A DNA stretch of 64,000 nucleotides from positions 1,178,001 through 1,242,000 of the forward strand of contig NZ_CP073754.1 in assembly GCF_018734325.1 (NCBI RefSeq), written 5' to 3'. The notes below the pieces were generated by a model that saw nothing but the letters and a program-made list of their open reading frames with translations, was not told the origin of the DNA and made no database searches. The DNA comes from Methylomonas paludis. GTDB taxonomy: Bacteria > Pseudomonadota > Gammaproteobacteria > Methylococcales > Methylomonadaceae. Shown in pieces: positions 1 through 64,000 of this stretch (within the stretch, counting starts at the first letter, position 1; each line of letters begins with the position of its first letter). The position numbers and the translations under genes were made by a program.

Positions 1-141
1 AGCACGAAGTGAAAACACCCAACCTGGATTTTGGTATAGCCCTGTAACCGTTAAAATGTTATGGCTGACCGCAACTATTACCAATAAGTAAGCTATCCTA
101 GTTTTAAAAATAACTATAACTATTCACCAAGGATAATTTGT

Positions 142-1740
142 ATGCAATTCGAAGAATATTTGCCCCTGATCCAGGCTCAGTGGCTGCAGTTCTACCAATT
201 TACCCTGGAAAATCCGCTGTATGCCGGTGCTTTGGCGCTGAGTGTCTGGTTAGTCACCGCCATATTATACGGTTTCCGTATCGGTTCTCTGAATCGGCGC
301 AACCGCAAAAGCCTGCAGGTTATCACCACAACTCAAACCGAACTGACTGAAGTCCAGGCCCAAGTTCAGCAATTACAGGAAGCACAGGCGCTGCTAAACC
401 AGCAACTGGAACAGGAAAGCCTGCGTGCCGGTGGTTTACAAACCCGGATTGCCGAACTCAGCACTCTGCTCAGCGAAAACATCCTGGAACTGGCCGCACA
501 GCCGGCTTTGGGGCAGCAAGGCTTAACCGTCAATCCGGCTTTGACTCTGGAACAACTATGGCAGCGTTTCAGTATTGCCGTTAAACAGTTATCGGAAAGC
601 CTGATAGCCGAAAAAGATGCCTACCGGGAATTAAAACAGACGCTGCAAACCGAAACCGCCAAACTGGCCGAACAGGAATTACAACTGCAAGCCGCCCAAC
701 TGCGGGTGGATAACCAAAAACAACAGATCAACAAACTGGAAGAAGTACTGGCCGAACACGACCAGATTCTGGTACAGCAACAAGATAGCGCCCAGCAGCG
801 TATCGCCGCCATTGAAGCCAAATACCAAACCAATTTACTACGCTTGGCCGAACTGGAACAGCAGGCGCTGGAATGGCGTAAACAACCGGCTGCGCCAATT
901 ACCCCGGCTGTCGCCACAGCCCCGGTAGTGCCGGAAGTTACACAACCCGCCACTGCCGAGCCGACCATTAGTGCTGTTATTGACGAACCAGTGGTTCAAC
1001 CAGCCCCGCCTGTTCCACAACAGACGTCACCGGTGAAACCGCTTGAAGTGATCACCCCTGCCGCCAGTGTGATGGAGCAGGCAATTGTCCAGGCCGCCGA
1101 GCCAAGCCCAGCAGCGGAAGCCCCAGCTCCCGCCGCCGGTAAATTCAAATCCCTGTTCGCCAATGCCAGACAGAAAATCGACTTGCTGGATCAAAAACTG
1201 GGCTCGCGGTCTTCGCAAAATCAAGAAATCAATCAGGCCGCCGCTCACTATGACGCCATTCGTCAGCCGGAACCACCAGCCCCACCGGTAGTAGAAACCC
1301 CTGCCGCGCCGGTAGTCGAGCCGGAACCCGCCCCGGTTCAGGCCGCAGCGCCCAGCAGCAAAGCCAGTGCCGCCGCCAAGCCGGAAGCCAGTAAATTTGG
1401 CGCAATATTCAGTAATGCCCGGCAAAAAATCAGTAAACTGGACAGTCTGTTAGGCCCGCCCGCCGATGCTGCCGCGCCAGCCGAACCGGAAGCCCAAGCC
1501 GCACCGGAAACCGTTATTGAAGCAGCACCCGCTGCCCAGCCGGTTGCAGCAGAAGCTAAACCCGGCCTAGGCGGTAAATTTAAAGGTCTGTTAGGCTCTA
1601 AAGCCGCAAAACCAGCAAAAGAAGTAGCCTCGGAAGCAGAACCTGCCGTCCCCGTGGCTGAGCCAAGCGCAGTTCCAGCTGAGCCGGCTGAAACCGGCTC
1701 CACCAAATTAAAAGGCTTGCTCGGTAAACTGAAACGTTAA
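142..1740 (+). CDS. Membrane-anchored coiled-coil protein with Pro/Ala-rich tail
   Basis: I do not recognise a named family. The 532-residue protein has one hydrophobic segment near residues 27-46, a long Gln/Glu/Leu-rich coiled coil at about residues 60-245, and a Pro/Ala-rich low-complexity tail. The tail carries repeated short basic amphipathic modules of the form (G/S)KFxxxFxNARQKIxxLD, seen twice, and GKFKGLLG or TKLKGLLG, seen twice at the C-terminus. These spaced modules look like peptide-binding or membrane-touching motifs on a flexible linker, which is inference. The start at 142 has an AAGGA box about 8 bases upstream. The next gene begins 85 bases downstream, beyond a strong hairpin. 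Confidence 0.75.
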   Translation: MQFEEYLPLIQAQWLQFYQFTLENPLYAGALALSVWLVTAILYGFRIGSLNRRNRKSLQVITTTQTELTEVQAQVQQLQEAQALLNQQLEQESLRAGGLQTRIAELSTLLSENILELAAQPALGQQGLTVNPALTLEQLWQRFSIAVKQLSESLIAEKDAYRELKQTLQTETAKLAEQELQLQAAQLRVDNQKQQINKLEEVLAEHDQILVQQQDSAQQRIAAIEAKYQTNLLRLAELEQQALEWRKQPAAPITPAVATAPVVPEVTQPATAEPTISAVIDEPVVQPAPPVPQQTSPVKPLEVITPAASVMEQAIVQAAEPSPAAEAPAPAAGKFKSLFANARQKIDLLDQKLGSRSSQNQEINQAAAHYDAIRQPEPPAPPVVETPAAPVVEPEPAPVQAAAPSSKASAAAKPEASKFGAIFSNARQKISKLDSLLGPPADAAAPAEPEAQAAPETVIEAAPAAQPVAAEAKPGLGGKFKGLLGSKAAKPAKEVASEAEPAVPVAEPSAVPAEPAETGSTKLKGLLGKLKR

Positions 1741-1746
1741 CACCGT

Positions 1747-1773
1747 GGCGTGGGCAGGTTTTATGCCCACGCC
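1747..1773 (+). terminator. Hairpin after the coiled-coil gene
   Basis: A perfect 10-bp inverted repeat (GGCGTGGGCA / TGCCCACGCC) with a 7-base loop starts 6 bases after the stop codon at 1740. There is no clear T-run, so it may be a Rho-independent-like terminator or a 3'-end stabilising hairpin. Confidence 0.45.
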
Positions 1774-1825
1774 GGATAGCGCAGATGTTATCCTGACGGC
1801 TGCTTAAGCCTCTTTTAGGATAGTC

Positions 1826-3043
1826 ATGATAGGGTACGCACAGCATTATATCCGCCACCGGCTAAACCAGCTGTCACGCTGGAGTTTACCGGTGGTGTGT
1901 GCTGCCGCCTGCGCACTGTCCGGCTGTTTTTCGCCTATGGCGCTGGATCATGTGGCGCTGGCCTATAATGAGTCGATATCCGATGTGGTCTCCAAGCAGT
2001 TACTGCTGAATATTGCCAGAGCCAGCCTCAATCAGCCCATCTATTTTTCCGGCATCTCCAATATCGCCGCCACCCTTAATTTTCAGGCCAATGCCGGAGC
2101 CACCCCGGCCCTGGCCGGCAATAGCGGCGGTTTGTTAATGCCGCTATTCGGCGGCAGCGTTTCGGAAAATCCCACCATCAGCATCGTGCCCATGCAAGGT
2201 GAAGAATTTACCCAGCGCATGCTCACCCCCTTATCGGAACAGAAATTGGCCCTGTTGTTGCGGCAAAACATCGATGTCAATCTGTTGCTGCGTCTGATAA
2301 CCCTGGAGTTCCGTACCCAAAACAAAGACGGGGTTTACCACAACCGGCCCCGCAATGAGCAGGATTACGCTACCTTCCGGCGCATTGCCCTGCATCTGGC
2401 CTCAATTCAGAACCGCGATCAGCTCTATGCCGAACCACTGATTTTTGAACAGCACTGGACCTTACCCCAGGCTGGGCTGGATGCCGCGGCTTTTCCAGCC
2501 CTGGAAGCCAAATATGAAATCAGCGCTGCGGCCGAAGCCGGTGCCTATAAACTCACTAAACAGGTTATCGGCCGCACCGTATTAACCAATTATGATCCTT
2601 CGGTGTTGAGTAATGTCGAACGGGTGCAACTCAATGAAGAAGCCGAAAAAAATGCGCCCAACGAAATCCTGGTGGATATTCGTGCCGATTTTCCCGGTGG
2701 TGAATATCCGCTGCATGGCAAATTCCGATTGCGCAGTTTCAGCAATATCATGTATTTCATCGGTCGCACCATCACCACCGAACCGGAAATAGCTGTCGCC
2801 GCCGATCCCAGAACCCCGCAGGCAACCGAAAACCCGGTTTCGGTAATTGCCATCGCCCAATCCGATAACGCCCCGGCCAGCCCCGATCTGGCAGTGCAAT
2901 ACCGGGATAAATATTATGCCGTACAACAAGCCAGCAATCCGGCCTGGAATCAAACTGCCTTCCGGGTGCTGGCGCAAATTTTCCAGATGACCATGGCCGA
3001 ACTACCCAGAGTCGGTGCCCCCACTATTACCATTGCTAAATAG
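1826..3043 (+). CDS. Putative outer-membrane lipoprotein of unknown function
   Basis: The 405-residue product starts with a positively charged stretch and a hydrophobic segment ending in a lipobox (LSGC, Cys at about residue 34), so it should be lipidated and exported. The mature part begins with a conserved-looking segment about losing or binding partners at the membrane (SKQLLLNIARASLNQPIYFSGIS region) and has no motif I can assign to an enzyme. It follows the coiled-coil protein by 85 bases and may share its job in envelope organisation, but a hairpin separates the two. Function is unknown. Confidence 0.7.
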   Translation: MIGYAQHYIRHRLNQLSRWSLPVVCAAACALSGCFSPMALDHVALAYNESISDVVSKQLLLNIARASLNQPIYFSGISNIAATLNFQANAGATPALAGNSGGLLMPLFGGSVSENPTISIVPMQGEEFTQRMLTPLSEQKLALLLRQNIDVNLLLRLITLEFRTQNKDGVYHNRPRNEQDYATFRRIALHLASIQNRDQLYAEPLIFEQHWTLPQAGLDAAAFPALEAKYEISAAAEAGAYKLTKQVIGRTVLTNYDPSVLSNVERVQLNEEAEKNAPNEILVDIRADFPGGEYPLHGKFRLRSFSNIMYFIGRTITTEPEIAVAADPRTPQATENPVSVIAIAQSDNAPASPDLAVQYRDKYYAVQQASNPAWNQTAFRVLAQIFQMTMAELPRVGAPTITIAK

Positions 3044-3081
3044 GGTATATGCATGGCTGCTAAAGTCCTGCCCATGTGTTA

Positions 3082-3222
3082 CTGACGTTCGATGAATACC
3101 AAAAACTCACTGGTGGCCGTGGCTGCAAAATTGCCGATTTATTAGCCTTGCCGGGTAGTGAAGATATTGAACTTGAGATACCGGCTATGCGGGAATTGGT
3201 AAAGCCGGCAGACTTTAATTAA
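3082..3222 (+). pseudogene. C-terminal relic of a Phd/YefM-type antitoxin
   Basis: Reading from 3082 gives LTFDEYQKLTG followed by an IADLLALPGSEDIELEIP segment and a stop at 3220-3222. This is the C-terminal half of a Phd-family antitoxin. The same frame extends upstream only as far as a few codons (PAHVLLTF) before a stop, so the DNA-binding N-terminus is missing. No PIN toxin follows; a REP-like hairpin lies just downstream. It is a degraded toxin-antitoxin relic. Confidence 0.6.
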
Positions 3223-3272
3223 AACAAGGGCTTAAATTGATAGGAAGTGCCGACGCAAGGAGGCGCATCTGT

Positions 3273-3309
3273 CGCGATTGATGCGCTTCACTCCGTTCAG
3301 CACATCCTA
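3273..3309 (-). repeat. REP-like hairpin (GATGCGCATC family)
   Basis: Read on the minus strand this is TAGGATGTGCTGAACG followed by GAGTGAAGCGCATCAATCGCG. Relatives occur at 6736, 39117, 49292, 54459 and 60558. Confidence 0.6.
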
Positions 3310-3403
3310 TATTTTAAGACCAAAAAAGGGGTAAATTTTAGCCACTCTGACCCTATTCGAGATTAGCCTGTGTGGAATCCTCTTCCCCCACAGGCCAGGA
3401 CTA

Positions 3404-4795
3404 TCAAGCCTGTAACGCCTTCAACAAAGCCTGCAAGCGGTCATTGGCATCACCAAACAGCATCCGGGTGTTTTCATGTACGAATAATGGATTACCCACC
3501 CCGGCGTAACCAGACGCCATACTGCGTTTCAGCACTATCGTGGTTGCGCCTTTCCAGCATTCCAGCACCGGCATGCCGGCAATTGGGCTGTTAGGGTCAT
3601 CCAACGCTGATGGGTTGACGATGTCGTTAGCGCCAATCACGATAGACACATCCACATCCGGAAAGTCTTCGTTGATTTCTTCCATTTCAAACACAATATC
3701 GTAAGGTACTTTGGCTTCCGCCAGCAGTACGTTCATGTGTCCCGGCATGCGTCCGGCCACTGGATGAATGGCAAACCGCACTTTCTTGCCCTGCGAGGTC
3801 AACAGCTTGGTGATTTCATTGACAGTATGCTGAGCTTGCGCCACCGCCATGCCGTAGCCGGGGATGATCACAATGTTTTTAGATTCTTTCAGCAACTGCG
3901 CGGTTTCCTCGGCATCAATCGGAAACACCTCGCCTTCCACTTCTGCCGCTGCCGCACCGCTGGCGGTACCAAAGCCCCCGGCAATCACGCTGAGAAAATG
4001 CCGGTTCATCGCCCGGCACATGATGTAACTCAGAATCGCACCGCTACTGCCCACCAGGGCGCCGGTGACGATCAGCAAGTCGTTATTCAGCATAAACCCG
4101 GTCGCTGCCGCGGCCCAACCCGAATAACTGTTCAGCATGGATACCACCACCGGCATATCCGCACCGCCGATCGCCATTACCATGTGTACCCCAAACACCA
4201 AAGCAATGCCGGTCATTACCAGTAACGGAATCAGCGCTGCGCCGGTTTCACTGCCGACCAGAAACAAATGGCCAAAAAAGAAAGTCAGGACAAACAAACT
4301 CAGATTCAGCCAGTGCCGGGCCGGCAGCAACACCGGTTTACCGGTGATTTTGCCGCACAGCTTGCCCCAGGCAATCACCGAGCCGGAGCAGGTTACCGCC
4401 CCGATAAAAATACCGATATAAATTTCCAGCTCATGAATGGTTTTTTCCACACCCACCAGGGTAGAGGTAGTGTCCATGAAATTGGCATAACCCACCAGCA
4501 CCGCCGCCAGACCCACCAAACTGTGCATGATGGCGACCAGTTCCGGCATTTGGGTCATTTCCACCTTGGCTGCCGCCCGCGCCCCGATACTGCCGCCGAT
4601 CAGCAAAGCCACCAGCAAAATGGCGTAACTATGCACATTATTGCCCAACACCGTAGCGATAATGGCGATACTCATCCCGGCCATGCCGAAATAATTGCCG
4701 CGCCGCGAAGTATCCTGTTTGCTTAAACCGCTCAGGCTGAGGATGAAGAGAATGGAAGCAGCAATGTAAGACATTGTGACTAAACCGTGTGACAT
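3404..4795 (-). CDS. pntB: NAD(P) transhydrogenase subunit beta
   Basis: PntB is the beta subunit of the proton-translocating nicotinamide nucleotide transhydrogenase, which uses the proton gradient to reduce NADP+ with NADH in the cytoplasmic membrane. The 463-residue length matches the usual 460-465. About nine membrane segments fill the first 260 residues, followed by the NADP(H)-binding dIII domain with [13 protein letters not shown] and the [12 protein letters not shown] and SMASGYAGV motifs near the C-terminus. An AGGGGA box precedes the start at 4795. It lies 9 bases after pntA in one operon. In a methanotroph it probably supplies NADPH for biosynthesis. Confidence 0.96.
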
Positions 4796-4804
4796 GTGAT
4801 TCCC

Positions 4805-6355
4805 CTATTTCCTGAACATTTCCAACATGCGGCGGGTAACTAAAAACCCGCCGGCAATGTTGACAGAAGCAATTAAAATGGCCAAACCGGATAAGATTTC
4901 AATAATCTCCAGTGGGGCGGACACCTGCACCAGCGCACCGATCACAATAATGCCGCTGATGGCGTTGGTGACGCTCATCAAAGGCGTATGCAGCGAGGGC
5001 GATACATTCCAGATTACCTGATATCCCACAAAACAGGCCAGTACAAACACCGTGAAATGGGCCAGAAACGATTCCGGAGCCACCGCACCGGCGCTGAATA
5101 AAGCCACCACCCCAACCAGCAAGGGCAGCCATTGAGCAATGACCGATTTTTTGGTTTCTGCCGCAGGCTGTTCAGCAACCGCCGAGGTGGCGGCCTTGGG
5201 TGCTGCCGACAATTTGGGCGGTGGCGGCGGCCAGGTAATCCCGCCTTCCTTGATCACGGTCGCGCCGCGTATCACTTCATCGTCCATATTCACATCCAGC
5301 ACCCCGTTTTTCTCCGGGCACAAATCAGTGAGCAGGTGACGTAAATTGGTGGCATATAACTGACTGGACTGATTGGCCAGCCGGCTGGGTAAATTGGTGT
5401 AGCCAATGATGGTGACGCCGTTTTTTTCCACCACCTGGTTTTTTTCGGTCAGCGCACAGTTGCCGCCCTGTTCAGCGGCCAGGTCAACAATCACGCTGCC
5501 CGGTTTCATACTGGCCACCATTTCAGCGGTGATCAGTTCCGGGGCCGGTTTGCCGGGGATTAAGGCCGTGGTGACAATAATGTCCACTTCGGTGGCCTGA
5601 CGGGCAAACAAAGCCATTTCCGCTTCAATAAACTCCTTGGACATGGTTTTGGCGTAGCCGCCAGTGCCGGAGCCGTCTTCCTTGAAATCCAGCAGCAAAA
5701 ATTCGGCGTCCATACTTTCGATTTGTTCTTTCACTTCCGGACGGGTATCAAAAGCCCGGACGATAGCGCCCATGCCTTTGGCGGTACCAATCGCCGCCAG
5801 ACCGGCCACACCGGCACCAATCACCAGCACCTTGGCGGGGGGAATCTTGCCGGCAGCGGTAATCTGCCCGGTAAAAAACCGGCCAAAATGTTGCGCGGCT
5901 TCAATAATGGCCCGATAACCGGCGATATTGGCCATCGAACTCAAGGCATCCATTTTTTGGGCTCTGGACATGCGCGGCACGCTGTCCATAGCAAGAACCG
6001 TGGCTTGTTTGGCGGCCAGTGCCTGTAACAGTTCGGGGTTTTGCGCCGGCCAGATAAAACTGATCAAAACCTGGCCGGGATGTACCAGCGCCAGTTCATC
6101 TATGCCCAGTTCCGGATAGTTTTGCGGCGCCCGCACTTTCAGAATAATCTCAGCCTCCTGCCAAAGCGCCGCAGCGGAATCAACGATAGTCACACCCGCC
6201 TGCTGATAAGCTTGATCGGAAATATCGGCAGCCGCACCGGCACCGCTTTCCAGATACACGCTAAAGCCAAGTTTCTGCAGCTTATCTGCTGCCTCCGGCG
6301 TGGTCGCGACGCGTTTTTCGCCGGGATAATTTTCCTTGGGTATACCGATTTTCAT
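4805..6355 (-). CDS. pntA: NAD(P) transhydrogenase subunit alpha
   Basis: PntA carries the NAD(H)-binding dI domain and part of the membrane domain. The 516-residue product starts MKIGIPKE and has the dinucleotide-binding segment [20 protein letters not shown] near residue 175. A Pro/Ala linker at about residues 375-405 separates dI from the four C-terminal membrane segments, as in the two-subunit E. coli-type enzyme (alpha 510 residues). I chose the ATG at 6355 rather than the upstream in-frame ATG at 6388, because it is preceded by AGGAGA and matches the family N-terminus. It is transcribed with pntB. Confidence 0.96.
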
Positions 6356-6388
6356 GTTTTCTCCTGTAGGAAGGGGGCTGAGATGCAA

Positions 6389-6875
6389 AACCTAAGCACT
6401 GTCACATATCATGACCAGTCACAGACCGGCGCATGTGCCAACCATAAGCCCTGATTTGCTTAAAGCCGCCAGTGGCGGGCAAATCCAAAACTTGGCGTTG
6501 AGAATATGAGATTAGTCTATATTTTTCAAATTTTTTCTATAAAACACCGCAATTAAAATAAAACCCGGAATTTACAGGCTTTATTTAGGCGAAGAATATG
6601 ACTGATTTAGATAGCAGCGGCGAAAAATAAAGCAAATAGCTGCTGCCCGCCATCCAGCCGTAGCCTGGATGCAGCGCAGCTGAATCCAGGAATCGCAGCC
6701 AAGCACGCATCGGTTTAAAGCAAGCTTTATGGCTTATAGGATAGCGAGGCGCATCAATCGCGTTTAACACCATCCCACACCCCGCCCAACATGCAGTACA
6801 ATGCGGGCATGGCCGATGATCATCCCAATCTGTTAATGTGGAGCGGGCGTTTTAGCATTTTTAGAGACTCCCATC
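6389..6875. other. Intergenic region with two REP-like hairpins
   Basis: This 490-bp stretch lies between the divergent pntA and nucleotidyltransferase genes. It contains a GTAG-headed hairpin at 6660-6690 and a GGCGCATCAATCGCG repeat arm at about 6734-6760. I see no coding sequence. The pntAB promoter should lie in its left part. Confidence 0.5.
6660..6690 (+). repeat. REP hairpin (GTAGCCTGGAT ... ATCCAGG)
   Basis: GTAG tetranucleotide followed by CCTGGAT-loop-ATCCAGG; a sequence variant of the GTAGCCTCGAT family found elsewhere in the window. Confidence 0.65.
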
Positions 6876-7805
6876 ATGGTATATCGAGTAAAAGATTTTA
6901 TAGAAACGGAACCCGGTTTAATTTTTGCTGTGGTGGCAGATGGCGTGGAAGACGGCAAAATCCGCTGTTTCCTGCGTTACGCCCTGCTGGACGGGCAATG
7001 GCGCAAGGTGGCCACTGCTGATGCCAACCAATATCTGGCCAGCCATTACCCGCAATATCTGTTCAACTCCGCGCAACTCGATGCCCCGCTGCATGCCGTG
7101 CCGCGCCCGGACATCATTCGCCATTATTCACCGCGGCCCAAACTCCAGGAATTACTGGCGGCACCTGCCACAGACTCGGTACTTAGCGATTTGCACCTGC
7201 TGTGCAAACTGTTAGAAGATGATGGCGTGGATTTAAATCAGATCGGCATCACCGGTTCGCTATTGCTGGGTCTGCAAAACCACGCCTCGGATATCGATCT
7301 GATTTGTTATGACCGTAATCTGTTCCAGCAACTGCGCAGCCGGGTGCAAGCCCTGATCGCCCGCAACAAATGCCAGGCCATGCAGAACAGCGACTGGCTG
7401 ACTGCCTACCAGCGCCGGGCCTGCGATTTAACCCTGGACGAATATATCTGGCATGAACAGCGCAAATTCAACAAAGCCATCATCAACCAGCGCAAATTTG
7501 ATTTAGCCCTGGTGGCAGGGGTCGGCAAAGTCAGTCAGCAACAGTATAAAAAACTGGGCTTGATCACTCTGGAAGCCGAAGTCACCGCCGATGAATACAG
7601 CTATGATTATCCGGCAGAATTGACCATCAACCATGAAGAAATCAGCAGCGTCGTCAGCTTTACCGCCACCTATACCGGTCAGGCCCGGCTGGGCGAACGC
7701 ATCCGAGTGGCCGGCAATCTTGAGGTAGACGAACAAGGCCTGCAACGCATCGTGGTCGGTTCCAACCGCGAAGCCCAGGGCGAATACATCAAGGTGCTTC
7801 AGTGA
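6876..7805 (+). CDS. Nucleotidyltransferase-fold protein
   Basis: The 309-residue protein has a Pol-beta-type nucleotidyltransferase signature in its middle: GITGSLLLGLQ followed by SDIDL, that is GS with a D-x-D pair about 13 residues later (residues ~128-146). The flanks do not resemble tRNA nucleotidyltransferase or kanamycin nucleotidyltransferase. The substrate is therefore unknown. Its stop codon overlaps the start of the HAD phosphatase gene by 3 bases, so the two are translationally coupled and may act in one pathway. The start at 6876 has only a weak GAG box. Confidence 0.75.
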   Translation: MVYRVKDFIETEPGLIFAVVADGVEDGKIRCFLRYALLDGQWRKVATADANQYLASHYPQYLFNSAQLDAPLHAVPRPDIIRHYSPRPKLQELLAAPATDSVLSDLHLLCKLLEDDGVDLNQIGITGSLLLGLQNHASDIDLICYDRNLFQQLRSRVQALIARNKCQAMQNSDWLTAYQRRACDLTLDEYIWHEQRKFNKAIINQRKFDLALVAGVGKVSQQQYKKLGLITLEAEVTADEYSYDYPAELTINHEEISSVVSFTATYTGQARLGERIRVAGNLEVDEQGLQRIVVGSNREAQGEYIKVLQ

Positions 7806-8470
7806 AGCTCAAAGCCTATAAAGCCGTGATTTTTGATATGGACGGCCTGGTACTGGATACTGAAACCACCTATCTGCACGCTTGGCAACAAGCCTTATCG
7901 GCCTTGGCCTACAACCCCGCCGCCGTGGAACTGGCCGCCATATCCGGTGCCGCATTTGACAGCCTGGAAGGCTATTTGCTGGAACAGTTCGGCGCGGATT
8001 TTGATTGCCAGGAATTTAAGCAACTCAGCCGCCACTACTGGCAACTGCATGTGCAAAATCACGGCATACCGGTGAAAAAAGGCTTTTACACCCTGCTGGA
8101 GATGCTGCGCAATTATCAATTGCCGTTTGGTCTGGCTACCAACAGCAAACGCCGCGATGCCCTGTATTGTCTGGATCTGGCTGGACTGAGCCAGGTGTTT
8201 AGCGTGATCAGCTGTCGCGACGATGTCCAGCACGGCAAACCCCGTCCCGACGTGTTTTTAGCCACAGCCGCCAAACTGGCCGTCAGCATCGAAGACTGCC
8301 TGATACTGGAAGACTCACTACCCGGCCTTAGCGCCGCTGTAGCCGCCGGAGCCGATTGCATCTACATCCCCTCTCAAGCCACCACCACCACCACCGGCCC
8401 AGGCGCACTCGCCGTGGTCGCCGATCTGGAACAGGCTGCCGACATGCTGAAAATGGCTTTGCAAGCCTGA
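7802..8470 (+). CDS. HAD-superfamily phosphatase (beta-phosphoglucomutase-like)
   Basis: The 222-residue product is a typical HAD subfamily IA hydrolase. Motif I is FDMDGLVLD (residues 10-18) with the nucleophile and acid Asp pair, motif II is ATNSK, motif III Lys is in GKPRPDVFL, and motif IV is EDSLPGL. The cap domain lies between motifs I and II. It should hydrolyse a small phosphorylated metabolite in the cytoplasm, and the substrate cannot be read from sequence. It starts with GTG at 7802, overlapping the TGA of the upstream nucleotidyltransferase gene. Confidence 0.9.
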   Translation: MKLKAYKAVIFDMDGLVLDTETTYLHAWQQALSALAYNPAAVELAAISGAAFDSLEGYLLEQFGADFDCQEFKQLSRHYWQLHVQNHGIPVKKGFYTLLEMLRNYQLPFGLATNSKRRDALYCLDLAGLSQVFSVISCRDDVQHGKPRPDVFLATAAKLAVSIEDCLILEDSLPGLSAAVAAGADCIYIPSQATTTTTGPGALAVVADLEQAADMLKMALQA

Positions 8471-8583
8471 ATGGACTGAAAAGCAATCACATTATCAATC
8501 CCGTATATAAAGGCTGCGGTCTTGTATTGGGCAAAAAATGTAAAGCTGCAGTCTTTCCTTTGATAATGGCTACGCGGTGTATC

Positions 8584-8614
8584 CCTCGATTCCACTCCGT
8601 TGCATCGAGGCTAC
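8584..8614 (-). repeat. REP hairpin (GTAGCCTCGAT family)
   Basis: The minus strand reads GTAGCCTCGATGCAACGGAG then TGGAATCGAGG. It forms an inverted pair with the copy at 8657-8687, the usual arrangement of a REP doublet. Confidence 0.75.
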
Positions 8615-8656
8615 GGACCTTCTAAAATAGTCCGCTAAACAACACAAAAACCAAGT

Positions 8657-8687
8657 GTAGCCTCGATGCAGCAAAGCGGAATCGAGG
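8657..8687 (+). repeat. REP hairpin (GTAGCCTCGAT family)
   Basis: GTAG followed by CCTCGAT, a GC-rich loop and ATCGAGG; the plus-strand partner of 8584-8614. Confidence 0.75.
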
Positions 8688-8775
8688 ATGTAGACCGCTA
8701 AGTCCAAGATAACATCGATTAATCAAGGCCTTGTTTGCGTTAATTTAAGTTGATTTGGTGATAAGCGGTAGTGTC

Positions 8776-8845
8776 GTAGCGGCGGGTTAGATGCGAGTTG
8801 ATAACGATGTTTTGGTTTTGCATTGCTCGCGCATCGTAACCCGCC
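8776..8845 (+). repeat. GTAG-headed long dyad
   Basis: GTAG at 8776-8779 is followed by GGCGGGTTA (8781-8789), whose exact complement TAACCCGCC lies at 8837-8845. GATGCG/CGCATC pairs inside. Confidence 0.6.
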
Positions 8846-9211
8846 AACGTTCCAAAAAGTAAGCACCAATCTTTATTTAGAGCCAATTATATGCGCACCT
8901 AGCGACCAGACCGCACATTTTTCTTTATAAACCAAAGGCCGCGACTTGACTTTTGTGCTGGCGGTCAATGATCTTTACTACTTAAAGCTACCCCCCAAAA
9001 CAAGCATACAATTCCACAGGTAATAGCAGTACAATAACTCACAGGCTTAAATTACAGTCTCAACCCAAAATGCCAGACTAACCGCTGTTGCCGGCACGGA
9101 GCAAGACAGTGAATGACAGCAACTCATTTTTGGCCAGAATAACAATTCCGGCTATCGCCCTTAATCATCGTGGCGGTAATTAAGCCAATGCCAGCCCAGT
9201 CTTGAAGCCCG

Positions 9212-11416
9212 GTGAAAACGCTAAGTTTTTTACAGGCATTCCGCTATACCCTGCACAGCCTGCTGGTGCTGATCGGCCTGGCTTACACCCTGCATTATCA
9301 ACCCATCCCGGTGTTACAGCGTCTGGATCAACTGGGTTATGATCTGCGCTTACGCGCCACCCTGCCGAATAGCCAAGATCCGCGCATCGTCATTGTCGAT
9401 ATCGACGAAAAAAGCCTGAGCGCCTTAGGCCATTGGCCCTGGCCGCGTCCACGTCTGGCGCAACTGGTCGATACCCTGTTTGATCACTACCAAGTCCGTC
9501 TGTTAGCCTTTGATGTAGTGTTTGCCGAAGCCGACAACACCTCGCCGCTGGCGGCGCTGGATGAACTGGCCCGGCAAACTCTGGCCGCCAATCAGCCGTT
9601 TCAGACCGCACTGACCAAACTGCGTCCGCAGTTGGATTATGACGCCATCTTTGCCGCCAGCCTGAAAAACCGGCCGGTAATTTTGAGTTTTTTTACCAGC
9701 CGCGAAATTACCCGTCATCCCGAGCAAGCCTTACCAGGGGCCTGGGCCGATAGCCGCGACTGGGCGTTTGCCGGCCAGTTGCCGGACGCCGCCGGTTTTG
9801 GCGGCAATCTGGCCCTAGTGCAGCAGGCGGCAGCTGATGGCGGCTACTTTAATAATCCGCTGGTGGATAGCGATGGCGTATTCCGGCGCATTCCGCTGCT
9901 CAGCCGTTATCAGGGCCAAATCTACCCGGCGCTGAGTCTGGCGATTTACCGCCGGCTGCTGGGTGCGCCACTACCGGCTTTCAGCAGTGCCGGCAGCAAT
10001 CTGACGGCTTTGCGCCTGCAGCAGCAAGTCATTCCCACTGCCGCCGACAGCAGCGTACTGGTGCCTTATCGGGGCAGATACCCCAGCTTTGCCTATTATG
10101 CCGCTAGCGATGTGCTGGCCGGGACGATTGCCGACAGCCAGCTCAAGGGCAAAATCGTGCTGGTGGGCAGTACCGCCGCCGGGCTGATGGATTTACGCAG
10201 CACCCCGGTGCAAAACGTATTTCCCGGTGTGGAAATTCAGGCCAATATTCTCAGCGGCTTACTGGATCAGCAACTCAAATATGTGCCCGATTTTCTGCCG
10301 GGTCTGGAAGCCCTGCAAATCCTGCTTATCGGCTTACTCAGCCTGATGCTGTTCCGCGATGCCAGCCCGCTGGCCAATGCCGGACGCTGGCTGCTGCTGT
10401 TGGCCGGGCTGATCGGCGGCAATCTGTATTTCTGGCAGATCCAGCACTGGGACTGCCTGCCGGCCAGCCCCTTAGTGCTGTTGACCCTGCTGTTCGCCAA
10501 CCAAGCGGTGTGTGCCTATATCAGCACCACTGAGCGCAAAAACCGGCTCAGCCGCTGGTTTGGCTTATATGTGGCGCCGGAACTGGTGGCGCAGATGCAG
10601 GAATCCGGCCGGCAATACAGTCTGAGCGGTCAATCCAGGGAGCTGAGCGTACTGTTTGCCGATGTGCGCGGCTTTACCGGCATCGCCGAAACCATGCCGC
10701 CCGCCGAACTGTGCGAACTGATCAATCAAATTTTTTCGCCGCTGACCCGCGCCATCCACCATCAGCACGGCACCATCGACAAATACATCGGCGATGCGGT
10801 CATGGCCTTCTGGGGCGCGCCGCTATCCGACCCTCACCACGCCCGCCACGCCATCGCCGCTGCGCTGGATATGATCGCGCTGCTGCCGGCACTCAACGAC
10901 CAATTTAACCAGCGCGGCTGGCCGGCCATCGACATCGGCATCGGTTTAAACACCGGCAAAATGAGTGTCGGCAATATGGGTTCGGATTTTCGGATTGCCT
11001 ATACCGTGATGGGCGATGCCGTCAACCTGGCTGCCCGCCTGCAAGGCCTGACCGGCAGCTATGGCGCCGCCATCATCGTCAGCGCCGCCACCAGACAACA
11101 AGCGCCAGAGTTTATCTACCGGGAACTGGACACCGTCACCGTCAAAGGCAAACAAATCCCCATCACCCTATACCAGCCCCTGTGTTCCCTGGAACAGGCC
11201 ACCCCACAACTGCTCCAGCAACTAAATCAGCTCGACACCGCCTTGCAACATTACCGCCAAGCAAACTGGGCTGCCGCCGAACAAATTTTCACCAACCTGC
11301 AAAACCAAAACCCAGGCGATAAGCTTTATAGCCTGTATCGACAGCGCATCAGCCATTTCCGCACTCATCCACCCGCGCCGAATTGGAGCGGGGTGTTTGT
11401 TTGGGAGGTGAAGTGA
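9212..11416 (+). CDS. CHASE2-domain adenylate/guanylate cyclase
   Basis: The 734-residue membrane protein makes cyclic nucleotide in response to a periplasmic signal. After a first membrane segment (residues ~12-30) comes a CHASE2 sensor with IVIVDIDEKSLSALGHWPWPR at ~55-75. Three membrane segments follow at ~365-435. The C-terminal class III cyclase domain has LFADVRGFTG and IGDAVMAFWGAP, which carry the two metal-binding aspartates, and GDAVNLAARLQ. The GTG at 9212 gives the shortest N-terminal tail before the first membrane helix. It stands alone. The last ~60 residues resemble a TPR-like tail. Confidence 0.92.
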   Translation: MKTLSFLQAFRYTLHSLLVLIGLAYTLHYQPIPVLQRLDQLGYDLRLRATLPNSQDPRIVIVDIDEKSLSALGHWPWPRPRLAQLVDTLFDHYQVRLLAFDVVFAEADNTSPLAALDELARQTLAANQPFQTALTKLRPQLDYDAIFAASLKNRPVILSFFTSREITRHPEQALPGAWADSRDWAFAGQLPDAAGFGGNLALVQQAAADGGYFNNPLVDSDGVFRRIPLLSRYQGQIYPALSLAIYRRLLGAPLPAFSSAGSNLTALRLQQQVIPTAADSSVLVPYRGRYPSFAYYAASDVLAGTIADSQLKGKIVLVGSTAAGLMDLRSTPVQNVFPGVEIQANILSGLLDQQLKYVPDFLPGLEALQILLIGLLSLMLFRDASPLANAGRWLLLLAGLIGGNLYFWQIQHWDCLPASPLVLLTLLFANQAVCAYISTTERKNRLSRWFGLYVAPELVAQMQESGRQYSLSGQSRELSVLFADVRGFTGIAETMPPAELCELINQIFSPLTRAIHHQHGTIDKYIGDAVMAFWGAPLSDPHHARHAIAAALDMIALLPALNDQFNQRGWPAIDIGIGLNTGKMSVGNMGSDFRIAYTVMGDAVNLAARLQGLTGSYGAAIIVSAATRQQAPEFIYRELDTVTVKGKQIPITLYQPLCSLEQATPQLLQQLNQLDTALQHYRQANWAAAEQIFTNLQNQNPGDKLYSLYRQRISHFRTHPPAPNWSGVFVWEVK

Positions 11417-11793
11417 GGGGCAGGTTGGTTTAGGGGTTTCAGGCATTTATTGACAATAGCTTTGATAGATTTAACCATTCCTTCTATAATTGATTTATAA
11501 AGACTAATGACCTTTAATTAAAAAATGGAAACCCTGCAAATATCGCCAAGTGTATTGCGTTGGGCTGCTGATCAATGCGGCCTAACTATTGTGCGCTTAT
11601 GGATTTATTGGGTACGCCAAGCAAACAAGCTGATTTTTTGGCGGGGAAATTGTCCATAGCCCAAACCGAAAAACTAGCCCAAAAGACTCATATTCCTTTT
11701 GCATAATGTTCGCCGAATTTAATGAAACGCTGCCAAGACAATGTTGCTTGAAATCAAGCTGAAACCGATCAATCACCACAACACAGCTTGCAG
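11417..11793. other. Intergenic region holding an XRE/ImmA relic
   Basis: Apart from the pseudogene at 11525-11706, this AT-richer stretch has no gene I can support. It marks the left edge of the accessory island. Confidence 0.45.
11525..11706 (+). pseudogene. Frameshifted 5' relic of an XRE/ImmA-IrrE-type gene
   Basis: From ATG 11525 the first frame reads METLQISPSVLRWAADQCGLT. The neighbouring frame then continues KQADFLAGKLSIAQTEKLAQ with KTHIPFA and a stop at 11704. Joined, these match the N-terminal region of XRE/ImmA-type proteins often found beside PIN toxins. At least one frameshift or deletion lies between the two parts, and the metallopeptidase domain is absent. Confidence 0.5.
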
Positions 11794-12276
11794 TCATAGC
11801 ATGCCATTTTTTAATTGAATCACCACGTTGGCAGAAATTCGATAACCGCTTTGATTGAGTTGTGCTATTACACCCTCTGCATCTTCAACCAATCCTTTAC
11901 GTTGCGCGGCAAACAATATGGCTGCGGTGCCGATGATTTTCAATTGCTTGCGCAAAGCCTGCTTTCGAGCTAAACCATCATCCAGTATCAATATTGTTTT
12001 ATTAGGCGACTGTAGGGCCAATTCGATGCTGGATTGTTCACCAAGCCCTAGACTCTTTGACAAAGGATGCTTAAAAACAGGGTTAGCCACGCTTTGTAAC
12101 CAACCGTCTTCAAGCGCCCGCCGAATTAATAAAGCATCTTTTGCATGATTACCCAGCCATTCTTCCGCTACGGATTGGGTAATGGTAATTCGTGAAAACA
12201 ACTTTGGTAATAAATGTAAATGATCTACTTTCGCCAAAGCAATTAGCGGCCCGGCATCAGCGATGATTACAAGCAC
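11794..12276 (-). CDS. DUF3368 PIN-fold toxin
   Basis: The 160-residue protein belongs to the DUF3368 group of PIN-fold nucleases. It begins IIADAGPLIALAKV with the first acidic residue, has the LGLGEQSSIELAL segment with an acidic residue in the middle, and LILDDGLARKQA with two further aspartates near residue 100, followed by GTAAIL. These carry the metal-binding residues of the fold. It overlaps the upstream antitoxin gene by about 10 bases, the normal arrangement for such pairs. It should act as a ribonuclease toxin neutralised by the partner. Confidence 0.85.
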   Translation of the reverse strand: MLVIIADAGPLIALAKVDHLHLLPKLFSRITITQSVAEEWLGNHAKDALLIRRALEDGWLQSVANPVFKHPLSKSLGLGEQSSIELALQSPNKTILILDDGLARKQALRKQLKIIGTAAILFAAQRKGLVEDAEGVIAQLNQSGYRISANVVIQLKNGML

Positions 12277-12599
12277 GAATTCAGTATCTCTAATTCCTGA
12301 CTGGTTTGCCGATCGGCCAGCACAACATCTATATCCAGTTGGCTTAAGTGATCAATAAATTCAGACAAGCTTAGTCCACTCATTTGCGCAGCAGCCCCTA
12401 GGGACAGCACGCGATCTTTAAACAAACTGGCAGCTAATGCCGGTTTTAGCTGTTCATTGATGTCGGCCAAAGAAGTTTTTAAATTGAATATCATTGCATT
12501 TGGCTCATTGCCTTTCATGATCAAGACAGGCTCTTGCTCTGCATGTCGCAGCGCTTCTGACGGATTCTTTTTTAAGTTTCGTACATTGGTTGCATACAT
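12267..12599 (-). CDS. Antitoxin with Phd-like N-terminus and UPF0175 C-terminus
   Basis: From the ATG at 12599 the product has 110 residues. The first half (NVRNLKKNPSEALRHAEQ, then PVLIMKGNEPNAMIF) is Phd/YefM-like, the DNA-binding and autoregulatory part. The second half (LGAAAQMSGLSLSEFIDHL with SQLDIDVV) is UPF0175, the usual partner domain of DUF3368 toxins. An in-frame ATG lies 24 bases upstream but adds only a short non-conserved stretch. It is translated just before, and overlapping, the toxin gene. Confidence 0.8.
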   Translation of the reverse strand: MYATNVRNLKKNPSEALRHAEQEPVLIMKGNEPNAMIFNLKTSLADINEQLKPALAASLFKDRVLSLGAAAQMSGLSLSEFIDHLSQLDIDVVLADRQTSQELEILNSCL

Positions 12600-12841
12600 A
12601 ACCGGCACCGTAATCAAAAACAATAGTGTAGTCCACGCTTAGTAGGAACGCAACTTGTTGATAAAGCATGGTAGGGTCGGGCCTTGCTTTTTGCCTAAGC
12701 TGCGTCATCATGCTATCCATCGAAACGTGTTGGCTGCACCACAAACCCGGCAATCCGCTAGGAGAGGCCGCAGCAAACGCATACGAGTCTTTCAGACAAA
12801 AACTGGGTAACCAAGCGGACATCAGCCTGTAGGCAATAATG

Positions 12842-12990
12842 ACGGCTATACCCCTGACATACCCTTTTTGCAACTGGCGATGGCCGGAAAGGCAAATGTT
12901 TTGCTCATCAGCGATCAAGATTTACTCTGTCTGGCCGACATTTTTTTCGCCATATTGACCGCGGAAACATTTTTGCAAACCCTGAAATAA
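12842..12990 (+). pseudogene. C-terminal relic of a PIN-family toxin
   Basis: The frame from 12842 reads DGYTPDIPFLQLAMAGKANV, then LLISDQDLLCL, a short segment, and AILTAETFLQTLK before a stop at 12988. This is the C-terminal third of a COG1569-type PIN toxin, including the D-x-D motif region. The N-terminus is gone, and a RAYT-type sequence GGTCGGGCCTTGCTTTTTGC lies about 160 bases upstream. Confidence 0.6.
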
Positions 12991-13112
12991 TGGTAACCAA
13001 CGATATAGTCAGTAAACTCCGGAACCTGTAGCTTTTGTAACATGTAGGAAAAACGATTGAAACCTGATCGGTAGGATAAGTCTGTCAAGTTTTGACTAAT
13101 GACTTTATTTTT

Positions 13113-13146
13113 TTGCATTGAATGAAAAAAATCCTATAATTCCTGT
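13113..13146 (+). promoter_or_regulatory. Promoter of the AbiE pair, predicting a leaderless mRNA
   Basis: A perfect -10 hexamer TATAAT lies at 13135-13140 with TTGCAT at 13113-13118 as -35, spacing 16. The usual start point, about 7 bases after the -10, is the A of the ATG at 13147. No Shine-Dalgarno sequence is present. Confidence 0.6.
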
Positions 13147-13893
13147 ATGACAAGATCTAATTATAATTTTTCATTCAAAAATCTTATGCGCACTCTTCCA
13201 AGAGGCATGCCGCTAACGACTGCTTTTTTGTCTGATCATGGGTTGTCGCCCAAGCATGCTTCTTATTTGGCCAAGCACGGTTGGTTGCTGCGTCTAGGTA
13301 GAGGGGCTTATATGCTCCCTGGCGACAAGTTAAGCAAAGCAGCATGTTTGAATTACATTTTTTCTTTATCTTCAAATATACATGTTGGTGGTAAAACAGC
13401 TCTGGATTGGCACGGGGTTCGGCACAATCTTGTCTTTAAAGAGATCATTGAACTGTGGAGCATCTCCCCGTTGAAGTTACCGGATTGGTTAACCACTGAA
13501 TACCCATGCCGTACGCAAGTGACGCAGATTTTTGATGACGCACTCCCCCTAAATTACGGGTTAAGCCCATTACACGACAACACCGATAAAGTGCTGGTTT
13601 CCACTAAAGAAAGAGCTGTGCTTGAACTATTAAGTGATGCTGGTAAAAATGCATCTTTAGAACTGGTTAACAATTTATTGGAAAATACCCGAAATTTGCG
13701 CGAAGACAAGCTGGAAGTTTTGTTTTTCCACGTTAACCGTATCAAAGTAGCGCGCTTAGCTTATCAGTTAGCAGAGGATCTTGATTTGCCCTGGAAAGAA
13801 TTGGCGAAAAAACATTGTTTGAGGCTAGGTGGTGGTAAGCGATGGGTGGCAAAAACAAAAACGGGCGAAAGATTGGATTTACGAAATGGATAA
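13147..13893 (+). CDS. abiEi: AbiEi-type antitoxin of a type IV toxin-antitoxin system
   Basis: The 248-residue protein has a winged-helix N-terminus (LTTAFLSDHGLSPKHASYLA, then GWLLRLGRGAY) followed by the AbiEi family core with HVGGKTALDWHGV and the TKERAVLELLSDAG segment. In the AbiE system this protein represses its own promoter and counteracts the nucleotidyltransferase encoded next. It overlaps the toxin gene by 8 bases (13886-13893). The predicted -10 lies so close to the ATG that the mRNA would lack a leader. Codon use is AT-rich compared with the housekeeping genes, which suggests acquisition. Confidence 0.85.
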   Translation: MTRSNYNFSFKNLMRTLPRGMPLTTAFLSDHGLSPKHASYLAKHGWLLRLGRGAYMLPGDKLSKAACLNYIFSLSSNIHVGGKTALDWHGVRHNLVFKEIIELWSISPLKLPDWLTTEYPCRTQVTQIFDDALPLNYGLSPLHDNTDKVLVSTKERAVLELLSDAGKNASLELVNNLLENTRNLREDKLEVLFFHVNRIKVARLAYQLAEDLDLPWKELAKKHCLRLGGGKRWVAKTKTGERLDLRNG

Positions 13894-14807
13894 GCAGTAT
13901 GTTGAAACAGTACGACTGCTTTTAGATGTTGCGCCAACAATATTTAAGTCCGGCAATTACGCCATGAAAGGCGGTACCGCAATTAATTTATTCATTCAAG
14001 ATATGCCACGCCTGTCCGTTGATATTGATGCGGTAGTTATCGATAGAAAACTGGATAGAGTTTTAGCGTTGAATTTAATTCGCGATAGCCTGACTCAATC
14101 TAAATATGAACTCGAAAACAGAGGATATAATGTTAACACCTCGACTACACATTCCGGGGATGAAGTAAAGTTATTCATAGATAATGGTAATGTTGGTGTA
14201 AAAGTTGAAATGAACTTTATTTTTCGTGGAACAGCGCTGCCTGTAACGCAAAAAAACTTAACGGAAGAAACGCAAATATTTTTTTCAGAAAATATTTTGT
14301 TACCGGTATTAAACACTGATGAGCTTTATGGCAGCAAATTAGTTGCTGCTATGGACAGACAACACCCTAGAGACATCTTTGGACGTGCAAAAAATGCTGG
14401 ACAAATTTGGAACGACACAGCAATGCATTGATTGTTTTGTCGTATATCTGGCCGGGCACAATAGACCGATCCATGAAGTGTTATTTCCTCATACCCAGTC
14501 ATTGAAGGTGGCTTATGATAATGAGTTTTCAGGTATGGCACGAGATGAAGTTAGTCTTGTTGCTTTGATAGAAACGCAGCAGAAAATAATTGCAGATTTG
14601 CCATCCTTACTTTCTGATAAGCATAAACAATTTTTATTTTCTTTGGGGAAATCTGAGCCAGATTGGAGCTTGATGCCATTTGATCATCTTTATGAATTAC
14701 CAGCCATTCGATGGAAGTTACTGAATTTACAAAAATTGAAACAAAGAAATCCAAAAAAAATTGCGCTACAATGTGAAAAATTGGAAATGCTGCTTTCTAG
14801 AGGTTAA
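13886..14807 (+). pseudogene. abiEii: AbiEii-type nucleotidyltransferase toxin, single-base frameshift
   Basis: The first frame (13886-14431) carries the family signature MKGGTAINLFIQDMPRLSVD followed by IDAVV, the nucleotidyltransferase active site, and reaches DRQHPRDIF. The next frame carries the C-terminal half from DVQKMLDKFGTTQQC through FVVYLAGHNRPIHEVLFP to the stop at 14807. Removing one G of the GG at 14381-14382 joins them as DIFDVQKML, the expected family sequence. The full toxin would be about 306 residues. As it stands, translation ends at 14431 and the C-terminal domain is lost, so the toxin is probably inactive unless the base is a sequencing error or is bypassed. Confidence 0.8.
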
Positions 14808-15138
14808 ATTCTAGTTTTTATGTAAAAAATTGGTTGGTATAAATAATAAAAACTATTAAATTATGATTCAGTATCAATTAATTATATTAATCCAGGCTGC
14901 TAGTGAAAACCAAAGTCATTGATTTTTCCGTAATCAATAAATTACTTTATGCAATTAGGTCAAAACGGGATGTATGTGATATTACCTCGATTAGTCTTGC
15001 AAATCAGAATGATAGTGATATTGTTGCTATTCCGGAATATCAATTGGTCATTGATGCTGTAAAAAGACAAGATACTGCTGTATTCGTTACTGGTCGAGCA
15101 GGAACAGGTAAATCCACTTTAATTCGTTTTCTTACCCA

Positions 15139-15146
15139 AAATTTTC
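15139..15146 (+). repeat. Target-site duplication, left copy
   Basis: AAATTTTC directly before the first IS copy, identical to 18529-18536 directly after the second copy. Confidence 0.9.
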
Positions 15147-16834
15147 GGCTACCCACTTAAACCGGGACAAAATCAAGCGTTCGCCGCACAGTCCTGTATC
15201 ATGAGTTAATGACTAAAAAAACAAAACGACACAAGGAATCCGTGCAACGAACCGCTCGATTATCAATGAACTGGTAGCCCGTGGCAAGAAAAGTCTTAGA
15301 CAATTGGCGGTGCTGGTCAATCGATCCAAAAGTAGCGTCCATCGGCACCAAAAAGCGCAAGCCCGACGCCATCAATATCCCGAATCTGCCCTATGGGAAA
15401 CCGAAGCAGGCGAAGCCTGGTTGAAACTATTGATGGTTGCGGTTCTGTACAGTTTTGGCATGGAGTGCCATGTTGGAGCCGACAAGTTGTCGCGATTTTT
15501 CAAGCTGATTCGCATTGACACGCATGTGGGCATATCTTCATCGGCATTGCGTCAGCAATTGAGCCGGATGGAAAGCCTGTTACCCGTATTTCAGCAGCGT
15601 TGTGAAAGCGGCGTTTCAGCTCAAACACGTTCAGCCGTAGTCGCCATGGATGAAACATTTTTTGGTGATTTTCTCATCCTGGTGCTGATGGACTTGTCGT
15701 CCGGTTATTTGATTCTGGAAGACATCAGCCATGACCGTCGCTTCGATACTTGGTTTGAGAAAGCGATACCGCGCCTAAAAGAGTTGGGTATTGACGTCAA
15801 CCACGCCGTCAGCGACCGAGCCAAAGCCTTGATCAAACTGGCTATTACCGGGTTTGACTGTCAATCAGGTGCCGATATTTTTCATGCACAGCAGGATGTC
15901 AGCAAATGGTTGGGTGCAACGCTGGGAAGGCGGCACGAACAAGCGAAAACTCAACTGGAAACGGCTGAGGCGCTATTGAAAAAGAAACCGGACAACAACC
16001 TCGCCGAATTGGTGCAGGTCGTTGATGCAGAACGAGCCTATAAACAGATACAGGAAACACGCGCCGATTATCACGAAAATCTGGCCAGCATTGCCGAAGA
16101 TGTTCATCCGTTTTCGTTAGAAACCCAGAAAATCAATCGGGCGGAACAGGTGACTTTCAGTCTGGAAAAACGCGCTCAGGCGTTTGAAAAAATCGCGCAA
16201 TCGCAATCTATTGCTGACATAAAACAGACCATAAATAAGTTTCGTAATCAATTGAATGACTTAGCGTCCAATGTAGAAACCTGGTGGCTATGGGTCATGG
16301 AAATTCTAGCCGGTCTTTCGGTGGATGAGGCAACGCACTACTGGCTGATTCATGCCCTGTTACCAACGGTGTACTGGCATCAGCAACTGCTCAAAACCCA
16401 AAACCCCAGGCAAAGGGAAAAATACCGTCAGGCTTGGCAGCAAGCCGCGCAGCATTTACAGACTGATGCTTTCACAGCAACCCTGTCGGAAAGCGAATTG
16501 CAACGCTGGTTGGAATGGGCAGAGTGGATGGCGCGGAACTTTCATCGCAGTTCTTCCGCCGTCGAGGGGCGTAATGGTTATCTGTCGCAGATGTATCACA
16601 ATGGCCGTGGCTTGACCGAAAAACGCCTGAGGGCATTGACAGTGATTCATAACTACGGACTCAAACGGACTGATGGAACAACAGCGGCAATGCGCTTGTT
16701 TGGTCAAACGTTTCCTGATTTGTTTTTATGGTTGGTTGCTGAAATGGGCGAGCTTCCGCTGCCAAGAAAGGGGCGGGAGCGGACTATTCATAACCCATTG
16801 TTTTTGAAAACTGTCCCGGCTTAAGTTGGAAGCC
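15147..16834 (+). mobile_element. Insertion sequence, copy 1 of a head-to-tail dimer
   Basis: The element is 1,688 bp long. The left end begins GGCTACCCACTTAAACCGGG and the right end, read inward, begins GGCTTCCAACTTAAGCCGGG: imperfect terminal inverted repeats of about 23 bp. It encodes one transposase. The second copy starts at 16841 after a 6-base linker CTGTTT and, as far as I compared, is identical in sequence. The dimer as a whole is flanked by an 8-bp duplication. Confidence 0.93.
15304..16824 (+). CDS. DDE-type transposase (DUF6399-like), copy 1
   Basis: The 506 residues from TTG 15304 begin inside a helix-turn-helix (RQLAVLVNRSKSSVHRH). An RNase H-like core follows, with probable catalytic residues Asp116 (AMDETFFGDF), Asp171 (AVSDRAKAL) and Glu421 (SSAVEGRNGYLS), and a long helical insertion with Gln/Glu-rich sequence between the last two. 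I assign it to the DUF6399-type group; the IS family is uncertain. The frame is open for 32 more codons upstream without ATG, GTG or TTG. A second frame supplies an ATG at 15211 before an A7 run, so the real N-terminus may come from slippage. Confidence 0.88.
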   Translation: MAVLVNRSKSSVHRHQKAQARRHQYPESALWETEAGEAWLKLLMVAVLYSFGMECHVGADKLSRFFKLIRIDTHVGISSSALRQQLSRMESLLPVFQQRCESGVSAQTRSAVVAMDETFFGDFLILVLMDLSSGYLILEDISHDRRFDTWFEKAIPRLKELGIDVNHAVSDRAKALIKLAITGFDCQSGADIFHAQQDVSKWLGATLGRRHEQAKTQLETAEALLKKKPDNNLAELVQVVDAERAYKQIQETRADYHENLASIAEDVHPFSLETQKINRAEQVTFSLEKRAQAFEKIAQSQSIADIKQTINKFRNQLNDLASNVETWWLWVMEILAGLSVDEATHYWLIHALLPTVYWHQQLLKTQNPRQREKYRQAWQQAAQHLQTDAFTATLSESELQRWLEWAEWMARNFHRSSSAVEGRNGYLSQMYHNGRGLTEKRLRALTVIHNYGLKRTDGTTAAMRLFGQTFPDLFLWLVAEMGELPLPRKGRERTIHNPLFLKTVPA

Positions 16835-16840
16835 CTGTTT

Positions 16841-18528
16841 GGCTACCCACTTAAACCGGGACAAAATCAAGCGTTCGCCGCACAGTCCTGTATCATGAGT
16901 TAATGACTAAAAAAACAAAACGACACAAGGAATCCGTGCAACGAACCGCTCGATTATCAATGAACTGGTAGCCCGTGGCAAGAAAAGTCTTAGACAATTG
17001 GCGGTGCTGGTCAATCGATCCAAAAGTAGCGTCCATCGGCACCAAAAAGCGCAAGCCCGACGCCATCAATATCCCGAATCTGCCCTATGGGAAACCGAAG
17101 CAGGCGAAGCCTGGTTGAAACTATTGATGGTTGCGGTTCTGTACAGTTTTGGCATGGAGTGCCATGTTGGAGCCGACAAGTTGTCGCGATTTTTCAAGCT
17201 GATTCGCATTGACACGCATGTGGGCATATCTTCATCGGCATTGCGTCAGCAATTGAGCCGGATGGAAAGCCTGTTACCCGTATTTCAGCAGCGTTGTGAA
17301 AGCGGCGTTTCAGCTCAAACACGTTCAGCCGTAGTCGCCATGGATGAAACATTTTTTGGTGATTTTCTCATCCTGGTGCTGATGGACTTGTCGTCCGGTT
17401 ATTTGATTCTGGAAGACATCAGCCATGACCGTCGCTTCGATACTTGGTTTGAGAAAGCGATACCGCGCCTAAAAGAGTTGGGTATTGACGTCAACCACGC
17501 CGTCAGCGACCGAGCCAAAGCCTTGATCAAACTGGCTATTACCGGGTTTGACTGTCAATCAGGTGCCGATATTTTTCATGCACAGCAGGATGTCAGCAAA
17601 TGGTTGGGTGCAACGCTGGGAAGGCGGCACGAACAAGCGAAAACTCAACTGGAAACGGCTGAGGCGCTATTGAAAAAGAAACCGGACAACAACCTCGCCG
17701 AATTGGTGCAGGTCGTTGATGCAGAACGAGCCTATAAACAGATACAGGAAACACGCGCCGATTATCACGAAAATCTGGCCAGCATTGCCGAAGATGTTCA
17801 TCCGTTTTCGTTAGAAACCCAGAAAATCAATCGGGCGGAACAGGTGACTTTCAGTCTGGAAAAACGCGCTCAGGCGTTTGAAAAAATCGCGCAATCGCAA
17901 TCTATTGCTGACATAAAACAGACCATAAATAAGTTTCGTAATCAATTGAATGACTTAGCGTCCAATGTAGAAACCTGGTGGCTATGGGTCATGGAAATTC
18001 TAGCCGGTCTTTCGGTGGATGAGGCAACGCACTACTGGCTGATTCATGCCCTGTTACCAACGGTGTACTGGCATCAGCAACTGCTCAAAACCCAAAACCC
18101 CAGGCAAAGGGAAAAATACCGTCAGGCTTGGCAGCAAGCCGCGCAGCATTTACAGACTGATGCTTTCACAGCAACCCTGTCGGAAAGCGAATTGCAACGC
18201 TGGTTGGAATGGGCAGAGTGGATGGCGCGGAACTTTCATCGCAGTTCTTCCGCCGTCGAGGGGCGTAATGGTTATCTGTCGCAGATGTATCACAATGGCC
18301 GTGGCTTGACCGAAAAACGCCTGAGGGCATTGACAGTGATTCATAACTACGGACTCAAACGGACTGATGGAACAACAGCGGCAATGCGCTTGTTTGGTCA
18401 AACGTTTCCTGATTTGTTTTTATGGTTGGTTGCTGAAATGGGCGAGCTTCCGCTGCCAAGAAAGGGGCGGGAGCGGACTATTCATAACCCATTGTTTTTG
18501 AAAACTGTCCCGGCTTAAGTTGGAAGCC
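16841..18528 (+). mobile_element. Insertion sequence, copy 2 of a head-to-tail dimer
   Basis: Same 1,688-bp length, ends and orientation as the first copy, offset by 1,694 bases. Its right end at 18528 is followed by the second target duplication. Confidence 0.93.
16998..18518 (+). CDS. DDE-type transposase (DUF6399-like), copy 2
   Basis: The protein is identical to that of copy 1 over all 506 residues, including Asp116, Asp171 and Glu421. The upstream ATG and A7 run recur at about 16905. Identity of both copies indicates a recent event, either replicative dimer formation or transposition of a dimer. Confidence 0.88.
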   Translation: MAVLVNRSKSSVHRHQKAQARRHQYPESALWETEAGEAWLKLLMVAVLYSFGMECHVGADKLSRFFKLIRIDTHVGISSSALRQQLSRMESLLPVFQQRCESGVSAQTRSAVVAMDETFFGDFLILVLMDLSSGYLILEDISHDRRFDTWFEKAIPRLKELGIDVNHAVSDRAKALIKLAITGFDCQSGADIFHAQQDVSKWLGATLGRRHEQAKTQLETAEALLKKKPDNNLAELVQVVDAERAYKQIQETRADYHENLASIAEDVHPFSLETQKINRAEQVTFSLEKRAQAFEKIAQSQSIADIKQTINKFRNQLNDLASNVETWWLWVMEILAGLSVDEATHYWLIHALLPTVYWHQQLLKTQNPRQREKYRQAWQQAAQHLQTDAFTATLSESELQRWLEWAEWMARNFHRSSSAVEGRNGYLSQMYHNGRGLTEKRLRALTVIHNYGLKRTDGTTAAMRLFGQTFPDLFLWLVAEMGELPLPRKGRERTIHNPLFLKTVPA

Positions 18529-18536
18529 AAATTTTC
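18529..18536 (+). repeat. Target-site duplication, right copy
   Basis: AAATTTTC, matching 15139-15146. Confidence 0.9.
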
Positions 18537-19731
18537 AAAATTGTGCAGTAGTTGCGCCAACCGCATTGGCGGCTATCAATGTTGGAGGGACAACGATCCA
18601 TTCTTTTTTTGGGTTCCCACCAAGAGCGTTAAATTCTGATGAAGTTTTTCAGCCAAAAACACATATGCGTCCGGTTATTGCTAATCTTCAAGTATTGATT
18701 ATTGATGAAGTATCCATGGTGTCGCCAGATATTATTGATAGCATTAGCAATAGCCTAAAGTTAATGAAAAATAATGAATTAGCATTTGGCGGAATCAGTG
18801 TTGTATTTGTAGGAGACTTGTTACAATTGCCTCCGGTCATTTCTGATCCGGTTTTAGCGGTTTTTTACAGTGATCGTTATCTATCAGCAAATTTCTTTTC
18901 TGCTTTAGTATTTGAGGAAATAGGCATCACTTCTATACAGTTAACCAGGGTATTTAGGCAGTTGGATCAGGAATTTGTTGATATTTTGGATAGAATAAGA
19001 TTAAACCAAAATCATCGCGATGCAGTCGCTCGGCTTAATAGAGAATGTTTTAGAGATAAAGTCAGCGAACAAGACTCATCAATGTACTTGGTGCCCACTA
19101 AAAGAGCGGCAGAGTCGATCAATAGGCGAAATCTGGATTGTTTATCTGGTGAATTAAAAAAATATCATGCTCAAATCGAAGGGCGTATAAATTTACAACA
19201 CGATAAGTTTCCTGTGCCAGATTGTTTGGAATTAAAAGAATCGGCACAAGTATTGTTTGTTAAAAACAATCATCCGTATTGGATGAATGGCACTTTAGGT
19301 AAAATCATTGCTTTTTCTGAAGATAGTTTAACTGTAGAACTAATCGCAACTGGTAATGTTGTATCTGTTAATAGAGAAATCTGGGAAAAAATTCAATATG
19401 AGTACAATCCTCGGGAAAAACATATCATAAGTCGAAGTGTCGGAAGCTTTAAACAATTTCCTGTGACCTTAGGTTGGGCTATCACGATACATAAGTCGCA
19501 AGGGATGACTTTGGATAAAGTTAGAATTGATTTAGGGGGTGGTGCATTTTGCAGTGGTCAAACCTATGTCGCGTTATCGCGTTGTCGAACTATGGCTGGT
19601 ATTACGCTTTTAAGGCCAATATCAATGAAAGATGTCAAAGCTGATAGCAAGATTCTTCAATTCTATCAGCAATTAGAAAGGTCTGATCTGAACTTGTCTG
19701 GTTAACTAAACCTAACATCTATTCGCCCGCC

Positions 19732-20745
19732 TCACCACAACGTCATCCCCAAAAATGTAATATAAAACAAACCATTAACCAGCAAAGCCCACAGCGGCAG
19801 GCCGTTGCCGTGCTTGCGCGAATTCATCCGCAGCCAAGCAGCCGCAAGCACCGTAATCAATACCCCGCTTAACACCTCGATACGCGGTTGCCAGGGGGTC
19901 AGCATAATACCAATCGCCGGCAGCAGCGTGCCTTGAAACACCATCGCCCCGGTGATATTGCCAAACGCCAGGGTATCCTTGCCGCGCCGAATCCAGAGAA
20001 TGCTATTCACCTTCTCCGGTAATTCGGTGGCAATCGGAATAATCAGCAGCGATAACAGCAAGGCCGAAATGCCCAGCAAGTGCGCCACGCCCTCAACTCC
20101 ATAGATAAAGCCTTCAGCCCCATACACCAGCAAGGCCAGGCCCAGCGCCAGTTGCAGCAAAATCGTCAGCAGATTGGTGGGCAGCCCCAGGCGGGCAATA
20201 TACATTTTTGAGTCGGTTTCGGTGGCGTGGCCGTCTTCCACTAAAACCGCCGAAGCCCGTAGCGTCAGTATGATATAAACCACATAGGTCAATACCAGCG
20301 CCACGCTCAATGCACCGCGGATATAGCGTTCTTGCTGCGGCACATACATGGCGGCAGCGGCCAGCACAAAGGCAAACAGAAAAACATTCAAGTCTCTGAC
20401 AAAGCCGCTACGTTCCGGTCGAATCCGTCCGGCTATGCCTCTTTGGCGCAACACCGAAAACGCCATCAAACAGGTCGATAAAGTGGATAACATCAGCGGT
20501 GCGCCCAGAATCGCGCCTACGCCGATTTCCTCATTGATATTGGCATCGGCGGTGCCGGCCAGCAAAGCCAGCAGCGGTACCATGGTTTCCGGCAAAGCGG
20601 TGCCGATCGCGGCAAATAATGAGCCGGTAACCCCTTCGGAAATATTGAGTTTCTCGCCCAGATGTTCCAGCGCATTGGTAAAAAGTTCTGATGCTATCAA
20701 AATAACAATCAGCATTATCAACAGGGTAAGCAGAAAAACCGTCAC
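19732..20745 (-). CDS. Calcium/cation antiporter (CaCA family)
   Basis: The 337-residue membrane protein has the two inverted alpha-repeats of the cation/Ca2+ exchanger family: GTALPETMVPLLAL with VGAILGAP (residues ~48-85) and IPIATELPEKVNSILW with FGNITGAMVFQGT (residues ~237-275). The acidic residues of both repeats bind the cation. About ten membrane helices are apparent. It should export Ca2+ in exchange for Na+ or H+. The start is GTG at 20745 with AAGGA nearby. It stands alone and converges on the interrupted helicase. Confidence 0.88.
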   Translation of the reverse strand: MTVFLLTLLIMLIVILIASELFTNALEHLGEKLNISEGVTGSLFAAIGTALPETMVPLLALLAGTADANINEEIGVGAILGAPLMLSTLSTCLMAFSVLRQRGIAGRIRPERSGFVRDLNVFLFAFVLAAAAMYVPQQERYIRGALSVALVLTYVVYIILTLRASAVLVEDGHATETDSKMYIARLGLPTNLLTILLQLALGLALLVYGAEGFIYGVEGVAHLLGISALLLSLLIIPIATELPEKVNSILWIRRGKDTLAFGNITGAMVFQGTLLPAIGIMLTPWQPRIEVLSGVLITVLAAAWLRMNSRKHGNGLPLWALLVNGLFYITFLGMTLW

Positions 20746-21169
20746 TGATTTTGATCCTTAAATGGTGCCGAATCAGCACATCAGCCGCTTCGGTATTGAT
20801 TTCGCAGCTAATAGCCGCGATTTTGTGGAATAGTCAGGTAGGGTGGATTCGCCGCTAGGCAATCCACCAAAGCTTCTTGAGTACGAAGTGAAAACGCCCT
20901 AAGCAGGTTTAAGGTTTTGGGCCTGATTGCTTCTACATCGAATTTCTCGACACCAACAAAGTGTAGGTAATAATGCTTTAAACCTTTGACCCGGCAGCAA
21001 GCTCAAGTACCAAATCGTCTTTTAGATCCAGTAAGCAGTAAATAGAGTAGCCACAAAACACGATTAACGCAAACATAGCTTTAATAAAACACCAAATCCA
21101 GAACAGAAATAGAACTAAAGCTGTTTACATGGTAGGCTATCAGCTGTTTTTTGCCCTTTAGCTGTTACC
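20746..21169. other. Intergenic region between the antiporter and umuD
   Basis: It contains one REP hairpin (20838-20868). I looked for a LexA box of the CTG-N10-CAG type upstream of umuD and found no clear match; CTG at about 21122 is followed ten bases later by AGG rather than CAG. No gene seen. Confidence 0.4.
20838..20868 (+). repeat. REP hairpin (GTAGGGTGGATT family)
   Basis: GTAGGGTGGATT, loop CGCCGCTAGGC, AATCCACC. Near-identical copies lie at 39069, 43986 and 49250 and a variant at 29143. Confidence 0.75.
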
Positions 21170-21649
21170 ATGCCTGCAACCCACAACCCCCTCAAAATCA
21201 CCGCTGCCCGGCCACTATTCGGTGCCTGGTCAACGGTTTTAAGACCGGCGCAAAGCCTGCAAAAAAGGTTTTTGCCGCTGTTTACCGGCAAAGTCGCCGC
21301 TGGCTTTCCGTCGCCCGCCGATGATTACATCGAAAAAACCCTGGATTTAAACGACTTGCTGGTCAAAAAACCGGCGGCCACCTTTTTTGTGCGCGCTCAG
21401 GGTGAATCCATGCTGGGGGCCGGTATTCATCCCGACGATATCCTGGTGGTCGACCGTTCGCTGGAACCGGTCGCCGGCAAAATTGTGATCTGCGCCTTAA
21501 ACGGCGAATTAACCGTTAAACGCCTGGCCCGGGAGCAAGGGCAATGGCAATTAAAAGCCGAAAATCCCGCCTATGCCGATATTGTCCTGCATGAAGATAT
21601 CGATATGGTGGTCTGGGGCGTGGTCACCAACGTCATCCACGCTGTGTAA
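21170..21649 (+). CDS. umuD: UmuD-type mutagenesis protease subunit
   Basis: UmuD is cleaved after DNA damage with RecA help, and the processed form joins UmuC as DNA polymerase V. The 159-residue protein has the self-cleavage site Ala44-Gly45 (KVAAGFPSP), the nucleophile Ser80 (QGESMLGAG) and the general base Lys117 (GELTVKRLA). The N-terminus is slightly longer than E. coli UmuD (139 residues). Its stop codon overlaps the umuC start by one base. Confidence 0.93.
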   Translation: MPATHNPLKITAARPLFGAWSTVLRPAQSLQKRFLPLFTGKVAAGFPSPADDYIEKTLDLNDLLVKKPAATFFVRAQGESMLGAGIHPDDILVVDRSLEPVAGKIVICALNGELTVKRLAREQGQWQLKAENPAYADIVLHEDIDMVVWGVVTNVIHAV

Positions 21650-22932
21650 TGGCTAAACTGATTGCGCTGGTCGATTGCAACAACTTTTACGTCAGTTGCG
21701 AACGGGTATTCCGGCCTGATCTGATCGGCAAGCCAGTGGCGGTATTGAGCAACAACGATGGTTGCATCGTCTCCCGCAGTCAGGAAGTCAAAGAGTTAGG
21801 CGTCAAAATGGCCGTGCCGCTGTTTCAGGTACAGCATCTGGTCAAGCGTCATCACATCCAGCTGTTTTCCTCCAATTATGCGTTATACGCCGATATGTCG
21901 GCGCGGGTCATGGCCACATTGGCCGAATTTGCCGCCCATCTGGAAGTCTATTCCATTGATGAAGCCTTTCTGGATTTAACCGATATCGGCAGCCAGGAAC
22001 CGTTGGCCTACAGCTTACAGATTAAAGAAACCGTGTTTAAAAGGACCGGCATTCCGGTTTGCGTCGGGTTGGGGCCGACTAAGACCCTGGCAAAACTGGC
22101 TAATTTTGCCGCCAAAAAATGGCCAAAAACCGGGGGGGTGCTGGATTTATCCGACCCCATCCGCCGGGAAAAACTGTTGCGCCGCGTTGCCGTTCAAGAA
22201 GTTTGGGGCATAGGCTCCCTTACCGCCGCCAAACTTCAGTCACTTGGTATCCACACCGCCTGGGATTTGGCCAGCCAGCCCAGTGAACGCATGCATCAGC
22301 AATTTAGCGTGGTGCTGGCCAGAACCGTCATGGAATTAAACGCCACCCCTTGCCAGGCCCTGGCAGAAATAGCCCCGGATAAACAGCAGATCGTCTGCTC
22401 GCGCAGTTTCAGTCGGCCAGTAACCACATTGGCAGAAATGTCACACGCCGTGGCCGAATACTGCAGTAGAGCCGCCGAGAAACTCAGACACCAAAAATCC
22501 GTGGCCGGCTGTCTGAGCGTTTATATCAGAACCAGCCCGTTCGCGGGGCAGGGCGGCCAATATCAACGCGCTGCCAGCTACCGCTTGCAACCGGCCACTC
22601 AGGATACCCGCATCATGATCAGCATCGCCCAGCGCTTATTAAGGCAAATATTCCGGGCCGGTTACAACTACCAGAAATGCGGCGTGCAACTCAGCGGTAT
22701 CCAGCCGGAATCGACACCCGCCCAGCAGGAATTGTTTGATTTCACCGCAATGGGTTTGGCTACGGAAAACCGGTCATTAATGAAAACCCTCGATCAAATC
22801 AACCGGCGCTTCCCCAAGTCCATAGAAGTGGCCGCCAGCTGTTTCGACAAAACCTGGAAAGCCAGATCAGAACGTATATCCCCCTGTTACACCACCGACT
22901 GGCGCGACTTGCTTAAGGTAAGCTGTTGCTAA
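21649..22932 (+). CDS. umuC: DNA polymerase V catalytic subunit
   Basis: The 427-residue Y-family polymerase has ALVDCNNFYVSCERVF with the first metal-binding Asp, NNDGCIVSRS, and the SIDEAFLDL motif with the Asp-Glu catalytic pair. A helix-hairpin-helix (VWGIGSLTAAKLQSLGI) and the little-finger and C-terminal domains follow. It inserts bases across damage during the SOS response. Length is normal (E. coli 422). It is coupled to umuD. Confidence 0.96.
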   Translation: MAKLIALVDCNNFYVSCERVFRPDLIGKPVAVLSNNDGCIVSRSQEVKELGVKMAVPLFQVQHLVKRHHIQLFSSNYALYADMSARVMATLAEFAAHLEVYSIDEAFLDLTDIGSQEPLAYSLQIKETVFKRTGIPVCVGLGPTKTLAKLANFAAKKWPKTGGVLDLSDPIRREKLLRRVAVQEVWGIGSLTAAKLQSLGIHTAWDLASQPSERMHQQFSVVLARTVMELNATPCQALAEIAPDKQQIVCSRSFSRPVTTLAEMSHAVAEYCSRAAEKLRHQKSVAGCLSVYIRTSPFAGQGGQYQRAASYRLQPATQDTRIMISIAQRLLRQIFRAGYNYQKCGVQLSGIQPESTPAQQELFDFTAMGLATENRSLMKTLDQINRRFPKSIEVAASCFDKTWKARSERISPCYTTDWRDLLKVSCC

Positions 22933-23230
22933 CATCATAGGGTCAACATCATAGCAACATCATAGGGTCAGGTCTTGCCTTTTGCCCGGCTCCATCACCA
23001 TGCCATCACTATCCGATTCCTCATTGTTATAAAGTTGTAACCACAAAACAACTGCAATAGCCGCCGAGTCGGCCTTGCTGAAAATCACAATTACCGCGAA
23101 TTTCCTTATATTTTCTTAACACAAATACCGGGGGTTTTTACAGAATTTTTATACATGATTCTGTAAATTAGCACTATAGTGAGTAAGGTAACTTGTGCAC
23201 TACGATTTTAATTTAGGTGAGGTAATCCAG
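22933..23230. other. Intergenic region upstream of kdp
   Basis: Directly after umuC lie short direct repeats AACATCATAGGGTCA and a GGGTCAGGTCTTGCCTTTTG segment of the kind that flanks RAYT relics elsewhere in this window. The right half carries the kdp control region. Confidence 0.5.
23137..23180 (+). promoter_or_regulatory. Candidate operator and promoter of the kdp operon
   Basis: A perfect 10-bp inverted repeat, TTTACAGAAT (23137-23146) and ATTCTGTAAA (23158-23167), has centres 21 bp apart, two helical turns. A -10-like TATAGT follows at 23175-23180, so the right arm would sit between -35 and -10. No GG-N10-GC sigma-54 promoter was seen here. Confidence 0.5.
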
Positions 23231-23323
23231 ATGGATGCATTGTATTTGTTGTTGGCATTGGTATTTTTTGGGATTTCTGCCTGGCTGATAGCCGGGTGCG
23301 AAGTGTTGCGGGGAAAATCATGA
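23231..23323 (+). CDS. Small membrane protein encoded before kdpF
   Basis: This 30-residue ORF (start [12 protein letters not shown], end EVLRGKS) consists of one membrane helix with a short charged tail. A GAGGT box precedes its ATG. Its TGA overlaps the ATG of kdpF by 2 bases (23320-23323), so it is translationally coupled to the kdp genes. Small ORFs of this type lie upstream of kdpF in several proteobacteria; I know no demonstrated function. It may be an extra small subunit or a regulator of the Kdp pump. Confidence 0.65.
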
Positions 23324-23409
23324 GTTGGGTTTACGGCTTGAGTGGGGTATTGGCGCTGGTGGTCTTTATCTATTTACTGGTAGCTTTGTTTTATCCGGAG
23401 AAATTCTGA
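23320..23409 (+). CDS. kdpF: K+-transporting ATPase small subunit KdpF
   Basis: The 29-residue hydrophobic peptide begins MSWVYGLSG and ends ALFYPEKF, with one membrane helix and the family's terminal YPE(K/R)F. KdpF stabilises the KdpABC complex. The TGA overlaps the kdpA ATG by one base. Confidence 0.9.
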
Positions 23410-25232
23410 TGACTGCTCAAGGTTTTTTACAGATTTTTATTTATCTAGCCGTCTTATTGGGCTTAGCCAAGCCTTTAGGCATTTATATGGCCCGGGTTTA
23501 CCAAAATGAATCGGTGGGTTTAAATCGCTGGTTTAGCGGCTTAGAAAATCTATTGTATCGGCTCAGCGGAATTAAGCCGGAACAGGAAATGCGCTGGAGC
23601 CAATATGCTTTAGCCGTACTGGTATTCAATTTACTGGGTTTGTTAGTCGTGTATCTCCTGCAACGGTTTCAGGATATTTTACCGTTAAATCCGCAGGCCT
23701 TAGCCGCGGTAAGCCCGGATTCAGCATTTAATACCGCAGTTAGTTTTGCCACCAATACCAACTGGCAAGGCTATAGCGGCGAAGCCACCATGAGTTATCT
23801 GACCCAAATGCTGGGTTTAACCGTGCAAAACTTTTTATCGGCAGCCAGTGGCATGGCGGTATTAGTGGCATTGATACGCGGTTTTTCCCGGCGCAATACC
23901 GATAGTATCGGTAATTTCTGGGTGGATATGCTGCGCAGTACCCTTTATATCCTGTTGCCTTTGTCTTTGCTGTTCGCACTGGTATTGGTGGGGCAGGGCG
24001 TGGTGCAAACATTCAGCCAGTATCAGACCGTAAATTTACAGGAAGTGGTGAGTTATCAAACCCCGCAACTGGACGCCGATGCCAAACCGGTATTGGATGC
24101 ACAAGGTAAGCCGGTCATGGTAGATGCGCAGAGCCGGCAACAAACTTTGGCCCTAGGCCCGGCGGCCTCGCAAATTGCCATCAAGCAATTGGGTACCAAT
24201 GGCGGCGGTTTCTTTAACGTCAATTCGGCGCATCCGTTTGAAAATCCAACCCCATTGACCAACTTCCTGGAAATGCTGGCCATATTACTGATCCCGGCAG
24301 CCTTGTGCTACACCTTTGGCGTGATGATAGGCGATGTGCGCCAGGGCTGGGTAATGCTGGCGGCGATGACCTTGGTGTTCGTGGTTTTGGTGTTTGTCAG
24401 CGTGCCTGCCGAACAAGCCGGTAATCCGGCCTTAACAACGCTGGGTGTGGATCAATTGGCGGCGGCGCAACAGCCCGGCGGCAATATGGAAGGCAAAGAA
24501 GCCCGGTTTGGGGTAGTCAATTCAGCCTTATGGGCCGTGGTGACCACAGCAGCCTCCAATGGCTCGGTAAATGCGATGCATGATTCGTTTACGCCCTTGG
24601 GCGGCATGGTGCCGATGTGGCTGATGCAGTTGGGCGAAGTCATTTACGGTGGGGTAGGTTCAGGCTTATACGGCATGATTATTTATGCCCTGATCGCGGT
24701 GTTTATTGCCGGTCTGATGATAGGCCGTACCCCGGAATATCTGGGGAAAAAAGTTGAGGCATTTGAAGTCAAAATGGCCGGTATCGTGATTCTGATTCCA
24801 CCCTTGATGGTATTGGCGGGTACCGCCATCGCTCTGTTGACCGAGGCCGGCAAGGCTTCCATATTCAATCCGGGGGCTCATGGTTTTAGTGAAGTGTTAT
24901 ACGCGTTCTCCTCGGCGGGTAATAACAATGGCAGTGCTTTTGGCGGTATCTCAGCCAACGTGCCGTTTTATAACCTGACGCTGGGTTTGGCCATGCTGTT
25001 TTCCCGTTATTGGCTAATCATTCCGGTATTGGCAATTGCCGGTTCTTTTGCCGCCAAAAAAACGGTGCCGGTCGGGCCGGGCACCTTGTCCACCCATACG
25101 CCGCTGTTTGTGATGTTGCTGATCGGTACAGTACTGATGGTAGGGGCGCTGACCTTTGTGCCTGCATTGGCTTTGGGACCGGTGGTTGAGCATTTGCAAA
25201 TGATTAATCAGTCTGCATTAGGATTAAGGTAA
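23409..25232 (+). CDS. kdpA: K+-transporting ATPase subunit A
   Basis: KdpA is the channel-like K+-binding subunit of the high-affinity, ATP-driven Kdp pump. The 607-residue protein starts at the ATG 23409, which overlaps the kdpF stop. It has about ten membrane helices and the selectivity-filter-like segments [30 protein letters not shown], and [12 protein letters not shown]. It is about 50 residues longer than E. coli KdpA; a loop with [18 protein letters not shown] near residue 225 accounts for some of this. Confidence 0.96.
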
Positions 25233-25236
25233 TACT

Positions 25237-27309
25237 ATGACGAGTAAATCTGTTTCTACATCCCTGTTTGAGCGGGATATTCTCCTGCAAGCGGTGCTTG
25301 ATTCGTTTGCAAAATTAACCCCCAGACAGCAATGGAAAAATCCGGTGATGTTTGTGGTGTATCTGGGTAGTTTGCTGACCACCGTTTTGTGGTTGCAAGC
25401 GCTGACTGGTCAAAGTGAAGAACCGGCCGGTTTTATTTTACATGTGACCCTTTGGTTATGGTTTACCGTACTGTTTGCCAATTTTGCAGAAGCAGTAGCG
25501 GAGGGCCGCAGCAAGGCGCAAGCGGCGTTTTTGCGTAGCGCCAAGCGTGATATTACCGCCAAAAAACTCGATGAAGCCCGTTACGGCAGCAACTATTCAA
25601 AAGTGCCTGGCTCCAGTTTGCGTAAAGGTGATGTGGTATTGATCGAAGCCGGTGATTTTGTGCCGGGTGATGGTGAGGTGATCGAAGGCGTGGCTTCGGT
25701 GGATGAGAGTGCGATAACCGGCGAAAGTGCCCCGGTGATTCGGGAATCGGGCGGCGATTTCAGTTCAGTAACCGGCGGCACCAGAGTGTTATCGGACTGG
25801 CTGGTAGTGCGGATTTCAGTGAATCCCGGCGAGACCTTTCTGGATCGGATGATTTCAATGGTGGAGAGTGCCAAACGCCAGAAAACCCCCAACGAAATTG
25901 CCCTGACTATTTTACTGGTGGCCTTAACCCTGGTGTTTCTGTTTGCCACCGTGACTTTATTGCCGTTTTCACTGTATAGCGTCAGTAGTTCAGGTAGTGG
26001 TCAGCCGATCAGTATCACGGTACTGGTGGCTTTACTGGTATGTCTGATACCCACCACCATCGGTGGCTTATTGTCTGCAATTGGTGTGGCCGGTATCGGC
26101 AGAATGATGCAGAAAAACGTGGTAGCCACCTCCGGCCGGGCTGTGGAAGCAGCAGGTGATGTCGACGTACTGCTGCTGGATAAAACCGGAACCATCACCC
26201 TGGGTAACCGGCAGGCTTCGACATTCATTCCAGCCCGAGGTGTTTCTCCAGATCAGTTGGCCGATGCGGCGCAATTGGCATCCCTGGCCGATGAAACCCC
26301 GGAAGGCCGCAGTATTGTGGTATTGGCCAAACAAAAGTTTGGCATCAGGGAACGTGATGTACGCTCTTTAGGTGCCACCTTTGTGCATTTCAGCGCCCAA
26401 ACCCGGATGAGTGGCGTGAATTTGGCAGGGCGGCAAATCCGCAAGGGCGCCGCCGACTCCATTAAGCAGTTTGTCGCCGAACAGGGTGGGCAGTTTCCTG
26501 ACGATATTCAAAAAAGCGTTACCGATGTGGCGCGGCGCGGCAGTACCCCGCTGGTGGTAGCCGATGGCGCCAAGGCCTTGGGTGTAATAGAACTGAAGGA
26601 TATTGTCAAAGGCGGCATCAAAGAACGCTTCATGGAATTGCGGCAGATGGGCATCAAGACCATTATGATTACCGGTGACAACCGTTTGACCGCAGCAGCC
26701 ATAGCCGCAGAAGCCGGAGTGGATGACTTTCTGGCGGAAGCCACCCCGGAAGCCAAGTTAAGTCTGATTCGTCAGCATCAGGCCGATGGCCGTCTGGTAG
26801 CGATGACCGGTGACGGAACAAACGATGCACCGGCCTTGGCCCAGGCCGATGTGGCAGTGGCTATGAATAGCGGGACTCAGGCAGCCAAGGAAGCCGGCAA
26901 TATGGTGGATCTGGATTCCAATCCCACCAAATTGATCGAGATTGTCGAAACCGGCAAGCAAATGCTGATGACACGCGGAGCTTTAACCACGTTTAGTATT
27001 GCCAATGATGTGGCCAAGTATTTTGCCATTATCCCGGCGGCATTTGCCACCACCTATCCGGCTTTGAATGTATTAAATGTGATGGGTTTGGCAACGCCTG
27101 CCAGTGCGATACTGTCGGCGGTAATCTTTAATGCCCTGATTATTATAGCCCTGATACCCCTGGCATTGACCGGGATACGGTATAAACCGGTAGGTGCGGA
27201 AAAACTGTTGCAGAATAATTTGCTGGTGTACGGCTTGGGTGGACTGATAGTACCGTTTATTGGTATCAAGCTGATTGATATGTTGCTGCTTACCTTGAAC
27301 CTGGTGTAA
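25237..27309 (+). CDS. kdpB: K+-transporting ATPase subunit B
   Basis: KdpB is the P-type ATPase that powers K+ uptake. The 690-residue protein has the phosphorylated Asp in LLDKTGTIT, the TGES motif of the actuator domain (AITGESAPV), and the [19 protein letters not shown] hinge motif. Membrane helices lie near the N-terminus, in the middle and at the C-terminus. Length agrees with the family (about 680). It starts 4 bases after kdpA and overlaps kdpC by one base. Confidence 0.97.
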
Positions 27310-27320
27310 TGGAGTCGAAT

Positions 27321-27899
27321 ATGTTGAATTATTTAAGACCGGCAGCCATCCTGCTGCTGTTGTTGAGCTTATTAACCGGTGTTGCATATCCGGCCTTGGT
27401 GACGGCATTGGCGCAATGGTGGTTTCCCCAGCAGGCCAACGGCAGTTTAATAACCGGCAAACAGGGCGAAGTGCAGGGTTCGGCCTTGATAGGCCAGACC
27501 TTTACCGAGCCACGTTATTTCTGGAGCCGGCCCTCGGCAACCGGGCCTTATGGCTATAATGCTGCCGCCTCCAGCGGTTCCAATCTGGGGCCGACCAACC
27601 CGGCTTTAATAGAGGCGGTGGCGGCCAGAGTTCAGGCTTTACATGACGCCGATCCGACTAATCAGGCGCCAGTACCGGTGGATCTGGTCACCGCTTCCGG
27701 CAGTGGCTTGGACCCGCATATCAGTCTGGCTGCGGCTGAATATCAAATTAAACGCGTAGCCCGCTTGCGTCATATCAGTGAAAGCATTTTACGGGCCCTG
27801 GTTGCCGCCAACAGCGAAGACCGGCAATGGCTGGTGTTTGGTGAACCCAGAGTCAATGTGTTGCAATTGAATCTGGCTTTGGATGCGCTGGGTAATTAA
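27321..27899 (+). CDS. kdpC: K+-transporting ATPase subunit C
   Basis: KdpC is the periplasmic-facing accessory subunit that supports K+ binding and ATP use. The 192-residue product has one N-terminal membrane helix (AAILLLLLSLLTGVAYP) and the family motifs FTEPRYFWSRPSAT, SSGSNLGPTN, SGSGLDPHIS and VNVLQLNLAL. An in-frame ATG at 27309 overlaps the kdpB stop, but the ATG at 27321 has GGAG six bases upstream and gives the usual N-terminus. Confidence 0.95.
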   Translation: MLNYLRPAAILLLLLSLLTGVAYPALVTALAQWWFPQQANGSLITGKQGEVQGSALIGQTFTEPRYFWSRPSATGPYGYNAAASSGSNLGPTNPALIEAVAARVQALHDADPTNQAPVPVDLVTASGSGLDPHISLAAAEYQIKRVARLRHISESILRALVAANSEDRQWLVFGEPRVNVLQLNLALDALGN

Positions 27900-27942
27900 G
27901 TTGGCGGTCAACTGTGCAGACAATGGTATTACTTGAAATAAT

Positions 27943-28977
27943 ATGATGGAATTTGATAGTCAGCAGTTGGAACCTGTGTTGGACACCCCCGAAATGTTGG
28001 GTGTGTCCCCGGCGATGCATAATCTAATACGGATTATTGACAGGGTAGCGCGTTCGGCTATGACAGTATTGATCAATGGAGAAACCGGCACCGGGAAAGA
28101 ATTGGCAGCGCGAACCCTGCATTGTCGAAGTCCGCGTGCCCATCAGCCCTTTGTTGCCATCAATACCGCCGCTATTCCCAAAGACTTACTGGAGTCCGAA
28201 TTATTTGGCCACGAACGCGGGGCGTTTACCGGGGCTTATGCCCGGCGGGCCGGACGATTCGAGCAGGCCAATGGCGGAACATTATTTCTGGATGAAATTG
28301 GTGATATGCCGCTGGAATTACAAACCCGTTTGTTGCGGGTATTGGCAGATGGCGAATTTTATCCGGTAGGGGCTCATGCCACAGTCAAAGTGGATGTATG
28401 GATTGTCGCGGCTACCCATCAAAATCTGGAAGAACTGGTGGCAGAAGGCCGCTTCAGAGAAGACTTGTATCATCGATTGAATGTATTCAGGGTGCGAATT
28501 CCACCTTTACGTGAACGTCGGGAAGATATTCCTCTACTGTTACAACATTATTTACGCAATGCCGCTTCGAGCTTCGGTGAGGCCCATAAACGCCTGTCTC
28601 CAGAGCTGGAAAATTATTTGTGTGCTTATCATTGGCCAGGCAATATTAGACAATTGGAAAACCTGTGCCATTGGCTAACCTTAATGGTGACCGGTTCGTG
28701 CATCCGTAAATTCGATTTACCCGATGAAATGCTGGATTTACAAACCAATGCCGAGTTATTGGATTGGCAGGATGCCTTAAGCGTCTGGGCCAAATTACAA
28801 CTGCAGGCCGGTAATCAAGATGTCGCCAAACAGGCACAGTCGGATTTCGACAAAGTATTGATACAAATGGCCTTAGCCCAGTTCGATGGCCATCGGCAAA
28901 TGGCTGCCAAGCATCTGGGCTATAGCCGGAATACCTTGACACGCAAAATTAAAGTGCTGGACTTACCGGATTGGTAA
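27943..28977 (+). CDS. Sigma-54 activator lacking a receiver domain, kdp-linked
   Basis: The 344-residue protein is a sigma-54-dependent enhancer-binding protein made of the AAA+ domain and a Fis-type DNA-binding end. Visible motifs are [14 protein letters not shown] (Walker A), GAFTGA (sigma-54 contact loop), [13 protein letters not shown] (Walker B), and a C-terminal helix-turn-helix ([19 protein letters not shown]). There is no N-terminal response-regulator or PAS domain; only about 20 residues precede the AAA+ core. It follows kdpC by 43 bases on the same strand. kdpDE genes are absent here, so it may control kdp or a distant target. Confidence 0.85.
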
Positions 28978-29142
28978 GCACTAGCTGCCAATTCCACCCG
29001 GATCCTTACAGCGTTGGCGCATCCAGGTATCTCTTTAAAAAGCAGGTGCTGGTAGGATATGCTAAGCCCAATGCAGCGCATCAAAAGCGCAGAGTGCCTG
29101 GGATCGCCAATAAATAACGCGTTGAAAAAGTCGTAAAACAAG

Positions 29143-29174
29143 GTTGGGTGGATTCCCCGCCAGGCAATCCACCC
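29143..29174 (+). repeat. REP hairpin variant (GTTGGGTGGATT)
   Basis: GGGTGGATTCCCCGCCAGG followed by CAATCCACCC; a diverged member of the GTAGGGTGGATT family. Just upstream, at about 29054-29083, lies a decayed GATGCGCATC-type repeat. Confidence 0.6.
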
Positions 29175-29186
29175 AAACACCGCCCA

Positions 29187-29813
29187 TCAGTTAATATGGC
29201 CCCAGCGTTTCCAGCCCAGAAAGCCGAATACAACGCTGCCAAACAACCATGCCGCCGCTGGTAACGGTACCGATGAAATTGTCCATAGCCCAATTTGCCC
29301 AGTACTGGCCTGAACGTGCTTAGTATTGCCAAAAGGATCATAGGTAGCGTTTACCAACACGCCACTGCCATGTAGGGCTTGAAAAAAAGCCGGAGAACTG
29401 GGATATGTTTCATAAATCTCAATGTAACCGCTGACATTGCTGGCAGCGGGGAAGTTATAGTTAACAGAAAAATCAACTATTTTTCCCGAACTGTCAGTTT
29501 GAAAAGTAAGCTCTTTTAAGGCACCGGAATTCAGCGTTGAATTATCCGAATAGCTGCCATCAGATATAGACCAACTCAGCGGTATTGTATTGTTATCAGA
29601 CGCAGTAGCAGGTGCCAGATTGGCAGCCAAGGGCTGAGCAAGCGTAAATGAAAAAGTGGCGTGATCAGATAAAGACGCAGACGGAAACAGCGATGGGTCT
29701 ATCGTATTGGAAACATTGGTATAGGGTGCGCTTTGATAGCTATACAAAATGGTTGCATGGGCATTTAGACTAAGCAGCAAGCCACTGACCAAAACTGTTT
29801 TAATATATTGCAT
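29187..29813 (-). CDS. Secreted protein with VPLPA-type sorting tail
   Basis: The 208-residue protein has a signal peptide (cleavage likely after LNAHA, about residue 20) and a C-terminal sorting tail: VPLPAAAWLFGS, a hydrophobic helix, then basic WKRWGHIN. This is a PEP-CTERM relative (VPLPA form), processed by an exosortase-type system. The Ser/Asn/Thr-rich middle gives no function. It probably ends up at the cell surface or in the exopolysaccharide. Confidence 0.75.
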   Translation of the reverse strand: MQYIKTVLVSGLLLSLNAHATILYSYQSAPYTNVSNTIDPSLFPSASLSDHATFSFTLAQPLAANLAPATASDNNTIPLSWSISDGSYSDNSTLNSGALKELTFQTDSSGKIVDFSVNYNFPAASNVSGYIEIYETYPSSPAFFQALHGSGVLVNATYDPFGNTKHVQASTGQIGLWTISSVPLPAAAWLFGSVVFGFLGWKRWGHIN

Positions 29814-30036
29814 GGACTACCTCCTCATTATAGTTATTAGAAATCCAATAGTGCTTAATATTGAACCGCTGTTATTAAAATTGATAATTTCCAGTTTGTA
29901 AATAGACAATAAACAAATGTTAAATAATCAGCTAAACTTTGCCTAAACCAGCCCCCATAAGCAATAATTTCCCCACAATGGCACTTCCCGCGCCGCATAT
30001 GGTCATACCGGCAACACTCAATCATTTGGACAGATC

Positions 30037-30495
30037 ATGAAAAACATTAGGCATATAATTAGCGTATTTATTGCCGTCTGTGTGTGTGCTGCCAGTACTT
30101 CAGCGTTTGCGCACGGCGGTGGCGGCGGTGGTGGACACGGAGGCGGCGGCCACGGTGGCGGAGGCGGTTGGGGCGGACACGGCGGCGGCTGGGGCGGATA
30201 CCACGGCGGTTGGGGCGGTAGCCATATAGGGTTTTATATGGGCGGGCCGATCTACCCATATGGTTTTGGCTACGGCTATGGCTACCCCTATTATCCCTAT
30301 TCACCGTCTATAGTCACAGTACCGGTCCCGGTGCAGCCGCCGACTTACATCCAGCAGTCGCCGCCGCCACCGGCGCCAGCCCAGGTCAACGAGGCCGATT
30401 ACTGGCATTATTGTACAAATCCCGAGGGTTATTACCCTTATGTGAAAGAATGTCCGGGCGGCTGGCAACTGGTGTCGCCCACCCCTAAGCAATAA
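30037..30495 (+). CDS. Gly/His-rich secreted protein
   Basis: The 152-residue product has a signal peptide ending AFAHG, a Gly-rich region with regularly spaced His (GGGHGGGGHGG, about residues 26-65), a Tyr/Gly/Pro segment, and a C-terminal domain with WHYCTNPEGYYPYVKECPGG. The latter cysteine-containing motif is common in small exported proteins that occur beside glycine-zipper lipoproteins. The His-rich part could bind metal ions such as copper, which is inference. It lies 12 bases before the next gene, so the two form an operon. Confidence 0.75.
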   Translation: MKNIRHIISVFIAVCVCAASTSAFAHGGGGGGGHGGGGHGGGGGWGGHGGGWGGYHGGWGGSHIGFYMGGPIYPYGFGYGYGYPYYPYSPSIVTVPVPVQPPTYIQQSPPPPAPAQVNEADYWHYCTNPEGYYPYVKECPGGWQLVSPTPKQ

Positions 30496-30507
30496 GGAGT
30501 CAACATT

Positions 30508-31038
30508 ATGTCAGGATATACCTTAATCCCGGTTGCCGGCCTGGCCTTACTGGTCAGCGCTTGCGCCACCATCCCGGACGGCCCCAGCGTCATGGTTTTA
30601 CCGGGGGCCGGCCAATCTTTCGACCAGTTTCGGGCCGATGATGTGGTTTGCCAGCAATTCGCCAGTTTTCAGGTCGGTGGCGTCAAAGCCAGTGATGCCG
30701 CATTGAGCAGTGGCGTCACCAGCGCCGCCATCGGCACTGCAGTCGGTGCCGCCGCCGGCGCAGCGTTTGGCGGCGGCACCGGGGCCGCAATCGGTGCCGG
30801 CGGCGGCTTGCTGGCCGGCAGCGCCGTGGGTGCAGGCACAGCCAGCAGTTCCCGCTACGGCACCCAGGAGCGGTATGACATCGCCTACGTGCAATGCATG
30901 TATGCCAAAGGCCATCAAGTGCCGGTGTCCGGCCAATTTTCCAATGTAGTGCCCAGACAACCGGCAGCCGTTACCGCACCCAGCGCCCATATCCCACCGC
31001 CACCGCCCGGATCACCGCCGCCACCGCCACCGCATTAA
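30508..31038 (+). CDS. Glycine-zipper lipoprotein
   Basis: The 176-residue protein has a lipobox (LVSACA, Cys near residue 19), followed by a Gly/Ala-rich glycine-zipper region (AIGTAVGAAAGAAFGGGTG, residues ~72-110) of the type that inserts in or spans membranes. It ends in a polyproline stretch. It is coupled to the His-rich protein gene, with GGAG upstream of the ATG. It probably sits in the outer membrane. Confidence 0.78.
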   Translation: MSGYTLIPVAGLALLVSACATIPDGPSVMVLPGAGQSFDQFRADDVVCQQFASFQVGGVKASDAALSSGVTSAAIGTAVGAAAGAAFGGGTGAAIGAGGGLLAGSAVGAGTASSSRYGTQERYDIAYVQCMYAKGHQVPVSGQFSNVVPRQPAAVTAPSAHIPPPPPGSPPPPPPH

Positions 31039-31267
31039 GCCTGTTAAAATAAATGCATATCAAACTTCGGCAGTTAAACACTGCCGGGTTTTGCAGTGAT
31101 CCGGCCTCCAGCCTCAATTCAAAGCATAGGCTGTGCTGAACCCAGTGCAGCGCATCAATCACAGAATGCGCCGCCAGATACCGGCACATCCTCTAACGCT
31201 GCGTTGCATTAAGGCTATACTAAACACAGCCCTGTTAAACTTAAGCAATTTTCCGCTCAGTAAATTC

Positions 31268-32581
31268 ATGCTCATCAACACAACTCAAACCCGGATCAGC
31301 CTGCTGATGGTGCTTGGCCTGACATTCTGCCTGCAGAGCGGCTGTTCCTCCAAACCCGCCAAACCCAGCCCGGAAGAACAACTGCAAAAATTAACCGACA
31401 GCCTGGATAACGGCGGCTATGCTTCAGCCGGGCGTCAGACCATAGACAGCCGCCGGGAAACCTGGAACGACGACACCGCTCAACTGGATGTAGTAATGAC
31501 GGCACCTAACAACGCCGGTAAATATCCCTTACTGGTGTATCTGCCCAGTTTGGGCGAAACAGCCGATGCCGCCAAATTATGGCGGGAAACCTGGGCCAAA
31601 GCCGGTTATGCCGTATTCAGCATGCAGCCGCAGGCCATAGGCCAGGCCTTACAAGAATTAGGCCCGGCGCGCGGCGGCAAGGACGAGGCCGATGCTGCAG
31701 ATAACAAGGATGATGAATCAACCGACCCTGATTCGGAAGAGGGCAATAAAGCCAGACGCTCCAAATCGGCGCGCTCCAGTGAATTACGCTATCTGGGCCA
31801 CGAATATTTTGCCGTCGATAATCTTAAGCTACGCATGGCCCAACTGTTTTGGGCCTATCAGCAACTCAAAACCCGTGCCGAACAAGGCCAGCCCTTATAT
31901 CAAAGTGCCGATTTCAGCAAAGTGATACTGGTAGGCTACGACCTGGGCGCACAAACCGTGGCAGCCGTATTGGGCGAAGATTTTAAAGTCAGTTTACCGG
32001 TGGACAGCCGCCTGCAAGCCAGTGCCGCCATATTGTTAAGCCCCTCTATCGATCTGGCCGAAGGCAATGTCCGCAACCGGTTTCAAAAACTTAAAATGCC
32101 GCTGCTGGTCATATCCGGCCAAGAGGACAACGATCCCTACGCCATCAGCTCCGCTTCAGTGCGGGCAGCGGTATGGGAGTTTTCGCCGCCCGGCGACAAA
32201 TACCTGCTATCCTTGACCGGCAATATTCACGAATTACTGGCCGGTACCGAACTGGGCGGCGGCATGCCCGGAAAACCGGAAAAAGATGACTCATCCTGGT
32301 TTGGCCTGGGCGGCAAAAATAACGACGATTATGCCGGCCAGCCCTTGCAATACGGCGGTGGTCGCAGCGGCGGCCCCGGCGGTGGCGGGCCAGGCCGGGG
32401 TCGGCCGGGACAGGGTAAATTCATAAACGCCGAACTGGGTTATAAAGAAGTGGCCGCCGTACTCAGTGCCAGCACCGCATTTCTGGATGCCCAAGTCAAA
32501 AACGATGAGTTTGCCCAATACTGGCTGAAAGACCACGCCTCAAAATGGCTGGATAGAGCCGGCACCCTAAAAGTCAGATAA
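31268..32581 (+). CDS. Alpha/beta-hydrolase-like lipoprotein
   Basis: From ATG 31268 the 437-residue product has a lipobox (LQSGCS) and is probably anchored in the outer membrane. The fold resembles dienelactone-hydrolase or PAF-acetylhydrolase-like proteins: YPLLVYLPSLGETAD after strand 3 and VILVGYDLGAQT as nucleophile elbow. The usual Ser in G-x-S-x-G is Asp here (GYDLG). A charged insertion (EADAADNKDDESTDPDSEEG) lies between. A possible catalytic His follows in GNIHELL. The upstream in-frame region to 31133 has no signal peptide, so I rejected that start. Confidence 0.7.
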   Translation: MLINTTQTRISLLMVLGLTFCLQSGCSSKPAKPSPEEQLQKLTDSLDNGGYASAGRQTIDSRRETWNDDTAQLDVVMTAPNNAGKYPLLVYLPSLGETADAAKLWRETWAKAGYAVFSMQPQAIGQALQELGPARGGKDEADAADNKDDESTDPDSEEGNKARRSKSARSSELRYLGHEYFAVDNLKLRMAQLFWAYQQLKTRAEQGQPLYQSADFSKVILVGYDLGAQTVAAVLGEDFKVSLPVDSRLQASAAILLSPSIDLAEGNVRNRFQKLKMPLLVISGQEDNDPYAISSASVRAAVWEFSPPGDKYLLSLTGNIHELLAGTELGGGMPGKPEKDDSSWFGLGGKNNDDYAGQPLQYGGGRSGGPGGGGPGRGRPGQGKFINAELGYKEVAAVLSASTAFLDAQVKNDEFAQYWLKDHASKWLDRAGTLKVR

Positions 32582-32594
32582 ATTAACGCCAGCC

Positions 32595-34109
32595 ATGTCG
32601 CGCCTGATCCTCACCACCCTTAACGCCCGCTATATCCACAGCGCTTTCGGCCTGCGCTATCTATACGCCAATCTGCAGGAACTGCAGACCGATTGCCGCA
32701 TCCTGGAATTCGGCATCAATCAGCGCCCGGTGGAAATTGTCGAAGCTTTATTGCAAGCCCGGCCCCAGATCATCGGCTTTGGCGTCTATATCTGGAACGT
32801 CAGCGAAATCAGCGCCGTGCTGGCCATACTGCGCCAAGTGGCCCCAGACATCATCCTGGTGCTGGGCGGCCCGGAAGTCAGCCATCCCCCGGATTTACCC
32901 GCTGCAGCAGACTATGCCGACTACATCATCACCGGTCACGCCGAACTCAGCTTCCGGCAACTATGCCGGGAACTGGCCGTCGGCCACCGCCCAGCCCAGC
33001 GCATCATCAGCGGCGAAACCGCGCCCTTAACCGCACTGGCTTCGCCCTATCCTTATTACACCGACACCGATATCCAGCAGCGGCTGATCTATGTCGAAGC
33101 CTCGCGCGGCTGCCCGTTTAAATGCGAATTTTGCCTGTCGGCACTGGACAGCACCGCCAAACCCTTTGCCCTGCCGGCATTTTTACAAGATATGGACACC
33201 CTGTACCAGCGCGGCGCCCGGCATTTTAAATTTATCGACCGCACCTTTAATCTGAAACTGGATACCAGCATCCAGATTCTGGATTTTTTTCTGCAGCGGC
33301 TCAGCCCGGATTTATTCCTGCATTTTGAAGTCATACCCGATAACCTGCCGGAACGCCTGCAACAAGTAATCCAGCAATTTCCGCCCGGCGTCCTGCAATT
33401 TGAAATCGGCGTACAAAGCTTCGATGCCGAAGTCCAGCAGCGCATCAGCCGCCGCCAGGACAACGCCAAAACCCAGCACAACCTGCGCTGGCTGCGCCAG
33501 CATACCCACACCCACATTCATGCCGACCTGATCGTCGGCCTGCCCGGCGATACCCTAAGCGGCTTTGGCCGCAGCTTTGACCAACTGATCGCCTTAAACC
33601 CCCAGGAAATCCAGGTCGGCATCCTCAAACGCCTGCGCGGCGCCCCCATCAACCGCCATAGCGAAACCTACCAGATGCGCTATGACCCCAATCCGCCCTA
33701 CACCATACTCAGCACCCGCGACATGGACTTCAACACCCTGCAGCGCCTGAACCGCTTCGCCCGCTACTGGGACATGATAGGCAACTCCGGCCGGTTTAGC
33801 GCCGCCTTGGCAATCCTGTTAGCCGACCAGCCCTTCGCCAACTTCCTGCAATTCAGCGACGCCCTGTACGCCCACAGCAGCAGCACCTGGCAGATAGCCC
33901 TGAAACGCCTGTTCGAACTGACCTACCAAGTCATGACCGCCAGCCTGCAACTACCCGCAGACCAGGTTGCCGCCGCCCTGCAACAAGACTTCGCCCGCAG
34001 CGGCGAAAAATCCCTACCCGACTTCCTCAAACACCGCCAACACCCCAGCACCAAACCCGCCACCGCCAACCGCCGCCAACAGCGCTTCCAAATAATCGGG
34101 TCAGGTTAA
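32595..34109 (+). CDS. B12-binding radical SAM protein (DUF4080 type)
   Basis: The 504-residue protein has an N-terminal cobalamin-binding-like domain (residues ~1-140, with the VLGGPEVSH segment) and a radical SAM core whose CxxxCxxC cluster motif is in RGCPFKCEFCLS (residues ~177-188). The C-terminal DUF4080-like region continues to the end. Such enzymes methylate or otherwise modify unknown substrates. The gene starts 13 bases after the hydrolase-like lipoprotein gene. The very C-terminus is low-complexity and basic. Confidence 0.87.
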   Translation: MSRLILTTLNARYIHSAFGLRYLYANLQELQTDCRILEFGINQRPVEIVEALLQARPQIIGFGVYIWNVSEISAVLAILRQVAPDIILVLGGPEVSHPPDLPAAADYADYIITGHAELSFRQLCRELAVGHRPAQRIISGETAPLTALASPYPYYTDTDIQQRLIYVEASRGCPFKCEFCLSALDSTAKPFALPAFLQDMDTLYQRGARHFKFIDRTFNLKLDTSIQILDFFLQRLSPDLFLHFEVIPDNLPERLQQVIQQFPPGVLQFEIGVQSFDAEVQQRISRRQDNAKTQHNLRWLRQHTHTHIHADLIVGLPGDTLSGFGRSFDQLIALNPQEIQVGILKRLRGAPINRHSETYQMRYDPNPPYTILSTRDMDFNTLQRLNRFARYWDMIGNSGRFSAALAILLADQPFANFLQFSDALYAHSSSTWQIALKRLFELTYQVMTASLQLPADQVAAALQQDFARSGEKSLPDFLKHRQHPSTKPATANRRQQRFQIIGSG

Positions 34110-34147
34110 CTTATTTACCACCCCCAAAAAAACCAACGTAGCCTCGA

Positions 34148-35506
34148 TTGTGGCAGCAAACCGGCGGCACCAATGACAGACTGGATCTGTTTGCCTGGGT
34201 CACCGTCAATACCGGCACCGGCGGCGCAACCACCGGCGTGACCCTGGCCAACCCAGGTCAAGGCGGCGAGTTGATGGGCTTTTTTAATATGAACCAGGGC
34301 GATGCCCCCTATTTTAAACAACTGGCGCAAAACTGGGCCATCAGCGATAACTATCATCAAGCCATCCTGGGCGGCACCGGCGCCAATTTCTTTGCCCTGG
34401 CTACCGGCGATGTCGCGGTCTATCAAAATAACGGCGTGTTAGCCACACCACCCGCCAATCAAATCGAAAACCCCAATCCGCAAGCCGGCACCACCAATTT
34501 CTACAGCAATGACGGTTACGAAGGCGGCTCCTATGTCAACTGTTCCGACATCAGCCAACCGGGCGTTTCCGCCATCCTCAATCTATTGAACAGCAAAGGC
34601 CGGGCCAGCAAATGCGAAACCGGCGCTTACTATCTGGTCAACAACTACAACCCGCCTTACGATGTCTACGGCACTGCCTATGCCCTGGGTGCCACCAGTT
34701 ATGTGTATCCGCCGCAAACCGTGCCTACCATCGGTGAATTATTATCGGCACATAACGTCAGCTGGAGCTGGTACACCGGTGGCCGCTCCGATGCGGATAT
34801 CCTTGCCGACCCTATCTACATCAACGATGTCTACCCCCCAGTGTATGCCCAGGTCAGCGCCTCACCCAAACTGGCAGGCTATCCGGCCAGCGTCATCGCT
34901 TCAGTCGCCCAATCCAACGCCATTCCCATCGCCAGAGGCTATATCTACAACACCCTGGGCGACCCGCTTAATGCCTCAGCCAACGTGGTCGGCTCCAGCA
35001 GTTTAAACGCCAATCTCAAAGGCTTAAACGCATTTTATAGCGATGTCACCAACGGCACCCTGCCGGAAGTATCGTTCGTGGTGCCAAAAAACATCAGCAG
35101 CGGCCATCCCGGATATTCAGCACCTTTTGAATACGAAGCCTTTTTGCAAGATCTGGTGACCAAAGTTCAGGCCTCCGGCCAGTGGGCCAGTACCGCGATT
35201 ATCATCACCACCGATGAAGGCGGCGGCTATTTCGATACCGGCTTTATCCAAAATCTGGATTTCTTCGGCGACGGCCCACGCATCCCTTTGCTGGTAGTGT
35301 CACCTTACGCCAAGAAAAACTATATCGATCATACCTATCAAGATCACGCCTCAATTTTAAAGTTTATCGAACATAACTGGAGCTTACCGTCATTATCGGC
35401 CCGCAGCCGCGACAACCTGCCCAACCCCTCGAAAGACTCCAATAATCTGTACCGTCCGGCCAACCAGCCTGCGGTCGGCGATTTAATGAGCCTGTTCAAG
35501 TTTTAA
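34148..35506 (+). pseudogene. 5'-truncated phosphoesterase (phospholipase C/acid phosphatase type)
   Basis: The reading frame of 452 codons carries the middle and C-terminal parts of the PF04185 family: DNYHQAILGGTGANFFALATGD, the SWSWYTGG segment, and the metal-binding TTDEGGGYFDT with later SPYAKKNYIDHTYQDHASILKFIE. The N-terminal portion with signal peptide and the metal-binding DHxxxxMxENRSFD-type motif is missing. A stop codon (TAG 34139-34141) lies in the same frame just upstream. The break coincides with the GTAGCCTCGAT head of a REP. I treat it as a truncated relic. Confidence 0.78.
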
Positions 35507-35547
35507 GTTAGCCAATTAATCCATATTGATACTTTGGAGTTATCATC

Positions 35548-36252
35548 ATGAAAAATCTGCTCAAAACCCTAGTCTGGCTAAGCCTCAGCGCCGGCTCACT
35601 GGCCGCCCAGGCCGGTATCGTCGAACCCTTCACCGGCGGCCAGTTATCAGCCACCGGCTGGAGTACCGGCATCGGCGCCGACGCCAGCCTATATTTAAGC
35701 ACAGCCGCGCCGGACGGCAGCTATGGCATCGCCTTAAGCGAAGGTGTCTGGTCGTATAACCAGGATATCAGCTTCAGCGCCGGCGAAACCTTATCAGCCT
35801 GGATTAACCCCGGCCCCAGCCCAACCGCAGATAATAACGCCCAGGGCGGCCGCATTTATCTGGGCTTCGATGCCGGTGCCAACGGCGCCTATTCATTCGT
35901 AGCCGCATCCGATACCAATCAGCTGGGTTTTCAAAACAATACCGCCTATGCCACCCCGGATTTTAGCGCCACTAGCGCCCAAAATTATCTGGATCAATGG
36001 TATTTACTCACCATCAGCCTCAGCGCAGACGGCAGCGCCGCCACCGCCAACCTGTATGACAACAACGGCACCAGCCTGCTCAGCTCACTCACCCAAACCG
36101 GCCTGATCGGCACCGACACCGGCATCGCCCTGCGCGGCATCGGCGGCGCGGCCATCACCTCGCTCAGCATCACCGCCGTACCGCTACCCGCCGCCTTATG
36201 GCTATTTGGCCCCTGCAGCGGCCTATTACTAATCTCAAGCCGCCGTAAATAA
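35548..36252 (+). CDS. Secreted protein with VPLPA-type sorting tail
   Basis: The 234-residue protein has a signal peptide (MKNLLKTLVWLSLSAGS, cleavage after AQAG) and a C-terminal tail VPLPAALWLFGPCSGLLL followed by basic SSRRK, the PEP-CTERM/VPLPA arrangement. The middle is beta-rich and Ser/Gly/Ala/Asn-rich and could be a jelly-roll-like carbohydrate-binding fold (inference). A GGAG box lies upstream of the ATG. It follows the phosphoesterase relic by 41 bases. Confidence 0.75.
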   Translation: MKNLLKTLVWLSLSAGSLAAQAGIVEPFTGGQLSATGWSTGIGADASLYLSTAAPDGSYGIALSEGVWSYNQDISFSAGETLSAWINPGPSPTADNNAQGGRIYLGFDAGANGAYSFVAASDTNQLGFQNNTAYATPDFSATSAQNYLDQWYLLTISLSADGSAATANLYDNNGTSLLSSLTQTGLIGTDTGIALRGIGGAAITSLSITAVPLPAALWLFGPCSGLLLISSRRK

Positions 36253-36691
36253 AAATGCGGTCAGGTTAAATTAATTTAGCCCAGCGCCGCTTTTGCTACA
36301 ATACCCCGCCAAAAATGGGGTCAGGTTACATTATTTTAAGCCGGTAGCCTGACTTGGAAAATTTAACCTGACCCCAACCTTATCACCGTTACATCAACAA
36401 AGCCCATCAGCGCAGCAGAACCTATTTGAGGGGCGGTTTAAATCCAGTTTGATTGAAAGCGAGCGTTATCTGTAGATCAGTATGCGCTATATCGAAATGA
36501 AACCGGTTCGGGCCCAGATGGCCAGCCAGAGCAGGAAACCCTCCGGCGGCATCTGCATAAAGATTGTGCCTTGGGTTCCAGCCAATTTCAGGCCGATATA
36601 GAAAAAGCACTGGGCAGGCGGGTCAGCATAAAGCCGCAGGGTCGGCCCCGAAATCAGATGTATAATAACAATTTAACCTGATCACATCTTT
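36253..36691. other. Intergenic region with GGGGTCAGGTTA repeats and a RAYT relic
   Basis: Three copies of GGTCAGGTTA-type sequence lie at about 36258, 36316 and, inverted, 36362. They flank the RAYT relic described separately. The stretch separates the VPLPA protein from the RTX-like gene. Confidence 0.5.
36422..36680 (+). pseudogene. C-terminal relic of a REP-associated tyrosine transposase
   Basis: The first frame reads LFEGRFKSSLIESERYL and then hits a stop. A second frame continues with DCALGSSQFQADIEKALGRR and GRPRNQ before ending at about 36680. These are the conserved ends of RAYT (TnpA-REP) proteins, with the Arg-rich final motif. It is frameshifted and lacks the catalytic N-terminus with HUH motif and Tyr. 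The GGGGTCAGG sequences around it support the assignment. Confidence 0.6.
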
Positions 36692-38371
36692 ATGGCTAAT
36701 TTCAGTTTTTTTCAGGCAGTTGATATGACGCACCTGGCTGCCTGGTCCGGCACCGAAACCGCCGCTAGCAGCACGACTATTTCTCTGCAAGACAATCTCG
36801 GCGATTCAGCCACTTACTATGGCTCATTCCATTATAGCGGCCAGAAATTAAGCGGCGGTTATATCACCGGAATGGATGATTACCAGAACAATAGCCTGTA
36901 TTTTAAGGTTAACAACGTACACCTGGCTGTGCTTAATGCGTTCCGGCTGTTGAATAGCGGCAATGCGCAGAAATTGCTCAATCAGACCTTAACCGGCAAT
37001 GACAACATCACCGGATCAACCGGCGACGATATTTTGCAAGGCGGCAAAGGCAATAACACCCTAACGGGCGGCGGCGGCAACGACACCTTTTTAGTGTCCA
37101 GCGGCACAACCACCATCACCGATTTAGGCCTGGGAGCCGATGTACTGCAGGTAGCCAAAGGCGCCAAAGCCATCGCCAATTTACAAGCAGCCTGGACAGC
37201 CACCGCAGCCAGCCATAATGCCGGCCATGCCACCCTAAACAGTAATGGCTATGCGCTTGATCTGGCGGCAGCCGGCGGCAGCCAGGGCTACCAGATCAAC
37301 AATAGCGGCGCAGCCACCACCCTGCAAGGCTCGGCATTTGCCGACACCCTGACCAGCTTCGCGGTAAATGACAGCCTGACCGGCGGTTTAGGCAAAGATA
37401 CTTTCATTATCAAAGCGCTAAACAACCAGATCACCGACTTGGGCCTGGGCGCCGATAAACTCCAGGTCACCGCAGGTGCCTCAGTGTTTGCCCAGCTTGC
37501 CGCCGCCTGGACAGCCACATCAGCCACCCATAATGACGGTGCCGCCACCCTCAGCAGCCCCGGTTTTGCCGTCAATCTGGCAGCCGCATCCGGCAAACTG
37601 GGTTATATCATCAGCAATACCGGTGCCGCCACCAGCCTGATCGGCTCGGCATCCGCCGATACCTTACAAAGCGGCTTGGGCAGCGATACCCTGACCGGCG
37701 GTAAAGGCAACGACACCTTTATTATTAACGGCAGTCAAGTCACTATCAAAGACTTGGGCAAAGGTGCCGATGTCCTGCAGGTACAGGCCGGCGCCAGCGT
37801 CAGCGCCAACCTGGCCGCCGCCTGGACAGCCACAGCCGCCACCCATAATGACGGCAATGCCACCCTGCTTACCCACGCTAAAGCGCTTAACTTATCCGCA
37901 GTCACCAGCGGCAACGGCTTTGAATTGATCAATACCGGCAAAGCCACCAGCCTCACCGGCTCCAATTTCAACGACACCCTGATCGGCGGCTCAGGAAATG
38001 ACATACTCAACGGCGGCCAAGGCCAGGACGTATTAACCGGTGGCGGCGGCAAAAACGTATTTGTCTTTACCACCCTTAACTGCACCGAAACCATAACCGA
38101 TTTCGTCACCGGCAAAGACCATCTAAAATTTAGCGCCGCCGAATACAGCGGGCTGAATAGTCATCACAGCAAACTCAGCGACGCCCAGTTTTATGCCGCA
38201 CCAGACGCCGTAACGGCAGGCAACGCCGAAATACGATTCGTTTATAACACCAACACCGGCGACTTATACTACACCCCCCAAGGCAACGCCGGCTCCGCCC
38301 AGGAAATCGCCGTCCTAGGCATCGCCACCCACCCCGTACTGCAATACACCGACATCCAAATCAGCCATTAG
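36692..38371 (+). CDS. RTX-like calcium-binding repeat protein
   Basis: The 559-residue protein has no signal peptide, as expected for type I secretion. It has RTX nonapeptide-type repeats (GNDNITGSTGDD, GGKGNNTLTGGGGNDTF, GGSGNDILNGGQGQD) that bind Ca2+ outside the cell. Between them lie three copies of an about 95-residue unit containing TDLGLGAD(V/K)LQV, AAWTATxAxHN and NTGxAT. The C-terminal part (LKFSAAEYSGLN) resembles the conserved end of secreted hemolysin-type calcium-binding proteins. It stands alone; no type I secretion genes are in the window. Confidence 0.8.
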   Translation: MANFSFFQAVDMTHLAAWSGTETAASSTTISLQDNLGDSATYYGSFHYSGQKLSGGYITGMDDYQNNSLYFKVNNVHLAVLNAFRLLNSGNAQKLLNQTLTGNDNITGSTGDDILQGGKGNNTLTGGGGNDTFLVSSGTTTITDLGLGADVLQVAKGAKAIANLQAAWTATAASHNAGHATLNSNGYALDLAAAGGSQGYQINNSGAATTLQGSAFADTLTSFAVNDSLTGGLGKDTFIIKALNNQITDLGLGADKLQVTAGASVFAQLAAAWTATSATHNDGAATLSSPGFAVNLAAASGKLGYIISNTGAATSLIGSASADTLQSGLGSDTLTGGKGNDTFIINGSQVTIKDLGKGADVLQVQAGASVSANLAAAWTATAATHNDGNATLLTHAKALNLSAVTSGNGFELINTGKATSLTGSNFNDTLIGGSGNDILNGGQGQDVLTGGGGKNVFVFTTLNCTETITDFVTGKDHLKFSAAEYSGLNSHHSKLSDAQFYAAPDAVTAGNAEIRFVYNTNTGDLYYTPQGNAGSAQEIAVLGIATHPVLQYTDIQISH

Positions 38372-38407
38372 AAAATGGGGTCAGCCCCCCCGAGTCAGAC
38401 TAGAACC

Positions 38408-38438
38408 GTAGGCTGGGTAGAGCAAAGCGATACCCAGC
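38408..38438 (+). repeat. REP hairpin (GTAGGCTGGGTA family)
   Basis: GTAGGCTGGGTAGAGC followed by AAAGCGATACCCAGC: stem GCTGGGTA/TACCCAGC behind GTAG. A decayed relative lies near 38607. Confidence 0.7.
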
Positions 38439-38526
38439 TAACCACCACTAAAAATCGGCTCAAGTACAATTATTTTTCATTCCCCCACAAAATGTAACCC
38501 GACCCCCTTTCCCCAAAAAAACCACC

Positions 38527-38557
38527 GTAGCCTCGATGCAGCAACGCGGAATCGAGG
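38527..38557 (+). repeat. REP hairpin (GTAGCCTCGAT family)
   Basis: GTAGCCTCGATGCAGCAACG then CGGAATCGAGG. Confidence 0.75.
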
Positions 38558-38795
38558 ACGTAGGCTGCTAATCCCGCGATAACCCCAGCTATCTTGGCAA
38601 TAGAACCGTAGGCTAGCTAGAGCAAAGCGAAACCCTATCAGACCACTTGTAAAATAAATAAAAATGGGATCAGGTACAAATAGTTACATACACTCCCCAC
38701 ACATGTAACCGACTCTATTTTCTCCAAATCCTGGCATACAATTGATAAAAAGTATAATAAGGTTGTAAAAATGATAACTATTGAGGCCAACACCT

Positions 38796-39064
38796 ATGTC
38801 AAAAACCATAAACACAGGCGTCAAGCTCGATGAAACCCAAATGCTCGCCTTAAAGCCCTCAGTTCAGTCAAGGAACAAACACCCCATAGGCTGATGAAAG
38901 CCGCCATCGAACAATATGTTGATCGTGAAGCGAGCTACCAGCGGGAAAAATGCGAAGATATGGAACGCTGGCAACGCTACCAGCTCACCGGCCTCGCCAT
39001 ACCGAACGAAACCGTTGATCCCTGGTTATCATCATGGGGCAATGACAGCGAGTTATTGTGTTGA
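38796..39064 (+). pseudogene. Ribbon-helix-helix antitoxin, frameshifted
   Basis: From ATG 38796 the frame reads MSKTINTGVKLDETQM, then slips. The neighbouring frame continues SVKEQTPHRLMKAAIEQYVD through QREKCEDMERWQRYQLTGLA to a stop at 39062. The two halves together make a complete CopG/RHH antitoxin of about 88 residues with one frameshift near 38848-38875. It would have preceded the ParE-like toxin relic now at 39146. Confidence 0.7.
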
Positions 39065-39068
39065 GAGA

Positions 39069-39099
39069 GTAGGGTGGATTCGCCGCCAGGCAATCCACC
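39069..39099 (+). repeat. REP hairpin (GTAGGGTGGATT family)
   Basis: GTAGGGTGGATTCGCCGCC followed by AGGCAATCCACC, 4 bases after the antitoxin stop codon. Confidence 0.75.
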
Positions 39100-39116
39100 A
39101 AAGCTTCTAAAAGCGC

Positions 39117-39150
39117 CAGATGTGCTTCACTTCGTTCAGCACATCCTGTA
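39117..39150 (-). repeat. REP-like hairpin (GATGTGCTG family)
   Basis: The minus strand reads ACAGGATGTGCTGAACGAAG followed by TGAAGCACATC, related to 3273 and 60558. Together with the REP at 39069 it separates the antitoxin from the toxin relic. Confidence 0.6.
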
Positions 39151-39396
39151 GTTCTACGCCAGTTTTTGGCCGATCAGAGTCCGGCAGCGGCGGCCCGCTC
39201 CGGTCAGGTGATTCAAGCTGGAACCAAGCGCCTGGCCGATTTTGCCGAAATCGGCCAGCCCATGACGGCACAAACCGCCGCGAGTTGTTTTTGCCTTTCG
39301 GTGCTGGCGGATATATCCTGTGTTACATAATAGATGACCACACCGTGGTCATTGTTCGAGCGTGGCACACCAAAGAGCAACGTCATGAAATCTGAC
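39151..39396 (+). pseudogene. ParE/RelE-like toxin relic
   Basis: The first frame reads FLADQSPAAAARSGQVIQAG then TKRLADFAEIGQP. Another frame continues with RELFLPFGAGGYILCYIIDD and HTVVIVRAWHTKEQR to a stop at 39394. These are consecutive parts of a ParE/RelE-type toxin, broken by a frameshift near 39260. The first ~10 residues are missing where the REP pair lies. Confidence 0.65.
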
Positions 39397-39439
39397 TGAG
39401 CTTAGATTGGGATGCTATTCAAGAACGAAACCTGCGAAA

Positions 39440-39560
39440 CCTGGGGTCCGAAACCTGGGGTCAGGTCTTGCTTTTTGCCAGAAACCTGGGGTCAGGTCTT
39501 GCTTTTTGCCAAATTCATTTGCCAGAGCGCGTAGCTCAGATTAGCGATAGCGTAATCAGA
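39440..39560 (+). repeat. RAYT-type end sequence with duplicated GGGGTCAGGTCTTGC unit
   Basis: ACCTGGGGTCAGGTCTTGCT occurs twice in tandem at about 39453 and 39486. It is followed by AAATTCATTTGCCAGAGCGC and a dyad around GATTAGCG/TAATC. A close inverted relative lies at about 42100-42220. This sequence class flanks RAYT relics in this window. Confidence 0.6.
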
Positions 39561-39649
39561 GGCATGTGAGCCCGGTAGAGTGGGCAAAAGGCGCAACACA
39601 TTAACTTTTCATGTATTTTATAACCGTCACGCGCCTTTTGCCCACGCGG

Positions 39650-39893
39650 TTATTCGCCAATATCCAGTGATTCAATGCCATCGTCTCCCCAGTTTGACGG
39701 ATCAACCCCATTTTTGACATAGCGGTGAAATGTTGAATAAGGCCAATCCGCCACGTGCCTGCTCATGCCATGCTTGATTGGATTATTATGGATATAATCC
39801 ATATGCTGAATAAAATCCTTTTCGTCATGTATTTGATGTTCCCAAAATCGGCGTTGCCATATTTTCGATTCCCGGTGTTACTTTTTTGAGGCC
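39650..39893 (-). pseudogene. C-terminal relic of a second REP-associated tyrosine transposase
   Basis: The minus strand reads IWQRRFWEHQIHDEKDFIQH, then MDYIHNNPIKHGMSRHVADW and PYSTFHRYVKNGVDPSNWG, to a stop at 39650. DYIHNNPIKHG and DWPYSTFHRYV are conserved C-terminal RAYT motifs. The frame is closed by a stop just upstream (about 39893), so the catalytic N-terminal half is absent or decayed. Its subgroup differs from the relic at 36422. Confidence 0.75.
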
Positions 39894-40041
39894 GCCATCG
39901 GATGCGTAATTTATTTCGTGGTAATTCGGTATCGGGAAGCGGCAAGTTGCGGACGGATCGTATTTCTAGGAAAATAAACGTAATCTATCCCCTGTTTTAT
40001 AGGATTGTTTGTCGAAGCGATTTTTTGTGAGGAGCAGGCGG

Positions 40042-40278
40042 CATGCCAGAAATTAGTCGTTTTCTTGGGATTGTGATTTACATGTATTTTAATGAGCATA
40101 ACCCACCGCATTTTCATGCGGAATACAATGAATTTAGGGCTTATTGAAGGCAAGTTGCCGGCAAATGTGTTTAGCTTGGTGGTGGAATGGGCGCAAGAGC
40201 ATCAAGACGATTTATTGGAAAATTGGCTTTCTATCAAAACGAGCGGTCATTTTCATAGAATTAAACCTTTGGTTTAGG
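40042..40278 (+). pseudogene. DUF4160 gene with internal deletion
   Basis: The first frame begins MPEISRFLGIVIYMYFNEHN then PPHFHAEYNEF, typical of DUF4160. A second frame carries LGLIEGKLPANVFSLVVEWA with QEHQDDLLENW to a stop at 40276. About 20 bases that would link the halves are missing. DUF4160 genes usually precede DUF2442 genes, as here; such pairs are thought to be toxin-antitoxin-like. Confidence 0.72.
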
Positions 40279-40288
40279 AGTTGAAAAT

Positions 40289-40868
40289 ATGTTATCTGTC
40301 GAATCAGCCCGCTATGCGGGCAATTACGCTATCGCTGAAAATCTTGGAAGCGGAACGTAAGTGGAGCGAAGATTTTTAGTCCCCGATAGGCGTAGCGCCG
40401 GGCGGGTTTTCGAAGCGAAGCGGAGAAAACCTGCAAGGCATCGCGAAACGCCGTCAAGTCACTTGGAGCCGAAGTTCCGATCCCCTTGTTGGGTCGGAAC
40501 GAGGTGAGGAGGACGAATCGGGGCCGCCGGAGGCATTAGCGGTCGCGTAATTTTTGCCGCTTGTTGGGGCTGGGATGCCCCTAAACAAGCTTTCGCAAAA
40601 ATAGCGACTCACTGATGAGTTGATTTTTAATAATGGTCAGCAAGGGGTGGCTGATCTTAAAGAGACTATTTTTAACGATCCAAGGCCAATTTTTGGTCAG
40701 TTAAAGGATTTGGGGCGTTTTAAAAATTTTAAGGTCGTGCATAGCGCTATTGTTTGGCCTAATGATCTTGATTTAGCCTGCGAGTATTTGTTTTATTTGG
40801 CTTTTAAAGAACGCCCGGAATTTCAAAAACAATTTAAGTCATGGGGGTATTTGGATGGTGTTGTTTGA
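40289..40868 (+). pseudogene. DUF2442 gene interrupted by a structured insertion
   Basis: Codons from ATG 40289 to 40336 encode MLSVESARYAGNYAIA. Codons from 40614 to 40868 encode DELIFNNGQQGVADLKETIF and continue through VVHSAIVWPNDLDLACEYL to the stop. Joining 40336 to 40614 restores an uninterrupted 100-residue DUF2442 protein with the family's FxxG...VDL and VWPNGxD-like motifs. A GGAG box precedes the start, 10 bases after the DUF4160 stop. The inactivating 277-bp insertion is described separately. Confidence 0.85.
40338..40614 (+). ncRNA. Candidate HEARO/omega-RNA-type mobile structured element
   Basis: This 277-bp segment has no ORF of note and interrupts the DUF2442 gene without target duplication (boundary uncertain by one G). 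Pairings read by eye are AAAATCTT 40338-40345 with 40369-40376; GGCG-TAG-CGCC 40389-40399; GGTTTTC 40405-40411 with 40425-40431; GTTCCGA/CCC 40474-40484 with GGGTCGGAAC 40491-40500; TTTTTGC 40551-40557 with 40595-40601, enclosing GCTTGTTGGGGC 40559-40570 with 40577-40590. The element ends directly before ATGA (40615-40618). Insertion ahead of ATGA/GTGA without duplication is the reported habit of HEARO RNAs, the guide RNAs of IscB. No IscB gene is present. Covariance support was not tested. Confidence 0.55.
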
Positions 40869-41174
40869 GTGGTGAAACATTCGCCAACCGGTAACCTGTT
40901 TGCCTAGAGGGTGACTCGGCACACTGGTATCGGCCATTTGCTGCCATTCGGGATAACGTTCCATTTTCAATCGTTAAGGCATCCTGTGTCCCAGTTTGCT
41001 GTAAGGTATTCGGCAAGTAAATTAACATTATCACTACCTCACCCAGGCCAGTTCCCGCTAGTCGCGATTGGCTGCTTTGTGGTCGTGAATATGGTAAATT
41101 GCAGTTGGGCCTTTCAGATGCCGAAATCGCGGTGTGCCTTGGAATTTTGGTGAATTTGTGTTGAACAAGGAATG
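40869..41174. other. Short accessory gap of unclear origin
   Basis: No gene can be supported. A 30-codon frame ending at about 41163 (GKLQLGLSDAEIAVCLGILV) looks protein-like and may be the tail of a lost gene. Confidence 0.3.
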
Positions 41175-41198
41175 GTGATGTATAATTACATACATCAC
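41175..41198 (+). promoter_or_regulatory. Palindromic operator of the RHH-VapC pair
   Basis: GTGATGTAT and ATACATCAC form a perfect 9-bp inverted repeat with a 6-bp spacer, ending 16 bases before the antitoxin ATG. It fits an autoregulatory site for a ribbon-helix-helix antitoxin. Confidence 0.65.
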
Positions 41199-41214
41199 TT
41201 AAGCAGGAAAAATC

Positions 41215-41466
41215 ATGCACCGAACCCAAATATACTTGCAAGATGCGGTTTACGAACAGTTAAAACATAAATCCAAAGTAATAGGGGTTAGTATTTCCGA
41301 ATTAATTCGTAGAGCTGTAGAAAAAGACCTTAATAAGCCAAGCAGCAATGAAGCAAGAGCTTTTTTTGATGCACTGTCACCCTTGCAAAGCTATGCCTCA
41401 ACTGAGCCTGAACAGTATGTTGACGACATTCGTAACCGCAGCAGAATTTTAAACCTAGAAGAATAA
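41215..41466 (+). CDS. Ribbon-helix-helix antitoxin
   Basis: The 83-residue protein begins HRTQIYLQDAVYEQLKHKSK, a beta strand followed by the helices of the RHH fold (IGVSISELIRRAVEKDL). The C-terminal part (residues ~50-83, acidic) should bind and block the toxin. AGGA lies upstream of the ATG. The last base of its TAA is the A of the VapC start, so translation is coupled. It probably represses its own promoter through the palindrome at 41175-41198. Confidence 0.85.
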   Translation: MHRTQIYLQDAVYEQLKHKSKVIGVSISELIRRAVEKDLNKPSSNEARAFFDALSPLQSYASTEPEQYVDDIRNRSRILNLEE

Positions 41467-41861
41467 TGCCAGCGCCCAATCGTTTATTATTGGATACCGA
41501 TATCGTTATTCATCTCCTGAAGAAGCGTAGCGATGTATTGGAATTCTTTATCGACATGCATGAACAAGGCACACAATTTTACCTTTCGCCTATTGTGATT
41601 GCGGAAATTTATGTCGGCGCATTTAAAAAAGAGCACACTGAAATCGAAGCCTTCTTTAATCTGTGCATCCGATTGACATTAGACGCAAAAACCGCAAAGC
41701 AGGCGGGATTGTTTGCTGCCCAATACCGTAAAGCTTACCAAGGTATTTCATTAGAAGATTATTTGTTAGCGGCAACCGCTGAGCAATTGAATTGTCCGCT
41801 ATGGACGCTCAATAAAAAACATTACCCAATGAACGAGATTGTTTTGTTTGAGGGCTTGTAG
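41466..41861 (+). CDS. vapC: VapC-type PIN-domain toxin
   Basis: The 131-residue protein has the PIN signature: LLLDTDIVIHLL with the first Asp, SPIVIAEIYVGA with Glu, the SLEDYLLAATA segment with Glu-Asp, and a final LWTLNKKHYP. These residues bind the metal for cleavage of RNA, usually tRNA. Length is normal for VapC. The pair appears intact, unlike most toxin-antitoxin genes around it. Confidence 0.9.
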   Translation: MPAPNRLLLDTDIVIHLLKKRSDVLEFFIDMHEQGTQFYLSPIVIAEIYVGAFKKEHTEIEAFFNLCIRLTLDAKTAKQAGLFAAQYRKAYQGISLEDYLLAATAEQLNCPLWTLNKKHYPMNEIVLFEGL

Positions 41862-42154
41862 CAACATATGGCGATTGGTAACCGTTAACTGGCGGGTTTT
41901 AGGTAACAAAAAACTAAAGGCGCCAGTCTCATGTGGGTCGGTTATACTCAGTGACTAGTGGTCGCATTCAGGAATCGGACGCTCATTGACCGCTTTCCGG
42001 CGATGAATCTGAAGAGAAGACGGTCCCTTGACGACACAGAGCGGACGATCATGTTGTAAGGCGCAATGACCGCAAATTTGCGATAAGCCGTCAATTAGGC
42101 GTAGGTGCGCGTAGCGTAATCGCACGATTCGAAGCTCACATGCCTCCGATTACG
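41862..42154. other. Intergenic stretch leading into a RAYT-type repeat
   Basis: The right part (about 42100-42220) is the inverted relative of the sequence at 39440-39560, with a dyad around CCGATTACG/TAATCGG. The left part has no gene I recognise. Confidence 0.45.
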
Positions 42155-42994
42155 CTAATCGGAACTATGTGCTCTGGCTAATGAATTTGGCAAAAAGCAA
42201 GACCTGACCCTGGGTTTTTGATGTGATCGTTCTGGATTTGGCCGCGAGTGCTTGGAACATAGCTTATTTATCCGGTCTTGAAACGCTTCATTACAGTCAG
42301 GGTGAAGCACAACAGCATTGACCAGTAATGAGCAATCAATGGGTGGAGCGAAAACATAAAATCCGGAATCCGAAGAAAGCTCAAAATGATGTTCGATAAA
42401 GTGCATAAAATCTGCGGCGGGGGGTGAGTTTTCCGGTGCTTCAGGCATCGGTGATACTACACCCCGAACTTCTTGCTCATATGAAAAACACCTATCCTTG
42501 TGCGTGATGTGCTCAAAGAGATTTCCAAACGGAAATTTTTCTGTCGAGTAGTCAATATAGCGAACTATGCCTGTGTAGGTGTAATCGGGAAGAATATCGA
42601 CCAATTGTTTATAAGTCGTCTTAATTGCAACTGCCTCGTTTGAATTGGTGTAGCACTTCCACATTTCATCGCTCTCATGCTCATTCATGTGCCAGCATGT
42701 GACGTAGTAGCGAGGCCGAAACGCTTGAGCAAACTTAAAAATGACGTCGCGATTGTATGCATGGATAGCTTTTGACTCATCCGTTGTTGCCTTCTCAATG
42801 TTCCGGTTACACCAATCGATATACCCTTGAGGGGTTCTTCCCTCCAAAGGGTCTCCAAGGCGATCAGCATTTGGAATAAATAGTCGTCCATTTTCTAGCA
42901 TCCATTCGAACTTATTGATGTCCATATAGCGCCAAAGTGAGACACTTTCACTTGGCGGTTGCGGAAATGATGGATGTTCTAAAGCTTTTTCCAT
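42155..42994 (-). CDS. DUF2971-like protein with repeat-derived C-terminus
   Basis: The 279-residue protein starts with a YMDINKFEWMLENGRLFIPN segment and has YYVTCWHMNEHESDEMWKCY, both typical of DUF2971 proteins; activity of that family is not established. The last ~25 residues (KPRVRSCFLPNSLARAHSSD) are encoded by the RAYT-type repeat at about 42155-42230. The native end was therefore replaced by repeat sequence. AT-rich codon use fits the accessory zone. Confidence 0.7.
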   Translation of the reverse strand: MEKALEHPSFPQPPSESVSLWRYMDINKFEWMLENGRLFIPNADRLGDPLEGRTPQGYIDWCNRNIEKATTDESKAIHAYNRDVIFKFAQAFRPRYYVTCWHMNEHESDEMWKCYTNSNEAVAIKTTYKQLVDILPDYTYTGIVRYIDYSTEKFPFGNLFEHITHKDRCFSYEQEVRGVVSPMPEAPENSPPAADFMHFIEHHFELSSDSGFYVFAPPIDCSLLVNAVVLHPDCNEAFQDRINKLCSKHSRPNPERSHQKPRVRSCFLPNSLARAHSSD

Positions 42995-43005
42995 ATTGTA
43001 GTGTT

Positions 43006-43398
43006 CTACAGTTTATGTGTAGCGGCTTGTAATGGATGATTAGTTACTGACATGCTCAGTTCGAGTAATCGTCGGCGCCGCACGGCGATTGAGTTGGCCA
43101 GTCTAGCTATAGACGACGATGTATAAAATACATAATAGGAGACTCTGTTTTTGCTGCGCTCCAGATGAGTGGCATTCATCTCAAAAAGATGAAATGCTCC
43201 CCGGCGGTAACTACGCAAAAATCCAATCGCCAAATTTTGATGTCGGCGTTTTTGCAACAGATAACAGACTTCAGTGATTACCGGTAAAGTGGTAATCAAT
43301 GGTTCTTGGAGAGTTTCAGCAACTTTTATGGTTTGCAAATGATGGTTATCGTTATTATCAAAGATAGCCACCCAAAAGCCGCTATCAGCAATGATCAC
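43006..43398 (-). CDS. PIN-domain toxin with aberrant C-terminus
   Basis: The 130-residue frame begins IIADSGFWVAIFDNNDNHH with the first PIN Asp, and has ITTLPVITEVCYLLQKR with the conserved Glu. From residue ~88 (NATHLERSKNRVSYYV) the sequence no longer resembles the family: the expected segment with the third and fourth acidic residues is absent, and an Arg-rich RRRRLLELSM tail follows. A frameshift or rearrangement probably removed the catalytic C-terminal part. It overlaps the antitoxin gene by 4 bases. Confidence 0.6.
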   Translation of the reverse strand: MIIADSGFWVAIFDNNDNHHLQTIKVAETLQEPLITTLPVITEVCYLLQKRRHQNLAIGFLRSYRRGAFHLFEMNATHLERSKNRVSYYVFYTSSSIARLANSIAVRRRRLLELSMSVTNHPLQAATHKL

Positions 43399-43646
43399 TC
43401 AGAACCCCATAAATGCTGCTTATAATCTACGGAAAGATTACCATCGCCGTGCAAACCGCCAATCAAGCCTTCTTCTGCAAAAATTCGCAACATTTTTTCA
43501 CCCTCACTCTCTGAGCATTCCATACCGGCATCAATTGCCTGGTTTAAAATGTCAGCCACTATTGTGGACAGCGGTTTTTGCAAACGCTGTTGCAACTCGA
43601 GTAAACGCTTGCTGTGAACTTCGTCTAATTCGGTTTCAATGCGCAT
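43395..43646 (-). CDS. Antitoxin partner of the PIN protein
   Basis: From ATG 43646 the 83-residue protein reads MRIETELDEVHSKRLLELQQ, then KPLSTIVADILNQAID, an RHH-type DNA-binding fold followed by an acidic C-terminal segment. It overlaps the PIN gene start by 4 bases (ATGA). Longer starts upstream give a non-conserved extension. The partner toxin seems defective, so this antitoxin may be an orphan. Confidence 0.7.
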   Translation of the reverse strand: MRIETELDEVHSKRLLELQQRLQKPLSTIVADILNQAIDAGMECSESEGEKMLRIFAEEGLIGGLHGDGNLSVDYKQHLWGSE

Positions 43647-43673
43647 TGCAGTTACCTGTAAATTTTTTGGCAA

Positions 43674-44060
43674 ATTTTGCTTATTCCAAATTAAGCCTAT
43701 TTTACCCTGAAATTGACCATTTTAAAAAAAAGTAACGCGCCCTATAAATCAATGTTTACAGCCATTTAAAAGTGAATTTTATCAGTGAAATTCGAATAGT
43801 TGTGCAAATGCTCCAAACACCCATGAAGTTTTGGTGGCTTGCCTGGGGGCGAAGCCACCCTACCTGGCTACCAACGCTGGACATGCCATACCGAACGAAA
43901 CCGTTGATCCCTGGTTATCATCATGGGGCAATGGCAGCCAGTTGTCGTGTCCAAATTAATTAAGCCAAGTTATTGTGTTGAAAGGGTAGGGTGGATTCGC
44001 CGCTAGGCAATCCACCAAAAACATATAAACACGCGACAGATGCGCTATAGTTATATAGTC
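43674..44060. other. Intergenic region with a duplicated antitoxin end and REP
   Basis: About 43884-43943 repeats, with few changes, the 3' part of the antitoxin relic at 38995-39054 (GCCATACCGAACGAAACCGT and following). As at the first site, TTATTGTGTTGA and a GTAGGGTGGATT-type REP follow. No intact gene. Confidence 0.65.
43986..44016 (+). repeat. REP hairpin (GTAGGGTGGATT family)
   Basis: GTAGGGTGGATTCGCCGCTA then GGCAATCCACC, following the duplicated antitoxin tail. Confidence 0.75.
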
Positions 44061-45158
44061 CTACCTCCCAGCCATCCCTCCCGCCAGCGCCGGAATCTGA
44101 ATAATCAAATAAGGCGGCTTGGACACCGCATCCCCACCATTCAAAAACCCGGATTGATGCAGCTTATTCACCACCGCATACAGCTTACCTTCCGGGCCAA
44201 AGCTGAGAGAATCCACCCAGGCCAGCTCCGGGCCTTGGGCCAGACGCTGGTATTGGCGATCAGCGCTTTTAATCACCCCCACCGCATTTTCGGCCAGTTC
44301 GCCCAGATAGATATTACTGTCCTGATCAATGCTGATGCCGTCGGAAATAGGTTTGGCGCTATAGGTTTCCACGCGCTGAGCCAGCGCCTGATCGTCGATG
44401 TATTCATTAGCCAGATCGGCGGCTTTCACGCGGTATAACTTCAGACCGTGCATCGCCCCGTAATACACCCATTCGTTCTGTAAATCGGCAGTAATGGGAT
44501 TCACGCCAATACGCGGCCGCAGCATTTCGCCGCCGGTGGTTTTAATCTGCACCGGACGCTGATTAATCACCAAATCCAGTGCTTCCGGCACCACGCTGCT
44601 GTGGCCCTGCAATACCCGCCGCGCCGCGCCGGTGTCCAGATTCACCACAATAATTGCGGCATTCACGCCACCGGCCGGATCGCTGATATAGATCCGGTTA
44701 TGGCGCAAATCCACCACAAAATCATTGATAAAAGCATCCTTGGGTATCACACTCGGCGGCAAATAAATCACCTGCTGCAACACATCTTTTTTGCAATTCC
44801 AGCCCACCAGCTTGGGGGTAATGCCGCTGCGCATCCCGTTGTCCAACAGCCAGATCACCCCGTTGGCCGAGCGAATACCCAACACCGAATCCAGCTTCAG
44901 GTCTTTGTTAGTGGTGGTTCTGTCGTTCCATTCCTGGTTAGGGAAGGGCTTTAACACGCCATTGTCCAGCAATTCCGCAACAGAATAAGCCGGTTGATAA
45001 AACTGATGCAGGCTGATAATCGTACGCCCGGAGCGGGTCACGGTAATATTGCCCGGCCCCTGGCTGACTCTGGCCACCACGCTGTATCCCGGATTAATTT
45101 CCGCATGCAGATTAAGGATGCCGCAAAACAGCAAAGCCAGAACACGGAATATTTTCAT
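44061..45158 (-). CDS. Yellow/major royal jelly-like secreted protein
   Basis: From ATG 45158 the 365-residue protein has a signal peptide (MKIFRVLALLFCGILNLHA). The body is a beta-propeller of the yellow/MRJP type: IWLLDNG, VDLRHNRIYISDPAGG, GVNPITADLQNEWVYYGAMH and GISIDQDSNIYLGEL. Bacterial members are annotated as L-dopachrome-tautomerase-related, but a bacterial reaction is not established. AGGGAG lies upstream of the ATG. An alternative upstream start at 45215 lacks a signal peptide. It is divergent from the GST gene. Confidence 0.8.
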   Translation of the reverse strand: MKIFRVLALLFCGILNLHAEINPGYSVVARVSQGPGNITVTRSGRTIISLHQFYQPAYSVAELLDNGVLKPFPNQEWNDRTTTNKDLKLDSVLGIRSANGVIWLLDNGMRSGITPKLVGWNCKKDVLQQVIYLPPSVIPKDAFINDFVVDLRHNRIYISDPAGGVNAAIIVVNLDTGAARRVLQGHSSVVPEALDLVINQRPVQIKTTGGEMLRPRIGVNPITADLQNEWVYYGAMHGLKLYRVKAADLANEYIDDQALAQRVETYSAKPISDGISIDQDSNIYLGELAENAVGVIKSADRQYQRLAQGPELAWVDSLSFGPEGKLYAVVNKLHQSGFLNGGDAVSKPPYLIIQIPALAGGMAGR

Positions 45159-45293
45159 GATAAACTCCCTCAACAAATTAAAAGTGCTAGGCAACGTTAA
45201 GGCTAGTGCCGGCATTTGTTAAATGTCTTTTTTTAATGTCTGCATGATTTTTCAACATGTATCCTTAAGATCCATTGCCAAGCCGTCCAGCAC

Positions 45294-46004
45294 ATGATCG
45301 TGTTATATCAATTTCCCCGCTGCTGGCAGATCCCCAACCCCAGTCATTTCTGCGTAAAACTGGAAACTTATTTACGCATGGCCGGCCTGGAATACCGCAT
45401 GATCCCCACCATTCCCTTCACCGCGCCGCGCGGCAAATTGCCTTATATCGACGATAACGGCGTCAAAATTGCCGATAGCCGCGCCATCATCCGCCATTTG
45501 CAACAGCATTACGGCCCCGGCCCGGATACCGGATTAAGCCCGGCGCAATTGGCCCAAGCCCTGGCCTGGCAGCGCTTGCTGGAAGAGCATTTATACTGGA
45601 TCAGCATGTATAGCCGCTGGCAAGGCAGTGCCGAAAACTGGCAAATCAACAAACAGGCCATCTTCGGCAGCTTGCCGGTCTGGGCAGGCGCACCCTTGGC
45701 ACAAGCTTACCGCTGGCGCATCAAAGCCCAGTTGCGCGGCCAGGGCTTGGCGCGGTTAAGCCCCGCCGAAATCTGGCAGCAGGCCACCGCCGATATAGCC
45801 GCGCTCAGCACCCAATTGGGCGATCAGCCGTATTTTCTCGGCCAACAGCCCTGCAGTCTGGATGCCAGTGCTTATGGGGTGTTAAGCAATATCATCAACT
45901 GCCCGGTCACCTCGCCATTGCAGGAATTGGCAGAGCAAACCCCTAATCTGCCGGCTTTTTGCCGGCGTATGCAAAGCCGCTATTTCCCGGAATTAAGCGC
46001 CTAA
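45294..46004 (+). CDS. Glutathione S-transferase family protein
   Basis: The 236-residue protein has the thioredoxin-like N-terminal domain (IVLYQFPRCWQIPNPSHFCV, KLETYLRMAGLEY, GKLPYIDDNGVKIADSR with the glutathione-contact Asp-Ser) and a helical C-terminal domain with FFLGQQPCSLDASAYG-like sequence (YFLGQQPCSLDASAYG). It probably conjugates glutathione to, or reduces, small compounds. It converges with the LysR gene, overlapping it by 12 bases at the 3' ends. Confidence 0.85.
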   Translation: MIVLYQFPRCWQIPNPSHFCVKLETYLRMAGLEYRMIPTIPFTAPRGKLPYIDDNGVKIADSRAIIRHLQQHYGPGPDTGLSPAQLAQALAWQRLLEEHLYWISMYSRWQGSAENWQINKQAIFGSLPVWAGAPLAQAYRWRIKAQLRGQGLARLSPAEIWQQATADIAALSTQLGDQPYFLGQQPCSLDASAYGVLSNIINCPVTSPLQELAEQTPNLPAFCRRMQSRYFPELSA

Positions 46005-46913
46005 CTCGGCACAAACCGCGTGAATTTGCTCACGCAGCCAGTGGTGAGCCGGTTCTTTGTCGCGCAAGGGATGCCACACCATCACCGAGTTGTAATAGGG
46101 CAGGTCGATAGGCAAGGGCACGATTTGCACCGGCAGGTGCCGGGCAAATTCTTCGGCGGTGCGGCGCGGATAAGCCAGCACCATATCAGTACTGGACACA
46201 ATCAGCGGCGCGGATAAGAAATGCGATACCGTCAGCGCCACCCGCCGTTCCCGGCCATGCTCGGCCAGCCAGGCATCCACCTGACCGGTACTGGAACCGA
46301 TGCGCGACACCAGAATGTGGGGCAGGGCGATATATTCATCCAGGCTCAGATTAGCGCTGACCAGCGGATGACCCACCCTGGCCAGACACACCATATAGTC
46401 GTCGAACAGTTTTTCGCACATAAACGGTTTAGGTGCCTGTAACATCACCTCAAAACCCAGCAGCACATCGGTTTCGCCCTGTTCCAGCGGTGCCGCCGGA
46501 AACAACGTGCTGGTGCGTTTAACATGAATATCGATCCCCGGCGCCAGTTGATTAATGCGCACCACCAGCTTGGGCAATACCAGCGCCTCGATATAATCCG
46601 TGGCGGCAATCACAAAGCGGCGCTGGCTGGTGGCCGGATCAAAGCGTTCCGGGCCGCGGATCAGCACTTCCACTTCGCGCAACACCTGTTTTACCGGTTC
46701 CACCAATGCCAGCGCCCGTTCAGTGGGCATCATCCCGGCCGGGGTTTTTAACAGCAGCGGATCATCCAGTTGCTGACGCAAACGCTGCAACACATGGCTC
46801 ATGGCCGACTGGCTGATAAACATTTTTTCTGCCGCGCGCGATACATTGCGCTCCTTCATCAGCAAATCAAATGCCACCAGTAAATTAAGATCAAACTGTC
46901 TGAGTTCCGTCAT
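45993..46913 (-). CDS. LysR-family transcriptional regulator, divergent from pxm
   Basis: From ATG 46913 the protein has 306 residues. The winged helix is at the N-terminus (DLNLLVAFDLLMKERNVSRAAEKMF, then SQSAMSHVLQRLRQQLDDPL), followed by the LysR substrate-binding domain. It resembles the NodD/NahR-like subgroup by its RQFDLNLLVAFDLL start. I chose the ATG preceded by AGGATAATC over the upstream in-frame start at 46979. It is divergently transcribed from pxmABC with 262 bases between them, the common arrangement for a LysR regulator and its target. The effector cannot be inferred. Confidence 0.88.
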   Translation of the reverse strand: MTELRQFDLNLLVAFDLLMKERNVSRAAEKMFISQSAMSHVLQRLRQQLDDPLLLKTPAGMMPTERALALVEPVKQVLREVEVLIRGPERFDPATSQRRFVIAATDYIEALVLPKLVVRINQLAPGIDIHVKRTSTLFPAAPLEQGETDVLLGFEVMLQAPKPFMCEKLFDDYMVCLARVGHPLVSANLSLDEYIALPHILVSRIGSSTGQVDAWLAEHGRERRVALTVSHFLSAPLIVSSTDMVLAYPRRTAEEFARHLPVQIVPLPIDLPYYNSVMVWHPLRDKEPAHHWLREQIHAVCAELGA

Positions 46914-47028
46914 GATTATCCTGAGTCTATGCAATGGGGGCGGGCTGCGCCGGGGTATTGATTTTTTTAATACAGCCATGAAAACACAACATTTTACCCT
47001 GCCGCGTCAGCCGCTTAGATTATTAACC

Positions 47029-47090
47029 GCCGTGACGCAAACAGCGATTTTGTTCCAAACTCCCCCCAAGGGTTAGGACTGCGTCACGGC
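47029..47090. promoter_or_regulatory. Inverted repeat in the lysR-pxmA divergent region
   Basis: GCCGTGACGCA (47029-47039) and its exact complement TGCGTCACGGC (47080-47090) are separated by 40 bases. The pair lies between the lysR start and pxmA, and may bind the LysR protein as a tetramer. Confidence 0.5.
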
Positions 47091-47175
47091 CCTTTAATCA
47101 TATAACGATCGGACCGGCCAAGCAGCATAAGCTGCAAAAATGCCGCGCACCGGCAATCACACAGGGGACATATTA

Positions 47176-47928
47176 ATGGCAAGCATACCCAACACCTCAG
47201 GCATACCGGCTTATACCGGCGAAAAAGCCCGCTTATCCAGAGCATTTGATTATTTAATCCTGGTGCTGGCGTTTTTTCTGTTTATCGGCGCATTTCATTT
47301 ACACATCGCCCTCACCGTCGGCGACTGGGATTTCTGGCAGGACTGGAAAGACCGGCAATGGTGGCCGCTGGTCACCCCGCTGTTGATGATCACCTTTCCG
47401 GCGGCGGTGCAATCGGTGTTGTGGACGCATTTTCGGCTGCCGTTCGGCGCCACCCTGTGTATTTCCTGTCTATTGATCGGCACCTGGATTACCCGGATAT
47501 TTGCCTATCATTACTGGAATTTCTTTCCGGTCAATATGGTATTGCCGTCCACCATGGTACCCAGCGCCCTGGTACTGGATGCTATGCTGATGCTCACCGA
47601 CAGCCTGACCTGGACGGCCATCTTCGGCGCATCGGCGTTTGGCTTATTGTTTTATCCCAGCAACTGGCCGATGTTTGCCATGTTTCATCAACCGGTGGAA
47701 ATCGGCGCGTCCCAGGTCAGTATCGCCGACCTGTACGGCTTTCAATATATCCGCGCCGGCATGCCCGAATATTTACGCATCATCGAACGCGGCACCTTAC
47801 GCACCTACGGCCAGTTTGCCACCCCCTTGTCGGCGTTTTTCTCGGCGCTGCTGTGTACCTTGATGTACACCTTGTGGTGGCATATCGGCGCCTGGTTCGC
47901 CACCGTGCGTTATCTGAAAAAAATCTAA
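47176..47928 (+). CDS. pxmA: Copper monooxygenase-like subunit PxmA
   Basis: PxmA is the 250-residue PmoA-like subunit of the divergent Pxm complex in the pMMO/AMO superfamily. It has about six membrane helices and the family hallmark LTVGDWDFWQDWKDRQWWPL near residues 45-65, with later NFFPVNMVLPSTMVP and WPMFAMFHQPVE. Length matches PmoA (about 247). The ATG at 47176 has AGGGGACA upstream; the in-frame start at 47140 lacks this. The substrate of Pxm in methanotrophs is unsettled; methane oxidation under low oxygen with denitrification genes has been suggested. Confidence 0.93.
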   Translation: MASIPNTSGIPAYTGEKARLSRAFDYLILVLAFFLFIGAFHLHIALTVGDWDFWQDWKDRQWWPLVTPLLMITFPAAVQSVLWTHFRLPFGATLCISCLLIGTWITRIFAYHYWNFFPVNMVLPSTMVPSALVLDAMLMLTDSLTWTAIFGASAFGLLFYPSNWPMFAMFHQPVEIGASQVSIADLYGFQYIRAGMPEYLRIIERGTLRTYGQFATPLSAFFSALLCTLMYTLWWHIGAWFATVRYLKKI

Positions 47929-47940
47929 GTGGGGAATATC

Positions 47941-49167
47941 ATGTCTAAATCAGCTATCCGTCAGTTTTGCCTGGGCTTAAGTCTGTTAAGCCTGCCGTTT
48001 TTAGTCACCCCGGTATTTGCCCACGGCGAAAAAGCCCTGGAGCCGTTTATCCGCACCCGCACCATCCAATGGTTTGATGTGCAGTGGTCAACCGCCGCTA
48101 TCCAGGTCAACGATGCCTTGACCGTAACCGGCAAATTTCATGTCACCGAAGACTGGCCGGTGGGCGTCCCCAAACCCGATGCCGCCTTTTTGAACATCTC
48201 CGCGCCCGGCCCGGTGATGATACGCACCGAACGCTATTTAAACGGCCAGCCCTGGATCAATTCCGCCGCCTTGAAACCGGGTGCCGATTATGATTTTAAA
48301 GTGGTATTAAAAGCCAGAGTGCCGGGCCGTTATCACATCCATCCGTTTTTTAACCTCAAAGATGCCGGGCCGGTAATGGGGCCGGGGCAATGGGTCACCA
48401 TCGGCGGCAATGCCGACGACTTTGTCAACCAGATCAGCACCATCCAGGGCGAACTGATCGATATGGAAACCTTCGGCCTGCTCAATGCCGGGCTCTGGCA
48501 TGGCGCCTGGATGGCCGTAGGCCTGGCCTGGTTATTGTGGTGGCTGCGCCGGCCCTTGTTCATGCCGCGTTACCGGCAAGTAAAAGCCGGCCAGGAACAG
48601 GGGCTGGTCACCGTGCAGGACCGCACTATCGGTAAAGTGATTTTAATCGCAGTACCCATCCTGGTGCTGTCAGCCAGCGAGATAGCCCAACACCTGTACC
48701 CTAACGCCATTCCCTTGCAAGCCTCGTTGGATCGCATCGAACCGCTGGCGCAGGAAGTGAACACCACTGTGCATGTCAAAGTGCTCAGAGCCGAGTACAG
48801 CGTCACTGACCGCTCCATGAAAATGACCGCCCAAGTAAACAATCAAACCGACCAGCCGATTCGCCTGTCGGAGTTCAGCACCGCCAGCCTGCGCTTTTTG
48901 AATGACGATGTGGCCCAATTCCAGCCACCCGCAGACAGCCTGATCGTCAAAGACAGCCTGCATGTGCAAGATAACCCGGAAATCGCCGCTGGCCAAAGCA
49001 CCACCATCCATTTTGCCGCCACCGACGCCAACTGGAAAAACGAAAAACTCGATGGCCTGATCAACGACGCCGACAGCCGCATCGGCGGCCTGCTGATTTT
49101 CTATAACCCGGCCGGCAAACGCAGCATCGCCGCCATCTCGGCCCCCGTGTTACCAGTGTTTAATTAA
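47941..49167 (+). CDS. pxmB: Copper monooxygenase-like subunit PxmB
   Basis: PxmB is the 408-residue PmoB-like subunit with two periplasmic cupredoxin domains around two membrane helices. The signal peptide is cleaved before His28 (VFA-HGEKA), equivalent to the amino-terminal copper ligand His33 of Methylococcus capsulatus PmoB. His132 and His134 (GRYHIHPFF) correspond to His137 and His139, so the CuB site is complete. The position of His48 is Gln43 (TIQWFD), while His72 is kept as His67. GGGG precedes the ATG 12 bases after pxmA. A GTG at 47929 is in frame but less likely. Confidence 0.94.
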   Translation: MSKSAIRQFCLGLSLLSLPFLVTPVFAHGEKALEPFIRTRTIQWFDVQWSTAAIQVNDALTVTGKFHVTEDWPVGVPKPDAAFLNISAPGPVMIRTERYLNGQPWINSAALKPGADYDFKVVLKARVPGRYHIHPFFNLKDAGPVMGPGQWVTIGGNADDFVNQISTIQGELIDMETFGLLNAGLWHGAWMAVGLAWLLWWLRRPLFMPRYRQVKAGQEQGLVTVQDRTIGKVILIAVPILVLSASEIAQHLYPNAIPLQASLDRIEPLAQEVNTTVHVKVLRAEYSVTDRSMKMTAQVNNQTDQPIRLSEFSTASLRFLNDDVAQFQPPADSLIVKDSLHVQDNPEIAAGQSTTIHFAATDANWKNEKLDGLINDADSRIGGLLIFYNPAGKRSIAAISAPVLPVFN

Positions 49168-49249
49168 AGCCAGGTTAGCGTTAATAGAATAATAAAGTTG
49201 CTGCAACGCAGGGCAATCGATGGATACAGCTTGGCCTTCATTAAAGAGG

Positions 49250-49280
49250 GTAGGGTGGATTCGCCGCTAGGCAATCCACC
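49250..49280 (+). repeat. REP hairpin (GTAGGGTGGATT family)
   Basis: GTAGGGTGGATTCGCCGCTA then GGCAATCCACC; first of three in the pxm operon spacer. Confidence 0.75.
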
Positions 49281-49291
49281 AAAACTGCTTC

Positions 49292-49327
49292 GTAGGATGA
49301 TGAAAGCAGTGATGCGCATCAATCGCG
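49292..49327 (+). repeat. REP-like hairpin (GTAGGATG family)
   Basis: GTAGGATGATGAAAGCAGTG followed by ATGCGCATCAATCGCG; second in the spacer. Confidence 0.65.
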
Positions 49328-49334
49328 CCAGCCC

Positions 49335-49365
49335 GTAGCCTCGATGCAACGTAGTGGAATCGAGG
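49335..49365 (+). repeat. REP hairpin (GTAGCCTCGAT family)
   Basis: GTAGCCTCGATGCAACGTAG then TGGAATCGAGG; third in the spacer. Confidence 0.75.
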
Positions 49366-49443
49366 CCCCCCGCAGGGGCCGCCCGCCGGTGCGAAAACCG
49401 GCATTAAACCAGACCTTATAAACACCAAACCCAGAGGTTCAAA

Positions 49444-50223
49444 ATGAGCACCATATTAACCCCATCCCCAAGTACCACCAGCCAAGAAACCACACCCCGG
49501 CTGCCCTGGTATTTACTAGACCTATACCAATACATCGGCGGCTTCGCCCTGCTGACCTCCATCTATATCGGCTTACGCCTATACCAGGGCGCCAACGCCG
49601 TCAACACCGGCCTGGACTCCACCCTGCCCGAATACGCCATATACTGGATGCGGCTGTTTTACGGCGAAATCATCGCCTTACTGTCAGCCACCGCACTATT
49701 ATGGATCTATCTATGGCGCAGCCGCGACCAACAGTTGGAAACCATCCAGCCCAGAGAAGAACTGCGCCGTTATTTTGCCCTGACCATGTGGATCAGCATC
49801 TACACCTTCGCCGTGTACTGGGCCGGCAGCTATTTTGCCGAACAGGACAACTCCTGGCATCAGGTAGTGATCCGCGATACCCCATTTACCGCCAATCATA
49901 TCGTGGTGTTTTATTTCTGCTTCCCCATGTATATCCTGCTGGGCGGCTCGGCCTGGCTCTACGCCAGAACCCGCTTGCCGCTGTACGCCAACCAGATTTC
50001 GTTACCGTTAACCCTGGCCGTATTCGGCCCGTTCATGATACTGGTCAGTGTCGGCTTCAATGAATGGGGCCACACCTTCTGGTTCCGCGAAGAATTTTTC
50101 GCCGCGCCCATCCACTGGGGCTTCGTGATTGGCGTGTGGTTTTCGCTGGGAGTAGGCGGCATCCTGCTACAGGCAGTCGCGCGGATGACCCAATTACTCG
50201 ACCAACTCGAAGACGCCCCCTAA
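49444..50223 (+). CDS. pxmC: Copper monooxygenase-like subunit PxmC
   Basis: PxmC is the 259-residue PmoC-like membrane subunit. All known metal ligands of PmoC are present: Asp135, His139 and His152 (DNSWH ... NHIVVF) match Asp156/His160/His173 of M. capsulatus, and Asn206, His210 and His224 (NEWGH ... PIHWGF) match Asn227/His231/His245 of the CuD site, with identical spacings. An AGAGG box lies upstream of the ATG. Only this gene of the operon is separated from the others by a repeat-filled spacer, so its expression level may be set independently. Confidence 0.95.
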   Translation: MSTILTPSPSTTSQETTPRLPWYLLDLYQYIGGFALLTSIYIGLRLYQGANAVNTGLDSTLPEYAIYWMRLFYGEIIALLSATALLWIYLWRSRDQQLETIQPREELRRYFALTMWISIYTFAVYWAGSYFAEQDNSWHQVVIRDTPFTANHIVVFYFCFPMYILLGGSAWLYARTRLPLYANQISLPLTLAVFGPFMILVSVGFNEWGHTFWFREEFFAAPIHWGFVIGVWFSLGVGGILLQAVARMTQLLDQLEDAP

Positions 50224-50253
50224 AATTAATGGGCTCAGCTTACATTTAGCCCC

Positions 50254-51203
50254 GTAAGGTGGCTTCGCCGCCAGCCAAGCCACCAAACACCGTGGGCGAC
50301 CATAACCAGCCTTATCGCCACCCGTAGCCTCGATGCAGCGCAGCGGAATCGAGGGATTCACCAACCAGCCTTATAGCAACCCGTAGCCTCGATGCAACGC
50401 AGTGGAATCGAGGAATTCACCGCGCAGCCTCAATCAAACCAGAGTCAGCGGGAATCACCATTGCCCAGCTTACCCGGCACCACAAAGCCCCGTAAGGTGG
50501 CTTCGCCGCCAGCCAAGCCACCAAACTCGTGGGCGACCATAACCAGCCTTATCGCCACCCGTAGCCTCGATGCAGCGCAGCGGAATCGAGGGATTCACCG
50601 CGCAGCCTCAATCAAACCAAGGTCAGCGGGAATCACCATTGCCCAGCTTACCCGGCACCACAAAGCCCCGTAAGGTGGCTTCACCACCAGCCAAGCCACC
50701 AAACACCGTGGGCGACCATAACCAGCCTTATCGCAACCCGTAGCCTCGATGTAACGCAGTGGAATCGAGGAATTCACCGCGCAGCCTCAATCAAACCAAG
50801 GCCAGCAGGAATCACCATTGCCCAGCTTACCCGGCACCACAAAGCCCCGTAAGGTGGCTTCACCACCAGCCAAGCCACCAAACACCGTGGGCGACCATAA
50901 CCAGCCTTATCGCCACCCGTAGCCTCGATGCAACGCAGTGGAATCGAGGAATTCACCGCGCAGCCTCAATCAAACCAAGGCCAGCAGGAATCACCATTGC
51001 CCAGCTTACCCGGCACCACAAAGCCCCGTAAGGTGGCTTCGCCGAGCCAAGCCACCAAAACCGTGGGTTACCATAACCAGCCTTATCGCCACCCGTAGCC
51101 TCGATGCAACGCAGTGGAATCGAGGAATTCACCGCGCAGCCTCAATCAAACCAGAGTCAGCGGGAATCACCATTGCCCAGCTTACCCGGCACCACAAAGA
51201 AAT
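50254..51203. repeat. Tandem array of ~179-bp units with two REPs and a gene end each
   Basis: The landmark CCCGTAAGGT recurs at 50251, 50489, 50667, 50846 and 51025, spacings 238, 178, 179 and 179. Each unit holds a GTAAGGTGGCTT hairpin, a GTAGCCTCGATGCA hairpin, and a segment CATTGCCCAGCTTACCCGGC that equals the 3' end of the HD-GYP gene. The first unit has an extra internal copy of the second hairpin (about 60 bp). Apparent ORFs here are by-products of the repeat. Confidence 0.9.
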
Positions 51204-52482
51204 ATTGGCCAAACAAAGGGTGTAACAGATTTTCCAGTTGCTGGGTGTCCAATGGGCTGACTTCCTGATATAACTCAACAGCCATGTCGGTAAACAGCGC
51301 CAGTAATTGCGGGTCGAAGTGGCTGCCGCTGTAAGCTTGCAGATGCGTCAGCGCTTCGTTGATAGACCAGGCCGATTTATAAGGCCGCACCGAGGTGAGG
51401 GCGTCAAACACATCGACAATGGCAAAAATCCGGGCATTGACTGGAATTTGCTTGCCGACCAGGCCGCGCGGATAGCCGCTGCCGTCAAATTTTTCGTGAT
51501 GACATTCCACCACTTCGCGAGCGCCGCTTAACCAGCTGGATTTGGCCACGATATCCACGCCCAGCGAAACATGGGTTTTCATCACTTCAAACTCGGCCGG
51601 CGTCAGTTTGCCCGGTTTCAGCAAAATCGGATCGCGGATGCCGATTTTGCCGACATCATGCAAAAACGCGCCGGCCAGCAGCCGGCGCAGGCTGTCGGCG
51701 CTCAGGCCGGCGGCCTCGCCCAGCTTCAGCGCATAATAAGTTACCCGGTAATTATGACTATTGGTTTCGGCATCGCGCTCGGAAATGGCGCAGCCCAGCA
51801 CATCCAGCAACTCCAGATTGCCCTGCAACAACACCCCGGACAGTTTTACCACGCCGCGTATCAGCGTTACCACCATCGGATACATTAACAGGGTGGCAAA
51901 AGAAGTGCCCAGACTGACGAAAATCAGGGTACGCAACACGTCCTGCCGGATTTTGGCAAAAGTACCCTGATCAACCTGGTATACACCTTCAAAATAACCG
52001 ATCTGACTGTCGTCGAACCGCGATTTCAGCGGCACCAGGATCACCAGCAGCATCTGATCATCAATCAGATGCATTTCATGACTAAAACCATCGGCCTGAG
52101 GAAATTTATGCCGGTAATTATTGGCGTGATATTCCACCGCTTCACTGCCTTTGCGCACCGCTTCCAGTTGCAGCGTTTTGTTTAAATCGTACAACTCCAC
52201 CACCAGAAAGTGCTCTTCCACCAGCTTTTCCGCCAGTTGGTGCAAATGCTGCTGAGTTTTACCATCCAGTTCCGCCAGATTATGCACGCTTTCGGCACTC
52301 AAAATTTGGGCTTCCCGCATGGCCAGAATCCGCACAAATTGCTCAATGCGGTCAATTTCCAGCCATAACATGCCGCCGCCCAATACCAGGCACAGCAGCA
52401 GCCAGCCCAGAAACAGCCGCTGTAAAATCTTCCGGTAAATAGTGTGGCTGGCGGAAAAGCCTGGGCGTTGGATTTTTGTCAT
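51157..52482 (-). CDS. HD-GYP domain cyclic-di-GMP phosphodiesterase
   Basis: The 441-residue protein has an N-terminal membrane helix (LFLGWLLLCLVLGGGMLW), a sensor region of about 150 residues outside the membrane, a second helix (residues ~187-210), and a C-terminal HD-GYP domain. The catalytic motifs are HDVGKIGIRDPILLKPGKL, ECHHEKFDGSGYPRGL (with GYP) and DVFDALTSVRPYK. It should degrade cyclic di-GMP in response to an external signal. Its last ~16 codons fall in the tandem repeat unit downstream. Confidence 0.93.
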   Translation of the reverse strand: MTKIQRPGFSASHTIYRKILQRLFLGWLLLCLVLGGGMLWLEIDRIEQFVRILAMREAQILSAESVHNLAELDGKTQQHLHQLAEKLVEEHFLVVELYDLNKTLQLEAVRKGSEAVEYHANNYRHKFPQADGFSHEMHLIDDQMLLVILVPLKSRFDDSQIGYFEGVYQVDQGTFAKIRQDVLRTLIFVSLGTSFATLLMYPMVVTLIRGVVKLSGVLLQGNLELLDVLGCAISERDAETNSHNYRVTYYALKLGEAAGLSADSLRRLLAGAFLHDVGKIGIRDPILLKPGKLTPAEFEVMKTHVSLGVDIVAKSSWLSGAREVVECHHEKFDGSGYPRGLVGKQIPVNARIFAIVDVFDALTSVRPYKSAWSINEALTHLQAYSGSHFDPQLLALFTDMAVELYQEVSPLDTQQLENLLHPLFGQYFFVVPGKLGNGDSR

Positions 52483-52797
52483 CAGGGCTAATTAAACAAC
52501 TTTGTACTATTGTGGGGCCAGTCTGTTAAACCTTATAAAACCGTCCGGCCTGCCAGACCTTAATAGGCTAATTGTACAACATTAAGCTTGCCGGGCAGTC
52601 TGGTCATTGCCGATCAGGACTATAACGGTGGGCCTGGACAGCAAACCGTGCCATCCCATTTGCCGAAAATTTGCTATGATGGTGCAGAACCCTGCTGGCC
52701 GGTCCGGCTTGGGTTCATATCTTGCCGGCCGCGTAAACCATCTCAATGTGCCGCCGGTTCAACCCATCGAATGAGATGCACCACCCGAGGTAAAATT

Positions 52798-53319
52798 ATG
52801 GATAAATTGACAGCACTTTCTTTAAGCATAGGCGTATTAGCCGGTGTCGCTACCTTTCTGGCAGTAGGCCCTGCCAGTGGCGTATTCTTTATCTGGGCGG
52901 CCACCATCGCCTGGGCAGCCTATTTTTTATTGGGCGCGAACAAAAAAGCCCTGATCGACACCATCGTATGCGGCATATTCGGGGTATTTATGGCCTGGAT
53001 TACCGCATTACTGATTACCGAAATCGTGCCTGAAGTGGCACCCGGCTTCAACATCCTGGCTTCAATTACCGTTGCCGTGGCCGTGGTGGTTTTATGTCTG
53101 GCGGCGCGGATTCCGCAATTGTCAGTCATTCCTGTCAGCGTATTGGGCTATTCTTCAACTTTTGCCTATTTGCTGCAAACACCAGACACTTTAAAACCGG
53201 AAGTTTTGCTGGGCGTATCCCTGCTCAATCCACTGGTGGTTATTTCCATTTCCTTTATATTGGGCACCTTTTTTGGCCAACTTTCCGGCCAATTAGCTGC
53301 AAAATGGACTAAAGCTTAA
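52798..53319 (+). CDS. DUF1097 membrane protein
   Basis: From ATG 52798 the 173-residue protein has five or six membrane helices (SLSIGVLAGVATFLAVGPAS, GVFFIWAATIAWAAYFLLGA and so on), typical of DUF1097 (E. coli YcdZ-like). Function is unknown. GAGG lies upstream of the ATG. The in-frame stretch from 52588 has no membrane or signal character and was left out. It stands alone, followed by a terminator-like hairpin. Confidence 0.82.
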   Translation: MDKLTALSLSIGVLAGVATFLAVGPASGVFFIWAATIAWAAYFLLGANKKALIDTIVCGIFGVFMAWITALLITEIVPEVAPGFNILASITVAVAVVVLCLAARIPQLSVIPVSVLGYSSTFAYLLQTPDTLKPEVLLGVSLLNPLVVISISFILGTFFGQLSGQLAAKWTKA

Positions 53320-53332
53320 ACTCGCCTGCCAG

Positions 53333-53361
53333 TTTGATGCCGGTTCTGCGCCGGCATCAAA
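53333..53361 (+). terminator. Strong hairpin after the DUF1097 gene
   Basis: TTTGATGCCGG (53333-53343) and CCGGCATCAAA (53351-53361) form a perfect 11-bp stem with a 7-base loop, starting 14 bases after the stop. There is no U-tract. Confidence 0.55.
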
Positions 53362-53731
53362 TCGAGTACTCGGCAAAAAAATGTGCTGCATTTCGCAAAA
53401 ATCAAATAATCAGGCCTTTAAATTGTCATATCGGTTTGGTAATATTCAATGATGAACAAATTTTTTAGATAGTAGTCTAAACTACTAATATAGAAAACTT
53501 TCAACCCGCAATACCTCAGTCGCTACAGTTTTTTTCAGCCTAAACACCAGGAGATTTTCAGCTTAGATAAACCATTTACCCCTGCTTTTGACCGCTTGTT
53601 GTGCAGCTGATTCAGGTTTGCCGCAGTCTTGATCAAAAGCCGGATGCCTGCTGCAAACGCTTCGGCCCGCGACAATTCTATTGTTAAGCAGCCTGCTAAA
53701 GCGCCGCAAACCTCTCAAAAAGGATGATAGA

Positions 53732-54328
53732 ATGGCTAGAAAAATTAACAAACCTTTGCTGTTGGGCTTGCTGATCAGCGCCCAAACCGCCAACGCCAGC
53801 GTCTGGCTACCCTCTGAAAACGTCGATACTGTGATGATCAGCCACACTGGCTCCGCCGAGATCGGCATATTTCCGGTGGGCAATCTCGATGCCACCACCA
53901 AGCCTATCTTGACGGTTAACGGCAATGCCAGCATTAAATTCAGCAAAGACCGGGGAAATTGGGACATCAGCAGCGGCGGACAAACCGCCCGGCTGGGCAG
54001 TTCAGAAAAATTTCAGCTGGGATGGTATGCCAACGGCACCTGGATCAGCGACACCGGCGCGGTTCATGATCCGGAAAACGTCAATGTTTGGCAAATGCTG
54101 TTCAAAACCGCGCCCGATGCTGCCGAGAACACACTGACCGTGAACAATGTCCAGCCTGTTACCGGACTGGCGGCGGTGCTGAGTGTGGAGAAACATTTGC
54201 CCGTCACCGTGTGGCTGACCCTGGCCGGTTTTTTGGGTTTCCTGGCGCTTAATAAACACCGCAGCCCGCCGTTACCGCAATTGCAGCCTGAGGAAGAAAA
54301 GCTGGATATCATTGCCGGTGATGCTTAA
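53732..54328 (+). CDS. Secreted protein with PEP-CTERM-like tail
   Basis: From ATG 53732 (AAGGATGATAG upstream) the 198-residue protein has a signal peptide ending ANASV. Near the C-terminus comes LPVTVWLTLAGFLGFLALNK then HR and an acidic tail. This resembles the VPLPATVWL sorting segment, but with a longer tail after the basic residues than usual. The middle (residues ~25-150) is a beta-rich domain of unknown role. Exosortase processing is inference. Confidence 0.6.
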   Translation: MARKINKPLLLGLLISAQTANASVWLPSENVDTVMISHTGSAEIGIFPVGNLDATTKPILTVNGNASIKFSKDRGNWDISSGGQTARLGSSEKFQLGWYANGTWISDTGAVHDPENVNVWQMLFKTAPDAAENTLTVNNVQPVTGLAAVLSVEKHLPVTVWLTLAGFLGFLALNKHRSPPLPQLQPEEEKLDIIAGDA

Positions 54329-54458
54329 GTTTTTGAGCGGCAGGGTAGCCGGGTAGCGTCATGCTTGGCCCGGCCATCCTGCCCCGGCTAGTGGTTGACT
54401 AGCATCACCCGGCAGTGTTAGCGGATGTGCCGACTCTGGAGGCGCATGGTTCTCGATT

Positions 54459-54488
54459 GATGCGCATCACTACCTTCACACATCCTAC
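54459..54488 (-). repeat. REP-like hairpin (GTAGGATG family)
   Basis: The minus strand reads GTAGGATGTGTGAAGGTAGT then GATGCGCATC. Confidence 0.65.
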
Positions 54489-54520
54489 GCCGTATCCGGC
54501 CAAATAAGATGGGTACACGC

Positions 54521-55267
54521 CTAGCGCAGTACCGTCCACCAGAACACCCGGCCAACGATTTTGACTTTTTTGATTTCGTCCAGGCCTATCAACTCATCCG
54601 GCCATTCCTGTATATTGTAACTGCGCAGCCGAATCCCGCCGCTGACCATTTTGTAAATCATTTTTACCCGCAGGCTGCCGGCATGGTCTATGGCATACAG
54701 ATCGCCGTCGGTAATGGCGGTTTTACTGATATCCACACCCAGAATAGTGCCCTCCGGCAATACCGGCGCCATACTGTTGCCGCTGATATTCAGGCATTTG
54801 ATATTCTTTTCCTCTATGCCCAGTTGTTTGAGGCTGGCTTTGGAAAAACGCAATATTGGGATGGGAAGTTTTCGCATATTGGGTAAACCTATTCCAGCAA
54901 GCTGGGTGGAATCGGGAAACCTGGGCAGCACAATTTCACCCTGAGCCAATGGTGCGCCATCGTCCCAGGTTTCCAGGTCGCCGATAAATTCAGCATTGGC
55001 CGGAATTTCCGGATTAATACTGCGACCAAAATCAATTAACGCCGTATCGTGGCGCTGGTCCATCCAGCCTTTGTATAAGCCAAAAGCCATTTCTATGTTT
55101 CTGGCCACCATATCCCCCATATAACGTCTAATTTTGCTGCTGAGGATTTGGCTGATATAAGCTGCGGAAGTGCCGACTTTTTTGGCAAACTCAGCCTGAG
55201 TCAGCTGCGACTGTTTGAGCAGCAGCACCAGATTTTCGGTTCTAATTTCTTTGATTGTCATATTCAT
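54521..55267 (-). CDS. CI/LexA-like repressor with S24 peptidase domain
   Basis: The 248-residue protein has an N-terminal XRE-type helix-turn-helix (LTQAEFAKKVGTSAAYISQI) and a C-terminal LexA/CI domain with the nucleophile Ser in GNSMAPVLPEG (residue ~173) and the base Lys in GSLRVKMIYK. I see no clear Ala-Gly cleavage site in the linker, so self-cleavage is uncertain. It is divergent from the phage-like genes that follow, with operator-like dyads between. This is the standard layout of a phage immunity region. Confidence 0.85.
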   Translation of the reverse strand: MNMTIKEIRTENLVLLLKQSQLTQAEFAKKVGTSAAYISQILSSKIRRYMGDMVARNIEMAFGLYKGWMDQRHDTALIDFGRSINPEIPANAEFIGDLETWDDGAPLAQGEIVLPRFPDSTQLAGIGLPNMRKLPIPILRFSKASLKQLGIEEKNIKCLNISGNSMAPVLPEGTILGVDISKTAITDGDLYAIDHAGSLRVKMIYKMVSGGIRLRSYNIQEWPDELIGLDEIKKVKIVGRVFWWTVLR

Positions 55268-55333
55268 GTGCGTATTAAACCACCTTTTAGCAAAATGTAA
55301 ATGTGCAATTCGATAAATATGCTTGTTTTTTAT

Positions 55334-55420
55334 TTAGCAATACGCTAATATCGCTACCGGTTCGCTGGTTAGCGGCGCTTAGCTCAGCAAATACAAGGCT
55401 TAGAGCTGCTAATTAGCTAA
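55334..55420. promoter_or_regulatory. Operator-like TTAGC dyads between repressor and module
   Basis: TTAGCAATACGCTAA (55334-55348) is a perfect TTAGC-N5-GCTAA dyad. TTAGC repeats directly at 55369 and 55379. The palindrome GCTAATTAGC lies at 55408-55417. The repeated half-site suggests cooperative binding of the CI-like protein. Confidence 0.6.
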
Positions 55421-55478
55421 ACAAGTTTACCGCCGGCAGATCGGGAATATAGTCTGCCTCATTAACTACCCCGCCTGT

Positions 55479-55501
55479 CCGGCCTCTGGCCGGGCTTTTT
55501 T
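55479..55501 (+). terminator. Rho-independent terminator in the module leader
   Basis: CCGGCC-TCT-GGCCGG followed by GCTTTTTT lies 35 bases before the start of the next gene and after the operators. It is placed as a leader terminator and would require read-through or antitermination. Confidence 0.65.
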
Positions 55502-55536
55502 GGCTGGGGCTGAATCTGGTGTGGAGATGGATAGCA

Positions 55537-56361
55537 ATGAGAACGGCCTGGAATGATGCGGAAGATGATGCTTTGCAAGGTTTACCACTGCGGGCGCAGA
55601 TTATTTATTTACGCGGTATCCGCCGCTATATGGATTATCGCAGCCGCATCTGCGGCGGCCCTGGCCGGCGCATAAGTCTGACCATGCTGGCCGAAACCGT
55701 GCAGGAACTGGTTAACCGGCAGATACAGCCCAAAGCCAGCAAGGATGCCATCCGTGCCGCCCTAGCGCAATTGAAGCGGGCCGGGCTGATCGAACGTCTG
55801 GAGGATGCCGATTATCTACTGTTTTATCTGCCCAAGGCCGATACGGATAAATCCGTGCCGAATCACCACCCCACAAGCACCCCGCAACCCGGCACCGCCG
55901 ACCAGCAACCCAGCTGCGCCGCAGCTGATGCGCCTAACCCCGGCCACTGGTCTGCAACCACCCAGGGGCAGGCACTTAACCACCACCCCACTCATCAGGA
56001 TTCCGGTACTCAGGTTAAAAACCCACTACCTGACGGTAGTGCAGACCTTGGCATCGCCCGCGCCCCGGCTCCGCCATACCAGGCCATCGTCAGCGCCTAT
56101 CACGAATGTTTGCCCGGTCTGCCCAGAGTTTACAAACTCACCGACAGCCGCCGCCGTCACATCAAAGCCTTGTGGGCCGATGAACTGGATGACCTGGCCA
56201 GCTGGCGGCATTATTTTCGCCACATCAGTCGCTCGGATTTTCTGATGGGCCGCTGCCGGGGCCGGGATGGCACCGTATTTCAGGCCTCGTTTGATTTCAT
56301 CATCCACCCGGCCAAATTCATCAAAATCGCCGAGGAGCAATACCATGCCAAAAAAGTTTAA
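55537..56361 (+). CDS. Phage-like replication/regulatory protein
   Basis: From ATG 55537 the 274-residue protein has an N-terminal region beginning RTAWNDAEDDALQGLPLRAQ, then a winged-helix-like segment (SKDAIRAALAQLKRAGLIERL, residues ~70-90), a Pro/Thr/Gln/His-rich linker (~105-170) and a C-terminal helical domain. This two-domain plan with flexible linker resembles phage O-type replication initiators. I infer that role from plan and position only. It overlaps the next gene by 17 bases. Confidence 0.55.
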   Translation: MRTAWNDAEDDALQGLPLRAQIIYLRGIRRYMDYRSRICGGPGRRISLTMLAETVQELVNRQIQPKASKDAIRAALAQLKRAGLIERLEDADYLLFYLPKADTDKSVPNHHPTSTPQPGTADQQPSCAAADAPNPGHWSATTQGQALNHHPTHQDSGTQVKNPLPDGSADLGIARAPAPPYQAIVSAYHECLPGLPRVYKLTDSRRRHIKALWADELDDLASWRHYFRHISRSDFLMGRCRGRDGTVFQASFDFIIHPAKFIKIAEEQYHAKKV

Positions 56362-56800
56362 ACAAGATTGCGCCCCGCCCAGCGCTAAGCCGGCTATCAA
56401 GGTCTCACTGCTGGAATACCTCCAGGATAGCGCGCCGGACATACTGCTGCCTTTGCCTATCATGGCGGAAGTATCGGCGCTGCGTTTCTGGCAAGAGACC
56501 TTTCAACCGCTGCGGCCCGGCGAAGCCAGATATCTGCAGGCCGGCGGCTGGCGCTGGCCCTATGCCGAGCGTCTGGTGTATCTGGCCCGGGAATTCATCA
56601 AACTGGACGAGCGCAGCCGCCGCTATGTACTGAAAGCCGCCGCCGCACAAATCTGGTGGCGCGGCGACGATATGCAGCGTTTTCAAAACATCGTCCAGGC
56701 CCATTTACGCTATCGCAGCCTGAATCCGGAGCAGCGCCTTGAATACCGGCGCCGCTTGATGCAGGCGGCAAAAGGCCTGGGCCGCGGGCAGTTGCATTAA
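56345..56800 (+). CDS. Hypothetical protein of the phage-like module
   Basis: The 151-residue basic, helical protein (start MPKKFKQDCAPP) has no motif that I can name. Its start overlaps the upstream gene, so it is probably translated with it. Many Arg and aromatic residues in RYLQAGGWRWPYAERLVYLA and RSRRYVLKAAAAQIWWRGDD suggest nucleic acid or protein contacts. Confidence 0.55.
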   Translation: MPKKFKQDCAPPSAKPAIKVSLLEYLQDSAPDILLPLPIMAEVSALRFWQETFQPLRPGEARYLQAGGWRWPYAERLVYLAREFIKLDERSRRYVLKAAAAQIWWRGDDMQRFQNIVQAHLRYRSLNPEQRLEYRRRLMQAAKGLGRGQLH

Positions 56801-56903
56801 GCCGATTTAAACAGGCTCTACCGGATTACGCTGAGACATTACCTTATTTTCAAAGCACACATAGCCGTTTACCAAGCACATTTGCCACCTATAGGAGCAC
56901 AAA

Positions 56904-57182
56904 ATGGAAAATCCCGATGATCAATTTCAGCGCCGGGCAATTGTCGGTGACCGGCATTTTATTCTGGCTGATGTCAATCAGCCCGACCACTGGGCGCTGG
57001 CCGGGCCGGTGGTGCTGGCCACCGATGCCGACGGCAATCGTCGCTTCGGCCCGGCCCGTACCATCACCACCGCGCAACTAAGCGCCTGGGCCGCCGGGCA
57101 AAATCTGCGTCTGCAGATAGCCGACAAATTTCCGCTGGTAAGGCGCGATATCAGCGCATCCATAATAGAACCCGCCTACTAA
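56904..57182 (+). CDS. Hypothetical protein of the phage-like module
   Basis: The 92-residue protein (start MENPDDQFQRRAIVGD) has no recognised domain. AGGAG lies upstream of the ATG. It precedes the exonuclease-like gene by about 22 bases, in the same direction. Confidence 0.5.
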   Translation: MENPDDQFQRRAIVGDRHFILADVNQPDHWALAGPVVLATDADGNRRFGPARTITTAQLSAWAAGQNLRLQIADKFPLVRRDISASIIEPAY

Positions 57183-57204
57183 GCCCGCTTTGCGAGTAAA
57201 TCTG

Positions 57205-57885
57205 ATGGCCACACTTTATCTGGATATCCAAACCATACCCAGTCAGCAAGCACAGCTGATAGCTCAGATCCGGCACAGCCTGAAACCACCCGCCAACTAC
57301 AGCCAGCCCGACAGCATAGCCAAATGGTATCAACAGCAATTACCGGCGGCGGCGGCCAAAAAACATCGGCAAACCGCGCTGGATGGCTTATATGGGGAAA
57401 TCTTTTCCATCGCCTGGGCCATCGATGACGGTGCCGTCATGGCCTTCTGGCGCGATGACCAGGCCAGCGAACGCAGCCTGCTGGAACAATTCATGCTGGA
57501 ACTGGCCGAAGTCAGCGACAGCCAGGGCCGGCGCCTGCCCATCCGACGCTGGGTGGGGCATTACATCAGCGGTTTTGATTTACGCTTTCTCTGGCAGCGC
57601 TGCGTGATCTGCCGGGTGCGGCCCAGTCTGGCCTTACCGCTGGACGCCGGGCTTTGGGATGACCGGGTGTTTGACACCAGTCGCATGTGGAACGGCGACG
57701 GCAACGGCCAAAGCAGTCTGGCCGCTTTGGCTCAAGGTTTGGCCCTGGCCGAACAGCCCGGCCTGGACGGCAGCCAAATCTATGACTTATGGCTGGCCGG
57801 CCGCTATGACGAAATAGCCGCCTATAACCGCCAGGCCGTGAGTTTGAGCCGGGCCTTATACAAGCGCATGTTGTTTAAAGATTAA
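57205..57885 (+). CDS. PolB-like 3'-5' exonuclease with altered first motif
   Basis: The 226-residue protein resembles the predicted 3'-5' exonucleases related to the PolB exonuclease domain (PF10108). The first motif reads YLDIQTIPS where the family has D-x-E; the Glu metal ligand is Gln here. A later motif VGHYISGFDLRFLWQRC carries the second Asp, and the last motif YDEIAAYNRQAV has Asp at its expected place. The enzyme may be weakened or inactive. A start at 57190 (TTG) is possible, but ATG 57205 fits better. Confidence 0.7.
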   Translation: MATLYLDIQTIPSQQAQLIAQIRHSLKPPANYSQPDSIAKWYQQQLPAAAAKKHRQTALDGLYGEIFSIAWAIDDGAVMAFWRDDQASERSLLEQFMLELAEVSDSQGRRLPIRRWVGHYISGFDLRFLWQRCVICRVRPSLALPLDAGLWDDRVFDTSRMWNGDGNGQSSLAALAQGLALAEQPGLDGSQIYDLWLAGRYDEIAAYNRQAVSLSRALYKRMLFKD

Positions 57886-58334
57886 TCCGGCACGATTACG
57901 CCGATACTGCCCAAACCATCGGTGCAGTCACTGCCCAGCGGCAAGGGCTGAATTTTGCCCACATAGCTTTCCTGCAGGCCGGTTTTTTTGCCCTGGAAAA
58001 ACTTGCAAGTGCTGGCCTGCGGGGCTAGGGAACGGCTTTGCGCCGCAGTCTGTGCCGCCTGAATTTTAGCGGCTTCCTCCGCCTCTTCCTCGGCTTCATC
58101 ATCAGCATCCAACACCGTAATACCCAAACTACCGGCCCCGTCAGTACAGGGCTTACCGATAGCCAAAGGCTTGGCTTTACCGGCCAAATCTTCCACCTGA
58201 CCCAGTTTAGGGCCTTCGTTATAGCGGCAAGTGCTGGACACCTGCCCAGGTTTAGCATGTTGAGCACTGGCCAGACTCTGCTGATAGGGCAGGGCAGACA
58301 TGATTATAAATAAGCTAATTAGCAGTTTAGACAT
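57882..58334 (-). CDS. Exported protein with two TC-CTDG repeats
   Basis: The 150-residue protein has a signal peptide and two copies of a ~40-residue unit: STCRYNEGPKLGQVEDLAGK ... PCTDGAGSLGITV and STCKFFQGKKTGLQESYVGK ... DCTDGLGSIGVIV. Each unit has two cysteines that may pair. An acidic/Ala-rich linker lies between them. The function is unknown. It converges with the exonuclease gene with a 4-base overlap. Confidence 0.7.
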   Translation of the reverse strand: MSKLLISLFIIMSALPYQQSLASAQHAKPGQVSSTCRYNEGPKLGQVEDLAGKAKPLAIGKPCTDGAGSLGITVLDADDEAEEEAEEAAKIQAAQTAAQSRSLAPQASTCKFFQGKKTGLQESYVGKIQPLPLGSDCTDGLGSIGVIVPD

Positions 58335-58569
58335 GATATTGAGCTGAGTTTAATAACAAAAAAACCATGTTAGCCACTGTATGTAACGGTTTTGTGACAA
58401 GCGCTGCCCTTGTCTGCGCCAGTGCCAGATAAGTTTTCAGGAAGTTATTGTTGGTATACAGAAAATATGCTAGCTTCTAACAGGTTTATTTGCCATAGAT
58501 CAATCAATGGTTGGCAGCGGTTAAAACTCAGCACTTACACCTTACCTAAAACCTGCTCAGGAGAGCGAC

Positions 58570-59370
58570 ATGCGACCCGGAAGAACCCTGTTGGCAGCCG
58601 GCTTGGTTTGCGGACTGATAAGCCAGGATAGTCAGGCAAGTTTGACCCCAGAAACTGTCAATGGAATAAGCTTGGTTTATAACAGCGGCAGCAATACCAC
58701 CTGGACTCAAGATGCCAACCTGCTAGCCAGCCTGGAAAACAATAATGGCTATAGCGTAATGGTCAATGCCATCATTGCTGCCAGCAACGGCGTGATTCAT
58801 GACACCGCAAATAATTATGACAATGGAAATTATGTACTGACAGCGGCAGATTTCGGCAGTAACGGCAAAGTCGATTGGTGGGCAGGGCAAGCCTTTATGC
58901 ATTACCTGAATACCCAGAATTACGGCGGCTCCCATCTGTGGGCTTTGCCTAGCCAGCCGGATGAAAGCTATGACTACTATGTTACCAATAGCCAATTAGG
59001 CGAATTGTTTTACACCGAATTAGGCGGTACAGCCGGCAATATCATGCCCTCAGGCCCGTTCGCCAATGTCCAGCCCTATGTCTATTGGTCGGGTTTGGAA
59101 TATGCGGCTTTTCCCAGCATAGCCTGGGATTTTATTACCCTCAACGGCGACCAGTACAACACCAGTAAAATTAATCAATTGTATGTCTGGCCCGTTAGTC
59201 CCGGCAGTATCGCCGCTGTGCCGGAATTGAATCTCAACTGGCTGTTTATGTTGGGAATATTGGTTTTAAGCAGTCCTTGCCTCAAAAATGCCCATAGCGC
59301 CGGCTTTCAACTGGGCATGTTTGTGCCGAACCTTTTGCCGAGTAACAAAGCCAATAAAACAAAACCATAG
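58570..59370 (+). CDS. Secreted DUF1566-like protein with atypical C-terminus
   Basis: The 266-residue protein has a signal peptide (cleavage after SQAS) and a domain like those of the Lcl/DUF1566 kind: GSHLWALPSQPDES and a later YWSGLEY. Near the end VPELNLNWLFMLGILVLSS recalls a PEP-CTERM helix, but about 30 residues without the usual basic stop follow. That extension (59307-59370) is antisense to the end of the convergent PEP-CTERM gene. A nearby mutation may have removed the original stop. Confidence 0.65.
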   Translation: MRPGRTLLAAGLVCGLISQDSQASLTPETVNGISLVYNSGSNTTWTQDANLLASLENNNGYSVMVNAIIAASNGVIHDTANNYDNGNYVLTAADFGSNGKVDWWAGQAFMHYLNTQNYGGSHLWALPSQPDESYDYYVTNSQLGELFYTELGGTAGNIMPSGPFANVQPYVYWSGLEYAAFPSIAWDFITLNGDQYNTSKINQLYVWPVSPGSIAAVPELNLNWLFMLGILVLSSPCLKNAHSAGFQLGMFVPNLLPSNKANKTKP

Positions 59371-60473
59371 CCGAAAAAGCTAATGGCTGGGGGTTCGGGC
59401 ACCGTGGATACCGAATACAATGTCGCGCCATTAGAGATCAATAACTGATTACCCTCCCAAAAACTATGGGAAGAGCCAACCGAAATCCCGCCAACTATAT
59501 CAGGGTGTAAACCACTTATCCCAATGCTGTCGCCATTCACATAAAGCTTACCGTCCAGCAAATAGGTCAACTGTCCGGTGCTGCTCAAACTATCTATTTG
59601 AGCATTGTTTTGCCCATGAGTAATTTGGCTCAATTCGCCATTGGGTGATTTCAGCCAGACTTGTTGTACACCAAGCGCATCAGCCTCAGTAAAAGCAACC
59701 CAGCCATTATTGATCTGAAAATTACGACCTTGATCCGGCTCGAAGCTGCTTCTTGGCGTCAGTGCAATTTCTCCGCTAGGTGTCGCTTCCATCAGCTGAT
59801 ATTTCTGATTGGAACAACAGGGATCTTGTTTAATGTAAACTGAATTAATCCCATCCGTACTCACATAAACATTCCAAAATGAACTGTCATGTGCGACAGA
59901 AGTAGTGACACCATTTGCATAACGATGTATGTCATAACCTGGATAACTCCAAAAATCCACAACACCGGTAGCCGTCACATCATTCACCCAGTTACCGACA
60001 TTGCTTGCCACCGTTAGATTGGTATCTGTAGACAGATTCCTTTCTATCAGCAAAGACCCGTTAGAATAGGCATTCCAAATAGCATAATTACCGGCAACCT
60101 TCAGTGAAAACTGAGAATCCAAATGGTTTTCTAAAACGCTTAAGGTTTGATTCTGATACTGATAAACCATGCTAAAAACCGAACCACTATTTGACGATGC
60201 AGCAAAAATAGCGCCAGACGGGCTAAGATAACCGTATTCTGGCGAACTTGCACCAGCCAAGGGAATAACAGTATTAGCGCCGGTGTTGCGATCCAGGATA
60301 TGCAAAGTTTTACTGGGATCTTCATACAAAATACGGTCTGCGCTGACATCCCAAATCACACCATTGACTGATTCAAGAGGATGCAATGAGGCCGCCACGC
60401 TAAGATTGGCAGACAAAGCCAGAAAAACAGCGGACTGCAAAGTGACATAAATGTATTTTGTACGGCTATTCAT
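59307..60473 (-). CDS. PEP-CTERM protein with beta-propeller-like repeats
   Basis: The 388-residue protein has a signal peptide and ends in VPEPPAISFFGYGFVLLALL with basic GKRFGTNMPS, the PEP-CTERM sorting signal. The middle consists of repeated blades with YSNGSLLIERNLSTDTNLTV, VAFTEADALGVQQVWL and LLDGKLYVNGD, resembling WD40-like or TolB-type propellers. It probably reaches the surface through the exosortase pathway, whose genes are not in the window. Its 3' end overlaps the convergent gene by 64 bases. Confidence 0.75.
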   Translation of the reverse strand: MNSRTKYIYVTLQSAVFLALSANLSVAASLHPLESVNGVIWDVSADRILYEDPSKTLHILDRNTGANTVIPLAGASSPEYGYLSPSGAIFAASSNSGSVFSMVYQYQNQTLSVLENHLDSQFSLKVAGNYAIWNAYSNGSLLIERNLSTDTNLTVASNVGNWVNDVTATGVVDFWSYPGYDIHRYANGVTTSVAHDSSFWNVYVSTDGINSVYIKQDPCCSNQKYQLMEATPSGEIALTPRSSFEPDQGRNFQINNGWVAFTEADALGVQQVWLKSPNGELSQITHGQNNAQIDSLSSTGQLTYLLDGKLYVNGDSIGISGLHPDIVGGISVGSSHSFWEGNQLLISNGATLYSVSTVPEPPAISFFGYGFVLLALLLGKRFGTNMPS

Positions 60474-60557
60474 CGTAATTCCTCCTCATGGTAAATTTTG
60501 CTGAAAATCCGCAAACGGAAACGAGTTGTCGACCAATCTGGGCTTGACGGATATTTC

Positions 60558-60588
60558 GTAGGATGCGCTGAACGCAGTGATGCGCATC
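60558..60588 (+). repeat. REP-like hairpin (GTAGGATG family)
   Basis: GTAGGATGCGCTGAACGCAG then TGATGCGCATC; the best-preserved member of this family in the window. Confidence 0.7.
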
Positions 60589-60902
60589 AATCGCGCATCA
60601 TACGCCTGCGGACTCGGCACAGCCTCTGGCGCTGCCGGCAAAGTATTGGTTAAGCACTGGATGTTTATAAGCGCATTGAAGCACCACTTCAAATTAAAGT
60701 TCTGGTCAAAATGGCGCTGAATTAGCTGTACGGGATATCACTCTGCGCTTGATTTTGCTGGTTTATCACGCTATCAGATTGTCTGCTGCTATTAAACCAC
60801 AACAGCAAGCTGATTTGAATGACGATTATTTACTCAACGTGCAGCAAAGTAACTAAGTGCGATTGCCCTGATGCCGGCAAGGGTATTTTGCTTGACTTAC
60901 GA

Positions 60903-60925
60903 AAATGAGAATTGTTATCATTCGT
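60903..60925. promoter_or_regulatory. Fur box
   Basis: AATGAGAATTGTTATCATT matches the 19-bp Fur consensus dyad closely and lies 30 bases before the start of the outer membrane protein gene. It indicates iron-dependent repression. Confidence 0.75.
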
Positions 60926-60954
60926 ATAAATCAATTTTCGGACTCAAGATACCC

Positions 60955-61779
60955 ATGACATATAAACAGTCTGCGACACAGCTATGCCTGCTTTCCGGTT
61001 TATTGGCGGGTCACTGTTTAACGTCGGCTCACGCAGATGTCGATCCATTTGAATTTCAGGTCTATACCTACAAAACCCAGGGCCAGGGCAAATTTGATCC
61101 GCAGTTATTGTCCAGCTTTATCGCCTCCGGTCATGCCCAAGGCCAGGGCGGCACCTCACCAACCTATGCCAGCCAGAATATGTGGCGCTACGCCCTGGAA
61201 CTGGAATACGGACTGACCGATAAAATCGACTTCGCCTATTACCTGAATGTGGCTAAACCGGATGGTGCCGATCTGCAGTACACCGGTTCCAAATTCCGGT
61301 TTCGGGGCCGCATAGCCGAACAAGGCGAATTACCGATAGATTTAGGCTGGTATAGCGAAATAGAGTGGTGGAGCAACAAGTTTAATGACGACCAGGTCGA
61401 AGCCGAATTTATGACCACCATGCAAAAAGACATCGACAAATGGACCATTATCATCAACGCCCCGGATATAGATAAGGTATTCATCGGCGACAACCGCCGC
61501 GAAGTCTTTGAAATCGGCTGGCGCGGCGAAGCCAGCTATCAAATAACCGAAGGCACCCGACTGGGCCTGCAAGTCTACGGCTCACCCGGCAAAGTCAATG
61601 ACGTCACCCCGGTCGGCCAGCAACAGCACTATGTAGTACCCACCGTACACACCGTATTGCTGGATACCTTTCGCTCCTCACTGGGACTGGGTTTTGGCCT
61701 CACCGAAGGCTCGGATCTGTTTTTTCTCAAAGCCAACATCCATTTCGACGCCAACAAAACCGAAAAAGTCTACGACTAA
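60955..61779 (+). CDS. Iron-regulated outer membrane beta-barrel protein
   Basis: From ATG 60955 the 274-residue protein has a signal peptide ending AHADV. The mature part begins PFEFQVYTYKTQGQGKFDPQ and continues as alternating amphipathic strands with many aromatic residues, typical of a small porin-like barrel. No specific family is evident to me. A Fur box precedes it and a TonB-dependent receptor gene follows, so a role in iron or other metal import is likely. The ATG at 60871 has no signal peptide near its start. Confidence 0.7.
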   Translation: MTYKQSATQLCLLSGLLAGHCLTSAHADVDPFEFQVYTYKTQGQGKFDPQLLSSFIASGHAQGQGGTSPTYASQNMWRYALELEYGLTDKIDFAYYLNVAKPDGADLQYTGSKFRFRGRIAEQGELPIDLGWYSEIEWWSNKFNDDQVEAEFMTTMQKDIDKWTIIINAPDIDKVFIGDNRREVFEIGWRGEASYQITEGTRLGLQVYGSPGKVNDVTPVGQQQHYVVPTVHTVLLDTFRSSLGLGFGLTEGSDLFFLKANIHFDANKTEKVYD

Positions 61780-61781
61780 GC

Positions 61782-61838
61782 AAAAATGGGTTCAGGTACA
61801 ATTACCGACAATAATAATTGAACCTGACCCCATTTTTT
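61782..61838. terminator. Inverted GGGTTCAGGTACAATTA pair with T-run
   Basis: AAAATGGGTTCAGGTACAAT and its near-complement (about 20 of 22 positions, ending GACCCCATTTTTT) enclose about 13 bases. It directly follows the barrel gene and has a T6 run, so it could terminate or attenuate transcription into the receptor gene. It belongs to the GGGGTCAGG repeat class. Confidence 0.5.
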
Positions 61839-61996
61839 CCATTTTTTAATAGACCTTAACCGGTTTTTCAGGATAAACTCACCCAGACCGCGCTTAGCCG
61901 GCAGCCTATCATCACGGCCCTATTTTTTCAGAATGAATTAAATTGGATAGCAAAATCCAGTTATCTTGTTTATCCACCCATCTCCAGGAATAGTTA

Positions 61997-64000
61997 ATGA
62001 TCCAATCTGCGGATTTCGGGGGGCGCTCGACAAAAACTGCTTTCCGGCATGGCCGGCAGACGGTTTTATTCAGTATTTCATTGGCTTGCCTTAATCCGGC
62101 AGCAGCGGACAACGCCGATCAGGTTTTAGACCTGCCATTGGCAGAACTGGTCAATGTCGAGATCACCTCAGCCTCCCGCTTCAAACAAAAAATCTCCGAA
62201 GCACCTTCGGCAGTAGAAGTCCTCACTGCCAAAGACATCACCAGCTTCAACTGGCGCACCCTGGCCGATGCCCTCAACGCTATCCGTGGGCTGTATATCC
62301 GTAACGACAGAGACTACTCCTATGCCGGCGCCCGCGGCTTCATGCGCCCCGGCGACTACAACTCGCGCTTACTGATCATGGTCGATGGCCGGCGCATGAA
62401 CGATGCCGCCTACGATTCCGGATTCATCGGCGAAGAATTCATGCTGGACATGAATTTGATAGAGCGCATCGAATACCTGCCCGGCTCCGGCTCATCCGTC
62501 TACGGCGGCAACGCCCTGTTGGGCGTGGTTAACGTCATCACCAAACAGGGTAAGGACTTCAACGGCGGCAAACTAACCGCCGAAGGCGGCAGCATGGACA
62601 CCTTCCGGGTGCGCGGCACCTACGGCAAAAAATTTGATAATGATGTCGATATCCTGCTCAACGCCTCCCAATACGCCAGCAACGGCAATAGCCAGCTGTA
62701 TTTTCCGCAATTCTCGGCCACCCATAACGGCTTTGCCCAAAATATGGACCATGAACAAAGCAGCCGGGTCTTCACCCAACTGAATTACCATAACCTGGCC
62801 TTTCACGGCGGCTTTGTCGACCGCTTCAAACAAGACCCCACCGCCTCCTTCGGCGCTATCTTCAACGACAGTTACAACTATGTCGACGATCGCAGCGCCT
62901 ATATGGATCTGGATTACCACACCGATGTCGCTAAAGGCCTAGCCCTGGAGACTCGCGGCTTTCACCATTGGTACAACTATTACGGCGTTACCCCCCAGGC
63001 CATCGATGCCAGCCGCGTCGTCAACTACGATGCCGCCAATGCCCGCTGGTGGGGCGGCGAACTAAAACTCACCGGCACCCAGTTTAAATCCCATCAATGG
63101 ATCAGCGGCGTAGAACTGCAATACGACGACCTGCAGCAACTGCTGAACTACAACATCAAACCCTATCAGCTATTAAATAACAGCTATCAGTCCGGCACCC
63201 GGATCGGCGTTTACCTGCAAGATGAATACCGGCTGGCCGACAACCTGCTGTTAAACGCCGGCGCCCGCCTGGACCAGAACCACATGATCAACGGCCTGCA
63301 GCTCAATCCGCGGGTGGGACTGATCTGGGACCCCATTTCGACGCTGACCACCAAATTATTATACGGCTCGGCATTCCGCGCCCCCAACCTCTATGAACGC
63401 AGCACCAACTCACTGGGTTTTGCCGCCAACGCCAACAACAAACAGGAACTGATCACCAGTTACGAAGCCGTTGCCGAATTCCGGCCCGGCGATGGCATCA
63501 AATTGCTCGGCACCCTGTTTTACAACGACATGGAAAAAGTCCTGCTCCAGGATCTAACCCCGACATCCGCCACCTATGGCGCTTTCATCAATGCCGGCAA
63601 ATATTACGCCCACGGCTTTGAACTGGGCAGCGAAAAGAAATGGCACAACGACCGGCTGCTCAAATTAACCTGGACCCATACCATCACCCAGCAAGTGGCA
63701 CCCGGCATCAACGGCTGGGCGCAAGGTTCACCCAATAACCTGGTCAAAGCCCATTATGCCGAACCCTTCCTGGACAACCGCTTCCAACTGGGCTTTGAAG
63801 AATTATTCATCGATCAGCAATTGACCCTGGCCAATCAAATTGCCCCGGCTTACCACCTGATGAACATCAACTTTGCCCTCACCAAGCCCTGGCACGGCTT
63901 CCAGGGCGCACTGGGCATCTACAACGTGCTGGATCAGCATTATCTGGCCTTGGGCAGCGCCCAGCAAGTGCAAGATACATTGGCCATGGATGGCCGCACC
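61997..64000 (+). CDS. TonB-dependent receptor (continues beyond window)
   Basis: The frame from ATG 61997 is open to the window end (668 codons). A signal-type N-terminus (RQTVLFSISLACLNPAAADN) is followed by the plug domain: ITSASRFKQKISEAPSAVEV, LTAKDITSFNWRTLADALNA, MVDGRRMNDAAYDSG, LIERIEYLPGSGSSVYGGNA and LLGVVNVITKQG. The beta-barrel with ANLLYERSTNSLG-like segments follows. It imports a metal complex such as a siderophore with energy from TonB. It follows the Fur-controlled barrel gene by 217 bases. AGGA precedes the ATG. The ligand cannot be told; 20-50 C-terminal residues are probably missing. Confidence 0.92.
   Translation, partial: MIQSADFGGRSTKTAFRHGRQTVLFSISLACLNPAAADNADQVLDLPLAELVNVEITSASRFKQKISEAPSAVEVLTAKDITSFNWRTLADALNAIRGLYIRNDRDYSYAGARGFMRPGDYNSRLLIMVDGRRMNDAAYDSGFIGEEFMLDMNLIERIEYLPGSGSSVYGGNALLGVVNVITKQGKDFNGGKLTAEGGSMDTFRVRGTYGKKFDNDVDILLNASQYASNGNSQLYFPQFSATHNGFAQNMDHEQSSRVFTQLNYHNLAFHGGFVDRFKQDPTASFGAIFNDSYNYVDDRSAYMDLDYHTDVAKGLALETRGFHHWYNYYGVTPQAIDASRVVNYDAANARWWGGELKLTGTQFKSHQWISGVELQYDDLQQLLNYNIKPYQLLNNSYQSGTRIGVYLQDEYRLADNLLLNAGARLDQNHMINGLQLNPRVGLIWDPISTLTTKLLYGSAFRAPNLYERSTNSLGFAANANNKQELITSYEAVAEFRPGDGIKLLGTLFYNDMEKVLLQDLTPTSATYGAFINAGKYYAHGFELGSEKKWHNDRLLKLTWTHTITQQVAPGINGWAQGSPNNLVKAHYAEPFLDNRFQLGFEELFIDQQLTLANQIAPAYHLMNINFALTKPWHGFQGALGIYNVLDQHYLALGSAQQVQDTLAMDGRT

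Follow-up and report, generated by a model that had tools for sequence, protein, structure and literature searches.

The enzymes of the IS200/IS605 insertion sequences use a guided tetranucleotide. HUH transposases and type IA topoisomerases both generate a 5'-phosphotyrosine together with a free 3'-OH. The REP transposase TnpA-REP cleaves C↓T (the arrow marks the cut), which places the cytosine at position -1 (PMC8266576). Type IA topoisomerases recognize a cytosine and cut single-stranded DNA 4 nt downstream of it, the in vivo cleavage motif of E. coli topoisomerase I (EcTopoI) being TCNTT↓A (PMC9352719), and a cytosine at -4 has been described as required by the bacterial enzymes of this type (PMC9960139). 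Among structured repeats, the mobile/repeat sequence candidates (MRSC motifs), described in a study of noncoding RNAs in 50 bacterial genomes, are suspected of being selfish and perhaps structured as DNA (PMC11109978). Here, we describe a folded insert that shares traits with several of these systems. It lies in a 64,000-nucleotide stretch of the Methylomonas paludis chromosome, hereafter the window, where it interrupts a gene of the DUF2442 family. The gene and the insert are located as follows:

40289 to 40868, + strand: DUF2442 host gene (PF10387), interrupted by the element; the frame is intact without 40333-40615, and the joined ORF has 106 codons from stop to stop.
40333 to 40615, + strand: complete mobile element, delimited by 23 copies, by the empty sites of two other copies and by empty sister units of an array.

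The joined DUF2442 protein matches PF10387 in Pfam (E = 2.5e-9), and the empty gene reads ...GNYAIELIFNNG... in frame. An earlier note on this DNA had recognized the insert and the frame restored on its removal, both of which are real, but had set the borders at 40338-40614 (277 bp) and read the restored sequence as GNYAIADELIFNNG. The full insert measures 283 bp, with the termini CGCTGAAAATC...GACTCACTGA; both cuts keep the frame because the two lengths differ by 6. The DUF4160 gene directly upstream is also broken, being split over two frames (window 40043-40277, + strand), and both halves match PF13711. Further along, at 41215-41861 on the + strand, a pair of small ORFs of 83 and 131 amino acids resembles a VapBC-type pair of antitoxin and PIN-domain protein.

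A search of the host genome with the insert revealed 23 full-length, essentially identical copies and two weak partial matches, so that the element is not solitary, contrary to the earlier note. The left end CGCTGAAAATC and the right end GACTCACTGA are common to all 23 copies, while the flanks outside them are unrelated. When the genome was searched with joined flanks, one insertion site proved to have 13 exact empty paralogues and a second site to have 1, all identical across the junction. In addition, one unit of a tandem REP-like array is filled (CACTTTGT-element-GATATAACGG), whereas in its sister units CACTTTGT runs directly into GATATAACGG. The 283-bp borders follow from the shared ends of the 23 copies and from the empty sites and array units that match through the junction. 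These exact empty sites, from the same genome, also demonstrate that no base is duplicated or lost at insertion, and the absence of a target duplication claimed earlier was thus borne out. Adequate flanks were available for 112 sites. At 31 of them, the element interrupts a long reading frame that becomes continuous on its removal, the orientation being sense in 12 cases and antisense in 19. A sense bias in coding regions, of about 7:1 in the host genome, is gone over all sites (12:19), and a replichore bias was likewise set aside, as GC skew, sampled along the chromosome, gave no information and the relatives are mixed.

No ORF was found inside the element, and no terminal inverted repeats were found at the element ends seen directly. 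A MITE of a DDE transposon was rejected on the lack of inverted termini and on the exact empty sites without duplication. A group I or group II intron was rejected as well: the copies occur in both gene orientations, there is no Rfam match, and none of the ends typical of these introns is present. The insert is therefore a discrete, precise, multi-copy mobile element devoid of ORFs. The earlier description of a mobile, structured, noncoding element, inserted precisely in the style of single-strand transposition, holds; second copies of the segment exist, and it was not found as normal coding sequence.

What does not hold is the identity first given to it. The element had been read as a HEARO or omega-RNA of IscB, directing a nuclease in trans; a TnpB-type guide RNA would be a variant of this reading. 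It is indeed structured, mobile, present in many copies and free of target duplication, and in the one copy of the window it lies 5' of ATGA. However, a covariance search of the whole genome with RF02033 gave no match at E <= 1, nor was any other Rfam match found for the element. The ATGA to the right, proposed as the TAM, is not conserved among copies: the right flank carries <=0.11 bits, and no conserved base was found in the right flanks of 76-112 copies, so that the ATGA of the window copy is a matter of chance. As for the protein partner, the host genome has no RRXRR (IscB-type) protein. The idea of a guide and a TAM is thus unsupported. Among the loci fetched from relatives, no element stands beside an RRXRR match; these matches are mostly proteins of 94-131 amino acids, the exceptions being two of full length that come from a different family of the order. 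We consider this reading extremely unlikely. In the small proteins of Methylomonas relatives (L077-L104, about 94-131 amino acids, 1-4 per genome), the match is limited to the first ~50 residues, at the N terminus, of the RRXRR domain of IscB (PLMP-like), and several of these proteins adjoin a long ORF resembling a conjugation ATPase, with no adjacent IscB.

The top strand of the element folds far better than shuffled sequence (RNA fold z = -4.4), in agreement with the strongly folded, ORF-less insert described before. In the consensus of 23 diverged full-length copies, hairpins at the 5' end and at the 3' terminus enclose a multibranched core, which a long-range helix closes. In the window, these parts correspond to the following:

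40334 to 40380, + strand: 5' terminal hairpin (left end), in which GCUGAAAAUCUU pairs with AAGAUUUUUAGU; seen in the minimum-energy fold and kept, with conserved G.U pairs, in the 23-sequence consensus.
40377 to 40534, + strand: conserved structured core (model R1) of 158 positions and 46 pairs, from a 57-sequence alignment.
40542 to 40608, + strand: 3' terminal hairpin (right end), GTCGC...GCGAC; seen in the fold, the consensus and distant members.

The long-range helix of the core pairs CCCCGAT (40381-40387) with ATCGGGG (40517-40523). Over 57 sequences spanning the class, standard pairs fill 95.5% of the pair cells, and both-sided changes occur in 36 of the 46 pairs; the covariation score of 0.442 compares with 0.150 for shuffled alignments (reached in 0/500) and with <=0.06 for slid controls. 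The 3' hairpin carries the apex GGGG-CTGGGATG-CCCC, kept in modified form in most families seen, and its consensus pairs (233-238 with 310-315) include both-sided changes. Since several pair positions of the core are mostly G.U, the folded strand is the top strand, either as RNA or as single-stranded DNA. No sigma-70-type promoter match was found in or beside the element. We also observed that the subfamilies L062, L064, L065 and L053 have their first ~200 bases in common, while their 3' terminal hairpins are unrelated, which suggests a modular exchange of the right end among them.

The distribution of the family was surveyed with a covariance model of the 158-position core. Within the order, 149 of the 311 genomes searched were positive, distributed over 35 of 50 genera; across the class, a sample of 369 genomes contained 21 positives; in a phylum-wide sample the host genome was the sole positive. 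The family seems confined to some Gammaproteobacteria. Carriers include plasmids of Methylobacter sp. YRD-M1 and Methylomonas spp. Viral contigs of IMG/VR also hold the element (L353, 7240-7510; L355, 4370-4630). The core of these copies shows compensatory changes (GGTGT...ACACC), their 5' hairpin is of another kind, and a terminator-like hairpin comes after the element. Neither near nor distant members matched Rfam at the gathering score, the only matches nearby being to tRNA, riboswitches and group II introns. The element is a non-autonomous member of a structured-nucleic-acid family outside Rfam. Apart from group II intron insertions, no ORF-bearing, autonomous version was found. Two candidates for an autonomous parent were discarded: the ORF of G032 (L061) belongs to a group II intron that lies inside the element, and that of G034 (L155) likewise, the intron being degenerate. 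The L061 copy, at 2034-4345 of plasmid CP157006.1 of Methylomonas sp. AM2-LC, lies within a spacer of a CRISPR-like array that looks to be of type I-F, with 28-nt repeats and a 32-nt spacer (27 + 5 nt), and its intron encodes a 436-amino-acid RT. Overall, group II introns lie in or near element copies in five genomes (L061, L155, L245/L274, L256 and L260), at different positions, and the element may be a favored landing pad for them.

To define where the element is cut and joined, the flanks of 127 distinct sites from many genomes were compared at the left junction, and the element's own 3' end was considered alongside. The corresponding tetranucleotides of the window copy are as follows:

40329 to 40332, + strand: left cleavage tetranucleotide CTAT, in the flank, with C at -4, as in 122/127 flanks and in 22/23 left flanks of the host genome.
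40612 to 40615, + strand: right cleavage tetranucleotide CTGA, at the 3' end of the element, with C at -4 of the right junction; C-N-N-N in the subfamilies with mapped ends.

Against a background of 21%, the frequency of C at -4 has a probability of 2e-76, with 5 of the 127 sites breaking the rule. At -5, T or A is favored and C depleted (5/127); position -3 is nearly free, and T is favored at -2 and -1. The cytosine belongs to the target, because it is present in the empty paralogues. The rule extends to distant genomes (G039, 6/6; G228; G340, 3/3; and G344) and to other families of the order and class, in which the elements start differently (GAAGGAGCAC, CGACGAGAC). At the right end, the terminal tetranucleotide has the form C-N-N-N in every subfamily with mapped ends (CTGA, CCGA, CCGG, CTTG, CCTG and CCAG). 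Thus, one and the same rule, C-N-N-N↓, governs the target and the element's own 3' end, and from the C(-4) rule we infer single-strand cleavage on the folded strand. We also considered whether the right hairpin might pair through its 5' foot with the terminal tetranucleotide, in the manner of a guide; such pairing fits the host genome (TTAG with CTGA) and fails in the other subfamilies.

The presence of a rule at both ends, resembling single-stranded DNA cleavage, speaks against the idea of a bacterial SINE, in which a transcript of the element would be retrotransposed by a reverse transcriptase such as that of a group II intron. The many conserved G.U pairs of the top strand are RNA-like, and several copies have group II introns inside or near them. 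Nevertheless, these introns sit at differing positions, as ordinary insertions do, and RVT_1 was not found in G340, G333 and G638, so that we hold retrotransposition to be very unlikely.

A single-strand mechanism brings the Y1 HUH transposases into consideration, either RAYT/TnpA-REP or the TnpA of IS200/IS605, acting in trans under an unusual guide rule limited to the C; the element would then be a large relative of REP or IS200-type ends. Several of its traits are IS200/IS605-like, namely the lack of target duplication, the hairpins near both ends, a cleavage tetranucleotide that lies in the flank on the left and within the element on the right, and an end chemistry of 5'-phosphotyrosine. 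Moreover, one of the approximately six Y1 ORFs of the host genome adjoins an element copy. However, that copy merely lies within the GTAG-type REP array of the Y1 gene (at L072, 1100-2700, a RAYT gene stands among GTAG-type REP units repeated in tandem, and one of these units holds an element copy). In G344, the Y1 gene that abuts an element copy proved to be split by it; in G209, an IS200 element is nested in an element copy; and no autonomous copy was found. The cutting rule also differs, as TnpA-REP has its C at -1 rather than -4 (PMC8266576). The element shows no fixed guided tetra- or pentanucleotide target, and C at -4 alone is strongly conserved, whereas IS200/IS605 use the full guided tetranucleotide. 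Finally, six element-bearing genomes (G340, G333, G402, G542, G638 and G639) gave no Y1 (PF01797) match. Among them, the 1.4-Mb genome G340 carries, at separate loci, two copies that are identical over 247 bp, and yet it gave neither a Y1 nor an RVT_1 match, although this is a multi-contig assembly and the mobilizer could have resided on a plasmid or phage that was lost or not assembled. Taken together, mobilization by a Y1 enzyme appears unlikely.

Where recent copies occur in a genome that has no known candidate, a transient partner could also have been at work, namely a dedicated, unrecognized recombinase, for instance plasmid- or phage-borne, which would happen to share the C(-4) rule. The occurrence of the element on plasmids and in viral contigs would suit such a partner. 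Against it, 20 distant neighborhoods have no neighbor protein in common except group II intron RTs, and versions of the element with an ORF come down to group II intron insertions. We regard this explanation as doubtful, if somewhat better placed than the Y1 enzymes.

The cutting rule itself may point to an enzyme of the host. To the left of the cut, the insertion motif favors the same base as EcTopoI at each specified position. The preference of EcTopoI for A at +1, which shows just faintly at the insertion sites, counts against this enzyme. TopA turned up in each of the 16 genomes tested, and in the host genome it is the sole type IA topoisomerase detected. Because the two kinds of enzyme share the same end chemistry, a peel-and-paste reaction carried out by a topoisomerase through an element circle is chemically possible. 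According to this proposal, the host TopA would excise and insert the top strand as single-stranded DNA, in an IS200/IS605-like peel-and-paste in which topoisomerase I would replace the transposase. It would cut twice at CNNN↓, each cut leaving a 3'-OH and a 5'-phosphotyrosine, and crosswise rejoining of the two cuts would free an element circle with the junction ...CTGA↓CGCTG.... A further cut would then open the circle, which would be joined into a new CNNN↓ site, and the folded core might present both ends, recruit the enzyme, or do both. Judging by the motif, with its one strong base, we give about even weight to host topoisomerase I being the enzyme for the single-strand excision and insertion of the element. 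We put forward a little more tentatively, somewhat short of even, the wider proposal that this gene-less family may move without a transposase, its fold (as single-stranded DNA or RNA) recruiting topoisomerase I, whose cleavage and rejoining would accomplish excision and insertion.

Several observations temper the topoisomerase proposal. There is no consistent strand bias relative to genes (12 sense, 19 antisense), which counts against it. Furthermore, the relatives G004, G016 and G022 have TopA and yet lack the element; as TopA is universal and the element apparently restricted, something else must limit the element, and TopA alone is insufficient. To our knowledge, TopA is not known for coordinated excision and insertion, nor as an enzyme of transposition, and no earlier report of topoisomerase-driven transposition of such a kind was found in the open-licence literature. 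The mechanism, rather than the family itself, is what we propose as the categorically new part. If true, a universal housekeeping enzyme would double as the transposase of a gene-less parasite, a new route of DNA mobility that would account for the survival of small gene-less repeats in genomes without a detectable mobilizer. Whichever enzyme acts, any explanation has to accommodate a family that lies outside Rfam and occurs in 149 of the 311 genomes searched within the order, as well as its single-base insertion rule.

As described above, the element can be compared with several known systems. With HEARO/IscB omega-RNA elements (RF02033), it shares a structured, mobile nature and precise insertion, and it differs in having no covariance match, no conserved right flank and no IscB. 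The Coxiella QMITEs differ from it by their terminal inverted repeats and short direct repeats. Like the MRSC motifs, it is structured, multi-copy and without consistent gene association, and the family could also be filed with MRSC-like motifs; unlike here, the cited text on those 250 candidates gives no cutting rule or enzyme (PMC11109978). The REP, BIME and REPIN sequences with their RAYTs are likewise gene-less, dispersed, structured repeats of Gammaproteobacteria, whereas the element has no GTAG-tagged short palindrome, measures 283 bp with a multibranched core, inserts precisely into genes with C at -4 instead of C↓T, and has the ends CGCTG... and ...CNNN. IS200/IS605 elements and their non-autonomous derivatives agree with it in the missing target duplication, in the subterminal hairpins and in a left cleavage site in the flank with the right one at the element end; in contrast to them, it has no transposase gene, a single specified base and a large conserved core, and it occurs in genomes without a Y1 match. 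The cleavage sites of TopA resemble its insertion sites in the C at -4, the T or A at -5 and the T at -2 and -1; this motif links the enzyme to the element, and single-strand cleavage with a 5'-phosphotyrosine, as made by TopA, is what we propose for the element.

Follow-up and report, generated by a model that had tools for sequence, protein, structure and literature searches.

The window analysed here is a 64,000-nt stretch of the chromosome of a bacterium that we take to be a methanotroph from the pmo/pxm-like genes nearby. All the parts that a first-pass annotation had named between 54521 and 57885 were found: the S24 repressor and TTAGC dyads, the terminator, and the O-like gene followed by two uncharacterised genes and an exonuclease. 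Every ORF of the module is intact (Table 1).

Table 1. Coordinates of the genes and leader elements of the module within the window.
Feature	Position	Strand	Basis or remark
CI-like repressor, HTH and S24 peptidase domain	54521..55267	-	Pfam, PHROG
Candidate rightward promoter TTGTTT-17-TAATAT	55323..55351	+	by eye, weak
Operator-like dyad TTAGCAATACGCTAA	55334..55348		clearest dyad; within candidate promoter spacer
Further TTAGC/GCTAA words TTAGCGGCGCTTA, GCTAATTAGCTAA	55369..55420		word count
H-type RNA pseudoknot	55430..55458	+	just ahead of terminator; alignment A7, pair counts
Pseudoknot stem S1	55430-55432/55442-55444	+	S1 test
Pseudoknot stem S2	55435-55441/55452-55458	+	alignment A7
Intrinsic terminator GTCCGGCC-TCT-GGCCGGGC-T6	55477..55501	+	stem 55477-55495, then T6
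O-like replication initiation protein, 274 aa	55537..56361	+	ATG at 55537; phrog_345
ORF3, 151 aa	56345..56800	+	adjoins O-like gene
ORF4, 92 aa	56904..57182	+	homologues seen in relatives
PolB-type 3'-5' exonuclease, 226 aa	57205..57885	+	ATG at 57205; phrog_403

The repressor carries a Peptidase_S24 domain (2.6e-17), matches the CI-like repressor families phrog_4 and phrog_6201, and has homologues at 45% and 49% identity in the related genomes G032 and G022, respectively. The O-like protein matches phrog_345 (E 1e-28) and is 66-69% identical to its counterparts in the same two genomes; a PDB search with it gave nothing useful. The exonuclease matches phrog_403 (1e-8), with Pfam DNA_pol_B_exo2 slightly below the cut-off, is 61% identical to the G032 copy, and was found in 113 phage records. 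Neither ORF3 nor ORF4 had a significant match in Pfam or PHROG, and for ORF3 searches of viral contigs and phages were unproductive, as was its predicted fold (all helical, pLDDT 58.7, from an alignment of 4 rows). PADLOC returned no clear match, no tRNA was detected in the window, and Terminase_6N had no match across the 3.67-Mb genome.

The genes might have proved unrelated elsewhere and never found together, the outcome that the first-pass annotation had named as its refutation. The repressor, O-like gene, ORF3 and ORF4 in fact co-occur in three of 37 genomes of the genus (the window's own, G032 and G022). The window copy of this four-gene core stands alone; a capsid/tail cluster begins about 8 kb from the G032 copy, and terminase genes adjoin the G022 copy, in line with it. 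A shorter version, consisting of repressor, short O and an ORF4-like gene, is present in G019, and the O-like/ORF3 pair occurs with an integrase in G494, a member of another genus. An empty-site search with the right-hand gene yielded no more than the finding that this gene is common to G000, G032, G022 and G019.

The phage-like origin proposed earlier is supported by the identity of the genes and their recurrence. Judged by its sequence, the block is a remnant early region (repressor plus replication) of a temperate phage, and by itself an ordinary one. As for the additional suggestion of a domesticated or satellite-type unit, we consider it unlikely that the module is one, maintained under host selection, and not a relic. 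Such a unit would be consistent with the intact ORFs, with the retention of the four-gene core at differing places in three related genomes, with two of the three core copies being free of capsid genes in the stretches examined, and with the pairing of O and ORF3 with an integrase in G494. However, the core is restricted to three of the 37 genomes, plus the shorter form in one, the five genes here have no visible fixed boundaries and include no integrase, packaging or capsid-hijack gene, and the capsid/tail cluster of G032 and the terminases of G022 fit decaying temperate phages.

The leader between the repressor and the O-like gene is conserved in the three genomes carrying the core. TTAGC/GCTAA words are concentrated around it, with eight in 273 nt (55268-55540) versus 1.6 per kb in the window, and the clearest dyad corresponds to a conserved block in all three leaders. 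The G032 site aligned with the candidate promoter, TTGATT-17-TATATT, was picked up by the scan. No ORF of at least 50 aa that could encode a Cro-type second repressor lies on the + strand in 55301-55518. The Rho-independent terminator postulated ahead of the first gene holds up well: it is a GC-rich hairpin (-14.3 kcal/mol) directly followed by a U-tract, as expected of an intrinsic terminator, has the most G-C pairs among 11 terminator-like sites between 54000 and 58500 (shuffles: mean 6.1), and has counterparts in both relatives. G019, with the same repressor/O layout, has neither this terminator nor the pseudoknot described below, which argues against the leader model that we propose.

The pseudoknot, which matches our model R2 at 34.5 bits, was missed by the first-pass annotation; it has the look of a signal for transcript ends of a type not described before. 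Its stem S1 was tested on 39 non-redundant sites retrieved without specifying S1: at least three contiguous pairs were found in 31 of them (shuffle mean 7.3, maximum 15 in 5000) and at least four in 20 (shuffle mean 2.1, maximum 8), and by these counts S1 covaries. S2 and loop 1 are conserved in sequence. At the three free bases on each side of S2, 30 of 54 sites were complementary (shuffle mean 13.4, maximum 20), with 5 of 26 among the non-CAG sites. Standard pairs occupied 91.6% of cells versus 28-38% when the alignment was slid, S1 being partly selected in this comparison. Across 14 motif loci, no Rfam family was matched at the gathering score, with weak hits only.

The pseudoknot recurs over diverse phage contigs. 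Of the 34 records with a match, 32 have a single one and the other two have two each. Redundant or own loci were removed before counting in two scans (8 and 7 loci) on the basis of 14-mers or 16-mers shared in the flanks, a filter through which related phages such as L084/L089, L083/L092 and L206/L240 remain. The resulting set of 75 sites comprises 86 non-redundant hits minus five with other S2 sequences and minus six (L070, L071, L072, L077, L078 and L181) discarded by eye as likely coding coincidences. The element sits between a stop codon (median distance 14 nt) and the next start (median 26 nt, range 5-144 nt); the window copy has no preceding ORF of 50 aa. Of 69 upstream proteins, 58 were scanned (the 11 omitted being mostly short), and these included ssDNA-binding proteins (SSB) of four PHROG families in 11 cases and major head proteins in four. 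The downstream genes, examined for 68 of 69 sites plus the window, are very diverse and share no common pathway. The cultured Xanthomonas phage XAJ2 carries the element, whereas it was absent from twelve cultured-phage stretches. A general bacterial element was rejected: at E 0.01, eight of 299 genomes of the phylum matched, the only convincing copy being that of the window's own genome and the others reading as chance. Pseudoknot-stimulated stop-codon read-through was likewise set aside, the open lengths after the stop being mostly below 30 codons with no general long extension.

A 6-nt stretch with at least four T follows the pseudoknot at 37 of 75 sites, compared with 9/75 on the other strand and with 16% of the 222 windows lying farther downstream; one with at least five T follows at 21 sites, compared with 2/75 and 4.1%, respectively. 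The enrichment lies at +2 to +13, the T-rich stretch beginning 3-4 nt past the stem and not directly after it, and a G-poor tract extends from +3 to +11. Half of the sites, the window copy included, have no U-tract. A classical terminator follows the pseudoknot at six of the 75 sites, two being G032 and G022. In four of four retrieved cultured phages with an SSB related to that of L127 (L279-L282), the same gap behind the SSB gene holds a hairpin, with a clear T-run in three.

We read the pseudoknot as a proposed transcript-end or attenuation element, and we are evenly divided over the overall model, that of a phage immunity-replication relic whose leader carries a pseudoknot and then a terminator, with a role at transcript ends. 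The unit would be what remains, in the chromosome of the presumed methanotroph host, of a temperate tailed phage, namely its region for immunity and replication. The repressor very probably shuts the rightward promoter, whose spacer would serve as operator. When the promoter fires, a leader of about 140 nt would be made, the pseudoknot would fold, and most transcripts, on meeting a strong intrinsic terminator, should stop there and yield a short RNA whose 3' end is structured; only read-through would extend to the four genes downstream, from the O-like gene to the exonuclease. More generally, the pseudoknot may aid termination, protect the 3' end, or both, and so mark off a strongly expressed segment from the genes that follow it. 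Tentatively, and with somewhat less than even confidence, we suggest that the pseudoknot defines an RNA family widespread in phages and not represented in Rfam. Its members would take the place of the terminator hairpin, or form a cap at the 3' end of the mRNA, behind the genes for SSB and capsid, the proteins that phages make in greatest abundance, and the window's leader copy would feed a classical terminator. Against a role at transcript ends, S2 and loop 1 are strictly conserved and each phage has a single copy, features that suit a specific binding site better than a general terminator.

A rival reading is a translational operator of the downstream gene, comparable to the T4 gene 32 leader pseudoknot: a protein, either the phage's SSB or a factor of the host, would nucleate on the pseudoknot and extend over the G-poor tract until the next ribosome site is covered. 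The short median distance to the next start, the position of the G-poor tract, the SSB genes immediately upstream in 11 of 58 cases and the T4 precedent (PMC3014915) are consistent with it. Nevertheless, we find it improbable: the SSB genes lie upstream and are not the likely target, one RNA sequence is common to four SSB families and capsid genes, and both the downstream genes and their start distances vary widely. Still harder to credit is a riboswitch aptamer or RNA-sensing attenuator that, being exclusive with an antiterminator, switches the window's terminator. It would account for the conserved loop 1 and S2 and for a terminator following the pseudoknot immediately in the window and likewise in G032 and G022, which are two of the six sites with a terminator among the 75; most sites, however, have none, and the downstream genes share no pathway. 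The required mutually exclusive pairing between the 5' half of the pseudoknot and a terminator arm was itself rejected as a candidate: its duplexes (-16 to -21 kcal/mol) are not clearly beyond dinucleotide shuffles (counts of 13, 80 and 74 of 300 in three species), which they exceed marginally in one species and not at all in the other two, and the pairing is worse still at the other four terminator sites. With no N-, Q- or put-like part identified either, the control by antitermination suggested earlier is not supported.

If the pseudoknot does end or protect transcripts, phages of distant hosts share a compact, nearly invariant RNA part, and the fact that its sequence hardly changes would imply one conserved host target, be it polymerase, ribosome or nuclease. 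The element would then mark a so far unnoticed control, through the 3'-UTR, over the SSB and capsid genes of phages, and it offers a test case for whether pseudoknots can serve transcription termination or 3' protection.

In lambdoid immunity and replication regions, the order is cI, pR, leader terminator and O. The module resembles them in the divergent arrangement of a CI-like S24 repressor and an O-like gene, its putative operators in the promoter and its terminator ahead of the O-like gene, and differs in that no cro, cII, N or nut was seen and in its leader pseudoknot and uncharacterised ORF3 and ORF4. The T4 gene 32 leader (PMC3014915) likewise has a short coaxial H-type pseudoknot in a phage mRNA tied to an SSB gene; here, in contrast, the pseudoknot is placed downstream of the SSB genes, which belong to several families, and not in their 5' leader, also follows capsid genes, and has a sequence common to many phages. 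The STAXI motif (PMC2864571), too, is a pseudoknotted RNA found close to genes for SSB and other proteins that handle DNA, but it is tandem, with 2-3 repeats and frequent UUCG loops; ours is single, and identity with STAXI or with an Rfam family was rejected. Finally, the pseudoknot is like an intrinsic terminator in its GC-rich stem, in the T-rich stretch that often follows, and in occupying a gap held by hairpins in cultured relatives, but it differs in having a pseudoknot for a hairpin, in a T-rich stretch that starts 3-4 nt late and is missing at some sites, and in the conservation of its primary sequence.

Every part of the phage-like module named in the first-pass annotation was located in the window sequence (see table). 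ORF3 and ORF4 had no significant match in Pfam or PHROGs, and the last ORF encodes a PolB-type exonuclease known from phages, being found in 113 of 50,697 phage records, every one at <60% identity.

Features of the phage-like module and of nearby repeats (window coordinates)
Feature	Position	Remarks
Probable tandem repeats	50392-51268	~180 bp; suggested by recurring peptide stretches (MQRSGIEEFTAQPQSNQ...) among the listed ORFs; downstream of pmo/pxm-like genes
Interspersed repeat	54410-54533	~50 genome-wide matches at 77-90% identity, partly in tandem groups; REP/BIME-like by look; adjoins the repressor gene 3' end, just outside
Repressor	54521-55267	S24 peptidase domain and helix-turn-helix
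Candidate pseudoknot	55430-55458	H-type
Predicted terminator	55477-55501	
O-like ORF	ATG 55537	phrog_345, 1e-28
ORF3	56345-56800	
ORF4	56904-57182	
PolB-type exonuclease		Last ORF

The control region holds eight TTAGC/GCTAA words in 273 nt, against a window rate of 1.6 per kb, and the terminator, previously described as a true one, is confirmed as such at the sequence level. Candidate promoters resembling TTG-N17-TANATT, with a TTAGC dyad or near variant in the spacer, were recognised by eye in three leaders; the site in the relative G032 is listed by a promoter scan, and that of the window, which is weak, is absent from the scan's list. A comparable layout, without pseudoknot and without terminator, is present in G019.

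Searches of 61 genomes (its own and 60 relatives) located the exonuclease in three and ORF3 in four; one of these four (G003) matched at E 9e-4 only and was left out of further counts. The five-gene set sought in other genomes recurs in part: the repressor, O-like, ORF3 and ORF4 genes stand together in identical order and orientation in G032 and G022 (45-69% identity to the window for the first three), whereas the exonuclease lies apart or was not found. G032 has other genes between ORF4 and the exonuclease, and major head and tail genes ~8-18 kb off, beyond the repressor's far side. Judging by the translations, the genes in this interval (L017 2954-5351) encode a DEAD-box helicase and a pair of ferritin-like proteins, present either as cargo or through rearrangement. 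In G022, ORF4 is followed by genes for the small and large terminase subunits, and a genome search did not find the exonuclease; its ORF3-ORF4 interval (L018 13700-14130) includes a short repeated stretch with MRRNTLSLLRPMFF-like translations. At a contig end in G019 lie genes for a repressor and for an O-like protein of 129 aa, together with the start of an ORF4-like gene; a different contig has a partial exonuclease match. O-like and ORF3 genes also lie near a tyrosine-type integrase in another genus of the family (G494), and viral contig L263 presents a repressor, an O-like gene and later a terminase, all names but O-like coming from reading translations. The module is an ordinary early region of temperate phages. 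A Terminase_6N search of the window's own genome gave no match, and the remaining phage genes of this copy were either lost or never present.

Alignment of the leaders revealed a conserved block preceding the terminator. A pattern search with this block matched 19 viral contigs, nine of which had ACCGCTGGCAGACCGGG..AATAGTCTGC; the other ten look like coding coincidences on reading. Broader patterns matched 16 genome contigs and at least 120 viral rows. A match in the cultured Xanthomonas phage XAJ2 lies 12 nt ahead of an annotated ORF. Because XAJ2 has AAGCG/CGCTT where others have CCCG/CGGG, an H-type pseudoknot is suggested, with the putative layout S1 - CU - GGCAGAC - S1' - A-rich loop - GUCUGCC. 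The XAJ2 copy (L200 2496-2528; S1 of 5 bp; hypothetical/recombinase/SSB gene run downstream) would be handy for bench work.

A search that left S1 free and omitted sites of the CGGG type yielded 50 sites on 49 contigs (39 non-redundant sites). At least three contiguous S1 pairs were present in 31 of the 39 (mean 7.3, maximum 15 in 5000 shuffles) and at least four in 20 (mean 2.1, maximum 8 in 5000 shuffles); the eight failing sites may be chance matches. When the middle bases of S2 were left free, its two sides were complementary at 30 of the 54 non-redundant sites, against a mean of 13.4 and a maximum of 20 in shuffles; the variants CAT/ATG, TAG/CTA and CAC/GTG are among them. A 76-row alignment showed both-sided changes at all five S1 pairs and S2 pairing in 99.4% of cells; its rows were preselected for S1 of at least three pairs and set S2 types, and the free-S1 and free-S2 tests are therefore the fair ones. 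In Rfam searches of the window, L017 and L018, no family passed its threshold; across 14 motif loci the motif itself was likewise unmatched, the hits there being two tRNAs and one suhB at other positions. No description of the motif appeared among the papers listed on phage pseudoknots, structured RNAs and pseudoknot terminators; it may figure in a survey of 224 RNAs from 2017 or in a mass prediction of phage RNAs from 2023.

At 63 of 75 non-redundant sites, an upstream ORF ends within 150 nt, the median distance from stop codon to S1 being 14 nt; the ORFs counted have 70 aa or more or run in from the start of the contig. Downstream, an ORF starts within 150 nt on the same strand in 56 of 81 cases (median 26 nt) and on the opposite strand in 34. 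Upstream proteins are SSB or ssDNA-annealing in 11 of 58 cases (phrog_9002, 112, 1192, 7011) and major head in four; downstream proteins are mixed (replication, recombination, tail, methyltransferase among the 25 commonest families). One viral copy (L190 1965-1998) is followed by a tRNA-like sequence, by eye. Matches at E 0.01 occurred in 34 of 39 records, singly in 32 and twice in two; the five without a match, fetched for the exonuclease, are a rough control.

A T-rich stretch (at least four T in 6 nt) follows the pseudoknot at 37 of 75 sites, far above expectation: the rate is 16% in 222 windows further downstream, and the opposite strand has 9 such cases in 75. A classical terminator follows in 6 of 75, against 2 for the opposite strand. 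The SSB 3' gap holds a hairpin in four phages, cultured or named, that encode a relative of the L127 SSB (L279-L282), with a clear T-run in three and a weaker one in L279; other hairpins were recognised by eye in a pelagiphage and in two Rhizobium phages, and the pseudoknot occurred in none of the 12 phage stretches examined. A promoter-like site lies downstream of the motif in L089. Taken together, the T-rich stretches, terminators, SSB-gap hairpins and L089 site favour, by correlation, a 3'-end or termination role. Against this role, the T-rich stretches are offset and missing at half of the sites, the window pseudoknot has no preceding ORF of 50 aa, and one copy per phage with a fixed S2 sequence suggests a specific partner. 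The pseudoknot could possibly act instead as an operator for the downstream gene, like that of T4 gene 32 (PMC3014915).
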